A DNA stretch of 64,000 nucleotides from Daphnia pulex (lineage: Eukaryota; Arthropoda; Branchiopoda; Diplostraca; Daphniidae): NCBI RefSeq assembly GCF_021134715.1, contig NC_060027.1:3844001-3908000 (forward strand), in the 5' to 3' direction. The notes under the pieces were generated by a model. The model was not told the origin of the DNA and did no database searches. It worked only from the letters and a program-made list of their open reading frames with translations. The number at the start of each line of letters is the position of its first letter. The first letter of the stretch is position 1. This document shows positions 1 to 64,000 of the stretch, piece by piece. The translations under genes and the position numbers were made by a program.

Positions 1-1323
1 CATAAATAAAACGTGAGAATTTCACGCCAGCGAAAGCTCCAACAGTATAAGGAAAGTTGAGTTTCAGATTTGCTTGATGACTGGCAACTGTCAGTCAGGA
101 TATTAAATTTAGTCTACATTACAGAACTAAATCCTCGTGACTCTTGTCATATTTAAGCGCTGAAGTCCGGTGTGTTTTGCAACTCACGATGACAGTGATT
201 TGCGCACTTCACGTCCATCTCCATTATCACAGTATTTTCCAATTCGAAAGCAAGAGCGGGATGAACCAAAAATCGGTAGCGCATCTTGCGTGAAAAATAA
301 AACAGAATTGCGTCGTGAAATGTTATCTACAATAATAGTTGGCGATCTCTCTCTTACATATGGCACACAATTTAGTAGCCTAATTTTTTTAAATTCAAGT
401 ACGTTGTTATTGATATATTTAGGTCGGGTAACTAATACCATAATTCACCAGTCTTTTATTAAAAACAAACAGTGTCGTATGAAATGTCTGCTAAAATTTG
501 CGTTCTTCGAATGTCACGATTCTGTCACGATTCTGCCACTCTTACCCGGAACGGGTAAGGTTGAAACAAAAATCTCAAGGACATTGAATTAGCATGTGGA
601 AGTAGAGATTCGTGTAGTGTGTCCTCAGGAAACAAATCGTCCAGAAATGGCGAGCAAAATGTAAATGACATTTTGAAAAAAAGTTTCAAATTGATACTTT
701 CGAGAACTGAAATTACTGATAAATTTGCGATATCTCATTGCCAATTCCCTTTCACCTTGACGATAAGATCACATAAAAAAATGTTGGTTAAAATTCTCTC
801 TGTAACTTTTGTTTCACTACAAATACCGTGCGCGGTTCGCGCATCAAATAGTACAAACAATTTATTTTATACCTTTTTAGACACCATAAGTAATTATAGG
901 CTTGCAATTTCATATGCGTTTCTAACTTATACGTAAGCTCAACTCAACTTGCGATAAGCATAGCATTTTTATTATATACAAATTTCAAAACGAAATGTTC
1001 GGCAAAGCCATAATATTGGTATAGGCTACAAATTTAGCCAAATGTGCACAAACGTTTTGCTAAAAAAATCTATTTTTCGATTTGTTTGTGCGCAAGCACC
1101 GCCTTTTCCGTCTTTAAATTGTTGTAAACTGTAACACCCCCTCCCTTTCCTGGAACAAAATGGAATTTGAATAAAACAAACAAACAAACAAAAAACCTTC
1201 GTATAAAAGCCGATGCAATTTAGATGTACTCCTGTGGTCTTTCCGAACTGGACTTCAGTTCAGCAAGAACCCGGCCATATGCAAGACCCTCCCCAATACT
1301 CTAAACAGTTCTCAACGTATTAA
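1..1323. other. 5' intergenic stretch, no supported gene
   Basis: No exon could be supported on either strand. Frames are short and show no family similarity. A short ACAAA-type simple repeat lies near 1172-1195. A TATAAAAG sequence at about 1202 could be a core promoter for the timeless-like gene, but no initiator sits at the usual 25-35 bp spacing. The N-terminal exons expected for timeless were not found here. Confidence 0.5.
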
Positions 1324-1417
1324 GCCAGCCGTTTCGAGTCGCCAGCAAGATCCGATTTGATTAAACTGGACACACGAGCAGGACGTCATTTCGGCTTTTA
1401 TCTATCTCTAATTTTCA

Positions 1418-3896
1418 ATGGACCGAATGAAACTCCAACCTGTTTTCAACGACCTTCAACGTCTTTTAGAGAACGTATAACCTTCGCTTTGTTTTCTAAA
1501 ATACAAAACCAAAACAAACTCGAAATTCTATTATTTTTAAATTTGGAATTTTTTATTTTCCCGCAGGAGTCATTGTCGAATGAAGAGTGCAGGTATATCA
1601 GCGATTCCCTCGTACACTTTCGCAACAACTTGTGCATTTCCGAAGGATTTACCAACAACGAAATATCCGGTGAGTCTATTGTGACAGTATCCAACATTGT
1701 TCGTCCCAATAGTTTCGTTGGGAATTTCACGTATCATCGCAGCGATATCGGCTCTCATTTGCCGAAAAATTGCCTTTTGTGGAATTTGTTTACACTGGGA
1801 ATCGATCGTCTCCTGATCAATTTGCTGGCTCACGCGGAAAAAGTACGTCCCTTAATAATGCGCAAAAGATTCAACCCGCAATTTAATAATTTAACTACAG
1901 TTTAACTCTTTTCCCGAACTATGCACAGGCAAAATGGATAACAACGATAGCTGAGCTCATTGCGCTATTCTACAAAGAGCGGAATGACCAAAATGGAGTG
2001 CCGAACTTTTTTGGTATAGGCGTGAGCGTGACGGCGTCAGGTGATAGTGACCGCCCTATTTTGTCGCGATCACTTGAGAATTCTGCAAATGCTCATCTGG
2101 TAAAAACCGGTTCAGCTTTTCGATATTTCTCCATTATTGTCATTTAAAATTTGTTTTAATCAGAAACCAGCTAATCGACGTCGAATGTCGGATGACGTCA
2201 CAGATTTTTTCCAGCCTGAGCCAACCGAAAAAGAAATGTCAAAACTATTAACACAATTCACTCTCAATTTCCTACTGCGAGGTAACACTAGATATACAAC
2301 TCAATAGTCAAATAGTGTCGCGTCAAAAGACTTTCTTATTTCGTTGTCTAACCTCAATCGTTTTCGTTTATAGGTTACAACATTCTGGTGTCTCAGCTCC
2401 ACGAGCAATTGCTTCTCCAGAAGGAGAATAATGTCAATCAGAATGACAAATCGGATTTCGTTTGGTTCATTTCCTACTTTTTGCCCTTCGTTTCTCAGTT
2501 GAAAATGAATTTGAATCTTTTCAAAGACATTTTCACGATTGACATTCTCTGTTACCTAACGTGGGAGAGTGTGCGCCAAACGGAAGAATTCGAAATGAAC
2601 TCGTTGCGACTGCCCCCAGTCGATCTGAAATCGAATCGAATCGAAAGGCGATTGCATCGAAGCGTGAAGGCCATCCTTGAGTATTTACGAATTTTGGAGG
2701 AACACACTCGTCCTTCCAACAATTTTGAAAAACATGGACTTCGGCGGGAGTTGCAGGAGCGAGTTTGCAAGCAGCTGTGTCATTATCTTCCGGCGGCCCG
2801 GGACATTCGACAATTATTTCTGCTCCAACTTTTACAATTCAATCCGGACATTCAGAGTCGGCGCTATCTTTGCGACGTCATCACAGCCAACCATCTGTTG
2901 TTGCTGATACTCGAGCGGGTCCCTCACCAGGAGCCAGGGGGAGCCAGGGATTTTAATCTGCATCAGCATTTGAATCAATTCTGCACAAAAACAATAATGG
3001 CCCGATACGGAACGGCTCTCGAAGGCTTCAGGACGAACGGGCCATTTTTGAACGATTGCATTTTCACCATGTTGCATCATGTGGGTTGCGATCTAAGTGA
3101 AATCGCTCTCGTTTGCCAGCCAAATATTATGCGTCATTTTGCCTCAATCTGGCAGGAGGCATTCCAAGTAGGTTCAGTCAACAATTCCGTGTTTCACTCA
3201 TTTAATGGATAACGTTTGGTTGCTGCTGCTATTTAGATTTCTGACGATTGGCACGATCTAATTGCATATGCTGTACACATATTTAATCTGAGCCGTGGCA
3301 AAATTGGCAACACATCACCTGACCGAGAGACTAGTGAATTTTCCAATCAAGACGATTGGCGTTCGATGGAATTTGAAAGTCTCACTAGCCAAACTTTTAA
3401 CAACGACGATGACGAGTTTGAAAATCTCCGAACCGATTTTGAGTCGCTACTTATTCTACTCAAAGGCGATGGTAAGTCTTATTATTTTTTTATAACACCC
3501 CATCTTGTTTAAGCTATATCTAATGTATCGATAAATATAGGATTTCAGAAACAACTCGATTGGATTCAGTCGTCTTTATTGACGGCCTGTGCAGCACGTT
3601 TGGGCATTTACTCCGACCACGAATTCCGTCATCCAATTACCTGTTTGAGCTTGAAATTGAATACGCCATGCCCGATAGTCCCTTGGACGGAAGCGGAAGC
3701 CTCCGCATTGAGTTCGAAACCCTTTCGCTTTTTTCTGCGTCAACTGGGTCTTTTCCCTTCGCTTCCTAACGCTGGCACCTATCCAAGGATCCCACTCGAA
3801 TGGTCACCAGACACTCTGTACAATGTTGCTCTTTCGTTGGGTTCCGTTGCCCATCAGCAAGTTGATTTCGACTTGAGTTGTGTAGGAAAATTGTAG
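1418..3896 (+). CDS. tim: Timeless-family circadian clock protein, N-terminally incomplete
   Basis: The exons read are 1418-1474, 1567-1842, 1929-2099, 2164-2281, 2374-3167, 3237-3471 and 3541-3896, all with GT-AG introns of 64-92 bp and consistent phase. The joined product is about 668 residues. Timeless hallmarks appear in order: LWNLFTLGIDRLL, then KWITTIAELIALFYK, then LTQFTLNFLLRGYNILVSQL, then FVWFISYFLPFVSQ, and a C-terminal region ending near IPLEWSPDTLYNVA. Insect TIM pairs with PER and represses CLK/CYC; TIMEOUT paralogues act at replication forks. The short C-terminus favours the clock-type TIM. Family members are usually over 1,000 residues, so the N-terminal third is missing or outside the window. 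The frame upstream of 1418 is closed by a stop at 1409, and similarity continues upstream in another frame, so this copy may be a partial paralogue. A possible ATTAAA polyadenylation signal is at 3992. Confidence 0.85.
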
Positions 3897-4477
3897 CTTA
3901 TCCATTTAATTTAGCTTCGATCGGTCCCGCTTGATTACTGCTGGCCAATCATTAGAGTAATTTGTTGTAATTTTGTCTATGATCAGCGACGATTAAATGA
4001 AGGAACAAAAATCAAATTAGTGTTGAGGTTAATCATTTGTATTTTTTGGGATGAGTTTCTCTTTCTCGTTTCACAGGCACACCTTTTCACACTCAAGTCC
4101 TCGGATGAAATATGAATGAATTATAAAAAGATACATGTGCTAAGTGCGCCGTAACAGGAGGGAAAAGCAAGAAACACACGGCAAAAAGGGACTCCAAAAA
4201 CTGGGGGAAAGTACAAGAACCATTTAATCAAGTGCTAGAATGAAATCAAGACAAGGTTGTCCAAAATCTCTTTTTTCTGTCTAGACTCTTCACAACAGTC
4301 CAACCATTTTCTCAAAGACAAATTCTGAATTGGATTCACTTTTAACTTTAAGGACTAAAACATTGTTAATAGTCAATCAAGACTTGGCGAAGGGGAGTTA
4401 TTAGTAAGAAGGTTCTTTCGTTTGAAGTTGGGGAGCAGCACAGGTGAGGTAACGACTGGAGAAAGATTATTGCATAT
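3897..4477. other. Convergent 3' intergenic region (tim / CHTOP)
   Basis: This 580-bp gap separates two convergent stop codons. It should hold both 3' UTRs. ATTAAA at 3992-3997 is a candidate signal for the + strand gene. No open frame or structured repeat was seen. Confidence 0.5.
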
Positions 4478-5607
4478 TTAATTCATTTCAACGTCCCCAA
4501 TTTTAGACATGTAGGATTCAATATCATTGTCTAGAGCGCTACGAGTCTTTTGCATGTACTGATCCAATTGCTTGTCCAAATCTTCTTTGCTGACCTTGGT
4601 AGAGCCACCTCGACCACGCCCTCGACCACGTCCGGATGTCTGACCGCGCGGAGATGTCGGCAAGCTGCTTCCTCCACGACTGGGTCCCTTACCACCACGT
4701 TGGCCTCGTCCTCTTCCTCTTCCACGCTGGATACGACTTTCAGCTTGCCCGGTAATCAATGAAGATGTCATCTGCCCTCGACCACCTCGTCTTCCTCTCA
4801 CGCTGCCTCTAGCACGCGAAGGTTTGGTCGGCGAACGATTGGTTGTGGCAGCAACGGGGGCTGGCTTTTTCGATGGAGAAATGATTCTTCCGCGAGTGCT
4901 TCTCTTGTTTCCTTGTCCACCGCCACGAACGATTGTTTGGCTGACAATGGGCTTCAGTCCGCCCCGGCCTCGAATTATCTTTGTTGGGGTGACCGTTTGC
5001 CCTTGCGTTCGACTTCCTCGCAGAGATCCTCGCGACTGACTCCCGCGACCAGCTCCACGATTGGTTGTGAGTCTCCTTTGAGTTTGGGTGGCCGTTCCGC
5101 GAAATCGAGTACTGGTGTTTACTGTGGCTCCAAGGCGTTGTTTGATGCTTTTCTGAATAACAGTATAAATGATGTAAGTATATCTGGTTATGAATTAAAA
5201 ACGAGGAATTGCACCTTTTTCAGTTTCAAAGCAGCACTGACTGATGCATTTCGTCTTTCCATCTGTTGAGCTAGTCTGCTATTCTTGCTTGATGCCTTTT
5301 GAAGATTAGCTGCATTATTTCTAGCCCCTTGCAGTTTTCCAGCCAATTTCTGACCCCCTGCTGAGCTTCGTAATTTGGAGAATCTGTAACGAAAAATTTT
5401 CATGCGTTAAAAATCAGCAAATGAGAAGAAAATCAACACATACTTTATAAAAGCAAGGAAATTCAATGTTTAACAGGGGGAAAATTGCGGCAAACAACTA
5501 TTTCAATCGCATATACGACATAACAAACCCAAATTGCCTAATGATTTATACCTTTCATGTAAGGATAAGGAAGTTGAATTATTTGGTACTCTGCCTCCTG
5601 AAGCCAT
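4478..5607 (-). CDS. CHTOP: Chromatin target of PRMT1 (CHTOP/FOP), TREX mRNA-export factor
   Basis: Three exons join in phase on the minus strand: 5607-5552, 5383-5215 and 5152-4478 (introns 168 and 62 bp), giving 299 residues. The start MASGGRVP is followed by the conserved LHERF segment, split across the first intron. Next come SRLAQQMERRNASVSAALKL and SIKQRLG, which match the CHTOP N-terminal core. The centre is a long Arg/Gly-rich region, including GRGRGRGQRGG and SGRGRGRGRGG; such regions are methylated by PRMT1/PRMT5 in the family. The C-terminal helix KEDLDKQLDQYMQKTRSALD is the family signature. CHTOP works in the nucleus in the TREX complex with UAP56 and NXF1. The first exon was missed by a simple start-codon search because only 18 codons precede the donor. 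Confidence 0.93.
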
Positions 5608-6055
5608 TTTGTGCTAGAATACTGCTGAACCAAAGTTCAATTACGGTCAAGAAAATGCCGAAAACAGATAATTTCGAGCTATCTAGAAATGTTTCTCGTG
5701 AAGTCAATGAAAACAATTGCTGATGTTTGCCCGGCTGTGAACTAATGACGCTCAACTTTTTTCGACTGCTATTGGGTAGTAAAGTGACACCTAGCGGAAA
5801 AAAGAAAGTATGTCGTGATTTACGATTGAGTAAGAGTGCATGTTTTAAAAAATGTGGGTGGAGGAAATGTTTTATGGGTGTAGAATCATGTCAATAATTA
5901 AATATACTAGATAATACAGAAAGTGAAAGAATTGGAAATCTGTATTTATTTGAAATCAATGTATTCATTCTGTAAAACAAAATCAGATGACAAGCAGAAA
6001 TGAATCTTTGTTTTTTTATCGTATGAGATGGTCAATAGTGTTTTATAAAAAGAAA
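5608..6055. other. Intergenic: CHTOP 5' side and TRNAU1AP 3' side
   Basis: Two minus-strand genes are separated by 448 bp. TTTATT at 5945-5950 reads AATAAA on the minus strand, about 105 nt past the TRNAU1AP stop, and is a plausible polyadenylation signal. The CHTOP promoter must lie between there and 5607; no clear TATA box was seen. Confidence 0.5.
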
Positions 6056-7401
6056 TTAGGCGGCCACTACTGTAGGAGTACTGCTTCCGTTTTCCTCAGC
6101 TTTAACTGCCGGAACGGCTTTCTCTGGATTGAATGTTGTCCAGCGAGCTTCATCTAGTGCATCCCACAAATCCTGATTGCGCTCAAAAAGTTCTCTGTTC
6201 AGTTTCTCAATATCGACGGGTGTATTGTGTTCTATGAGCTCAAACTCATCTTCTTCAGGTTGAGCAGGCATTTGCCCAGCAACGCCATATCCGGCATAAG
6301 CTTGTTGACCATCATAGCCGTATCCGCCTTGGTAACCATATCCTTGCCAGCCACCGTACTGTTGCCAATAGGCTGGATCGACGTACTGTCCGTAGCCAGC
6401 TGCTGCAGCAGCAGCTTGAGGTTGAACTGGCTGGCCGCTGGCTGCGGCCTGGACAATTGACGAAGCAATCGATGCAGTTAACGTAGAAGTAGAAGATGTA
6501 CTGGATGAGGATCCTAAAAGTTAAAAGAGTATGAAATGAAATGTACTCCAAAGAAAAGTTTAAGCGTGCATTTACCAGGTATCATGTTGTAATTACGAGG
6601 AATAGCCAATGAAACTCTAAGTGGGTTGCTGCCGAGTCCTCTGTGACCTTGCATATGTGTCAGCGCATCTTTGTAATCACTTTCATTAGAAAAATTAACA
6701 AACGCATAGCCGCGACTTTCTCCATTGCTGCCTCTGACCACTAAACATAAAATACGAGAAGTTCAGATAATTGCCAATAAAATCATTACAGAAATTTTAC
6801 AAATTACCCTTTGCCAATTGAACTGAGTTATATTTTGCAGAAAAACATTTGTAAAGGCCATAGTCATCTACATCAGCACTCAAATCTCCCACCCACAGTG
6901 CATGATCGGCTGTAGAACCTTTAGTGTTTGTGCTGTGATTTAACTTGAAACGGCTTGGCTAAAAGTGGGAAAACAGATAATATAACTAATATAAATTATG
7001 GTAAATTAAAAGTTAATACACTACCGGCTGACTGTATGGAATGATTTTGCCATTCAATTTGTGTAGAACTTCCATTGCTTGCTTTTCATCTCGAAACTGA
7101 CAAAATCCAAAACCAGCAGGTAATCCAGTGTGCTTATTTCTCATGACTTTGATGGCTTCAGGTTTTTCTCCCATTAATTCAAAAGATCGCATAAGAAATT
7201 CCTCTGTCATGTAAGGTTCTAACTAAAATATAAACAGTAAACACATTAGAGGATTCCATTCGACACGAGACTTGCATTGAGCCGGCAAAAAAGTGAATAC
7301 AGATCACCGAACACGTTTACATTTGATACACATTTTGGCCAAAAAGGACCAGAAAAACTTACCCCACCAATCCATAAACTGCTTGCCCTTTCTAAAGCCA
7401 T
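6056..7401 (-). CDS. TRNAU1AP: tRNA selenocysteine-associated protein 1 (SECp43), two RRMs
   Basis: Five exons on the minus strand join in phase: 7401-7363, 7222-7025, 6958-6808, 6740-6576 and 6513-6056. The product is 336 residues. RRM1 starts at about residue 9 with LWIGGLEPYM (RNP2) and carries AGFGFCQF (RNP1). RRM2 starts at about residue 96 with LWVGDLSADVDDYGLY and carries RGYAFVNF. The phrase RFKLN between the RRMs and the VDDYGLY segment match human TRNAU1AP. The C-terminal third is Ser/Thr-rich, then Gly/Tyr/Gln-rich, and ends in an acidic tail with NRELFERNQDLWDALDEARW, as in the family. SECp43 binds tRNA-Sec and supports its methylation and selenoprotein synthesis. It is longer than the human protein (287 residues) because of the low-complexity insert. 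The gene shares a divergent promoter with the gene starting at 7944. Confidence 0.93.
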
Positions 7402-7943
7402 TTTCAGTTGTTAATTGTAAAAAAAAAAGCAAATATTGAAAATTCACTGAAAAAATCGCACGCAGAACGACGAATGACAGTTGTGATGCGTGATGCCAGA
7501 TTTAAAAAATTATTATGTTTCCAACTGCCGCAAAAATGCCCAAGGCCAAGTTATAATTATTTCATGAACTTTGTTCATATAAAAAAAATTGTTTTTTTTC
7601 TATCTTGCGTCATATTATTAAACATTAACGTACTTGGGAAAACTGCATAATTTTCTAGTAAATTTGATCGTGCCAAAAATCACCCGCAAACCGCAAGAGG
7701 CCGGAGGCGTCACTTTTCAATTTTGAAACTTCCGGCAAAAATTCCCTTGAGGGCTAAAGAGGAGGAGCCAAGAAGACCATCTTCGAGAAAGCTCTGCCTC
7801 TCATAGGAAAACTGGCAACAAAGCTTAAGTTTCAAAAGTTAAAAAAAAAAAAGATCTGCCGAGTGAACAAGTGAACGTGCCGAGTCGACTCAGTGAGTCA
7901 ATCAATTTCGTTTTCGTTAATTTTCGTAGATTATAGTTCCGCC
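7402..7943. promoter_or_regulatory. Divergent (bidirectional) promoter region
   Basis: The start codons of TRNAU1AP (minus) and the 636-residue gene (plus) face away from each other across 542 bp. No TATA box is evident for either, which fits broadly expressed genes. The middle contains runs such as a 12-A tract near 7840 and AT-rich flanks around a more GC-rich core at about 7675-7760. Confidence 0.6.
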
Positions 7944-10107
7944 ATGAGTTTTAGATTTCTGTGTGAAGGAATAACTTGGTCTAAACAAGTCTTTTTGCCA
8001 TTGAACGATTTAATTAAGGCTACTTTGGAAAAAAAAGATTTCCTCAACCAACTCGAATCATTGATTACACTTTCAGTCAGGTATTCTTATCTTTTGCGAA
8101 TCTGACTGCTTGTACGATTTGACTAAAAGTATCATACCAGGTTGATAAGAAAAGAAATTGCTAATGTTGAATCCCTGCCAAATATCAACACATTTGTGAA
8201 ATTACTCGAAGAGTTTGTTTTTAACTTGAATGAAATACATGCATCTTCAGATAAGGTATTTATATTATATTTCTTATAAAACATATTACAAGGTTTTACT
8301 TCACTAATTGTTAATAGGCATTACCTGATTTTGATGTTAAAATAACACCATTGATTTATAAATTTGCTGAATTAGTAGTAGTTCAATCGAGGTAATATAG
8401 ATTGATAATCACAAATAATTAGCTAGTTTTTAGCAAAGTTATTTTAATGCAGACTTGGTGACTGTCAGAAGGAATATGAGTTGAAACTAGTTAGATTTCT
8501 AAATAGTTTGCCAATACACCCAACTCTTCACATCACTCCATGCCATCGCACAGCAGCATTCTTGACCAGTCTGCTTTCTGATGAAATTTCAGGTAATCTC
8601 TTCGTTAAATTCAAACAAAAGTATCTTGACCTAATTTCTCTGTCGAAAACAAAATATATAAGAAGAACCAGCCATCCAAACACCTGAAGGCTCCAATAAC
8701 GAGAAATTGGTGACAAATGTGAATCCACCAGAACAAAATGAAATCGAAGAAGTTGAATGCAGCAGTGAAAATGTTACAAAGAAGGGTGGGGACCTAAAAG
8801 AAGCTGATGAAATTCATGATGAACCCTCGGTTATACCAGAAACACCTATGAAGTCATCAGAGCCGACATGCGTTGGAGTGGCAGCCATACGCGGGATCAT
8901 TCCTTTTTCTTCCGGATCCTTTTTTTCATTGACTCCTCCCACAACCGAAACCACTGACGTTTGCTTATCTGTTAAGCATCAGGTGGAAAATCCAGCCAAT
9001 TTTCCAACTCCGTCACGCACTCCTCCGCTAATTGAATTTCAAAAAGTTCTTCGAGAGCGCTTTCCTACGCCCTTTATCACTCCAACCGAGAAAAAGGCGC
9101 GTCGAGATGTCATACGAACCCTACGATCTCATCGTCGACCTCAGCTTTCATCTTGGAATGTCGTTGAGACCAGATCCCCCGCTCGCTCCTGTAACTTACG
9201 GAAACAGTTGTTTGTCGATACTGATTCACTTTCTAACTCTGCAAATTTTTCATCGAGTCCATTGGCCCTGTACCTTTCTCCTGATACTGAAAAAGATACT
9301 CCCAAATTTTCTTCGCCCGATGGCCCATCACCTGCCTCATCTAGAAAATCTTCTAGGAAAAGTTCCACGTCAGAAAATAAAAAAACTAAATCGCCCGTCA
9401 ATGAAAATAATGGAGAAAGTTACACTGAATTGAAGAAGTCGATCGAAGGCAACCTAATGGGATGCGAGGCAAGTCTGTCAGATGTTGAGCTAATGGATGA
9501 GATTGAGTCGAGCATTAATATGGACAATGATGTCATTTTTGTCGAATCGACATATACAACAGATGATCATGCGGAAATTGAATTTATTATCCCGGAATCA
9601 TTTCCTGTAATTTATCAGGATGCCAAACTTGATGAATCATCGAAATCATCTAATCATTCTGCCAACAAGAAAACACTAAGTCGACCATCACAGGAAGAAC
9701 GTAGAAGAAGCTCACGATTAGCTGGTATACCTTTACCTCTAATATACTCAACTGAACCACTGCCAGACTGTCGAAGGTCGATCACTTCTAAAAGGACACC
9801 ACTTCAGCAGCTCACTTCTTCAAAAGATAACGAAGTTCTATCCTCGTCTAAGAAGAAACTGCGGGCTGAATCTGTTGACCTGCCGATACAGCCAATTGCG
9901 GAAGCAACTCCTCCTTCGCAACTGGATGATCGTCGACAGACGGCGAGTTGGAAACAGGTTCGTTTGCAAATTCCACCTTGCTGGGCCGATCTTATTGAAA
10001 ACCACATCAAAGAAAATCATCCGGACGAGAAGCTCTGGTACCAAGAAGAAGCATCTGCGCGCTGGCCAATTGTTTATTGCAACTGTGCCCAATCCAAGAG
10101 AGATTAG
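7944..10107 (+). CDS. Unrecognised five-exon protein, 636 residues, Ser/Pro-rich
   Basis: Exons 7944-8080, 8141-8255, 8318-8391, 8453-8592 and 8663-10107 join in phase through GT-AG introns of 60-70 bp. The start MSFRFLCEGITW follows GCC. The N-terminal 155 residues look helical and folded (for example LPNINTFVKLLEEFVFNL). The large last exon is mostly disordered, rich in Ser, Pro, Glu and Lys. It has many proline-directed sites (PETPMKS, FPTPSRTPPL, RFPTPFITP) that could be CDK or MAPK targets, basic patches (EKKARRDVIRTLRSHRR), and an ERRRSSRLAGIPLP motif near residue 505. Motifs of the RRSxRL type occur in several chromatin and cell-cycle regulators, but this is too weak to name a function. 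The last 45 residues look structured (WADLIENHI...YQEEASARWPIVYCNC). Probably nuclear (inference). AATAAA lies at 10365. Confidence 0.82.
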
Positions 10108-10364
10108 ATTTCCCACAACCGCTGGCTTAATCTATTTTCAAATAGAGAAATCATCTATTCCAACAGAAGTGACAATCTTTTTTTGTTTTGATAATTCCAT
10201 ATCAATTTTTGTGCAACAGAAGTGTCAATCTGCCACACCCCTATTTGGTTCTGTGTTCAGTTTTATTTTTTCGTTCTCCGTATCCCATATTTCTTTTCGT
10301 ATAAGATGAGAAACAATGGGTCCAATTATATTTTGGTTTACATTCGGTTTATTTCCAATCCAGC

Positions 10365-10370
10365 AATAAA
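10365..10370 (+). terminator. Polyadenylation signal AATAAA
   Basis: A canonical AATAAA lies 258 nt past the stop codon of the 636-residue gene and is followed by a T-rich, cleavage-like region. Confidence 0.55.
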
Positions 10371-10720
10371 ACTCGTTCAATTTCTATAACTTTCTTTCAT
10401 GAGTCACGAGTTAACACGGTGTCTCTTAATGGCGGACAGTCCTGATAAAACGTCAACACGTCAATAGGAAAAAAATTACCCATGTGGTGTTACACACTAA
10501 ACATTACATTAGTATACATATTTTTGCATTTTTTGTTAATTTTTTAACGTTTTTGAAAGTTAGGCATCACGCATCAGACATCAGAGACAATCATAAATGC
10601 CGAAGGGGTAGCAACGTGGCAACATCGCATGTCCCGTCGACTCGACTTTCACAATCGAGCAATCGAGCCGATGGAAAATTTTTTGTGGATCAGTGGATCG
10701 TTAAAAAATTATAATATGGT

Positions 10721-11002
10721 GACCACGTTGCGAGTGTGTCGGGTAAAACCTAAAACTGTATAAAAGTCGTAAGTGGTATAAGACCATCTGTTGCCTGTTG
10801 GCTCGCAGCTTTCTTTTCGGTTACGTTTCGTCGACGAGTAGACTCGCTTTGCTAATTTGCTTTTTTAAAATGGTGAACGATTCGTCTTTGGCATCATATC
10901 ATGGCATCTTTGATTTATTCAGAATATCTTAACATGTAAATAATTTAGCGACCACGTTGCGAGTGTGAGACTGTGAGTGTCGGGTAAAACCTTAAAAACT
11001 GT
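10721..11002 (+). repeat. Direct repeat with promoter-like TATA in first copy
   Basis: The sequence GACCACGTTGCGAGTGTG followed by CGGGTAAAACC and AAACTGTAT occurs at 10721-10762 and again, slightly longer, at 10950-11006. In the first copy it runs into TATAAAAG (10759-10766), with a transcribed-looking pyrimidine-rich stretch after it. In the second copy the TATA has become TATGTG. A duplicated promoter that has decayed in one copy is one reading; no downstream gene was identified. Confidence 0.5.
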
Positions 11003-11288
11003 ATGTGTATTCATGATTATATTTGAAGTTTGTTTCAGCTGATGCAGTGTTCATTAATTATGTTATTGGTTATATCAAGTGAAACACTGCTTATAAATTA
11101 TATAGAATATTTCTCATAAAAATTTAATCAAACGTCTAAATGTAAATGTAATCAAAATGTCTTTAATTAATGTTAATTATGAAACTGGCAAGCTGCTCAG
11201 AATAATCATTCCTGATCATTCTTCTATTATTCCTTTTAGTTTCTAGAATCCAGACCTAGATTTTGTAGTTTTAGTTTGAAGAATGATG

Positions 11289-11558
11289 GCGAAAATAATA
11301 ACAGGTATTGCATTAATCTTCTCCTGTTTCTAATTATTTGTAGCATGCCACTACCAAGCCCGTTTTAACCTCCATTCTCTCTGCCTCTATTTTATCAAAG
11401 GACTAAAGCATCAGGTAATAGAAGCGAAAATAATAACAGGTATTGCATTAATCTTCTCCTGTTTCTAATTATTTGTAGCATGCCACTACCAAGCCCGTTT
11501 TAACCTCCATTCTCTCTGCCTCTATTTTATCAAAGGACTAAAGCATCAGGTAATAGAA
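11289..11558 (+). repeat. 135-bp perfect or near-perfect tandem duplication
   Basis: Two adjacent copies start at 11289 and 11424, both beginning GCGAAAATAATAACAGG and both running through CATGCCACTACCAAGCCCG to CATCAGGTAATAGAA. By eye they are identical, so the duplication is recent. Confidence 0.9.
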
Positions 11559-13081
11559 AATTGTTTAAAATTTCTTTTTGAATCCATCTTAATGAGCTTT
11601 TTATTCTTCCGATAGATCTCGAAACACACAGGCGATGAAACACAATAGATGTCCAATGTGGTTCAAGATTTCCATCATGGCCTAAGAATAATTTGCCGGC
11701 TTTAATCTACCTTTTGAACCATTCAAGATGAAGAAGAATGTCTCGTTTTTCTGTAAATTTCACTTCTAATCGTTGAGGGAATATTCGCTTTGTAAATTCG
11801 AACCCTCTGTGCATGGCCAGCTGAGAAGAAATGGTGACCAAAGCCGGCAGCATTTGCAAAACGGGCAGGGAGGTCGCCACATGTTTTCTCCTATTGCGTA
11901 TTCGCAAGACAGTGGAAACTCCCAAATTGTCGCACCCCATCAAGATTTCACATTTCAAATAACATGGTGTTTTTAAAAGGTAATTGTATTTATTTTTAAA
12001 ATTTATTATACGGTATAGAGTCCCTTTAGAATTCACCCATCAACGGGGGTCGATTGCTGACGCTGACGTCAATACTGTCGCAAGTGTCGCATTCATTACG
12101 TCATAAACATGCAATTTTGTCGAATCGACTGGGTTTGTAGGATTTTCCGAAATGGTTTTTGTCGAATCGGCTGACATTTTATGATACCTAGTAGAGAATT
12201 TGCGTACTGTTTAACGAATTTATTCTGTTGTCTGGTTTATTCTCCCGTTTTTTTTTCTGTTGATGCCTGATTGGTGACTGGTGTACAAAGAGTATTTGTC
12301 TCTTAAGATAAGAATTGAAATTTTAAATTAAATTGAAAATTTTACATTGAAGTTCCAATTGGCTTAGTGTTTATAAAAAATTTTGAAATTCCCACTTGTG
12401 GAATTTTCAATAACGTTAATTTTGTGGTCGTGGGCGTGGTGACAGAATTTTAGCTTTCCCCATTCAAATTATTTCCTTAACTGATTCAACGTATTTTCCA
12501 GTTAGTAATTTTATGTAAAGTTGGGTTAAATATGTTTGATGTATATAAAATGAAGTACTTTTCCTTTAAAATTAATATTAATGTAGTTATCATAAATAAT
12601 TAAATGGTTTGTCATGGGGTTAATTAATATGAAAGTGCTAATAATCATATCCTTTTTATTCTTTCCAGGTTCCTGACTGCATCAAATTGTTATTTTTTAG
12701 TTGGAGTGGTGAAGAAGAAAGTGCCCCAACCCTTTTCTGTTGGAACAGTAGCTCTAATGTATCAAGACATCTTGGGTGAAAGTAGGTTCTTTTGGGAAAT
12801 TTTTTGGGAGTAGTTTGTTCTGAAATTCTGGGAAAAGTGGGAATGAAAAGTAGTTTTTTTTTCTGGAATTCATTGTGGTATTGAATTTCAGTGTTTCCCT
12901 GTGAGAGTCTGTCAAGTCTTATTAACAGGAATTCTGAGAAAATTTTGACTGTAGAAACCATTATTGGAAAGTGTCAATTTTTAAGTTAAGTGCTCATGTG
13001 TATAGTCTACAATATTTTATTTTCCTTTAATTACATTTCACCATGTTTCGTAGGTTTTTCCAAGGTTGGTTGGTGTCTGAG

Positions 13082-13386
13082 CTGTAGTCGAAGTTCGGAA
13101 TCTTGGCCAGAATCATAGATTACATGATATGGCCTTGAATGGAGAGATTACCTTCATTGTCTATCTTGAGCCACGAGAAGTTCAACCGGAGAATTATCCT
13201 TATTTGGTAAATGATTTTCGTTAAGACCATTACAGCAAGTGTATTCTGATGTTTCATTATACAAAACTAATTTTGGCAACAGGTAAAGTGGTTTGACGCC
13301 ACGAAAGAAAACGATATGGTCAAAGAACGTTTCATGAGTTTTCTTGCCGGGAATACGGAATATGACATGGAAATAAATCGAGTAAG
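13082..13386 (+). other. Two candidate coding exons of an unrecognised gene or remnant
   Basis: A frame open from about 13082 to 13206 ends at a TTG|GTAAAT donor. It continues after a CAACAG acceptor from 13283 to 13386, ending at AG|GTAATC. The joined frame reads in part GEITFIVYLEPREVQ, then VKWFDATKENDMVKERFM, then SFLAGNTEYDMEINRV. The phase is consistent and the composition looks coding, but there is no start codon context or 3' exon before the giant gene begins on the other strand at 13525. It could be a surviving piece of a gene disrupted by that locus. The family is not recognised. Confidence 0.4.
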
Positions 13387-13409
13387 GTAATCGAGTAGTT
13401 ACGAAAAAT

Positions 13410-13415
13410 TTTATT
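13410..13415 (-). terminator. Candidate polyadenylation signal of the coiled-coil gene
   Basis: TTTATT on the plus strand gives AATAAA on the minus strand, about 110 nt downstream of the stop codon at 13525. Confidence 0.45.
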
Positions 13416-13524
13416 CAAACATGCAAAGAATACTGTTAATGCTTAAACAATTGAAGAGGAAAGTAAGCAGACCTAAAACATTTTAAATTAGCCTCTTCCT
13501 GTTACGATTGTTTAGAAATGTGTT

Positions 13525-16500
13525 TTAATTTTGGTTGTTTGTGTTGTCGTCTGCTTTAGGATCATCATGGAAGAGACTGTCAGCTTTTTCTCGGAGATGC
13601 GAAGCCTTTTCTTCTATCAAAAACCCAGAGTGCTCCAGTAATTGGATCCAAGTCTTTGGAGGTACTCTAGTTAACACTCCATGTTTGACCAACCATTCCT
13701 CTAAAGTTTCATTAATTCCAACCGGATCTTCTTTATCTTCCGGTTTTAACAAATCAGATGGTGCTTCTTCTTTCGCATGTCTTACAGCTTGTTGTAATGT
13801 TTTCAGAGCTTCTGTCAGTGCTGCAGCTTGTTCAGTGGCAAGCGCTTCAGCTTGTTGTCGGGCAGTGGCTGCAGAATGTACCACTTCATTTTTCTCATCG
13901 GTCAATTTCAATAGCAGTTCTTTTTGATTGTGATACTCTTCCGTCAAAGTTTTGATATCTTCTTTGCACGAGACTAAAGCGGATTTTTCTTCATCGAAGT
14001 TGGATTTTAGCTGATCATATTGCGCTTTCTGGTTCATCAATTCGGTGTTTGCCTGTTCCAAAAGTCGATTCTTATCTTCCGTTTCCGTTTGAGCAGCTTT
14101 GACTGCATCCGCCAATGCAGTCTTTTCGAGTTCGATAGTGGATTTTTGATTATTGAAGTGCGCTTTTAAGCTCATCAACTGAGTTTGCGTTTCATCCAAA
14201 AGTTTGCTATTTTTTTCTTTTTCCGTTTTAGCGAGGTTAATCTCATCCACTAAAGCTGATTTTTCTTCATCGAAGTTGGATTTTAGCTGATCAATGTGCG
14301 CTTTCTGGTTCATCAATTCGGTGTTTGCCTGTTCCAAAAGTCGATTCTTGTCTTCCGTTTCCGTTTGAGCAGCTTTAACTGCATCCGTCAATGCAGATTT
14401 TTCGAGTTCGATAGTGGATTTTTGGTTATTGAAGTGAGCTTTTAAGCTCGTCAACTCGGTTTGCGTTGCATCCAAAAGTTTGCTATTTTTTTCTTTTTCC
14501 GTTTCAGCGAGGTTAGTCGCATCCACTAAAGCGGATTTTAGCTGATCATATTGCGCTTTCTGGTTCATCAATTCAGTTTTTGCCTGTTCCAAAAGTCGAT
14601 TCTTGTCTTCCGTTTCCGTTTGAGCAGCTTTAACTGCATCCGTCAATGCAGATTTTTCGAGTTCGATAGTGGATTTTTGATTATTGAAGTGCGCTTTTAA
14701 GCTCATCAACTGTGTTTGCGTTTCATCCAAAAGTTTGCTATTTTTTTCTTTTTCCGTTTTAGCGAGGTTAATCTCATCCACTAAAGCTGATTTTTCTTCA
14801 TCGAAGTTGGATTTTAGCTGATCATATTGCGCTTTCTGGTTCATCAATTCAGTTTTTGCCTGTTCCAAAAGTCGATTCTTGTCTTCCGTTTCCGTTTGAG
14901 CAGCTTTAACTGCATCCGTCAATGCAGATTTTTCGAGTTCGATAGTGGATTTTTGGTTATTGAAGTGAGCTTTTAAGCTCGTCAACTCGGTTTGCGTTGC
15001 ATCCAAAAGTTTGCTATTTTTTTCTTTTTCCGTTTCAGCGAGGTTAGTCGCATCCACTAAAGCGGATTTTAGCTGATCATATTGCGCTTTCTGGTTCATC
15101 AATTCAGTTTTTGCCTGTTCCAAAAGTCGATTCTTGTCTTCCGTTTCCGTTTGAGCAGCTTTAACTGCATCTGTCAATGCAGATTTTTCGAGTTCGATAG
15201 TGGATTTTTGATTATTGAAGTGCGCTTTTAAGCTCATCAACTGTGTTTGCGTTTCATCCAAAAGTTTGCTATTTTTTTCTTTTTCCGTTTTAGCGAGGTT
15301 AATCTCATCCACTAAAGCTGATTTTTCTTCATCGAAGTTGGATTTTAGCTGATCATATTGCGCTTTCTGGTTCATCAATTCAGTTTTTGACTGTTCCAAA
15401 AGTCGATTCTTGTCTTCCGTTTCCGTTTGAGCAGCTTTAACTGCATCCGTCAATGCAGATTTTTCGAGTTCGATAGTGGATTTTTGGTTATTGAAGTGAG
15501 CTTTTAAGCTCGTCAACTCGGTTTGCGTTGCATCCAAAAGTTTGCTATTTTTTTCTTTTTCCGTTTCAGCGAGGTTAGTCGCATCCACTAAAGCGGATTT
15601 GAGCTGATCATATTGCGCTTTCTGGTTCATCAATTCGGTGTTTGCCTGTTCCAAAAGTCGATTCTTGTCTTCCGTTTCCGTTTGAGCAGCTTTAACTGCA
15701 TCCGTCAATGCAGTCTTTTCGAGTTCGATAGTGGATTTTTGATTATTGAAGTGCGCTTTTAAGCTCATCAACTTAGTTTGCGTTTCATCCAAAAGTTTGC
15801 TATTTTTTTCTTTTTCCGTTTTAGCGAGGTTAATCTCATCCACTAAAGCTGATTTTTCTTCATCGAAGTTGGATTTTAGCTGATCAATGTGCGCTTTCTG
15901 GTTCATCAATTCGGTGTTTGCCTGTTCCAAAAGTCGATTCTTGTCTTCCGTTTCCGTTTGAGCAGCTTTAACTGCATCCGTCAATGCAGATTTTTCGAGT
16001 TCGATAGTGGATTTTTGGTTATTGAAGTGAGCTTTTAAGCTCGTCAACTCGGTTTGCGTTGCATCCAAAAGTTTGCTATTTTTTTCTTTTTCCGTTTCAG
16101 CGAGGTTAGTCGCATCCACTAAAGCGGATTTGAGCTGATCATATTGCGCTTTCTGGTTCATCAATTCGGTGTTTGCCTGTTCCAAAAGTCGATTCTTGTC
16201 TTCCGTTTCCGTTTGAGCAGCTTTAACTGCATCCGTCAATGCAGTCTTTTCGAGTTCGATAGTGGATTTTTGATTATTGAAGTGCGCTTTTAAGCTCATC
16301 AACTTAGTTTGCGTTTCATCCAAAAGTTTGCTTTGTTTTTCTTTTTCCGTTTTAGCGAGGTTAATCTCATCCACTAAAGCTGATTTTTCTTCATCGAAGT
16401 TGGATTTTAGCTGATCAATGTGCGCTTTCTGGTTCATCAATTCGGTGTTTGCCTGTTCCAAAAGTCGATTCTTGTCTTCCGTTTCCGTTTGAGCAGCTTT

Positions 16501-19500
16501 AACTGCATCCGTCAATGCAGATTTTTCGAGTTCGATAGTGGATTTTTGATTATTGAAGTGCGCTTTTAAGCTCATCAACTGAGTTTGCGTTTCATCCAAA
16601 AGTTTGCTATTTTTTTCTTTTTCCGTTTTAGCGAGGTTAATCTCATCCACTAAAGCTGATTTTTCTTCATCGAAGTTGGATTTTAGCTGATCATATTGCG
16701 CTTTCTGGTTCATCAATTCAGTTTTTGCCTGTTCCAAAAGTCGATTCTTGTCTTCCGTTTCCGTTTGAGCAGCTTTAACTGCATCCGTCAATGCAGATTT
16801 TTCGAGTTCGATAGTGGATTTTTGATTATTGAAGTGCGCTTTTAAGCTCGTCAACTCGGTTTGCGTTTCATCCAAAAGTTTGCTTTGTTTTTCTTTTTCT
16901 TCATCGAAGTTGGATTTTAGCTGATCATATTGCGCTTTCTGGTTCATCAATTCGGTGTTTGCCTGTTCCAAAAGTCGATTCTTGTCTTCCGTTTCCGTTT
17001 GAGCAGCTTTAACTGCATCCGTCAATGCAGATTTTTCGAGTTCGATAGTGGATTTTTGATTATTGAAGTGCGCTTTTAAGCTCATCAACTCGGTTTGCGT
17101 TTCATCCAAAAGTTTGCTTTGTTTTTCTTTTTCTTCATCGAAGTTGGATTTTAGCTGATCATATTGCGCTTTCTGGTTCATCAATTCGGTGTTTGCCTGT
17201 TCCAAAAGTCGATTCTTGTCTTCCGTTTCCGTTTGAGCAGCTTTAACTGCATCCGTCAATGCAGATTTTTCGAGTTCGATAGTGGATTTTTGATTATTGA
17301 AGTGCGCTTTTAAGCTCATCAACTGAGTTTGCGTTTCATCCAAAAGTTTGCTATTTTTTTCTTTTTCCGTTTTAGCGAGGTTAATCTCATCCACTAAAGC
17401 TGATTTTTCTTCATCGAAGTTGGATTTTAGCTGATCATATTGCGCTTTCTGGTTCATCAATTCGGTGTTTGCCTGTTCCAAAAGTCGATTCTTGTCTTCC
17501 GTTTCCGTTTGAGCAGCTTTAACTGCATCCGTCAATGCAGATTTTTCGAGTTCGATAGTGGATTTTTGGTTATTGAAGTGAGCTTTTAAGCTCGTCAACT
17601 CGGTTTGCGTTGCATCCAAAAGTTTGCTATTTTTTTCTTTTTCCGTTTCAGCGAGGTTAGTCGCATCCACTAAAGCGGATTTGAGCTGATCATATTGCGC
17701 TTTCTGGTTCATCAATTCGGTGTTTGCCTGTTCCAAAAGTCGATTCTTGTCTTCCGTTTCCGTTTGAGCAGCTTTAACTGCATCCGTCAATGCAGTCTTT
17801 TCGAGTTCGATAGTGGATTTTTGATTATTGAAGTGCGCTTTTAAGCTCATCAACTTAGTTTGCGTTTCATCCAAAAGTTTGCTTTGTTTTTCTTTTTCCG
17901 TTTTAGCGAGGTTAATCTCATCCACTAAAGCTGATTTTTCTTCATCGAAGTTGGATTTTAGCTGATCAATGTGCGCTTTCTGGTTCATCAATTCGGTGTT
18001 TGCCTGTTCCAAAAGTCGATTCTTGTCTTCCGTTTCCGTTTGAGCAGCTTTAACTGCATCCGTCAATGCAGATTTTTCGAGTTCGATAGTGGATTTTTGA
18101 TTATTGAAGTGCGCTTTTAAGCTCATCAACTGAATTTGCGTTTCATCCAAAAGTTTGCTATTTTTTTCTTTTTCCGTTTTAGCGAGGTTAATCTCATCCA
18201 CTAAAGCTGATTTTTCTTCATCGAAGTTGGATTTTAGCTGATCATATTGCGCTTTCTGGTTCATCAATTCAGTTTTTGCCTGTTCCAAAAGTCGATTCTT
18301 GTCTTCCGTTTCCGTTTGAGCAGCTTTAACTGCATCCGTCAATGCAGATTTTTCGAGTTCGATAGTGGATTTTTGATTATTGAAGTGCGCTTTTAAGCTC
18401 GTCAACTCGGTTTGCGTTTCATCCAAAAGTTTGCTTTGTTTTTCTTTTTCTTCATCGAAGTTGGATTTTAGCTGATCATATTGCGCTTTCTGGTTCATCA
18501 ATTCGGTGTTTGCCTGTTCCAAAAGTCGATTCTTGTCTTCCGTTTCCGTTTGAGCAGCTTTAACTGCATCCGTCAATGCAGATTTTTCGAGTTCGATAGT
18601 GGATTTTTGATTATTGAAGTGCGCTTTTAAGCTCATCAACTCGGTTTGCGTTTCATCCAAAAGTTTGCTTTGTTTTTCTTTTTCTTCATCGAAGTTGGAT
18701 TTTAGCTGATCATTTTGCGCTTTCTGGTTCATCAATTCGGTGTTTGCCTGTTCCAAAAGTCGATTCTTGTCTTCCGTTTCCGTTTGAGCAGCTTTAACTG
18801 CATCCGTCAATGCAGATTTTTCGAGTTCGATAGTGGATTTTTGATTATTGAAGTGCGCTTTTAAGCTCATCAACTGAGTTTGCGTTTCATCCAAAAGTTT
18901 GCTATTTTTTTCTTTTTCCGTTTTAGCGAGGTTAATCTCATCCACTAAAGCTGATTTTTCTTCATCGAAGTTGGATTTTAGCTGATCATATTGCGCTTTC
19001 TGGTTCATCAATTCGGTGTTTGCCTGTTCCAAAAGTCGATTCTTGTCTTCCGTTTCCGTTTGAGCAGCTTTAACTGCATCCGTCAATGCAGATTTTTCGA
19101 GTTCGATAGTGGATTTTTGATTATTGAAGTGCGCTTTTAAGCTCGTCAACTCGGTTTGCGTTTCATCCAAAAGTTTGCTTTGTTTTTCTTTTTCTTCATC
19201 GAAGTTGGATTTTAGCTGATCATATTGCGCTTTCTGGTTCATCAATTCGGTGTTTGCCTGTTCCAAAAGTCGATTCTTGTCTTCCGTTTCCGTTTGAGCA
19301 GCTTTAACTGCATCCGTCAATGCAGATTTTTCGAGTTCGATAGTGGATTTTTGATTATTGAAGTGCGCTTTTAAGCTCATCAACTGAGTTTGCGTTTCAT
19401 CCAAAAGTTTGCTATTTTTTTCTTTTTCCGTTTTAGCGAGGTTAATCTCATCCACTAAAGCTGATTTTTCTTCATCGAAGATGGATTTTAGCTGATCATA

Positions 19501-21111
19501 TTGCGCTTTCTGGTTCATCAATTCGGTGTTTGCCTGTTCCAAAAGTCGATTCTTGTCTTCCGTTTCCGTTTGAGCAGCTTTAACTGCATCCGTCAATGCA
19601 GATTTTTCGAGTTCGATAGTGGATTTTTGATTATTGAAGTGCGCTTTTAAGCTCGTCAACTCGGTTTGCGTTTCATCCAAAAGTTTGCTTTGTTTTTCTT
19701 TTTCTTCATCGAAGTTGGATTTTAGCTGATCATATTGCCCTTTCTGGTTCATCAATTCGGTGTTTGCCTGTTCCAAAAGTCGATTCTTGTCTTCCGTTTC
19801 CGTTTGAGCAGCTTTAACTGCATCCGTCAATGCAGATTTTTCGAGTTCGATAGTGGATTTTTGATTATTGAAGTGCGCTTTTAAGCTCGTCAACTCGGTT
19901 TGCGTTTCATCCAAAAGTTTGCTTTGTTTTTCTTTTTCTTCATCGAAGTTGGATTTTAGCTGATCATATTGCGCTTTCTGGTTCATCAATTCGGTGTTTG
20001 CCTGTTCCAAAAGTCGATTCTTGTCTTCCGTTTCCGCTTGAGCAGCTTTAACTGCATCCGTCAATGCAGATTTTTCGAGTTCGATAGTGGATTTTTGATT
20101 ATTGAAGTGCGCTTTTAAGCTCGTCAACTCGGTTTGCGTTTCATCCAAAAGTTTGCTTTGTTTTTCTTTTTCTTCATCGAAGTTGGATTTTAGCTGATCA
20201 TATTGCGCTTTCTGGTTCATCAATTCGGTGTTTGCCTGTTCCAAAAGTCGATTCTTGTCTTCCGTTTCCGTTTGAGCAGCTTTAACTGCATCCGTCAATG
20301 CAGATTTTTCGAGTTCGATAGTGGATTTTTGATTATTGAAGTGCGCTTTTAAGCTCATCAACTGAGTTTGCGTTTCATCCAAAAGTTTGCTTTTTTTTTC
20401 TTTTTCCGTTTTAGCGAGGTTAATCTCATCCACTAAAGCTGATTTTTCTTCATCGAAGTTGGATTTTAGCTGATCAATGTGCGCTTTCTGGTTCATCAAT
20501 TCGGTGTTTGCCTGTTCCAAAAGTCGATTCTTGTCTTCCGTTTCCGTTTGAGCAGCTTTAACTGCATCCGCCAATGCAGTCTTTTCGAGTTCGATAGTGG
20601 ATATTTTATTATTGAATTGCGCTTTTAAGCTCGTCAACTCGGTTTTCGTTTTATCCAAAAGTTTGCTAGTTTTTTCTTTTTTCGATCTAGCGATGTTAAT
20701 CGCTTCCACTAAAGCGGATTTTTCTTCATCGAGGATTGATTTTTGTAGATCAAAGTTCGCTTTTAGTTCCGTCAGTTTTGTTTTAGTCTGCTCTAAAACT
20801 AAAAGTCTAATTTTTTCCTCGTCTGTTTTTGCGAGTTTATTCGCATCCACTAAATCGGATTTTTCTTTATCGAGGATTGATTTTTGTAGATCAAAGTTCG
20901 CTTTCAGTTCAGTCATTTCGTAGTTTGCCTGTTCCAAAAGTTGACTATTTTCCTCGTTTTTTGATTTAGCGTTTTCGATTTTGGTTTCTTTTGGTGTGAC
21001 ATGTTTGGTAGTTTTGTCTGATAAAAACACACTTTGTAATAAATCGATAATCAACGCCCATCCGTAAAGTAAGAATATTCCAACAGTGAACACAGCGAGT
21101 GAAGTAAACAT
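13525..21111 (-). CDS. Giant membrane-anchored repetitive coiled-coil protein, 2,528 residues, intronless
   Basis: One uninterrupted frame of 7.6 kb. Residues 3-27 (SLAVFTVGIFLLYGWALII and on) form a single hydrophobic helix, likely a signal anchor. Residues 40-163 hold diverged repeats. Residues 164-2380 are 25 full units plus one partial unit of a repeat containing IELEKSALTDAVKAAQ and NRLLEQANTELMNQK. The tail (2381-2528) is unique. It has an Ala/Gln-rich helix and then a small domain (NETLEEWLVKHGVL, WIQLLEHSGFLIEEK). Leu/Ile/Ala/Val spacing with abundant Lys/Glu/Gln predicts a long coiled coil. Copies are nearly identical at the DNA level, so expansion is recent. Lack of introns contrasts with the neighbouring genes. 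I do not recognise a family. Myosin-tail or tropomyosin-like motor domains are absent. A TATA box lies 73 bp upstream. Copy number could be wrong if the assembly collapsed repeats. Confidence 0.85.
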   Translation of the reverse strand: MFTSLAVFTVGIFLLYGWALIIDLLQSVFLSDKTTKHVTPKETKIENAKSKNEENSQLLEQANYEMTELKANFDLQKSILDKEKSDLVDANKLAKTDEEKIRLLVLEQTKTKLTELKANFDLQKSILDEEKSALVEAINIARSKKEKTSKLLDKTKTELTSLKAQFNNKISTIELEKTALADAVKAAQTETEDKNRLLEQANTELMNQKAHIDQLKSNFDEEKSALVDEINLAKTEKEKKSKLLDETQTQLMSLKAHFNNQKSTIELEKSALTDAVKAAQTETEDKNRLLEQANTELMNQKAQYDQLKSNFDEEKEKQSKLLDETQTELTSLKAHFNNQKSTIELEKSALTDAVKAAQAETEDKNRLLEQANTELMNQKAQYDQLKSNFDEEKEKQSKLLDETQTELTSLKAHFNNQKSTIELEKSALTDAVKAAQTETEDKNRLLEQANTELMNQKGQYDQLKSNFDEEKEKQSKLLDETQTELTSLKAHFNNQKSTIELEKSALTDAVKAAQTETEDKNRLLEQANTELMNQKAQYDQLKSIFDEEKSALVDEINLAKTEKEKNSKLLDETQTQLMSLKAHFNNQKSTIELEKSALTDAVKAAQTETEDKNRLLEQANTELMNQKAQYDQLKSNFDEEKEKQSKLLDETQTELTSLKAHFNNQKSTIELEKSALTDAVKAAQTETEDKNRLLEQANTELMNQKAQYDQLKSNFDEEKSALVDEINLAKTEKEKNSKLLDETQTQLMSLKAHFNNQKSTIELEKSALTDAVKAAQTETEDKNRLLEQANTELMNQKAQNDQLKSNFDEEKEKQSKLLDETQTELMSLKAHFNNQKSTIELEKSALTDAVKAAQTETEDKNRLLEQANTELMNQKAQYDQLKSNFDEEKEKQSKLLDETQTELTSLKAHFNNQKSTIELEKSALTDAVKAAQTETEDKNRLLEQAKTELMNQKAQYDQLKSNFDEEKSALVDEINLAKTEKEKNSKLLDETQIQLMSLKAHFNNQKSTIELEKSALTDAVKAAQTETEDKNRLLEQANTELMNQKAHIDQLKSNFDEEKSALVDEINLAKTEKEKQSKLLDETQTKLMSLKAHFNNQKSTIELEKTALTDAVKAAQTETEDKNRLLEQANTELMNQKAQYDQLKSALVDATNLAETEKEKNSKLLDATQTELTSLKAHFNNQKSTIELEKSALTDAVKAAQTETEDKNRLLEQANTELMNQKAQYDQLKSNFDEEKSALVDEINLAKTEKEKNSKLLDETQTQLMSLKAHFNNQKSTIELEKSALTDAVKAAQTETEDKNRLLEQANTELMNQKAQYDQLKSNFDEEKEKQSKLLDETQTELMSLKAHFNNQKSTIELEKSALTDAVKAAQTETEDKNRLLEQANTELMNQKAQYDQLKSNFDEEKEKQSKLLDETQTELTSLKAHFNNQKSTIELEKSALTDAVKAAQTETEDKNRLLEQAKTELMNQKAQYDQLKSNFDEEKSALVDEINLAKTEKEKNSKLLDETQTQLMSLKAHFNNQKSTIELEKSALTDAVKAAQTETEDKNRLLEQANTELMNQKAHIDQLKSNFDEEKSALVDEINLAKTEKEKQSKLLDETQTKLMSLKAHFNNQKSTIELEKTALTDAVKAAQTETEDKNRLLEQANTELMNQKAQYDQLKSALVDATNLAETEKEKNSKLLDATQTELTSLKAHFNNQKSTIELEKSALTDAVKAAQTETEDKNRLLEQANTELMNQKAHIDQLKSNFDEEKSALVDEINLAKTEKEKNSKLLDETQTKLMSLKAHFNNQKSTIELEKTALTDAVKAAQTETEDKNRLLEQANTELMNQKAQYDQLKSALVDATNLAETEKEKNSKLLDATQTELTSLKAHFNNQKSTIELEKSALTDAVKAAQTETEDKNRLLEQSKTELMNQKAQYDQLKSNFDEEKSALVDEINLAKTEKEKNSKLLDETQTQLMSLKAHFNNQKSTIELEKSALTDAVKAAQTETEDKNRLLEQAKTELMNQKAQYDQLKSALVDATNLAETEKEKNSKLLDATQTELTSLKAHFNNQKSTIELEKSALTDAVKAAQTETEDKNRLLEQAKTELMNQKAQYDQLKSNFDEEKSALVDEINLAKTEKEKNSKLLDETQTQLMSLKAHFNNQKSTIELEKSALTDAVKAAQTETEDKNRLLEQAKTELMNQKAQYDQLKSALVDATNLAETEKEKNSKLLDATQTELTSLKAHFNNQKSTIELEKSALTDAVKAAQTETEDKNRLLEQANTELMNQKAHIDQLKSNFDEEKSALVDEINLAKTEKEKNSKLLDETQTQLMSLKAHFNNQKSTIELEKTALADAVKAAQTETEDKNRLLEQANTELMNQKAQYDQLKSNFDEEKSALVSCKEDIKTLTEEYHNQKELLLKLTDEKNEVVHSAATARQQAEALATEQAAALTEALKTLQQAVRHAKEEAPSDLLKPEDKEDPVGINETLEEWLVKHGVLTRVPPKTWIQLLEHSGFLIEEKASHLREKADSLFHDDPKADDNTNNQN
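13972..20622 (-). repeat. Coding tandem array: 25 full units of 276/255/234 bp with higher-order structure
   Basis: Reading the protein N to C, I count 12 units of 92 residues (A), 8 of 78 (B) and 5 of 85 (C). B lacks a 14-residue segment (SALVDEINLAKTEK) and C lacks seven residues around NFDEEKS. The order is A B B B A B A B B A A C A B B A A C A C A C A C A. The six-unit block A-B-B-A-A-C (517 residues, 1,551 bp) is present twice head to tail, at about 17584-19134 and 16033-17583. An A-C dimer (531 bp) is iterated toward the C-terminus (about 14440-16563). Spot checks of DNA offsets (276, 255, 531 and 1,551 bp) confirm the periods. Confidence 0.92.
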
Positions 21112-21183
21112 TTTTGTTGCTGAAGTTTTGGGTTTTAGTTGATTTGTTCAACAGTAGTACCTTATGCGGTGTTTTCGTGGGTT

Positions 21184-21190
21184 CTTTATA
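21184..21190 (-). promoter_or_regulatory. TATA box of the coiled-coil gene
   Basis: The minus strand reads TATAAAG here, 73 bp upstream of the ATG at 21111. Transcription would start near 21155, giving a 5' UTR of about 45 nt with no intron. Confidence 0.55.
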
Positions 21191-21483
21191 GATTCTGCTC
21201 TGTCATCTTTGATTAGCATGTATGCCGTTTACCGCGTTTTTGCGTATATTTATATTTATAGATTTCCAATTTCGAAATTATTTGCATATTTCAATGCAGA
21301 AAAATTTTTCACTTATATTTCAAACAAGAAATTCACAAAATTACTTAAATTTCTGTTGTCTATTTCCGATTTCTGCGAATTTAATGTCCATTTGCTTCCG
21401 GTGTAATTCCAGCACAAAAAAATAGTTGTGAATTTTGACACTAGATGGCTGTAAAATTGTTCCGTCCAGTCTTCTGTCATGAA

Positions 21484-21517
21484 GTACAGACAGGTACAGA
21501 CAGGTACAGACAGACAG
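21484..21517 (+). repeat. Short tandem repeat, 10-bp unit GTACAGACAG
   Basis: About 3.4 copies of GTACAGACAG run in series, followed by further ACAG and TCTG pieces. Confidence 0.85.
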
Positions 21518-21986
21518 TCTGTACTAAATGCGTCTGTCGACGCTAAATGAAATAATTCGGCTGTCGCTAGGTTTAAATTATTTCCACTAGCTAGCCTAGC
21601 GTGACGAGTGTGAAGCCTAAATCTGTGTCACAGTTAAAAGAAAATGTTTAATAATTAAATGATTAATTAAATGTTATAATTAAATGTTAAATATTTCTTA
21701 TTTTATTTAAGATTTAGGCCATTACAATTTAATTTTGTAATTTGTATGACAACGATATATTGCATACATTAAATTTCGAGTATATGCTAATAACTGTTTT
21801 AATTTTTAGGTCATAATTAGATTTATGGGAACCAATTTTTAACAGTATTTATTTACTTGTGTTTTATCTTCTTGTCCTATGTAATTTCTCACTCTCTATA
21901 ACACGTGAGACGCCCCACGAGACTTATATGGTAGTCTTATGCAGTTGAGCTGTCTGAATTCAATTCTGAAAGCATTCTGGAAGCAA

Positions 21987-22058
21987 TTCATCCTTTCCGT
22001 CCAGTCTTCCGTGGATGGCTGGTTCATCCTTTCCGTCCAGTCTTCCGTGGATGGCTGG
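21987..22058 (+). repeat. Two-copy 36-bp tandem repeat
   Basis: The unit beginning TTCATCCTTTCCGTCCAG and ending GTGGATGGCTGG occurs at 21987 and 22023 with no visible differences. A related CCGTCCAGTCTTC also appears near 21463, so the unit is locally amplified. Confidence 0.85.
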
Positions 22059-25000
22059 ATGTTAAAGGAATATGTTGGCTATCACTAGGTGGCTGTAATG
22101 AAGGGCACTAGATGGCGCGAGTGTCTTCGTTTAAGACGAAATTCCGCCATTTGCTTTTCTGCACTTTTCGATGATCGTTATTACTTACTCCAGTCATGTT
22201 CCAGTCCTTTATTTCTTGAAATTTTTCGTCTTAAAAATGGTAATTCTTGCTTGGATTCCTTAAGACTACTGAATTTTAATTATTTGTGTTGTTAAATTAT
22301 AGGTAAAAATCTACTTGCAATTTCATCGTATGGCCTGAAACTGCTGTACATTTTGCCAAAATGTCGTCTCTTGCTGCATGCATGGCTGTATGTTTCCTGA
22401 GTTCGTCACATTCAGAAACATTTTAGAACAGTTACAGTACAGTACAGTTCTTTTGATAACTTTCCGACCTTTAGGCTACCAATTTATTATTTATTTTGGA
22501 AATTTACAGGTTATTTAGGAAATCATGTCCATTGGACCAAATCTTCTGATTATGTTGCATGACGGATGTCCATTTTGCCAAAATATCATCTCTTGCTGCA
22601 TGTCTCTTCCCATGCTGAAGCACTATAACTGCAAAAGTAACTCACTGTTGATTAATTTTATTACCAGAAAACTAGATGTAGTTAATTTATGACCAGAAAA
22701 TACCCTTTATCTGATTAAAGCCCCTTATTGATCTTGTAGAATTTCAGTTAAGTTGACTTTGGATATGCTTTTACATACAAGTAGGAAAATCTTGACAACT
22801 GAAGAACTATGTAAAATTTTCTCATGATTGAAGTCCAGTAGAGCTGTTGCATGCAGTTTGTTGTGCTGGTGTTTTTACATTCTCTAGTTATCTTCACCAC
22901 CTTTGTCTTCACCAGATTCAATTCTTTACTGCTCTTTGATCTTGTGGACAAACAAAAAAAATTGTCCCTCTCGAGAGGTGATCACCATTTGAGCTTTAAT
23001 TAAGGACAAATCTAGGATTGATTGATCAGAGGTATTTTTTGCTGTCGCTACAATTTGGTTTGAACATTTCATCTAAATAAGCTCTTTTTGTCAGGTTAAT
23101 CCCTCAACGTTGTTTAATGAAGGGAGTCAGCGGTGGTGTGGCTCTGCAGTACTAAGCCAATCACATGGCGCAAAATGAATTGTCCCTTACGACCAGACGA
23201 TGGAGCAGATTGCCTTCCCCATTCCGTAAATGTGCGAGTATTTTACCAACGAAAGAAAAGGGCGCATCTTCAACACGGCGGACGACCAGGGATTGAAAAT
23301 GGCCGTCTTTTTTTAAAGGAGTCGACATGTTTAACAAAATGAAATGTAGAAGAAATTGCGCGAACAGCCGTTTCTCTTTTGGGTCAGCTCGCACATGCAT
23401 CCATCTGGAGTCAAATCCTCTTCAGTTTGGCCGTCATTCAACTTGGTTGTCGCCTTCTTTTACCCGATTGACACTGACGGACCGGCTCCTGATCCATTAG
23501 CATTTGAAACTGCTCTAGCATTGCCACTTTGAAGCAAACGACCTTTGTTCCTTCTCTACTAGAGTCACCTAGTAGAGGAATCTCGTGCTGGTCTAGGAAT
23601 CCCAACTCAACCGTAGTCTGCTCCACACCCATGTTCGACACAGTTCGTCAAATCAAACATGTACTGTGTAAGACTGTAAGTATTTCGAATTTAAAATATG
23701 TTTTCTTTTGCTGATTTTATTATTATTTTTCTCATAGAATGAAGAGGAGTAATTCCAAACCACACTTGCTCGGTGTTAGTTAGACCACAACCTTAACCAG
23801 CCTCCATAAAAGAAAGGATTCACCATTGGACTCTTTACTTTTTTCTAGTCTTTACTGATCATGAAATTAATTTCGGGAATCAAGCATCAAACCTTGACGT
23901 GAAAAGAATCTTTGAAGCCTGCCACAAGTACTGTTGGGTACTATTGTTATGCTATGCTGCTAACTATTGTGTTTAACCTGAACAATCCTTTGTGGCTGTA
24001 AGGGCACCGAAAGTACAGTTTTACCTTAACCGTGTGAGATAATTGTGCACGTACGTACATACATTACGACTAATCAAACTGAAAATGATTGTCATTTCAA
24101 AGTGTAGTCGCTTTGTGCAAAGGTATTCAACTCTCTGCTTCTTATGATAAATTTTTTATTGCTATAGTTAATCTTTCACCAATTATAGGTGAATCTTGGC
24201 TTGTCTCTTGAGAACACAGCACATGGTCACATTTACTTTAGCTATTAAACAAAGGAATTGCTACTGGAATTCTCCACAAACGGTAATTCTGTAATAACAT
24301 TGGTCTTAAGTATTAATCAGTAAGGGATTGTTAATTTTACTAAGGAAATTAAGTTTGTCAAATTAGCCAATCTCTAAAAAGATTCCATTAATTGTTCGGG
24401 ATATTAAATCACCCAACTGACGTTAACGATAACGTAACTAACTTTTACGTTAATAAAGAAAGGGTTGCAGCGGCTATTTTAAGCATGAAAAGGGCGCCAC
24501 AAATAACAGATTTTGTTTGTTTGACGGTACTTCTGGGGGCAAGCAAATACAAAACATCCACAATTGGCGCTTTTTTGACGTAAACACTAGTTGCTTCGAT
24601 TTGAACTTGACTAACGGCACTCCAATAACGTCACATCACTAATTCACTAGCTTTTTGATTCAATAAAATTATAGTTCCACCGAATTTTAACAAAATTTTG
24701 CCAAAAAGTATCTGAATTTTCCTTGCTAGTTTTCTATGACAAATATGTATGCCCGACAATATATGTATATATTTTTCCTTTGATAGTATTTGTCAGTTAG
24801 GTTAAGTGAAGCTGTTTGCTGTTGCCGTCTTCTGTAGAAGAACATTTTTACTTGTCACCTCAATAACTGCATAAATTGGGAAGCTGCCTGTTTTGCGTAT
24901 TTACTTCAGCATGCTATATCTTTTCCTACTGTCTGTTGATGTTTGAGGTATGACTGAAATTGCCTGTGCTGTTGCAGTCCAATGTGATGATACCTGCCTG

Positions 25001-26551
25001 TTTTCTGATTTAAGGAGTACTAAACAAAACGGATTTACGATGGTGGTTATTTTTCGGTTTTGTTTGGTGTACTCATTAAGTGTGTTCTCTATGTGTCGCT
25101 TTTCAAGTAATTTAAGCAAAAGTTTCTGTTTGTTGTTTGCTGTTTTGTGTTTTCGCGTCTCTTCGGCAGAATTTATTATGTCTAAGTCTATTTAGAATGG
25201 GACATGTTGATTTGAGACAAGCTCGTATGAAGCATTTAATTGTATGTTATTAGAATGTGTGTAAAATTTTTCTTGATTTGGCGAGTAAACGCTAAAAAAT
25301 GTGCGAAAGTTGGGTAAGTTGGTTAGGTTAGTTTAAATCCGCTTTTTGTTCAACGACTTAAAAAAATTTCGACGCGGAAAAAAGTGATACAATGAAAAAC
25401 AGACTATTTCGCGCAGCTCATTAAATTGAAATATGAAAAAAAACTGGTAGAATTCAAATTTGTAATTTTCATAATTGAACTGAATTGTAGCACAACAAGG
25501 TGTAAAAACAATATCTTAAACATAAAATGATAAATCATAATAAGATTCTTGGTTAAACTACCAAAAGTTGTCAATAGGTCATGTGCTTTACAAGGTACCC
25601 CTTACTACCCCGGCTTTTCTTATCCTCCTAGTTTTACAGCGTGTGAGTAAACACTGACTGGCATTGGACTGGTTAGTTAGGTAAACAATGTCACAGAAAA
25701 CATCCACAAAACTTATTGATGTTGATTGAAAGTAAGTTCTTCTGTAACCATCAACTTCTTCAAATTGTAGCACAATGTCGAAGGGTTAACCTGAAATAAA
25801 ATAAATGACTAATTAAGAATGCAGTAAAAAAAAATAATATACCAAATAATAGATACCTGGAATTGGTTCAACATCTCTCGGCATTCCACTAGTGGATAAG
25901 GATAAGAAACAATGGTGAGGGATTAAACATAAAATATTATTAAGATGTAAATTTTAAACAAGATTGCAGTGACAGCAAGCAATACCTCAAATGAACCAAT
26001 TGAAAGGAACCACAGAAAGGAAGAGCTCAGCTGCTCAGCTAAGTACTTGCAATATGGTATGTCTGCAATATCACCTAGAAAAATCAAACAAAAACCTCAG
26101 GACAAATACAATTGATTGTAGATGTAGAAAATGTTATTTAGTTTATGTGCTCAAACTGCAGCTCACCATTATTAAAATCGGAAAAGACAGTCAATTAAGC
26201 GAAATGACAACTCAAAGTTCTTGGATTCATTTGAGTTTCACCATTTACAGAACATGCATCTGAAAGACAAGAACAGAAAATTTGTAAGATTGCTGTGATA
26301 TTACAATTTTTGATTCCATTTTTATTACAGCTGCAGGATTTATGACAGCTTAGAATTCCTGGCCAGCTTCAACATATGGTCGTCATTACGTGGCAATCGG
26401 CAAATGATGAAAAATGGACTTGTAAATAATCTAAATATGGATGAAACATTAAATTAAAATCATACATGTTAACTTATGCTGATATTGATTTCACTTTTCG
26501 AATTCTTTCAATTTTCCACATTTCAGCTGTCAGCTACTTCCTTAGGAGCTT

Positions 26552-26622
26552 GGACAATCGTCTCGTCTGCATGAAGCACTGGCATCATCTAGCGTTTGTT
26601 TTTACAATTCAGACGATTGTCC
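26552..26622. repeat. Inverted repeat, 12-bp arms
   Basis: GGACAATCGTCT at 26552-26563 is the exact reverse complement of AGACGATTGTCC at 26611-26622. A second pair, ATCTAGCG and CGCTAGAT, lies interleaved with it rather than nested, so the two stems cannot both form in one simple hairpin. Confidence 0.6.
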
Positions 26623-27692
26623 AGTGTGCCGCTAGATGGTGTTTGTATTATTTTTAAAATGGCGAAATGTGTGAAGAGTTTTGTCATCTTCTGTTTTCAA
26701 ATTTTCATGTTTTACTGCCCAAAATCAACCAATTAATTACATGTAAGCTTATTGTGATTATTCTAATTACATAGTAGACAATTTTCTATCACTCACTGCG
26801 TACTTGACCAATTGACTAATTGTGAACTGTACTTGGAATTCTAGAAAATGTACCTGCCGTCTAGTCATCTGATTAAATTTGGACCCTTTTTAAAAACCAA
26901 TTGCTCAACTCTTCTGTAACTCACACCCTCAGCTTCATCTGCATCATCCTCTCACATCTTAGACAAAACTGCAAGCTGTTATGCCCAAAAGTTGTGGCAT
27001 TGCATATATGGTTACATGTAAGCATAACCTTCCGAATTTACTACCTAATCATCCATCAATGCAATAAAATAATCTTAAAATTCACACCCATTTTTTTAAC
27101 AGGTTCCTTCTTGCCTGAAAGATGTTTACACCTTTGAACACTCTTGGAGGGGTTGTTGCGTCATGAAATTGTATTGCTGCCATTCCCTGCATCTCCCACT
27201 TCATAGCTGCAAGAAACGAGCCTTCAACAGATTGAGGTAGAGGTGTGCTTTTCTGTTCTTGATTTATCATGTAATTAACTTTGGATTCCACCTTGGTCGT
27301 GGGTATTTATGGGCCTCACTGCAATGTTTTTCTGTTCTTTGCTTTCAAAGGAATTCATAGGTTGTGTGGTATGCCATTGGATCCATTGGATTTCGCGAGT
27401 CAGCCACCTATGTCAATCTACAACGCAGTTTCTTTATTGGAATTCTGTGGTCCTGGCACAGAGATCCTTGATGCTGGCCTTTGTCCATTACAGAAGAGTG
27501 ACTTCTACCAACTCTCTGCTCCATCCTTATCTTCGCTATCCACATTCGTCTAGCTTCTCTGCTTATTATGCTGCTAAACAATTGGTCGTACTTCACTGAC
27601 GAGTTAGACCAGTCGCTTCCGTCCTCAGCGACACACCTACTGTCACTCTCCGCGGAATTATGCCCAGGTACCCGATAATTGACTTATTTTCT

Positions 27693-27730
27693 TAGATTAT
27701 CTACTACTAATTAGTAGTAGTAATAATCTA
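27693..27730. repeat. Palindrome centred on TACTAATTAGTA
   Basis: CTACTACTAATTAGTAGTAG (27701-27720) is a perfect 20-bp palindrome. With a two-base gap it extends on both sides through TAGATTAT and ATAATCTA to about 38 bp. Confidence 0.75.
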
Positions 27731-27955
27731 CTGTGTTAAACTCTGTGTCAGTGTAATTCCAAAATCAGGCCTTTTTAGCTATCTTGCGCGCAAACGAAGT
27801 GTTACTTAGACGTTTTTTTTTAACGCTAGATGGCTTTACGAAAATTTTCAGCTGTCGAAACAGTCAGTTTCAGTTACTTTGCATATCTCTTTAGACATTT
27901 ATCGGCAATTTTTTGTGAAAATTTATTAGGGCTAACTGATGATAACTATTCCACC

Positions 27956-28343
27956 AACAAAGCTCACTTGTCAAATTTTCGATTTTTGCTCTTTTTTTCT
28001 ACTTCCGGTTTTCTCATTTCAGTCAGTAGTTCAGTAAATATTAATTCGACGCACAAAAAAACCACATATTCGTGATCCTCGTCAAATTTGTGGTAAAGTT
28101 CATGTTTTTATTTTTACGTACGCGTACTTCCGGTTTTCAGAATTTTCCTGAACTATAGTTCAGGAAAATTCTCGATTTTGGCCAAATTTTGGATTTCGTT
28201 TAAATCACGTCTATTTGACCCCAAATTTCATGGAGATCACGAATATGTGGTTTGACTTGACGACAGCTCAATGGTTGAGGCGCTGTGGTTACTTCCGGTT
28301 TACTTCCGGATTTTTTTTTAAAGACTGGCAAGTGAGCTTTGTT
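27956..28343. mobile_element. 388-bp fold-back (palindromic) element, probable MITE
   Basis: The element has three concentric inverted arms. The outer 15-bp arms are AACAAAGCTCACTTG (27956-27970) and its reverse complement at 28329-28343. The middle 19-bp arms start AAACCACATATTCG (28059-28077), with the complement at 28235-28253. The centre is a perfect 34-bp palindrome (28139-28172, core CTGAACTATAGTTCAG). The centres of the inner two coincide at about 28156. ACTTCCGGTTT is scattered as direct repeats through it. No coding capacity and no clear target-site duplication were seen. Confidence 0.7.
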
Positions 28344-28605
28344 ATGTGTACAGTTCCCAATACTGTTAGGTAGATTTTAAGCAATTTAAAGCGGGCCTTT
28401 AAAGTTTTGAGCAAAAAAACCTGAACAATGAACCTATGTGTGTTATGTGACTTTTATTGGTATGTCACTAAATAAGAATTGTTTTCTCACTTCATTCAGG
28501 TAATCCAGAGGAAACGTCGAGAAGATGGACATCGAAACGTCGTCGGTATCTCCAAAATGACAGCGCGGATCATCATTTGTTGTTGGTAATTTGTGTTAGT
28601 GTTAG

Positions 28606-28940
28606 TTAACCCGTTGGCTGCCACGCCTTTGTTCTCCCCTAGCTCCTTAGCACGGGCCGCGCTGTTCGGTCTCGTGGTTTTCATGCCGCGGGGGCGGACA
28701 GTCGCACCAGCCCCAGATTCGCCGAAAGGCCCTGTTAGGCAATGCACCATAGGGACTTCCCCCTTGTCGATGCGGTGATGGATTCTAGAGGTTGTGCATT
28801 CCATCTTCTCCCGTCACCGTGTCAGCCCGGACTTGTCAGCAATGGCAAGTCCCACCTTGGTCATGGATCCTTCTGACGTGGCGCGTAGAGTAGTAGAAAA
28901 ACAACCTACGGGTTGTATGGCGTGGCAGCCAACGGGTTAA
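28606..28940. mobile_element. piggyBac-type MITE with TTAA target sites
   Basis: TTAA at 28606-28609 is followed by CCCGTTGGCTGCCACGCC, whose exact reverse complement ends at 28936 and is followed by TTAA (28937-28940). TTAA duplication and termini beginning CCC are the hallmark of the piggyBac superfamily. The 327-bp interior is GC-rich compared with its surroundings and has no transposase frame, so this is a non-autonomous element. The 18-bp termini are intact, which suggests recent insertion. Confidence 0.85.
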
Positions 28941-29339
28941 CTTAAGTGTATGTGTGTATTGTATGTATGTATTTATTGTATAATTAATGTGACTGTTTAA
29001 TGTGGTGGAATTGAGGGTGGAGGTGGGACATTAAAGCAATTCCTTTTAAAGTTTAAAGTGACATATCATTTTCAGATTATGCAACCAAATATTATTTGCA
29101 ATTCCTTTGTTAAGCCAACTTCAGTTAAAAATGGAGCTGAACTTTTAAAATATAGAGTAACTCCAATCAGTAGGTCTCTTTCGTTACTTACCCTGAAAAT
29201 GATGTCAGAATCTGTTCAAGTGCAAAGCGACTTAACATATGAAAGTCGCAATGTCAAAAGGCTTGAAGGTTTTAAAGATTCGTAGAAGATAGTTACCATT
29301 AAAAAATGTATTTCCTCATTTCATATCAACAAAAACTCC
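28941..29339. other. Intergenic, nothing recognised
   Basis: AT-rich sequence between the MITE and the Tyr-rich array. TGTATG-type simple repeats occur near 28950-28975. No supported frame. Confidence 0.4.
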
Positions 29340-30330
29340 AAGTGATTAGTAACCCTTTTGACATGCCCGACAACTTTGAACACCATTACACAATACGCAA
29401 TTTCAGTTTTGGTATTTAGGAGCCTCCCTTTAGTAAACTGGAGAAGCGAAGGTTGTGATGTAATATCCAGGTGCCTTAGTGGTGTAGTAAGTCGGGGCAG
29501 TGGAAAACTTCGGAACTTCGGTGTAGTAGGTGGAATCAGCGTAAGTAGTGGTATAATACTCAGATGCCTTGCTAAAGTAGTACTTTGAAGTTTCAGTGTA
29601 GTAGCTAAGAGCAACGTAGGTTGTAGTGTCATACTCGGGTGCCTTGGTTTAGTGGTTATGTAGTACTTGGAAGCCTCGTTGTAGCAGCTGATGGCAGCGT
29701 GGGTTGTAGCGTAATATGCGACCTCTGCGGAACAGTGTAAAAGGCTGGGGCAGGATACGTGGTGGTGTAAGTACTCCGCTGCCTTCGTGGTGTAGTACTC
29801 CGCTGCCTTCGTGGTGTAGTACTCCGGTTGTTGCGTATGTTTTTGTCATGCAGTAAGCCGGCTGCGTTGTGGTTTGGTATCCACCATACCCACGAGACAT
29901 CGATACACTAGTGGCTGACCCAACCACCAAGGATACAACAACCAACAGCAGGACGACGCCATAGTTAACTAGACGGTAAAAAAATTGAACAATTTTAAAA
30001 ATTTCAATAACAGGCATATTAACATTGAACAGAAAAAAATACTGATACAAAACTCCATGTAAAAACAGAATATTTACCATTTGGTTGTAATACTCGGTGG
30101 CTTGGTGTAGTAAACAGAAGCCTCAGTTTTGTAGTAGCTTGGAGCAGAGTAATACTTGGGTTCCTCAGTGTAGTAAACTGGGGCACACGTACGTGGTTGT
30201 GTAATATGTGGCCTCTTCGGTGTAGTAGTTGGGAACTTCGTCATAGCATCTAGGTGTAGCGTAGGTTGAGGTGTAGCAAACTGGTGTCTCGGTGTAGTAT
30301 TTCAGTTCAACGTAGTACGAAGGAGCAGCT
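29340..30330 (-). pseudogene. Tyr/Thr-rich secreted repeat protein, module 1, frameshifted
   Basis: The minus strand carries a signal-peptide exon (about 29969-29880) reading VNYGVVLLLVVVSLVVGSAT, then a Tyr/Thr-rich stretch. The repeat frame, with phrases such as EYYTTKAAEYYTTK and YYTEVPKF, is interrupted several times. The signal-peptide frame instead runs into GVLHHEGSGVLHHEGSGVL before a stop, because the frame slips by one base after YATT. Another block of the same YYTEA-type coding lies at 30080-30330, upstream of the signal exon. I recognise the composition as that of arthropod extracellular or cuticle-associated proteins but cannot name a family. The shifts make this copy non-functional as read, unless sequencing errors are involved. 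Confidence 0.6.
29771..29826 (-). repeat. 24-bp tandem repeat in module 1
   Basis: GTACTCCGCTGCCTTCGTGG and the four following bases repeat at 29771 and 29795 and begin again at 29819. On the minus strand, in the original frame, it encodes EYYTTKAA, so a coding repeat of eight residues is iterating. Confidence 0.8.
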
Positions 30331-30336
30331 GCTGTG

Positions 30337-30793
30337 TTATATCTGGGCTACGTGGTACTTGGTCACTCCAGTTGTGGTTGTGCAGTTCGGGGCAGAGTAG
30401 TACTTGTGCGGTTCGGTGTAGTACTTGACCGCTTTAGTATTGAAATATGCTGGAGCCTCGGTGTAGTAGGATGGGGCAGCATTCGTAGTCGTGTAGTACT
30501 TGGGGACTTCGGTGTAGTAAGTAGATGTTGCGTATGTTGACTCTGTTGTGTAGTAAGGCGGCGGCGTGGTGTAGTATTCTTTCTCTGCTGTAGCATCCAC
30601 CCATGTGCAGGAAACATCGGTACACTCGTGGTCGACCCATAAACTAACGATACAACAGCAAACAGCAGCACGGCGCCATAGTTAACTTTCCTATGAACGA
30701 TTTGAACATTAATTATTGAATTTACTAGTCACATCAACTGAAATCAAGGTGAAATTGATTCACTTCTCGAAATAAAAATGAATGTTTACCCAT
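30337..30793 (-). pseudogene. Tyr/Thr-rich secreted repeat protein, module 2, frameshifted
   Basis: Exon 1 has only ATGG (30793-30790) before a GTAAAC donor. Exon 2 begins after CATAGGAAAG with TTAACTATGG, giving MVNYGAVLLFAVVSLVYGST, a clear signal peptide. That frame continues into an unlikely Thr/Arg/Gln-rich sequence to a stop at about 30363. The expected Tyr-rich frame (KEYYTTPPPYYTTES, YYTEVPKYYTT, YYTEAPAYF) is open just one base away, down to 30337. A single-base indel near 30590-30620 would explain this. The TATA promoter at 30902 is intact. It could be a young pseudogene, an error, or a gene translated with a shift. Confidence 0.65.
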
Positions 30794-30901
30794 GATTGCG
30801 AATTGGTGGTACTACGAAGAAGGCAGTTGTTGACAAATAGTACACTGCAGTTGCTGTTGACGTGTCGGAGATGATCACTCGACTGATTTCTTCGTTGTTG
30901 C

Positions 30902-30907
30902 TTTATA
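30902..30907 (-). promoter_or_regulatory. TATA box, Tyr-rich module 2
   Basis: The minus strand reads GGTATAAAGC, followed about 20 nt later by AAATCAGTCGAGTGATCATC, an arthropod TCAGT initiator. The same initiator context recurs 0.3 kb upstream for module 3, so the core promoter was duplicated with the gene. Confidence 0.65.
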
Positions 30908-30924
30908 CCATATATCTAGGGGAA

Positions 30925-31235
30925 CAGTAACCAGCCATCAACATTACAACACCCAACAACAGTACAACACCCAACAGCAGCACGACGCCTTAGTTAACTA
31001 GACAATCAATAAATTTAAACAAAAATATTCAGTAATTAATGACATTAACAAAAGTCGAAAGTAGCATTAATACAACAGTAAAAAAAACCAAAAAAACAGA
31101 ATTTTTACCCATGATTACGAACAGGTAACACGATGAAGAAGGCAATTTGTGACAAATAGTGCGCTGCAGCAGTTGTTGCGGTGTCGGAGATCATCACTCG
31201 ACTGATTTCTGTCGCCTTTTCTCTCTCCTTTTATA
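30925..31235 (-). pseudogene. Tyr-rich array module 3: promoter and decayed signal-peptide exon
   Basis: The minus strand has TATA (31235-31229), the same AAATCAGTCGAGTGATGATC initiator region, an ATGG|GTAAAA first exon at about 31111, and a second exon beginning TTAACTAAGG at about 30993. The corresponding codon in the other copies is TAT, so the first codons now include a stop (TAA). Downstream repeats read LLLGVV-like and collapse. No Tyr-rich body follows. Confidence 0.6.
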
Positions 31236-31306
31236 CGATTTTTTCTCATCCTGATTCACCTCTTAATCCTTGCGGCTATTGTACCTGCTTGAAAATGATG
31301 AAACAC

Positions 31307-31620
31307 GTTCCTTTCTCACCCAACCTCTACACAATTTATGGCACTTTTATGTAATGATCTACGTGACCTTCGAAAGTGAAGGAAATGCAAACCGGCCTTT
31401 CCTCCTGCAGGTTGACGTTGCTGGGGATGGGTCTACAAAAACCAATATCAAAATGAAAACCAAGTGGTTATTTAACACATCCCGTTCTCACCCAGCCTCT
31501 GCACCACATGACACGTTTTACGTAATGACCTTCGAAAGTGAAGGACATACAAACTGGCCTTTCCTTCTGCATGGGATTGGAATGGGTCTACAACAACCAA
31601 TATCAAATGAATACCAAATA
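31307..31620 (+). repeat. Imperfect tandem duplication, about 177-bp unit
   Basis: Two adjacent copies share CGTTC...TCTCACCCA, then TGACCTTCGAAAGTGAAGGA, then GGCCTTTCCT and GGGTCTACAA. They start near 31307 and 31484. Divergence is clearly higher than in the 135-bp repeat, so this is older. Confidence 0.75.
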
Positions 31621-32029
31621 CAAATAGTTAAGACTTAAACTTTACTCACTTTACACCAATTGACATTTGAGTCATTTGACTCGTTTCTTCGGTGAAAGAA
31701 TAATTAAATCTTCCATTTCGAACCGTTTGAAAAACAGTTGGCTTTTTTGAAAATATTCCTCTGCAATCTTATCTAGGTTTCAAACACATGATCAGTCCAT
31801 ATTCATTTCATGATGGGCACACAGCTGAGCCTTGTTAGAAACCTCTCTTCTCGGTCAATAAGTTATCAAAAGCTGCAAAAATGTTAACACTGGAACAATC
31901 CTTGTACTCACCTTATACTGAATACTGACACCCTCTAGTGAGATCTAGCGTTTGAATACCCATACATACATCCAAACATAAGCTTAAAATTTGTAATATG
32001 TTTCCCTACTTACTACATGTCACAATACA

Positions 32030-32140
32030 CCAATACCTGATGTAGTCTACAATAGCCTGCACCAGAAATTGAACTCAGGAGTTGGGACTCAAGCGTAAGA
32101 AATCTAGGCTACTACCACTTAGCTACTACTACGGTCTACG
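32030..32140 (-). mobile_element. Possible tRNA-derived SINE fragment
   Basis: On the minus strand TAGCTAAGTGGTAGTAG resembles a Pol III A box and GAGTTCAATTTC, about 50 nt later, a degenerate B box. The sequence does not fold into a sound tRNA cloverleaf. A plus-strand segment near 32240-32310 with GGGTTCGATTC has a similar layout. tRNA-like halves without a tRNA suggest a SINE head, but no terminal repeat or tail was identified. Confidence 0.3.
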
Positions 32141-33307
32141 GACCTTAATCAAAGTAACCATTCCATTACTCTCTCAGACAGGTTTCTTCGTAAGAATATG
32201 AACAATTTCCGCAGATCACTCAAAACGATGAGCGAAAATGGTATAATGGTTATGGTAACTAATGTGTTTCTTACAAAGACCCAGGGTTCGATTCTTACTC
32301 CCTTCAAATGTCTGATTGTCCCTCCATGTTGTCTTCCTCTCTCCCCATGTCTGTTTGTAGGCTACACTATTATGTAAACTAACACAACTACTAACTAAAT
32401 CTCACAAAGTGGGGCTTCATAATAAAACATTTATCTACACACAAATGAAGAATTTGTATAAGTATAACAATAAGGTAACTTTTCCAGTTTGATTTGGATT
32501 GAAACCAAAAGACGAGGTCCTAAGAGCATCAACCTCATTAACCAAGCGACCAAACTCACTATCCTCCAAACTACAACCCTCACTCAACAAGTTTTTCCTT
32601 GCCGAATCACAGCATCAGATAAGTCTAGTCTAGATTAGATAAAAAAATTGCATACAGTAAATAAAATAGATGAATAATTGCTTGAAATGCTGTTCAACTT
32701 ATACATCACAGCTCATATTGGATTCTAGTTTCTTCTCTGCCGCTCTTTGCTGAAAAGTCAGCCTGACGTTGGCTGAGAAATAAATAACAAGAGAATGTAA
32801 CAGTGTAAACCATCACTGCAAATTTAAAGGTAAATAGGCTTACCAAGAGTACGAGTCACTTGTTTGTGATGAGCAACAATGGCTCCATGAGTCAGCATAG
32901 CAGAGGGAAAATCGTGGGCTTGATCCTTCAGTTCCTGGGTTTCCTGTTATTACAAATCGAACAATTTCTTAGCTGCAAACAGGGAATGAATTCAAGCCAA
33001 TATTGTAAAAGAAATTTTAATCTGAATCCTACCAACCCGGTCGACTCGAGGTTACGCCGTTACGCTTATTTTGTATTTTGTCGTCTGCAGTATTTTGTTT
33101 TACAACGTTGAAATAGTGAAATTGTAAGCTGCCTTTTCATTTTTTATAATTTTAATATTTAACTTTTTTTATAAACTATGTCATGCTAATAATATTAAGA
33201 CGTATTCAAAACATTTTTATCCATAGTTATTACTAATTAATCTCTAACATTCTTTCCAGAATGATTTTTTTTGAACCGTCAGTCGGTCAGTGCACTCAAA
33301 TCTCAAA

Positions 33308-33366
33308 ATCCATCTATTGAGCTTAGCAGGCGAAAAAAATCCATCTATTGAGCTAAGCAGGCGAAT
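33308..33366 (+). repeat. 31-bp tandem repeat
   Basis: ATCCATCTATTGAGC followed by TTAGCAGGCGAA occurs at 33308 and, with one base changed (TAAGCAGGCGAA), at 33339. Confidence 0.8.
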
Positions 33367-34042
33367 TTCATTTTCCTCCACCCCTAATAAAAAAATGCCT
33401 CGCCCTAACCTAAATCCTTTCGGGAAAAAATAAAATACCCTCCCCTCCCCACCCCATTTTCCCCCGTTCCAAAATGCCCTCACCCTAGATTCCTTCGGGA
33501 AACAGAAAAAAAAACCCTTCGGGTAACATCGACTACAAAATATTCAAACTTATAGTAAAAGGGCTTGCCAATTGCCATTGCCACAAAATCCAAGGACCTC
33601 TCCACTCTCTATTTTTGCGTGTATTATACAAATGGGTAACTGTAGAGCGATGGGTGAATGAAATGTCTTTTGCATGGCTAATTCGTTTCCACTGTACCGC
33701 CGACAAGAAAAAGTGATCACTCACTCAGAGCAAACACCTGTCACATCATTGTGATACGGACCATTTACAGTGGGTTCAAACCGGTTTACGGTTGACAAGG
33801 CATTTTAAATCACGAATTTACGCTCAGACGAATTTAATTTTAGGAAAGAGATGTATTCAATTGCCGAAAGTGCTTTATGGAACCTCGGTCAAAAGGCCAT
33901 GGCACTAATAATTAAAACGGACACCTTTTATACGGTAAAAAAAACACCCTACAACATCCGGGATTGCACATGGTTTTCAATAAAAGAACGTAAATCCTTT
34001 TTAGGGAAAACTTATTTAAAAAAATTGCAATTTTAACATTTT

Positions 34043-37000
34043 TTAAGGCTTGTGCACAATAAAATCCCAAGTTTCTCTCAGTTTCAGATCTAGAATTTGA
34101 GACGCGTTCATCGGTCCCAGGCCGTAGGACAGAGGAAGAAATTTGTTGAAGACCATCAGAATACCACTCATCCATGTGAGGACTATCAGAATACACATCC
34201 AGTTGAAGAACTGCTTGGCAAATACCAGCCTAAACAAGAACCATGAAAAAAATAAATAGAGAGTTAGAAAATGGTAACGAAATGGTTCATTAGTCCTCTA
34301 ACCAACCTTGTAAGATAGTAAAGATGCTCAACCAGAGCGGCATTCAAAAGTAATTTAAATGCGAGTGCCGGTAAATAATGATGCAGGAAGAGCGTGTGGT
34401 CGACGAAAAAATAAGGCAGGAAGTGGAATACGTAGCCAACTAGAAGAACCTCGCCGGTTGTGCGGAATTGGTTCCAGGCTTCTGTTGCGCCAACAAGTTT
34501 TATTTAGAAAATTAAAAAACAACGCTTGATTGATGTGAAAGACAGACGGTTTACCTTCGTGAATGTCGTAACATTGCCTACGCTGTCTCAAGAGATAGAA
34601 AATCAGAAGACTGCAATAGACTCCAAGGGCAACCGTTGCGGAATACCAGACGAAGATGTTACCTAACAAGTGAATTTGGGCCTGAGGAATCAAACCAATA
34701 AAAAAAGAAGAGAATCTGTTATCAAAGCGACTAAAGATATCCAAAAAGTCAAATAGTAAATTACATTCGACTCTGGAGACACCCAGTAGGCGATGCCTCT
34801 GGTCAAGACAAGCCACTCCCACGGGCTGGAAGTGTACATGTGATTTTGAACGTTCTCGTTGGAAATGAAAAGCATCCGGATTTGAAGCTCGAAAAACTTT
34901 TCCCAGAAACCCATCACGACGGGCTCGAGTGGAATAAAATCTGTCGTCATCAGTTCCAGCTGTCGATCTTTCTCGTCCTCATCTACAGAAAATTGATGAA
35001 TAAAGGATCATGAAAATAAAATAAACAAATAGCTTACTGCGCGTGTAGCGATGCTCCTCGACGTTGAAAATGGTGTTGGGTTGATTGACCATGACGTCAC
35101 CGACGATTTCGTGCTGGTTATGCCCCCATTCCGGCAGCAGTCTTCCAGAGAACGCCAGGGCTACACTCGTATTGACATGGATCAGTCGAACCTGTTAAGA
35201 ATAAACATGTTTGTCTCATTCCCGAATTTTTAAAATCAATAATATATTTACCATTGACTCTAAAGCGTGCCAGACATCGCCAATTTCTTCGCGGTTGGTA
35301 ATTTCGACTCGCCAGACATCCTGGGCCGGCATGGAGACGTTGTGATCAACATAACAACTCACTTCCTGCAAGAACAAACAATAAAAACGTTACATTCCCT
35401 AGGTTAAAGTCATTCGCCTCAGGTCGTTCGAAAAACTTCAGCGCACCATTTTCGGATATCAATTGAATATTCAAGGACGAACCTGTTTGGTTGGAGAAGC
35501 CGGAGCCGCCACATTGTGCGAATTCAAATTGCGACCGGTGATGCCGTGAACAAGTTGAACCTCCTCGCCGTGTGAAATCCTGTCCAGTGGTGCAGCGACC
35601 GCAAGATCAGTCCTAACAACCAAAAAAGAGATTAGACACAATCATTCAAAAACATGTTTTGCCATAAATCAAATAGATATTCGTGTCGAACCTGTTTGGT
35701 CTCTTGATAATCCACCAGTTGTTGATATCTTTGGCGACGTAGCACGTCACTTGCTGCTGATGAGAAGATCCGCGCTTGTCAGCGTATTTGACAGGGTAAT
35801 TGGCTGCGTGGCTGTGCAACCAGCAAGGAGAGCCGTGGGCGTGTCTCAAAGTCACCTGAGAACCATGAACGACTTCCAGGGGTTGACCACGGACGATCGA
35901 GCTCAATCCACCCTAGAAAAAACAGCAATATAAAGAAATAAGAAACTAGTCCAATCAAAATTTGAAAAAAGAAAGAAAATCTTTGCATACTTCCAAGCTG
36001 GCCTGGAAAGCAGATGACATGGCAGAGTCGTGTGGGCCGGCATTGACCAGCGTACTCAGGTGGATGTAGAAAACACCGACGTAAACCATCAGCGGGACCA
36101 TGAAAAAGGCGAAAAAGCGTGCACAAGCATGGCCAAAGACTTGCTTCTTGCTTAGCGACAAGTTGCCTAACACTTTTTCCCAGAAGTCATGACCAACCAG
36201 GGCCAACCCCAGCAGATAAGAGTAGACACCGACATACTTGACACTGTCGATGTGAATGGAAAAAAATAAAAATAGAACAAGATGGACACGTCAAAATACA
36301 AATGCAGGTATTTCTTTCAAATTAATCTTACCACAGGGCGCAAGTCAAAAAGATAGCACCGGATAGGAGCCAGCCCCACCAACGTAGAGAGTAAGAGTGA
36401 GCTTGGGCGTTGCCACTGCGTTCGAGAGCACGGAACTTGAGAACGCAGAGAACGCCACTCATGGCGAAGAAAAGCAGGATCGGCTCCATGAGCATGTAGT
36501 GCGATTGTGTCAGGAGGGCATTATCTGAAATTTATTCACACGACAGGTAAGGATTTGGCTATGATTCTGGGGTTATCGGTTTGATTAATGGATAGGGGAT
36601 GTTTCGTACCGAAAAGAAACAGGAATCCAGCAAGGGCAGCGGTCCATTGCGAATAATTCAGCTGCAGCATAATCATGTAGACCAGTGGGATAAGCAAACT
36701 GCCAGTCAGGGCAGGAACAGATCGCATCGCAAAAACCGGTACGCTGGCATTGTACGACGAGCCAATCTTATCGAATTTAAAATCACCTAAAACACAAAAA
36801 CAAATATTTTTTGGATTAAATCAGATAGAATAAGGAAATATCAATATTTGCGTCGCAATCCTTTTCTCTTTCATCAAGATACGATCAATCATTCTACGAC
36901 GTTATTTCAGGTTATTCTGAAATGAGGCACAGGTTCCTTACAAGAGCCCCGTGTTCTATGGCCAACGGGTACAATAAACAAGAGTGAGACCACATTAAAG

Positions 37001-38600
37001 AATCAAATTCATGGCCCTCGTCTAGAAGCCTCGAGTAGAAAAACTAATAACACAATAACATCCACGTCAGTCATCTTTCTCGAGGGCTTCTCACAATTAC
37101 TAGGAAAAACCTTGAATATTTCATTTCATTTCACTTTGTTAGGTAGTTGAACTACTACAGTAGTGCGTTTCATTCCTCTTCACTATTTAAATCGCTACAT
37201 CCATCGTGTCTAGTTGATTTAATCGAAAATAATAAATAAGACGGGTCAGTTATTCAGCCTCCCGCGAGCTTTAATGAGAATTTCGGATCAAAGGCGATCT
37301 AGTGAAAATAACAGGGTTAGATTCGAACCTTGAAATCCACCCAGGTAACCGGCGAGGGCTAACAACTGTTTGCCCAAAGGCGGATGCGAATCGAAGAAGA
37401 AAGTCTGCTTCTGGTAGAGTCCGGCATAGCGGCCGTAATGTAGCTCGTCAAAGACAATGCTGTTGGGCTGATCCAAAGCGTAGAACCGTGTAGCCAATGC
37501 GACACCAAACAGCAGCATGGGTAGTAAATTAAAGTGACAAGTGACGGCCAACGTAGGGAGGTCAGACAGGGCTGTGCCGGCCGTTGCAGCCCCCGCTTTG
37601 CCGCCACTTCGCTTCTTCTTCTCAGATTTGCTTGGCGAGGCTTTCTTGGCGACAGTCTCCTCGGCCAATTCTTCCGGCAAAGCTTCGGGTGTCGATTCAC
37701 CGTCGCCCTGAAATAGAAAAATTAAAAAATTAAATGAATTACAGCGACACGCAAAACAAGAGCGAATGTTTAATTCAAGTAACACATGTGTGACATCTGT
37801 GACGAGCATGAAATAAAAACAGATTTACATTAGCTGGTATACGTCACGTTTTTAGAAAGAAAAAAAAGATGTGTCAAATTAAACAAGCTTTAGCCATTTC
37901 AAGGCCAATATATTCGTTTCCCTTTCAAAGACGTGTGTGCAGCAGGGACTGGCTCTTTCTTTATTACGACGATAGAAAATGGGAGGAGGAGGGGGGAGTG
38001 CTTGCTACCTGGATGGAAAGAACAACAAGCCAAGGACGAGAGTTCAGCCACCCTTACGGCAAAGCCGTCTATGGCAAAACCGCGCATACGTACACGTCGA
38101 CAAATGCACGTGAAAATAGATGGAGCAGAAAAGAAGTTTCCCTTTTTTTCTTAAAGCAGTATAACTCAATAATACTACCCGCATGAACGACACACAGGAA
38201 GTATGGAATGAACGAAATTTACCCCCTGTGTGTAAAGAATTGGTTTTATGTACATCCTAGTTCCACACCAGGAATTCTGAATTTAACAGTCTACCTCACA
38301 TTGATACGCATGAACAGTTTAAAAATCAGATGGCCTTAAAGTAGGATTTGGATGCAGTTTTTTAAAACGACAGCTGTCAAAATTTAAAAGATAATATGAG
38401 GCTTAATAATAGTGTAAGAGAAATGCATACACCGACATTACAGTAAATTGCATTTCGTTAAAATTGAAAGTGTTGAAGAGAACTGAATGACACCTTACCT
38501 CATCCCTTGGATCTACGGCTGGATTGGGAATTTCCTTGTTCTTTTCATTTTTGCCTTTGCTGCGATTCACTTTTCTGTTTTTAACTTCTGTGTCAACCAT
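34043..38600 (-). CDS. POMT1: Protein O-mannosyltransferase 1 (rotated abdomen orthologue)
   Basis: Thirteen exons join in phase on the minus strand: 38600-38499, 37707-37329, 36786-36610, 36524-36332, 36243-35991, 35912-35692, 35612-35483, 35365-35252, 35191-35038, 34982-34765, 34681-34555, 34481-34307 and 34229-34043. The product is 809 residues (human POMT1 747). After a Lys-rich, presumably cytosolic N-terminus come membrane helices. The catalytic-loop motif FDELHYGRY has its acidic pair at about residues 121-122, followed by [23 protein letters not shown] domains cover about 375-560 ([16 protein letters not shown] just before, [25 protein letters not shown]). Several C-terminal helices end in [13 protein letters not shown]. 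The enzyme works in the ER with POMT2, transferring mannose from dolichyl-phosphate mannose to Ser/Thr, notably on dystroglycan. It looks intact. The first two introns of about 0.8 and 0.5 kb are larger than the rest. Confidence 0.95.
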
Positions 38601-41600
38601 TTTTTCTCCAAGTGATGAGTCTATGGAGAAGTGGAATAAAATAAGGGGGCCTAAGAGTGACTTAGCTCAACCCACCTGTAAGAACGTCAAACACGTACTG
38701 AAAAATACACAACGCCGGTGAGTTGGCTCTTTCATTCGGCTCGGAGTTGTGTGCACAGGTAACTTGCCCTTGGCGATCAGAATTCAGAATAGTCGAAACT
38801 TTTCGCCCGAGGTCAGCATGCAAGTCTTAGCCAGTTAGGTGACTTCGAAATTCTTCTTCACATTTTCAATATGTTATGAGGTTCGCTCTCACTTTTTACC
38901 AAAGAAATGGTACATTTTCAGCAGTCAATTTCAGTCCATTACATCAATTCAAGAGTCCAGAGTCGGCTGCATTCGGCTGTCGTCCAATGACAGTCATCAC
39001 AAATTTAAAATGACATCCCATGTTTCATGTATTAAACAAACATTAATCTTTAACCCAGTAGCCTATAATTTAAAAAAAAAAAAAAAAAAAAAAATTTAAA
39101 GCTCAAAAAAAGAAAAACAAAAAACAAAGAAAAAGTTTATTTGATGAATTAATGATAACTTGACAAATTTTTGATATTTAACCGACAAATAACAAGTTAA
39201 TTTTAAGATTCCTAATAGATTCTTGAATAGTTATTAAATTTTTTACTATTATTTATCGTTTGTTTAAAGATTATTTTTGATTTTTTTACTTTTTTTTTAA
39301 ACGTCAAAAGATTTCGACTCTACTAGATGGCGATAGATGGTAGCACAGAACAGCAGTCTCAATTCTGGACGGCCCAGAATGTGTTCTGCGCGATTGGACT
39401 CAACCGTTTGGATTGTATAAGGAAAGCCCGGAAGCCCTGTCCGGAATTCTGATTTGACTTTCCAGAGAACTTCCAAAAGATTGACTTATTTATTCGACTT
39501 CCCTCCTCCGAGCCATGAGGAGAGAAATTGGAGACACGAGGAAAGTCTTTGACTTGCTATGCTTCTCTGACAACCCCGCAGTATTATGCACAAAGTCGAA
39601 GATTCACGTTCACAATCCTGGTGAAGATTATTTTTCCTTTGAAAAGAATTTCCTTTTACAGGAATAGACCCCCTTGGCATCAGAATTTTGTGGCTATAAC
39701 TGTTTGAATTGCCGGATGCTGAAGGAGATGCTGGTTAGCCTTTGACAACTTCACGCCAAATCTGTTTTAAGATAGCAAATGCGCAATCTTTCGCTTGTTG
39801 AAGGAATTGACACACGAACGAGACGAATCAAACAGAATTATTCCATTAATACAATTTTCCTTCCGATTGAAAACAAAACGTCGCACGCCATCTCTGGAAC
39901 TTGCTTCGAGTTTTAAACTTTGTGATTCTAACAAAACTCAAACTTGCGTCTTTATTTTTTTAAAAATCACTCTACAAACAAACTAATCAAATCAAAATCG
40001 ATATTTACTTTGAGGTAAAAGGACTTTGATTTGAAATTGGTTGGAGTAAAAAAGAATCCGATTGGATAAGGAGCGTAGCGACGTTATAGATTTCATGAGT
40101 ATATTCGCATTGCAAGCTTTCCTAAACAAACTTTCCACACAGCGAGAACTTCATAAAAGGATCAACAGCCATTTCTAAAGCTTGTACTTTAGTGACGCAA
40201 AAGTGGTGCTATATGGTACGTATACTATGTTTTCTAACCCGCCAAATGTTTTAAGCCCCACTATTGCATTACCTTTTGTTGCAAAACCGAATACGTATAC
40301 CGTTTGGGCACACAAAGTGCAATCAAGAATTCGTGCATTTGGGAACGAAAAGTGGACTGATGACGTCAATGCTGTGAATCCTTTTCTGTCGGTGCAGTGG
40401 AGATCTGTTTCGTGAGACTGAAATAATAAAAATGAGAGCCTAGCCATCGGTGGCTGTTAGTGAACGAGCGTTGATTGAAAGATTGTCTTTATTGTCTCCT
40501 CACAAAATTCCGTTATTCTCCGTAAATGTCCTTCTTGACGCAAGGATGATTGGAAGTACCTGCTCGAGACAATGGCGAAGAAAAGAACAATTCAATTATT
40601 AACACACATCGCGCCCATTGGATTTTCTCGGACATTCAATTGCGCTCGTGAAGACGTCATACTGCACTGCAACAATGTATTTGAACGCAGGATTCTAGAT
40701 GAGGTGATGTTAACCCAAGAGTTAGATAAGGTTATCTTAAGATGACGTATCTCAATTTCAACTTATTTTCTCACCGGAGAATCAAGTGGTTGGCAGGGAG
40801 GGATAATTAATATCCGTGGAGATGGCACTCAGAACGAATCGCTTTGTTTTTGAATCAAACTAACTTCAAGAGTAGAATAGCAGTCGCATAGTGATTGCGG
40901 TCCTTTCAATAAGCGTACAATGGGGGCGTATTCAATGTGTTATTGTCTAGTGCACCGCAATATTCTGTATGTTGAGAAAAGGTGGACAAAACAAGAACAG
41001 AGAATTGCCAGTTCGAATGAAATGAAATAGACGACGGTTAGAGTAGTAAAAAACGTATACAAGGGCGTCAGAATCCCAATCAAAGTTGTTTATGTAATTT
41101 GATATCGTAAAATTTAAATGATGACTATTGTCGTACCCCCCTCTATCTTTATTTACCTTATTTCCATTTTTGGTCTTTTTTTTAGCTTTCTTCGATCCCA
41201 ATTTGTAAATTTAGCAGCTCATTACTGTTGTTTTAATTGAAGCCCAAATAAAGCGACCGATTTCCACTGATATCGCAGTCATTTAGTTTATACACGATCG
41301 AATGATTTGGCCTTCATTTATATTGTTTTGATGCTTTGCTCTTTACCTATTGAGCGAGACACACCTGGTTGGGTCGCCTCGGACAACGCCACAGAACTCT
41401 GCGCAGTCAACACTGTGACGAACGGTAGTTTCAGTAATAAGGATGCGACTGCGTTGAGCTTGAAAAATTTCGAAATATTCACAAAATAAAAAAGCACATA
41501 AAGAAAATAAATGTCACAAGCTCAATTGCACGATTATGTAGCAATACAATAAACAAACAAATGCTACATGATTAGCACCGTGCATAATTATGATTCCAAA

Positions 41601-44600
41601 GTACTACAGAGTACTGCCTATACTGTCGTCTGTCTGTATCTGTGGCGAATCCACCGCTGCCTAATTAGTTTCTATTTCAACTGTACGACGCAATATTTCC
41701 ACTTATTACGCTTCCGAGACTTCCGAAGAAACGATCGGATCGCAAAAAGCGCTCGTGCATGATAGCGTCGGCACGAATTTGCCATTATCAGACATTGACT
41801 TCTATAAAAGGCAAAGTGATTGATGTCACACAGATGCTGCTATTACGACGCTTTGATTTGTACCAGCAGCAATCACGACCGTCTGTGCGTTTCGCTGTGT
41901 GTCAAGTTAACCCAGATAGCGTAACGTAAGAGTTCTACGCACGCAGGAATAATCAAAGCTTTCAATTCCTCTGGAGATTTCTTTTTGACTTAGTCCTGAA
42001 GACTCCAGCAGCGACACGTGAAATGTTTTATAAGAAAGGCGAAATAAATCAACAGCGACGAAACACGTTCAACTGTTGACTTCCTTCCTAATGGCGCAAT
42101 GCGCAGCAGCTCTGACATCCTCCGCTGAGATCTTTCGGTGTACAACAGACTTCCCTTTCACGTGGGATGGAGACACGTGCATGTGCCTTCCTGCTGATAA
42201 ACCAATTTCCATCCGTCGGTGTGCTGTTGGAAATCTCGCAACCGACTGTATTTGAAGATGGTGATGGCTCTACCTACGCTTATAATGGCACGTTTCCAAC
42301 AATACTCAGACAGGCGTGACACGCAAGCAATATTCTGTTGCAAATGTGCGGTATAGACCAGCAGTTTAAAAAACCCTTTCATCTCGATTCGTCTCGTCAG
42401 GCGTTCCAAATACCATGGGGGGAATTATTATCTGCGGGGACTACAGCGCAAATACGAAAGGATATAGTCCCGATCAATGTTTACTCTGAAATGAAGAGAC
42501 ACAGTAGAATAGTCAAACTGAAAACGTGAACGACAAAGACTTCTTTGTTATCCGCTCTGGATGCGGCACAGTCTCGTTTCGAGTCTATTGGCCTATATAT
42601 TATACCATTGGACATGTGACCAATGCCATCTCGTTTCGAATATATTGACGAAACATGCAATCGATTCCAAGGAATTGATATCTCTAGTTAATGGTTAGCA
42701 ATGGGTTCAACGTCCTTCCGTGGTTCAATTATCAAGTGGGTCCTTTGCCCTCCGTCATTAGCCAAATAGTACTACCGAGTTTAGATCGATATTTCCATCT
42801 CGGACGTCCGGTGAACACGAGATCGACAATCAAATTCGCCAAATTAATTAGTTTGACCTTTTCCGAATGTCTCTTGTCATCAAGCGTATCGTCTGCTGAA
42901 AGCCAAATAAAGCGGCAAAGATGTAACTGGAATGCGCAATTCTTTTGATATTATATACACCCACCCTATCAACAGCGTTTAGTACATATTTCCCGCCCGC
43001 GACATTGCTTTGACATTGCAGAGTCGTCGATACAAATACAGTCAAAGGGAACGGATACACACAAAGGAAAAACATAGAAAGAAATCAGGAAGACTTTGAT
43101 CTCGTTTGTCGCTGCGTTTCCCCTGAGCCAATCCTATGCGACCGGTGAACGCGCTTCCAAATGAAATTGGACCGCGGAGCACGGACCAGGATTCTCCCGT
43201 TTTCAATCTACCATTTCGGGCCAGGGTTGTAAAAAAATGTGATGCAATAAATAACGATGTAAGCGGTAGCCATGTGAGTCTAGGTCACATGCTTTGTTGT
43301 TGTACAGCCTACTATACACGATTGCGACTTTGCGTGCAATAATCTTTCTGTCAATCATCCTCATATTTTTATTTCGATCCCGCAATATTTGATGTGAATG
43401 ACTGAACCCAAAAGTCCTGGTCCCATGCATTTCCAAGTGTAATCTTGCAAAGAAGTTGTAAGATGATGCACCGGTATTAATATGAATATCTTAAACGCCA
43501 TCCTCAACTCTCTCTACTCCTCAGCTCCGGTCCTTGGAAACGATAATCCAATCCAATCATCCCGGTTGTGCGCTTCAGTGAATCGCATTTTCTTTTTTTC
43601 TCCCTTTTTTTTAAATATTTTATATTGAAGAATTGGAACTCATTTGAAGGACGTCAGCCAGAACCTCTTATTGGCTGACACTCATCCGGCTTCCGCTTCT
43701 CAAACGCTCTAGTCGTTTCATCCAATTGAGCGTGTACCAATCACTGGTTGCATTTTTGACACACAGGCAACACTTTTCCATGGGAGAAGAGGCCGAAACG
43801 ATTATGAATTCCGAGTACAAGGAAACTGTTTTAATATTTATTGAGAGTATATGGGGGTATTTAGAAAGACAAAGGGGTATAATAGAGTATACTAAATCGC
43901 ATGCTGGGCTTCGAAGCCGTACAGAACCCGACAGGGATACCTTCCATCACGATTGATTCATTTTGAAATTGTCGGAGTTGGTACTGGTAAAAACAAAATA
44001 TTCAATGAATAATAATTCAACAATCTCTAGTGGCAATCGCAATGTGGAAGACCCCGTGTGGCCATCGCAATTTAAAAATAAAAGATAAGTGAAGCCAATG
44101 TGGCTAGTTTGATTCTTTAAATCTTTATTTGTGTTTTCGTCACGGCTATGAATAATTCAGGACAGTGCAAGTTTAGATTATTCATATACTTTACTACTAG
44201 ATTCACAAAAGAAAAGTTCATATCACGCAGTATATTTAAAACATGCATGTTTCGGCATTTCCTTTTAGGAAGCGACCGAATTTCGACCGATGGCGGATAC
44301 GCAAACAACCGAACTTGTGTCCTTGTTTGTCCTTGTTGTCCTTGTCTCAAGGTCTGGACGGATTATTTGTCAAAAGTTATTCCGCTTGCGGGGAAATTCC
44401 ACACAGCACATAAAAAGTTAATCCAGTCTAACCACAAAACCGTGTGACCGCTAGTTTGTGACGTCAATCACATCAGGCAATTTCCAAGTGCTCCGTTAAA
44501 AAATTATATGGTCTGTAGACGTGGTAAACTGTCCGTTAACGATTACATTATTTTGGTTATTTTCGCTTTTCCTCTTTTATAACTAGACTACTGTACAAGA

Positions 44601-47424
44601 AGGATAATCTGTGTAAGGATAAAAGTTGCTTGATTATTTACCAGCTGCTCAAAGTTATATACCGACAGTCTGGCTCAAATGTCAAGAAAACTCTGGCAGT
44701 TGATTATTAGACTTTCCCCTTTCGTAGTAGCGGTGCCGAGAACTATGGCCAATAAGGCCATAACTTTGGAGTTTGAAAACTCATAACGACTTACATAAAT
44801 CGATGATTCACATAAAAAGTAGGCCTACTGTTCCACACTTGTTATCCTACTTCTAGGAATGTTGAACGGAGCGCGAGAGCAATGGATGGCTGGTCTAAAA
44901 GGGCACTCACGCGTGAAAAAAAAGTAGCCCTTATTATAAGTTTGACTTTTCTTTTCTTTTTCAACAGACAGTTATTTACGCCAACGTAACTTAAAGAGCA
45001 AAGGTTGCTGCAAGAAACTGCGAGTCGGTTGGTTGGCTGTCGTTTTATTGAAACGTGATTTCAGAGCTCCTAGCTAGCTTCTCCTTGTGACTTAACCCGC
45101 GGTGTGTGTGATTTTATTTTATTTTATTTTTTTGAGGTTGATCAATGCTTACATGCTCTGCGACGTACTCTTCTTTCTATGACGCAATAACTCGTTTATA
45201 GGACAGCTGAGAATTTAAAATCCTCGAGGCTCTTGACTCTCCCGAAAAAAAAAAATCCTATTTCCTCACGTACCGCAAAAGCCCGCAGTATAAAGCATAC
45301 GCGAGTAAATATATATATAGATATTATATACACCATTTGACATTTGCCAAATTTGGACACACCAGGAGCAGCCTTTTAAAATTTATAAAATAATAAGATG
45401 CGTTCGTGGAATGTTGCTCAAAAAGAAACAGCAATGGGAATTCAACGAACGAATACAACCGCGGGATTTTTGCGGATCAGCTCGGCATTGTGCAGGAGCA
45501 CTGAAAGGATGCTATTGATTTTTTTGACAAAGAAAAGAGTCTTATTTACAGATGTAAATTTTTTAAAAAAGAAAAAGGGTGAAATCAATTCAACTTCATG
45601 GTAGCTTTAAAAGCATTCAGTCAATTCGGGAAAATAAATGCCTTCACGTTCCGACATCTTATGCGTGCAAAGAGTGAAGGAACGGGAGACACGAGACTTA
45701 CAACACGACACGTGACACACGAGATGATTTTTTGACAAATATTTGATTTCCTGAACTTCGTTCTATACATAGCTATACCCGTATACCGGTACCTGGTTTA
45801 ATGAATTTTCAGAGAATTAGCCTCGTGTTAGCTTGTCTCGTTCGTCATTTCCTGCATGAATTCGTCAATCTGTTCATCACAAAGTCACGAGTAGGCGGTA
45901 GTACCGTCTTCCTGCAACTCTGAATTTTCTTTTCTATTTCAAATGTACACGTAGTAGGTTAATGGATTCATTCCGTCGGTATAAAGATACATGCATATTA
46001 CTTAAAAATTACTTCAGCGACTGAATGAAATATCAACACCTTATTGCAATTGAAATATTCAGCTGTCCTATATAGTGCAACGAAAGACACGGAAGTAAAA
46101 AATGAACAGGACGACGCTCAACTCTACAAAACGCGCCGGATAAAATTCATCGCATTGCTGCATCTCGATGATGTGCGCCCAATAAACAGTCGCTCGAGTC
46201 AATATTCACATCAGTCTCTCTGGCTCTCGACTTTTCTTCAAGTCGGCGTCGTGTTATATAGCAACGGTCGATTGATCCGCGTTACCCGGGGTTTTACCCT
46301 GCCGGGTGCGGATGCGTAGCAACAACGAAACTTCGGATGCTGACATTTGCCATCAGCAGACACGAGATTTGTCGATTCCATAGAATGTTTCGACTTGTTT
46401 GATTTGTGCCTGTCAACTCGTCAGCCCCGGGAGTCATAGAGGAAGAAAGAAAGGGAGAAGATGATGGTTTTTCAATCCGAGCCTCGATCGATAACGTTCG
46501 AATAGATGTTGACATTTCCTATTGCCAAACAGCCGGGATTGGATTGGATTTCTTTGGGGACCTGACATCGACATTAATTACTTAATCTTGACTTGTACTT
46601 TCTAGAAATCCACTCTAAAGAAGGGCCATCATTAACCGTTTTACAACATGTCGAGAAAGGAAAATCATTGATTTAAGTTTGGCGGAGCCAATCATCTACT
46701 TCCTCCTACCCCGCGGGATTCAAATAATGGAGAAGTTTTTCAACGGATAGAAAGCCGATTCTGCTTATCTGCAGAGATCAAATGATTGATCGAAAAGCCA
46801 AGTAGCCGAGTCGGTTCCATGGAGATGAAAAGGATCATTGTTTTGGAGCGGAGATGAAAAACCCCCAACACGTACGGTATATGGTATATACAGAGTTCTA
46901 CTTCCAACTGGTATAGGATATACAAAAGTACTGCAAGAGAAATACGAGAAAATCTAAAGACACCCGACAAGCACGGACACGGGGACACTACATCACGTGT
47001 AATCCCCAAGTCTCGCCATACAGAAGCTGGGCCACGCCTGTTTGTCGGGTTTCAGTCTGGCGCATGGCGTATCGCCTTTAGAGACTTGGAACATGTCGTC
47101 CGAGTGAAGCTCTAGCTGACTCTCAGGTCATTAGTGAATTTAATTAAAACCATTATGAAGCCAAAAGGGAGGGGGGAATGAACTCGCACCGCGTATTGTC
47201 TTTTTTTGAGGCCATTCTTGTCTTGGTAAATGTGAAATTTTATTTGTTTGGTTTTATGCTCACTTGAATACATTGTGCGGCCGCAGCGGGATTTCAGAGT
47301 TTGAAATGCGCGCGCAGAAATCGCAGAAAATCTTTTTTTTTTTTTCTTTTCCCCCCATTTCCCGTGGCGTTTCAGAATTGTTTGCTACAGCATCTCTCGC
47401 CGCCCATCTCCGGTGCAAAGCATT
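38601..47424. other. Long gene-poor region upstream of RGS copy 1
   Basis: Nearly 9 kb without a supportable exon. It holds a 23-A tract (39072-39094), TATA-like sites (for example TATAAAAGG at about 41803), CRE palindromes at 40362 and 44459, and CACGTG at 42015, 42159, 42174, 45709 and 46994. This density of promoter-type motifs suggests regulatory DNA or distal 5' exons of the RGS gene (inference). The POMT1 promoter must lie at its left end. Confidence 0.45.
39072..39094 (+). repeat. Poly-A tract, 23 bp
   Basis: An uninterrupted run of 23 A followed by an A-rich stretch to about 39140. It might mark the tail of an old retro-insertion, but no body was recognised upstream. Confidence 0.7.
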
Positions 47425-47481
47425 TATATAAAGTGGAACGGGGCTGCATTCAGCCTCCAGACTCTCTCCTACTTTCGTCAG
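47425..47481 (+). promoter_or_regulatory. RGS copy 1 core promoter and non-coding first exon
   Basis: TATATAAAG at 47425-47433 lies 27 bp before a TTCAGC initiator (A at 47452). The sequence then runs CTCCAGACTCTCTCC to a CAG|GTGCGC junction at 47481. The same CAGACTCTCT and GTCAGGTGCGC pieces occur before RGS copy 2 (57658-57687), so this segment is part of the duplicated unit. A second possible 5' UTR exon ends at a GTAAGT near 47823. Confidence 0.6.
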
Positions 47482-47913
47482 GTGCGCTAGTGCTTTTCAC
47501 CTTCTAGTCAAACAATCGCCCCTTGCCAACACCAATCATCCACTTGTGCCAATTTATAGTGAAAATAATTTAGAAAAAATTTTGCAGCTGGAAATATACT
47601 TCCGACAGAGTTTGAGCGGAATACATGTGAAGATCCTGATCCGTAACGACTGCAACAAATACCACAACTCGTTACATGACACCCAAATCACAATCAAACG
47701 AAAGATTCGAGTCAGTAATTTCCCACGCTGATCAGTGAAATTCCTGGAACCCAACAGACGCCAGCTGATAGCAGCAGCAGTGACAACTATTAACAACACT
47801 ATCTTATTTCAAAATTTTAAACGGTAAGTTTCTTTTTGCGGTTGCGACAAATTATTATCGTCATAATAATTAAACTAAGCTAATTTGCTTTCGTTGATAA
47901 TTTCAGATCTGAA

Positions 47914-48610
47914 ATGAGAATTTTAAATATCAAATCCGGATTTCTGAGACGGAGGATCTCAGAATCCCCTCTGTCAACTCGACCGCAACCGGAAGAAGCG
48001 CAAAAATGGGCGGAATCTTTCGCCGTCCTTATGGCATCCAAATGTAAGTTATAAACCTGATGAAATTGACGCAACACTGTCGATTCGAAAACATGCGCAA
48101 TCAAAAATAGAAATCTAATCGCAAATTATTTTGTTCTCGGACTTTTCCAGATGGATCCTCACTCTACCGGGCGTTTTTACTGCGCGAATTCAGCAACGAG
48201 AATCTTGAATTTTGGCTGGCCGTCGAAGAGTACAAGAACTCGAAACCGCAAAAAATGGCAGCCAAAGCCCAGCAGATCTACAATGATTTCGTAGCCGTAC
48301 AAGCATCGAAAGAGGTGCGTTTTTTAAAACTTGATAGAGCTTAGCTAATTTTTATAATTTGTTTAGCAGTGGTTTTTTCAAACAAAACTAACTCTTGAAT
48401 TTTACTTTGTTTTAGGTCAACCTGGATTCTGAGACGAGACTGATCACATTAACAAACGTCCAGTCCAACAATCCGGACCAACATGTTTTCGACCGAGCCC
48501 AAAGGCGGATCCAGCACATGATGGAACGCGATTCCTACTTGCGTTTCCTCCAGTCAGAACTCTTTCTTGAACTCGTTCGCAATGAACGCTGCTCGGCATC
48601 GACAAGTTAA
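47914..48610 (+). CDS. R4-type RGS protein, copy 1 (GTPase-activating protein for G-alpha)
   Basis: Exons 47914-48043, 48151-48314 and 48416-48610 give 162 residues. The short N-terminus (MRILNIKSGFLRRRISES) is basic and amphipathic, as in membrane-targeted R4 members such as RGS4. PEEAQKWAESF leads into the RGS box (about 44-150). Hallmarks are SLYRAFLLREFSNENLEFWL, KAQQIYNDFV, KEVNLDSETR, FDRAQRRIQHMMERDSYLRF. RGS proteins speed GTP hydrolysis on Gi/Gq-type alpha subunits and shorten receptor signalling. Exon joins are in phase and no lesion was seen. The ATG follows a TTTCAG acceptor by seven nucleotides, so 5' UTR exons lie upstream. AATAAA is at 48665. Confidence 0.93.
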
Positions 48611-48664
48611 GCTTTAAGCAATAGCGTTGGCAGTCATCAGTCCGCAATGGAAACGAACGAGAAA

Positions 48665-48670
48665 AATAAA
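48665..48670 (+). terminator. RGS copy 1 polyadenylation signal
   Basis: AATAAA lies 55 nt after the stop codon. Confidence 0.6.
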
Positions 48671-50639
48671 AACGGACTGGATCAAAGCAATGGGGCACCT
48701 GAAAACAAATTATAGAACGTTTCTAAAACTATAAGATGAAATTGCAACTTAAAATGTAAAAGAAAAAACCCGTCGATTACTCTCTTTCGCAGGCAATCGT
48801 TTTAAATTATAGGGAATCGTACAGCTCTCGCGTCTACTGTGATATTTATCTAATCGGCGTTCTGGTTATGATTTGTTTAATTTCTCTAATAACACGAGCG
48901 AAATTGTGACTTTCTCTTCCGCCTATACATCTACCAGCAATTTCCAATACGAAACCCGCAAATGTGAGTTTCACGATCCCGTTGGCTAGTCTCTCTTCTC
49001 TCTCTCACATAAAAGTAACCTGCTCGTTATACAATTACATGGTTTTTTTACTTTGAAATCACTGAACGTGTAATTCATATAGTTTGACGTTCCTAGTCTG
49101 AAAATAAGCAAATGTTTCCCAATTTTGTACTATCATTGTTGTTTTTATAGGGAAACTTTTGTGCTGGTCACTGTGAGTCTATGGACCATATACCCCGGCC
49201 CGGTGTATTAATCTATATATTTTGAATGGAGATACATGTTTTTAAATAAACGTAACATTTACGGTACATACGGCGAATTCTGTATCAACTGATCTACTCA
49301 TAACGGAATAGATATTGACCATAATGAAACAAAAAAAAAACAAAAAAAAAAACAGGTGTGCATATATACAACATTGGCGAATCTTTAAATCGAAATAAAA
49401 AAGTTTGTTCAAGTAAAACAGGAAGGATCTGTAGGCCGGAAGTAAATGAATGCATTGAAAACTCGTCAAAGTCGATCTCCATCCTCATTCCACTAAACTC
49501 TTTCCATTGTGGATTGCCTCCCAGTTCCGCTTGGCAACTACTTATTAATGGCAACATCAAGAAGAACAGTTAAAGCCATTCAAATGCAACGCCGAATTCA
49601 AAGGTGTCAAATCAGCATTGCGATTTTCGCACTCAAAAAAGGGAGTATATATATCACAGCTGTGCACCTGACGCTGGCGCTGCCCTTGAGCTTGAAAAAA
49701 TTGGACAGATATTTCTTGTCCGTGACCATTTTATCTTGCACCTGAAGTCATTAATTGTAGCCACATAATTTATGGCGACGTGAACAACCCCAACGGTCCA
49801 TTCAGTCAGGCCCGGCACCTATTGCTAGCGCTTTTAAGTATACTGTGCCCAAAATTGGTGATATTCCATATAGATGACGTTATCCACATCAGTATGGGAG
49901 TGTGTAGCAACAAAATGGATGCAATCCATTTCGTGGAATTTGCCAACGAACTAGACACAGACAAATTAAAGAAAAATCTTTATTTATCATCCAGTTTGAC
50001 TGCAGTCTGGAAAACAAAGTGCGAAACTCCTTGCTCAACAAGTATATGGCAATCGATGGCATTAGCAGTAGCATAAATTGTATGTTTCTTTTTTAAGCAA
50101 ACGTATTTTATTCGAGATCATTCTACCTATAAAAAAAAGACTGGTGTACGCTAGCCTAGTCTACATCACGTGTCGAGTGAGTGTCGACATTAATCGAGTA
50201 CCGAGAGTGACCATTCATCAGCGAGCGTGCATTTCTAGCTAGCGTATAAATAGCCAAATCAGCACTTCACCTGCTGTTTCGCTGGGGAGGAAATGAAGCC
50301 TGGCTCCAACCAGACACAATAACTATCGACGCCGTGAGCTGGACGATTGACGTAGTTCGTCGTCTACATGGCGGAGCCTTTTATCTGGAATGAGTTCTAT
50401 AAATATACGCGAATTAAGTTACCGATAACGAAAAACGTCGTTCGCCGTGTTGTCTCTCACTTCATTAGTAAACGCACTCTATTTTTACGGACACCTGATG
50501 GAACTAATAAAACATATCCACATACGATTCTAGAACGATAGTGGCAAAACGGTCGACTGTCAGTCTACTCTCATGTCTGGGCGTCAATTAAAAGTCTGCA
50601 TTGTTGAGGCGTGATCTAAATTCGATAGGAGGTGCCGGT
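48671..50639. other. Intergenic downstream of RGS copy 1
   Basis: No supported gene. A-rich simple sequence lies at about 49327-49353. GTATAAATAGCC near 50246 is a good TATA box in plus orientation, with no identified gene after it. A similar CTATAAATAG lies in the corresponding part of the second duplicate (about 62629). Confidence 0.45.
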
Positions 50640-51260
50640 GTGAAACGTTTCTAGTTACACTTTGCTTGAAGTGTTCAAAGAGTTGAAATAATTTTGAATT
50701 TGATTGTTTTGTTACCCACAGTTGTGAGGTACAAAACCGGGCCTGATCTGCAGTCGTTCCACAAAATGGAATTGTTTAATGAACCCTAATAACTGAGTCA
50801 ACAAAAACGCAAGGGAAAACAAGTTCCAGTCAAAAGGCCTAACTCAGGAATAATCGTAGCTCCGTGTCACGATTTACAATCAATGCCACTAAATACTCAA
50901 AAGGGAAGTATTGAGATATATTTTTCCTACCTTTAAGCCTGAGAAATACGGCCAGGCGTCCAAAAGTGCTGCTCCATCCGCAGAATAGTTGAATCCACCA
51001 GGCGGGATAGAAAAAAGGACCTCAGACTCGTGAATACACCCACCCTCACATGGGTGTACACGAGGACACAGAGGATTTGAAGAAAGGGGAAGAAGATATT
51101 CTCAGCCGTCATCGGTAGTTTATCCAATCGAATGGAATGCTGTGTTATCTAAATAAAAAATAAAAAATGGATTACAAAAAATATTTATACAAACAACTAC
51201 TCAACAAGGAAGGAAAAGGAATTTAAGGTTTCCACGTTGCATTTATGCAAGTAATGTATA
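50640..51260. repeat. Segmental-duplication block, copy 1
   Basis: This roughly 620-bp block matches 63290-64000 over most of its length. Shared stretches include TGAATTTGATTGTTT, CTGAGTCAACAAAAACG, GGAATAATCGTA, GAATAGTTGAATCCACCAGG and GGACCTCAGACTCGTGAATA. It follows RGS copy 1 as the second block follows RGS copy 2, so both belong to one tandem duplication. Confidence 0.85.
50931..51148 (-). other. Candidate exon inside duplicated block, copy 1
   Basis: The minus strand has TTTAG|ATAACACAGCAT as acceptor and CTTAAAG|GTAGGA as donor, both kept in the second copy. One frame, open from about 51074 to the donor, reads CEGGCIHESEVLF, then SIPPGGFNYSADGA, then ALLDAWPYFSGLK. A stop lies further 5' in that frame, so the true acceptor may be internal. 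The family is not recognised. A non-coding RNA exon is an alternative. Confidence 0.35.
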
Positions 51261-54200
51261 ATTAAAATATCCAGCAGGTTGCAGGAATAAAAGTAATGAA
51301 AATCATTACCCGGTAAGCGATGATGCTGAGATTGTTGCTGATGACAGGGGGGCACCAGCAAAAGAAAATCTTGTTATGATCTTGTTGTTATGATGGATGG
51401 CTCAAGCCTCAGATCTACAAAAAGGAGAAAGTTACAGTACAAACAAAATGCCATGCATTGACAAGGGGATTACATGATAGACTATGCCAGTCAGGAAGTA
51501 ACATTAGTACACAAATATTTGGAACAGGTTTAACTCTTCTATTTACCATAATCATTCTATTTGTAATTTTTATTTTATTTACCTGCCAAACAGCACGGAG
51601 TGTGTATTAAGCTTTTCCTTAATGATTCGCGAATAGAGTTATTAACATGACGAGCACAGTTTTGTAATTTAAAGCAGAGCAGACGACACTTCTAATTTGC
51701 CATGTAATTAAGATGGTTTAGATCGATAGTTAGCCATATTTAAGATCGATAGAAATATTAAAAATCGACTCTTCCCCCTTAAATCCAATCCGTCAAAATC
51801 CTTCCGGCAACACCGAAATTCAGGGAATATCATTGGCTGGCTGTGAATATTCCAGGCAAAGATTTCAAGAAACGATAAGTAATTATATAAGAAGTTTGCT
51901 CTACACTATAGACTAATTATAGTGAGTCATTAAGGAATCCCAATACGTTTGCTCCGGCTCTCCAGACTCCATGCAGACATGGTAGATAATGATTTTGCCA
52001 ACAAATTTTCGCTAGTCGTATTCATAGGTCCCGGAAAAACATTTTGAAACCTTTTTTGTTCCTTGTCTGTAAACGCAATCGACCTACTAAAAACAGATGA
52101 AAAGAACAGAAATAGCAGAAGAGAAATTTATTTTTAGCAAATTAAACGAGAGAGAGGAGAAGAAAGAAAGAAAAGGAGGAAAAAAAGGTGAACAGCCCTT
52201 CAGGACGATCAACACATGATGGGAGGAAAAAAAAAGAAAAGAAGCGAAAAAGCGTTGCTGGAACATTCGATATTCTCAAGTTTGACGTCATTCGCCTAAC
52301 GGTCGAAATAATAAGAGGTTGTTAGTCTTTCATTTTGACAGTCGTTGAGAGTATATGGACTCATTTTTCATTCCGTGTCGTGTCCGGTCATTCAAAGCCG
52401 TTGAACTTGGAACTTGACAGAATAACGCTGTGCCTATGATTGACGTCGTTTTTTTCGTTTTAGATTTTTATCCTGCACCTCGATTCCCGTGGCGGCCGGA
52501 GTGACGTCAAGTTTGACACCGAATTACATACCGTAGACAAGTTGAAAGTCATCAGGAACGAAACGGGTGAGGTCGTACAGTTCTATCGCCGCATACAAGT
52601 TACTACACTCATGGGACGCTTTAATTAATTTGTGATTCCTCCTGGCATACTTGAACTCAATTTACTCTCTCTTTCGCGTTCGGTGCCAGAGATGTAGAAT
52701 GCTTAATTATGCCTCTCATGGTTTGAATTCTTAATCTTTTTGTTCTGAGCATGGAATTTGTGAAATAATTACACATTAGTGTTGGTTTTTGAAGCAGAGA
52801 GAAATAATGTTCTTATGTAATCTCAAGCATTTCATTTCTTATTGCCCGCACTTTATTAGGTATCGACACAATAGTTCCTTTGACGTCTGGACTCTACGAC
52901 ATCTCCGTCTTTTTTTTTAATTTCTTTTAGATGGCGTCTGTGGGTTGCTTGGCAACGCAATTTTTCGCTTGAGATTTCCCTGAGCTATCGAATCAACGTG
53001 TCCGGCGGAGACAGGTAAATAAATGTGCTGCGAACGCTGTCCATATCAGCTTGGTTGCTACAACATTTCTTGGCATCATTTATCTATCCGTCTATTACAC
53101 TATTAAATATATTTGATTCCCGGTACTGTAACATGTGATAACAGGAATAGGCAGGAAAGAAAAAAAAGCTTTTGATTTCGTTACCGGGAAAGCGAGAAAG
53201 GAGCAATCGTACAAGAGAGAGTAGCTACACGCCCAATCTAAATTGGCCAAGCCGGGCCAAGCACGGCTGAGGATTCCAAAGATTCAATAAAACATTTTCT
53301 CTTTCAAATAAAAAAATGTATAAAAGAATAATAGTAACACAATTAGGAATAGATGCCACGTGAGTTTCTCCAGTCACATGTTCTGTAGCAACGGGTTTGC
53401 ACGCGTTAAAAAAAAGGAGCAATCATCGATTTAAAAGAAATAGTAAATCGAGTCGATCAAAACTCTTTCGAGCTTGTTTATTCTCTAACTGCTGCTGGCA
53501 TCGATTGCTGTTAGAGTAGCTAGTTTAGCCTTGGTAATCTAGACGGTACACAATGGTTGCTATTTTCGTCGGTCACTCGATCCCTTCCCACAGCATTGCA
53601 TAGCATCGAAATCAATAAATCCCCGGATGTTCCGACGTGGAGCACGAATCTCAGAACAATCTGATCATTTCGACAGACGACAGCAGGAAGCGTGCCAGCA
53701 GGAAGGCATTTCACATTTTTATGTACAATAGGGGGTTCGAACGTGATTAATGAAATGTATAGAAATGGATACCTTGATCGTCTGGTATGATACCAATTTT
53801 CATTCCACGTGTATAGCTCGGCGCCCTTATTGCTTTATAATATATCTTTTATGATTTTAAAGAAAATGAATTTTATCCTTAAGTTTCTTGGTTCGTTCCT
53901 CTTGAGTTGCTAGGATATGTGTCATTTTTGCTTAGGGTGGTTGGCCTCTCCACGGGTGCGACCTCCGGTTGCCGGGATATAGACAGCGATTATACACTTT
54001 CGTCAATTAGTTTGCGCTTGCCTGAGTTGCGGTACGATCTCTGCTGCCTTTTGTAGAAGGCCTAATAAACCGTGAATTATATATCGGTACGGTAGTATGC
54101 AATTTCCTTCGATTCATCGCATTTACAGGGTGAAAGATGTTGTCGAGCATCGGCGAAGCGAAACATTTTCAAGGGTATAGATTTCAGTTGTATAATGGCC

Positions 54201-57200
54201 AAAATACGCGGATGCCTTCCTGCCGCACGGAACAAGCAGGGTGAATATAAGAGAATCGAATCCTTTTTCTTCGCTTGATTCCAGAGAAGTCATCAATAAA
54301 ACCATCAACTTATCGATTCAATTGGAATTTTTTCTTTTTTATCTCGTTGATGGAGAAACAGAATAGCTCGATCATTCGACTCCGGACGGATAATTTGCGA
54401 TCAAAAAGTGCAACTTCAGCGCGTGAAATTATAGATCCCCTGATTACGGTATATTTCCCGGGTATAGCCTCGTTTTCGCCTTAATTTCGATACATGTAAT
54501 AAATGAGCCTAAATTCTGTAGACTTTAAAAGGATGTAGGAGTCCACTGTGATTTGAGATCAAGTTTCGACGGACGTTGGGAAGGATGCTGATGGTCGCCT
54601 AGCGACTTGACCGTGCGTCACTTGTCATGGATCGATCTTCGAGTCACAAGACCTTTGCACTTGCGAAAATTTGAATGGTTTGGTCATCGTATTGTCAAAG
54701 GGCCACTTTTATTGTCCACAGACAGTCTACAGAGTTAAGTTCTTACAAGACCTTCGAGCGATCTCACGTGTCGATAATAGTAGACTTAGACTAACCAAAC
54801 TTAAATCGGAGAAACATGTTATAAACGTACAGTACCGCATATTACACACGGTAAAAAATCTGTAGAAATATCACGAAAATGTTTTGAAACTGCCGTGTCA
54901 AATTCAGATGCGCAAAATGAATTGGCAGCCCAGATTTATCAAAAGGTGACGAGCTTTGGCAGCGAGTCCATTATAAATCGTGTTCCTTATACTGTACGTA
55001 ACTTTTAGTTGAACTCTTTTTACACTCTCAAAGAGTGTAAAGGCTTCAATTCACAGAGCATAACTTTGATGAAAAACTATTATACTCCATGACCGTCATT
55101 CACGAATTGCTAAAAGGTAGGTTAAAGACGCCTTCGCACAGGAAGAGGAGAGAGTGATCGTGATCGCTAACGAAATAAGATATGCACCCTGAACCTTGAT
55201 GTATTCTCAACGACAGGTACGCAGTTTAAACATTCAAAAAGAAGTAGAGCTGTAAATTAAATTTCCCAACATGGGAGTCACGCGCTTGCCACACGTGATT
55301 TTGTGACCGTCCTTTGGATCAAGTGAGACGGAAGTGAGGCCCATTCACGAGGGAAGAAGCGCCATTAAAATAAAACGAAAAAAAAAACGAGTCTATGTAC
55401 ACGTTTTCCTTTCAAATGGACGATCTAAACTCGTTAAAGCCTTTTAGCTGATTTACTATTACCGTAAAACGGATGGTTTTTCTTTTCCCCCTTCCTGTGC
55501 TACAAGACTTCGACCATTTTTTTCTTCTAAACTAAACTATGATCTTTGCGACAGTTTCAAAATCACGTGTGGAAAACGCGTGACCGACAGTCAAAAATTC
55601 AATTTCATTTTGGAGATGCATTCCATTAGACGAGTAAGTTCAACGACATTTGCTTATTACAAGCCAAGATTGCTTAAGAGGGAAGATCCGTGTGACAGTT
55701 AATAATGTTATAGCGTATGCATGTTTTTACCCATAGAGAAAAAGAGCTAAAATCAACAGGAAAATACACGTGACATCAAATTGTTTTACGCAAGCAAACA
55801 AATATCTCGTATGGTAAAAAGCAAAGTTTACTCGGGCTTATTAATCGAGCGGGAACTTGCACAAGTGAATTCAGACTATGAGGGCAATTGCGTTCCCGTC
55901 TGCCAAAAATTCTGCTTTTACTGTCTGAAAAAAGAAATTTGTTTTTCTGCTGGACATCTTTTATAAGAATGAGACTGAGACAAATTCAGACATGCAAATC
56001 GAACAACCCAACCGCCCAAAAAGGAATTCAAACTCTCCGATTACTTATAGCTGCCGTGTTTTCCATACGTTACTGTTTGATATGCCCCAGCGACTTCACT
56101 TATTTGGTTGTTCGTTATACGCCGTATCTTACTCCGAATTCTAGTTGACATCCTTTGACGGAAAGCAGTCTAAATAACAGACGCATATGAATGTAAGATG
56201 ACGTTAAATTGATAAAGGAGTGAGGAACAATAGCAGATAGTCTGCTGAAGAGTCTCTATTTGTTCTCCGATATTTTCTCCATCTTTCCTGAACTGCTGTG
56301 TCAGCTCGAGCTATTTTTGCGACCGCCGCTTGCCAGTATATGCAAGAATTATTTGCAACCCAACCTGCTGGCAAGATGATATGATCGACCCCGTTTATCT
56401 CGAGATCAAAACTGTGTACTGTGTGTCTTCACTCACGTCAGCAGGAGCCTGGAAGTCATATATAGGAGCTGGCAACAATATATGATCCGGCTGCCATTTA
56501 TATTGCCCACGCTGGCTATACACAGTATACATACGACACATATTCCGCCCAATAGACGAAGAAGAAGCACTTTTATAGATCCAAGATTGAGCAATCATCC
56601 TCAGTCAGCTCTCCCCTTCACGTCTATAGCTGCTGTACGACATTTGTGTGACGTGCGATATCTTTGAGTGGGGCAAACACGATAGCCTGCTTCCCTTTCT
56701 ATCAAAATGTTTTCGTAGAAATGGCAGTGACTTATAATATGCCAACAGACTGTTGTTGGACGTTTCTTATTTGCTAATGGAGAGTTTGAGGGGGAAAACA
56801 AGGGAGAATGGTGTGTACAGCTTTACAGCTGTACACGAGATGTCAATAGTAAAGAAAGCGAATTCGTGTGAAGCTATTGAAAAAGAGTATCACTGAACTT
56901 TGTCAGTTTTTCTGTTATGTCATTGTACGAACCTGACGGCTTTCTGAAACTGAATCAAAGTTAACGAAATCTATTATCCAGATACTAATGTTGCTATCGG
57001 ATAACTGACCGTGCGGATGTAATGTCTGCATATGGGTCGCCATATAGAACCGCGCATGCTGTCATTCAGTTTCTACCTGTTCAAGAACAAAACAATTATA
57101 TGCATCGTCTATCTGAAGGGAAAAAGCCTCTCCTGCATCGCCCAATTATATAGCGACAAGGTCCGTTTGATGGACAGCCGATGCGGGTTGCTGGGCGATC

Positions 57201-57625
57201 CCGTCCGATTATCCGTGAGCTTTCGACGTCGGTACCATTCGTCTTTTTAACTCGACAGAAAAAGAAGAAGCGAAACGTGTCTCTCTTCTTTTCTTTTTAT
57301 CAACTTCAAACGCTCAATATTAAAAGAGAAAGCTATAAAGTACCGAAGGGGAATAAACACATAGGCAACCAAAGTTGAAACACAAATTGGACTATTCTTC
57401 AGCAGAAAGATGCAATAACGGCCATAAAAAGAAAGAAAAAGAAAACAAATTTGTCCGCTATGTAGGAAAACACTGCGATGCGCGCGCAATATTTAAAAAT
57501 AAGCAAAGCCCCCTCCCCCCCCAACCCCCCATAGCGTCGGCTCAGTTGGAGACTTGCGTTACGTTTCTCACCATCACAGACAGACAACCACTCTTTCCGA
57601 CCTCAGAATTTCCCGGCTGTCAAAT
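51261..57625. other. Long intergenic or regulatory region before RGS copy 2
   Basis: No exon supported. Two CRE palindromes sit close together (52283 and 52502). CACGTG occurs at 53357, 53806, 54765, 55292, 55564 and 55767. A small perfect hairpin (TTTACACTCT with its complement, three-base loop) is at 55019-55041, and a C-rich run lies at about 57509-57530. Low-complexity purine runs occur at about 52080-52250. Confidence 0.45.
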
Positions 57626-57681
57626 ACATAAACGAAGCAGTCTTGCTTTCACTCCCGCAGACTCTCTTCCACCAGTGTCAG
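57626..57681 (+). promoter_or_regulatory. RGS copy 2 promoter-equivalent with degraded TATA
   Basis: Aligned to copy 1 through CAGACTCTCT and GTCAGGTGCGC, the TATATAAAG of copy 1 corresponds to TACATAAAC here, and the TTCAGC initiator to TTCACT. The putative donor GTCAG|GTGCGC is kept at 57681. Confidence 0.5.
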
Positions 57682-58066
57682 GTGCGCAAGTGAATTCCTC
57701 TCTCTCTCTCCTTATCATCTATTCTCTCTAATAAAAGACTACACCTATAGTGAAAATTCGAACAGTGGATTATTTATGCTGTGTGTCAAATTGAGATATG
57801 ATCTATACGCCAACGACGTTCGTCATCACAATTTGTTACGTCAAATAGAAACATTGATTGACAACCAGTGAGTTTTCTCCAACATCACTGGGGAACAGAC
57901 ATTCCATGCTAAAGAATATCTATCGGTTTCTTCAAAGGTCTAACAGCTTCATTTCACTGAATACGAAAAGGTCAGTTTTGATTCCTCCGAGTTAAATACA
58001 AAAATTGTTACTTACATCAACAATCAATTAAAAATTTTGGGTTTTCTGTACAGTTGTAAACCGGAA

Positions 58067-58868
58067 ATGCGACTTTTGAATTTGAAATCCGGATTATTTC
58101 TGAGACGGAGGAACTCCGACTCGCCGTTGTCGGCCCGACCCCAGCCGGAAGAGGCCCAGAAATGGTCAGAGTCCTTCGCTGCCCTCATGGCATCCAAATG
58201 TAAGTGGATCTAATTACCGTTTCATATACACACAGCCGAGCCGATGGTATTTGGGTTCCGCCGTGACGAATGGCGCTCAATATACCGATAAGGGCGCCCG
58301 TCTTTAAAAGAAAAGTTGTAGAAATTATAAACGAATAAGGGTATCATTATAATACTCTTCCTTGCATATCAATGAGGCCATATTCATTAACCAGCAATTG
58401 AATGTTTCCTATATCTTTCCAGATGGATCCTCTCTCTACCGGGCGTTTTTACTGCGCGAATTCAGCAACGAGAATTTGGAATTTTGGCTGGCCGTCGAAG
58501 AGTACAAAAACTCGAAACCGCAAAAAATGGCAGCCAAAGCCCAGCAAATCTACAACGACTTTGTGGCAACCCAATCGCCAAAAGAAGTGCGTTTGTAATT
58601 GTGTTTCAAGTCAACTCTATCTCATCTGTTAACTAACATTTCCCGACTTTTTGCTGATTTCCAGGTCAACCTGGATTCTGAGACAAGGCTCCTGACATTG
58701 ACTAACGTCCAGTCGAATAATCCTGACCAGCACGTTTTCGACCGAGCCCAAAGGCGCATCCAGCACATGATGGAAAGAGATTCCTACCTGCGTTTCCTCC
58801 AGTCGAAGCTCTTCCTCGAACTCGCCTTCCCAGAACGATATTCATCATCGAGTGACGTTTCCGACTAG
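58067..58868 (+). CDS. R4-type RGS protein, copy 2
   Basis: Exons 58067-58199, 58423-58586 and 58665-58868 give 166 residues with the same intron positions and phases as copy 1. The N-terminus MRLLNLKSGLFLRRRNSDS has one extra residue. The RGS box is nearly identical to copy 1: the middle exon differs only at the end (ATQSPKE against AVQASKE). The last exon keeps TLTNVQSNNPDQHVFDRAQR and DSYLRFLQS, with Lys in place of Glu next, and then the tails diverge (AFPERYSSSSDVSD against VRNERCSASTS). The first intron is about twice as long as in copy 1. Strong protein conservation with silent differences suggests both copies are under selection. AATAAA at 58894 lies 25 nt after the stop. Confidence 0.93.
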
Positions 58869-58893
58869 TCACACGAGTCCATCCGATGATAGA

Positions 58894-58899
58894 AATAAA
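58894..58899 (+). terminator. RGS copy 2 polyadenylation signal
   Basis: AATAAA immediately downstream of the stop; the closest and clearest signal in this region. Confidence 0.6.
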
Positions 58900-61800
58900 A
58901 GAATATTGTCAACCTTCCGAAACCCAAAACCAAAAATCGACAAACGGAAACAGAAAAGGGAAGGCAAAGCCTTTGGGGTTTTTGTCAAAAATCTCTTTGA
59001 ACATTATATAGGGCACAATTTTGCACGCTATGATACCTCTTTCAAAAAAAGAAAAACGTCTCTCCTTCTCTATATTTATTGAAGAACTGCATTTCATAAT
59101 CAAATTTTTCCACGTTGTCCCCAATCTCGTCTATACTTTTTCATTTTTCTATAGTCCGCGCGAAAAACTGTGATTTTTGTTTTCTCTAGCTCTCTCTTTG
59201 CGATCCTTGATATGGAAAAAACGGCTGGTCGTTTGACTCGCGGGATTTTTTAAAATTAATTTCTTTGGCCTGTCAATTTTCATTGTGAATGTGATACATA
59301 ATGACTTGTAAATAAATGACGAATTCAAACGTATACTATACACATTTATAGTAGTAAACCTGAATCATTTAAAGCGCGCTATAACATCACAGGGCTAGAA
59401 AGAATTCCCGGTTCGATTATATGGACCAGTCCCGTACAGACGGCACGATGACGGCACGATGACGTCATTGTGATACTGCATTGACGTTGGGACACGAAAT
59501 GAGATTCCTCGTCTTCCGAGTTGAATGTATACACACCGCGGGTATTGATCGAATGCTTGGCTGCTGCTGCCAATTTGGAATTGATTCCGCTGGTTAATTG
59601 CAAGAAAGCTGTTCACACAAAGTTGATGCGAGCGTCAACGTTGTGTGGGTGGGTTTGACTGACTGTCGGGGGTTCGTTGCATTTCTAATTTTACACTCGC
59701 TGTGCGCTAAAAATAGACCCAAAGTGGCGAAGAAGAAGTGAAATCTAACTGTGATATCATACAATAAAGACGAAAAAAATTGAAACATTCAAACAATTGA
59801 CCATAGTTCATTAAACAGGCTCGAGGGAACCTAAACGAACTGGGCTGATATTTGCAACAAATAACATTTCGCCAAGTCGTTAGGTCCACTGGAGTTTGAT
59901 GTCATCCGCCAACGGGGTCCGTTGGCTCTTTGGTTAGAAAACAATTGCGTTTTGATTTTTATTCTAGATCAAACTCGCATCGAGCGAATCGGCCATTGTT
60001 ACACAGCGCCATAAAAACTGTTTGGCACAAGATGATGGCAAATTATAATTGCCTATAAAACAGACGGCCCCTTTTCCCGTCTTTGCTACGACCAAACGTA
60101 CCGAAAGCCCGAAGTACAACGTACCCGAAGTTCACTGGGGCCGTTTTTAATTAGTGGTCGTAGGGAACAATTCGTTTTCAATGTATATAAAGCCGAACTA
60201 GACGAACTATATGTACTGTAGCCTCTCTAGTCTGTGCGTAAATCCCGTTTGGATCTTTCTTTGGGTATATCTTTGTCAGGACAAAAATGTAACACAAAAG
60301 TATCGAGTCTGAGATATAGGTAATCATTTACATAAGTAGATTGGGTCTCCATTCTTGTAGGAGGACGACAAATCAAAATGTGATAAATATAAGACCTTCG
60401 AGAAATTAGATATAACAACTTCCGGTCGTTCATTTTAATGAGGGCCATTACGCAGATATAATGAATGCAATTTGCATCGAAGTTGACCTGCAGACTGTGA
60501 GATTTCTCACGATTATCTCAATGTCGTTTCACGACTTTCACGCGTAATTTATTTAAATTAGTTAATTATTATATATTAAAATATAATATAATTAATTAAT
60601 TAAAATAAATTTTGAATATATGAACCCCCGCAATCGTCGATTTTTCGGTTGAAAATTGCACACATTTTTGTTTGACTCCAGCTACACACAGATATCAATT
60701 TGTCAGTTCATTCTTTACCTGTCAACTTATCAATATTATTGACAGTTCCAAAGGTTATCTAAGGCAAATGCAGCGACCTTCAATCTCTTGTTTTTTAGCA
60801 CGTAATCTTCCTAGAAAGTGCAATAAGGTATAACAAGTCGATGAATCGCCAAGGGCGGAGCGCCCTTGTCTTTGGACTATATACTACTCGCAAAAGTATT
60901 TTCAGATTTATTGGATATTCTTTTCTATGTTTTTTTTTTAAACTTAACTAGAACATAAGTGTGAAACAAGAGTTCGCTCCGGAAATGAATTTTCGATTTT
61001 CATTCTTTGAAATTTGAATTGAGATCAGGGAACAGAGATATAGGCTCCAGACATCCGTAACACACTAGCCTTTTCTTTCTTTTTCTTCTTTTGAAAGTTC
61101 CCTTTTAAAAAATAAAAATCCTTAGACTATAGAAATCCTTTTTCAGTTTCCTGACAAAAAAAGGTGATGGAGCGTCTCGAGACCGGATTTTATCGATCCC
61201 TGCCGTATTTGACTAGGCGATGAGGGGGAGAGAAAAAAAAAAAAGAACTTTTTTTATCAATCCAACTTTGATCAATACCCTCTTACAGCTATAGAGTTTT
61301 TTAACCTATGGACATCTCGTGTTCCGACAGCCGAGCTCGCCTCTTCTGTGAGAATTCAAAAAGCCTCGAGACTTGTTGACACGTTTTTTCATTTGAGTTT
61401 CGCTCTAATTCAGAGAGACGCAGGGATAGTCCTATTCAAGTATTTTTTTTTTTTCAAAGAAGAAAAGTTCAGGACGACATAGAAAATGGGCGTTACCAAA
61501 AAGAGATAGGATAAAAAGAAAAACTTTGTAGAGGATATAAATTTTCCATCACCCATATACCGTCTACAAAAGGAAAGAAAAGAAAAAATCTTTAAACCCT
61601 GATGATCGATTTTCCCAGAATCTTTCGCCTAACATTTTGTTTTAAAAAAAAAAGTAACGCTCAATGCTGATAACTACTACCAAGAATTTTCATCATCGTT
61701 TCTACTATTAACTGGGAAAGAGAAAATAAATAATTAGTACAGTATCTAGTTTGCGTCATCGCGTCAACCTGTCTCGATGACGTTACAAGAGAAAATCAAC

Positions 61801-63289
61801 CACCCTTTGCATGATAACGACCCGAGTAAATTTGAAATCACAGTAATAAAAGTGTAGAGTTATGACCCAAAAGAAAAAAAGTTCCCCTGGTTGGAAGGGG
61901 GGAACAAATTCTCCCTAAGCGAAAAGCTGCTGGACCAGTTGTCCGCGCACAATTCCATTGTTCCCGACTGTCATCCTTGGCGCAACGATATTTACTGCTC
62001 GAGACAAAGGTTGACAACTCATCAGTCAACGAGGGGCGTATACACGTATACGGCCATCTTCCCTCTCGCGGGACCGCAATCTTGAGCTTCCATCACGCTT
62101 CCCGGTTACGATTCCCATCCGCGTCCAATTCGCCAAGATCCCGCTGACGTCACAGTTTGCACACTGCCAGCAGAGAAGACTCCCGGACATAAATCGACTC
62201 GCAGCACAAGATTCCCAGCTATTATTCACTCAGACTAGAGCGAATAATCATTTTGAATTGAGGATTTTCAATAGTCTACGAAATTTCCAAGAGAAACTCC
62301 GGAACTGCTGGCGGGCGGAATTGTAAAAAAAAAAAATAAAAAAAATATTAATAATTCGAATGAACGGCGCGGAAAATGATTATCATTACTAGTCACTGGG
62401 GAACGCCTTTAAAGATCAAGGTTTGTTGCACTATGGGGAACTCAAAATAGCCTTCGCCTGTACAAGCGTTCTATAGATAATGTAGACTTCACAATCAGCT
62501 GAATTCTCTATGATATGTCCTACTCTTGAATTCAAAGCGGCGATTCAGACGAGATTGGAGCAGGAAATGAAACCGCCGTGCACTGTGCGCATTATTACAA
62601 AAGCCTCCCCCCGTCTTAAACTACTCCTATAAATAGTACGCCATATAGTTATTCGATGTGTTCTGTATGGTCGAGTCCTCCACTCGGCACTCAACGTAAT
62701 TTATGGGGATGATGGAGAGATCTAGCTATATTTAGCTGCACAGAGACAGACAGGAAGACGTACATTCACGCTGTGTGTTTATTCGCTAAAGCGCTTTCAG
62801 ACCATATTGATTTTGTTTTACGGTTGCCGTTGGCCGAATCTTAGTTGTACATTAGTTGAATTTTTTAAGAAGTAAGGTGGCGTATATTCTCTATTGTATA
62901 TACTAGACTAATGTCCAATTCCTGAAGAAGGGCCGAGTTTAATATCACGTGTTGGGAACGCGTGATCACGCGGGCTCTTGGATGCTGAGGATCCATCTCG
63001 TACGAGGAAAAAGTTGGGAGCGAATTTGGTGACGCAGTTCGGTGAGTCAATAAAAAGAGAATAATGACATTCGTTTGCTCGACATTGTTTGCCAGCGTCT
63101 TCAAAGGGAAAAAGCCCAAGTGGTTCAGTGTATGCAGATCGTGCAGATTATGAGAGACGGAGAATAGACAATTAGACACGTAACTCGACGATGAGCGCGG
63201 AGACACGAAGCATTTAAAAACGCTGTGTGCCTTGGCGCGGGAGTTTTCAAGAGGAAAAATCAATTGGCAGGTTAAGTTTGTTAAAACGA
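58900..63289. other. Intergenic region downstream of RGS copy 2
   Basis: No supported gene. It contains CRE palindromes at 59460 and 62145, TATA-like sites near 60053, 60184 and 62629, an 11-bp tandem repeat (ACGGCACGATG twice) at about 59449-59470, a strongly AT-rich stretch at 60540-60610, and a perfect 14-bp palindrome at 62959-62972. Confidence 0.45.
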
Positions 63290-64000
63290 GGAAGTGTCAC
63301 TGTGGCGGTATGATCCTTATGGGCATAACATTTCCAAGTTGCACTGTGCTTGAAGAGTTTATAGTTAAACTATTTTTGAATTTGATTGTTTACCGCCAGA
63401 GACAAATTGTAAAGTAAAACACAAAACAAGCCTGATCTGTAGTCGTTCTACAAGTAGTGAGTTATTATTTAAAAAACCCTGACTGAGTCAACAAAAACGG
63501 AAATAAAAAACAGTTTCAATCAACCGCCTAGCCCAGGAATAATCGTACTCCAAACTATATCTAACGATTTACAATCAACGCCCAATAAATTATCAAAAAG
63601 GAAGAATAAAGATACGGATGTCCTACCTTTACGCCTGGGAAATCCGGCCAGGCATCCACAAGTGCTCCATCCGCAGTCCAGAATAGTTGAATCCACCAGG
63701 TGAGATGGGAAAAAGGACCTCAGACTCGTGAATACACCCACACTCACATGGACGTACACGAGGACAGAGATATTTAAAGAATAAGGAAAGAAGGGATCCT
63801 TAACTCGGCTCGATATCGTTTGTTTTCTCTGATGAAACGGGATGCTGTTTATCTAAATTTAAAAAATGGGTTACGAAAATGTTGACAGAAACAACAAGTA
63901 AGGAAAAATTGAAAATGGGACAGTGAGTAAACCCTAATTGTTAACAAACAGGAGAATTTAAGGTTTACATGTAATACACTATGCAAATCATGCATCATAA
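63290..64000. repeat. Segmental-duplication block, copy 2
   Basis: Homologous to 50640-51260 with many small indels. It continues to the window edge, so its right boundary is not visible. Confidence 0.85.
63627..63852 (-). other. Candidate exon inside duplicated block, copy 2 (frame disturbed)
   Basis: It keeps the acceptor TTTAG|ATAAACAGCAT and donor GTAAAG|GTAGGA of copy 1. The frame reads CECGCIHESEVLF, then PISPGGFNYSG, but a four-base insertion before GCGGATGGAGCA shifts it into an early stop. The original ending (ADGALVDAWPDFPGVK) survives in another frame. This looks like a decayed copy of a coding exon. Confidence 0.35.

What the first reader, a model, noticed from the sequence alone, without database searches (positions are those of the whole stretch)
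13972..20622. Coiled-coil repeat units come in three lengths that differ by whole heptads
The 25 units are 92, 85 or 78 residues. The 85- and 78-residue forms lack exactly 7 and 14 residues, that is one and two heptads, so every length change keeps the coiled-coil register (seen directly). Ninety-two is not a multiple of seven but equals ten heptads plus two 11-residue repeats, so each unit may contain fixed stutters (inference). This suggests selection on rod geometry while length evolves freely: a genetically tunable molecular ruler or tether anchored by an N-terminal membrane helix.
Basis: partly seen in the sequence, partly recalled or inferred. Interest (0 to 1): 0.82.

Follow-up and report, generated by a model that had tools for sequence, protein, structure and literature searches.

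The report
Giant repeat-built coiled-coil gene family
A crustacean-like genome carries a small family of long rod-shaped membrane proteins built from one repeated coiled-coil unit; most length changes inside the unit remove whole coiled-coil periods, but ordinary DNA slippage and recombination explain much of that pattern.

Summary
Window 13525-21111 (-) encodes a single-frame 2,528-residue protein: N-terminal hydrophobic helix, 25 units (12 of 92, 8 of 78, 5 of 85 residues), and a 148-residue tail ending in an orphan helical domain. The 92-residue unit is two 46-residue halves, each about five heptads plus one 11-residue stutter. The gene is one of five long copies, with five remnants, in the same genome. 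In the five copies 78 units were counted: 92, 85, 78 or 74 residues. The 74 form, in one copy, is the 85 form minus 11 residues, so "steps of seven" fails but "steps of 7 or 11" holds inside units. Selection on rod geometry is not shown. The 78 units reflect three in-unit events; two lie on 6-bp direct repeats; a fourth in-frame event (copy E, 45 residues, at a 10-bp direct repeat before the array) does not keep register; core residues are no more conserved than others; two of five long copies are frame-broken. Best reading: a lineage-specific membrane-anchored coiled-coil rod, probably a tether, whose array changes by unequal homologous exchange, which keeps register by homology, plus occasional slippage filtered mainly for reading frame. 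A ruler function is untested.

The parts
13525..21111 (-). coding frame of copy B, 2,528 aa, no intron seen in it
   Evidence: open frame; no transcript evidence
21253..21260 (-). TATAAATA, possible TATA box, about 140 bases before the ATG
   Evidence: read; present in all five long copies
20977..21111 (-). N-terminal 45 residues with the hydrophobic helix (membrane anchor, inferred)
   Evidence: sequence; seven places in the genome match the first 49 residues at E up to 10
20614..20976 (-). diverged half-units before the array
14155..20613 (-). 25 complete units: 12 of 92, 8 of 78, 5 of 85 residues
13972..14154 (-). last partial unit
13528..13971 (-). 148-residue tail: helix, then orphan small helical domain
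13410..13415 (-). AATAAA, possible polyadenylation signal
   Evidence: read; present in all five long copies

Best explanation
This is a lineage-specific family of long coiled-coil rods, probably membrane-anchored. SHOWN: five long paralogues share upstream region, N-terminal hydrophobic helix, tandem array and C-terminal tail; counted array units are 92, 85, 78 or 74 aa; each unit form permits an unbroken 3-4 core path; arrays differ in unit number and order. INFERRED: the protein dimerises as a parallel rod of roughly 165-360 nm, most likely on the cytosolic face of a membrane (a Lys-rich flank follows the anchor), and its C-terminal domain contacts something at a distance: it works as a tether. 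Unit number changes by unequal homologous exchange between units (97.5-99% identical within a copy), which keeps register without selection. Shorter unit forms arose by rare deletion inside the unit (two at 6-bp direct repeats), passed a filter for reading frame and perhaps for coil phase, and were copied through the arrays.
For: Unit lengths: 37 x 92, 26 x 78, 13 x 85, 2 x 74 of 78 counted in 5 copies. Register model: no 3-3 step in A, B or C; 4-4 stutters 1.83 per unit in six-copy runs of 92, 85 and 78 (two each, one lost at the edge) and 0.83 for 74. Longest exact direct repeats 693 bp in B, 668 in C, 459 in A; 56 of 58 distinct unit sequences occur in one copy only. Halves only 63.8% identical, and no 46-residue step among the 78 units. 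The -7 and -14 deletions start at 6-bp repeats; remnant G has a 39-aa half-unit, an independent -7 at the equivalent KS...KS place. C-terminal pN/pS of A-D against E 0.17-0.25. Flanks: 20 indel events, 3 of 20 multiples of three, against one frame break seen in the five arrays (D).
Against: No transcript or protein evidence. A 45-residue deletion before the array of E is in frame but not 7a+11b, and the register model puts its only 3-3 step of A, B, C, E there. N-terminal changes show no clear constraint (pN/pS 0.27 to 2.37; B against C 8 nonsynonymous, 0 synonymous). Core positions are not more conserved than others among units. The register score does not single out 7 and 11: mean loss is as small for 3- and 4-residue deletions, and for the -11 site several other sizes (4, 7, 8, 14, 15) score as well or better in most settings. 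D is frame-broken and E lacks its last ten residues. Topology, oligomer state and tether role are inferred from sequence alone; the C-terminal domain has no family or fold match.
Confidence: 0.58

Rival explanations
1. Selection on superhelix phase and rod geometry is the main cause: deletions of other lengths arise but are removed, and unit number is tuned.
For: All in-unit steps in the five long copies are 7, 14 or 11; an independent -7 in remnant G; -7 and -11 rank in the best 5-7% of in-unit deletions of 1-22 residues; -11 has at most 1 bp of microhomology by eye; graded lengths of the open copies.
Against: Three or four events only; -7 and -14 lie at 6-bp repeats; -14 ranks only in the best 25-35%; the 45-residue change in E breaks the rule; core not conserved above the rest; about 40% of random in-frame sizes up to 45 are 7a+11b.
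Confidence: 0.2
2. Purely mutational: repeat turnover and slippage in a gene under weak or no constraint. Register is kept because homology and heptad-spaced direct repeats make it so; the copies are decaying.
For: Two of five long copies broken; five remnants; microhomology at -7, -14 and the 45-residue deletion; unit pN/pS 0.48-0.65; core not conserved.
Against: Open frames of 1,225, 1,919 and 2,528 codons; C-terminal pN/pS 0.17-0.25 against E; flank indels are mostly not multiples of three (17 of 20).
Confidence: 0.22

Closest known systems
Kinectin / p180 (RRBP1) type ER membrane rods (recalled; only a search listing seen)
   Same: short N-terminus, N-terminal membrane anchor, very long coiled coil; p180 also carries a tandem repeat (recalled)
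   Different: no Pfam match to such a family at E up to 1; here the tandem repeat is itself the coiled coil, and there is an orphan C-terminal domain
Size-variable coiled-coil surface proteins: streptococcal M protein (recalled) and Plasmodium vivax MSP3-gamma (PMC7335089, passages)
   Same: coiled coil whose length varies between copies or alleles, with recombination proposed
   Different: MSP3-gamma has no tandem amino-acid repeats and shows phase shifts of every size from +1 to +6; here the counted units change only by 7, 11 or 14
Length-conserved coiled coils such as Caenorhabditis synaptonemal-complex proteins (PMC8598163, passages)
   Same: the proposed principle that selection acts on coiled-coil length rather than sequence
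   Different: there indels are depleted and length is stable; here array length differs about twofold between open copies

Membership tests
Continuous coiled coil with hendecad stutters | core positions at alternating 3-4 spacing, departures as 4-4 only | tested here: met
   own register model with a generic core table: A, B and C have no 3-3 step and one 4-4-4 run each; E has one 3-3 step, before its array. A trained predictor was not on hand
Continuous coiled coil with hendecad stutters | core positions more conserved than the surface | tested here: not met
   among 37 units of 92: 10 of 26 core and 21 of 66 other positions vary, p 0.63
Intermediate filament (PF00038) | Pfam score above the curated cut-off | tested here: not met
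   11 bits against 40
Ish1 domain (PF10281) for the C-terminal domain | Pfam score above the curated cut-off | tested here: not met
   13.4 bits against 26.6, E 0.1; short helices predicted, no solved-structure match
Kinectin / p180 family | sequence match to the family | tested here: not met
   Pfam scan of the whole protein at E up to 1 lists no such family
Kinectin / p180-like mode of action | N-terminal anchor with the rod in the cytosol | not testable with these tools
   flanking charges suggest it; needs localisation
SMC (TIGR02168) | NCBIfam score above cut-off | tested here: not met
   19.1 bits against 567.35: generic coiled-coil likeness

The most novel reading that the evidence does not exclude
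A self-quantised ruler family: paralogues of one membrane-anchored rod form a graded set of tether lengths (about 165, 270 and 360 nm for the open copies), and within the array the genome changes length almost only in coil-compatible quanta (7, 11, 14, whole units, blocks of units), because the heptad code writes the direct repeats that slippage uses, homology keeps larger steps in phase, and selection removes the rest.
Probability: 0.1. Interest if true: 0.7.

Novelty: new variant of a known kind. Interest (0 to 1): 0.36.

Why it matters
It is a natural series of coiled-coil length variants in close paralogues, in which the idea that indels must respect the coiled-coil period can be tested against a mutational null, including a counter-example in copy E. 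If the protein proves to be a tether, paralogues and alleles offer a genetic handle on spacer length. It also suggests that a periodic fold can bias its own indels through the DNA that encodes it.

Tried and rejected

Mobile element: downstream, the homology of B to C and D stops about 2.8 kb, and to E about 2.6 kb, after the start of the tail, to A about 1.1 kb; upstream, C, D and E share only about 0.4 kb and A about 2.8 kb or more with B. Uneven ends suggest segmental duplication rather than a transposon; I did not look for target-site duplications. A neighbouring gene on + at about 13.1-13.4 kb: an 80-aa read of two possible exons meets a TGA in all four places that match its first part and has no Pfam hit; dropped.

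Core conservation as a sign of selection on packing: negative. Literature: no paper holds Daphnia + coiled-coil + tandem repeat + intronless; four hold Daphnia + coiled-coil + tandem repeats, none on such a gene as far as title and start of abstract tell. That is not proof that the family is undescribed.

Rows dropped: unit counts take only stretches between successive anchors. The diverged half-units before the array, the last partial unit of each copy, and the stretch of D around its frame break are not counted; remnants F, G, H, I, J are not in the 78.

Full report
WHAT IS THERE. The window is bases 3,844,001-3,908,000 of contig C11 of a 133.2 Mb genome in 13 contigs. The minus-strand frame 13525-21147 is open for 2,540 codons, 2,528 aa from the ATG at 21111. 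It has a hydrophobic N-terminal helix, diverged half-units, 25 complete units, a last partial unit and a 148-aa tail. TATAAATA lies about 140 bases before the ATG and AATAAA about 110 bases after the stop; both are present in the five long copies. The protein has one glycosylation sequon and one cysteine, both in the tail.

THE OBSERVATION. The counts 12 x 92, 8 x 78 and 5 x 85 are exact. The 92-residue unit is a dimer of two 46-residue halves, 63.8% identical in DNA and 41.3% in protein. Remnant G has half-unit spacings of 39, 46, 46 and, past a frame break, 46, 46, without the two-half order as far as I can see, so 46 is probably the older repeat and the short forms are deletions (inference).

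REGISTER. I scored core positions with a generic hydrophobic-preference table of my own and allowed steps of 3 or 4, with penalties for 4-4 and 3-3 (first 45 and last 150 residues left out). In A, B and C the path has no 3-3 step and one 4-4-4 run. E has one 3-3 step, before its array. In runs of six consensus units there are 1.83 4-4 stutters per unit for 92, 85 and 78 (two each, one lost at the edge) and 0.83 for 74. So each half is five, four or three heptads plus one hendecad, and the 74 form has one half of four plain heptads. The table is approximate.

THE FAMILY. A search with the C-terminal domain finds nine places at E up to 0.001; a search with the N-terminal 166 aa adds one on C7. 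Five are long copies on C11 between 3.43 and 4.21 Mb: A (open, 1,225 aa), B (the window, 2,528), C (open, 1,919), D (split by a frame break into stretches of 452 and 1,142 aa) and E (1,367 aa; a stop removes the last ten residues of the tail). Remnants: G, F and J on C11, H on C6 and I on C7. The tool warns that its counts of repeats and large families are lower bounds. In the five long copies 78 units were counted: 37 of 92, 26 of 78, 13 of 85 and 2 of 74. The 74 form is an 85 form without an 11-residue stretch and occurs twice, in E only.

A COUNTER-EXAMPLE. Before the array, A, B, C and D have 166 residues and E has 121. The alignment shows one clean 135-bp, 45-residue deletion in E, with the 10-bp string ACGAGGAAAA at both edges (by eye). 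It keeps the frame, but 45 is not a sum of sevens and elevens, and the register model puts E's 3-3 step there. So of four distinct in-frame deletions in the long copies (7, 14, 11, 45), three are coil-compatible. About 40% of sizes from 1 to 45 are compatible anyway.

HOW THE ARRAYS CHANGE. Of 78 units, 58 DNA sequences are distinct, and 2 of those 58 occur in more than one copy. The longest exact direct repeats are 693 bp in B, 668 in C, 459 in A, 372 in E and 1,090 in the second part of D. Units of one length differ by 1.0-2.5% within a copy and 2.0-3.9% between copies. This is what unequal exchange or conversion between whole units would give. Because halves are only 63.8% alike, exchange out of phase by half a unit should be rare, and none is seen among the 78 units. 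At this level homology keeps the register without selection.

THE SHORT FORMS. In the 92-unit consensus there are 25 places where a deletion of up to 135 bp would be flanked by at least 6 bp of direct repeat; 14 are in frame and 9 of the 14 are coil-compatible. Up to 20 residues, 3 of 7 in-frame sites are compatible; the actual -7 and -14 breakpoints are two of these three. Remnant G carries a 39-residue half-unit, an independent -7 at the equivalent place. The -11 junction shows at most 1 bp of microhomology by eye. By the register score, adjusted for length, -7 is matched or beaten by 5.7% of in-unit deletions of 1-22 residues, -11 by 5.2% and -14 by 31% (over three penalty settings 5.6-6.7%, 4.8-5.2%, 25-35%). 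The same score finds mean losses for 3- and 4-residue deletions as small as for 7, and at the -11 site other sizes (7, 8, 14, 15 among them) do as well or better in most settings, so it does not single out 7 and 11. Three events, two with a mutational reason, cannot prove selection. The heptad periodicity seems to write its own slippage sites.

SELECTION. C-terminal pN/pS (Nei-Gojobori, uncorrected) is 0.17-0.25 for A-D against E, 0.33 for E against remnant G, 0.40-0.47 for A-D against G, and 0.00-0.70 among A-D with few changes. N-terminal values (A-D) run from 0.27 to 2.37, undefined for B against C (8 nonsynonymous, 0 synonymous). Units: 0.65 (92), 0.48 (85), 0.48 (78). Core positions vary as often as the rest, 10 of 26 against 21 of 66. 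Flanks of A-E (about 360 bp upstream, 650 bp downstream) show 20 indel events, of which 3 are multiples of three and none is 21, 33 or 42 bp. The old remnant H has one half-unit spacing of 47, not a compatible length, and one of 43 by my own count from the printed translation, which would be compatible.

WHAT IT IS LIKELY TO BE. The hydrophobic stretch is long for a cleaved signal and a Lys-rich flank follows it, so I infer an anchor with the rod in the cytosol, like kinectin or p180 (recalled). At 0.1485 nm per residue the helical span would be 165 nm (A), 188 (E), 268 (C) and 359 (B). The C-terminal domain gives a four-helix single-sequence model (mean pLDDT 70) without a fold match. A tether is the likeliest role; cargo and membrane are unknown.

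LITERATURE. All by passages only: PMC8598163 reports depletion of indels in synaptonemal coiled coils; PMC9369452 defines stutters, stammers and hendecads; PMC7335089 reports all phase shifts +1 to +6 in PvMSP3-gamma; PMC4350178 treats coiled-coil substitution patterns. I found no paper on this family; those searches are narrow and cover open-licence papers only.

CHANGE AFTER CHECKING. 

Noticed in passing
copy E, G000 C11:3776.4-3780.6 kb (loci L033, L052, L042): The C-terminal tail of E is far more diverged at synonymous sites from A-D (pS 0.15-0.16) than its flanks (96.6% and 98.1% identical to B), which suggests a gene-conversion patch from an unseen relative.
   Followed up: partly
window 18849-15748: Unit order 78,78,92,92,85,92 occurs twice in a row in B (1,551 bp each); C and D show repeated 78+92 pairs instead.
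   Followed up: partly
window 11289-11558: Perfect 135-bp tandem duplication close to the downstream end of the homology shared by B, C and D.
   Followed up: no
window 29321-30728 (-): Short frames rich in YYTT-type repeats, reminiscent (recall) of proteins abundant in Daphnia.
   Followed up: no
window 4478-5194, 6056-6520 and 37288-37824 (-): Frames matching FoP_duplication, Trnau1ap and PMT domains: ordinary eukaryotic neighbours.
   Followed up: no
window 20614-21111 against copy C: N-terminal 166 aa: eight nonsynonymous and no synonymous differences between B and C; too few to claim positive selection.
   Followed up: no
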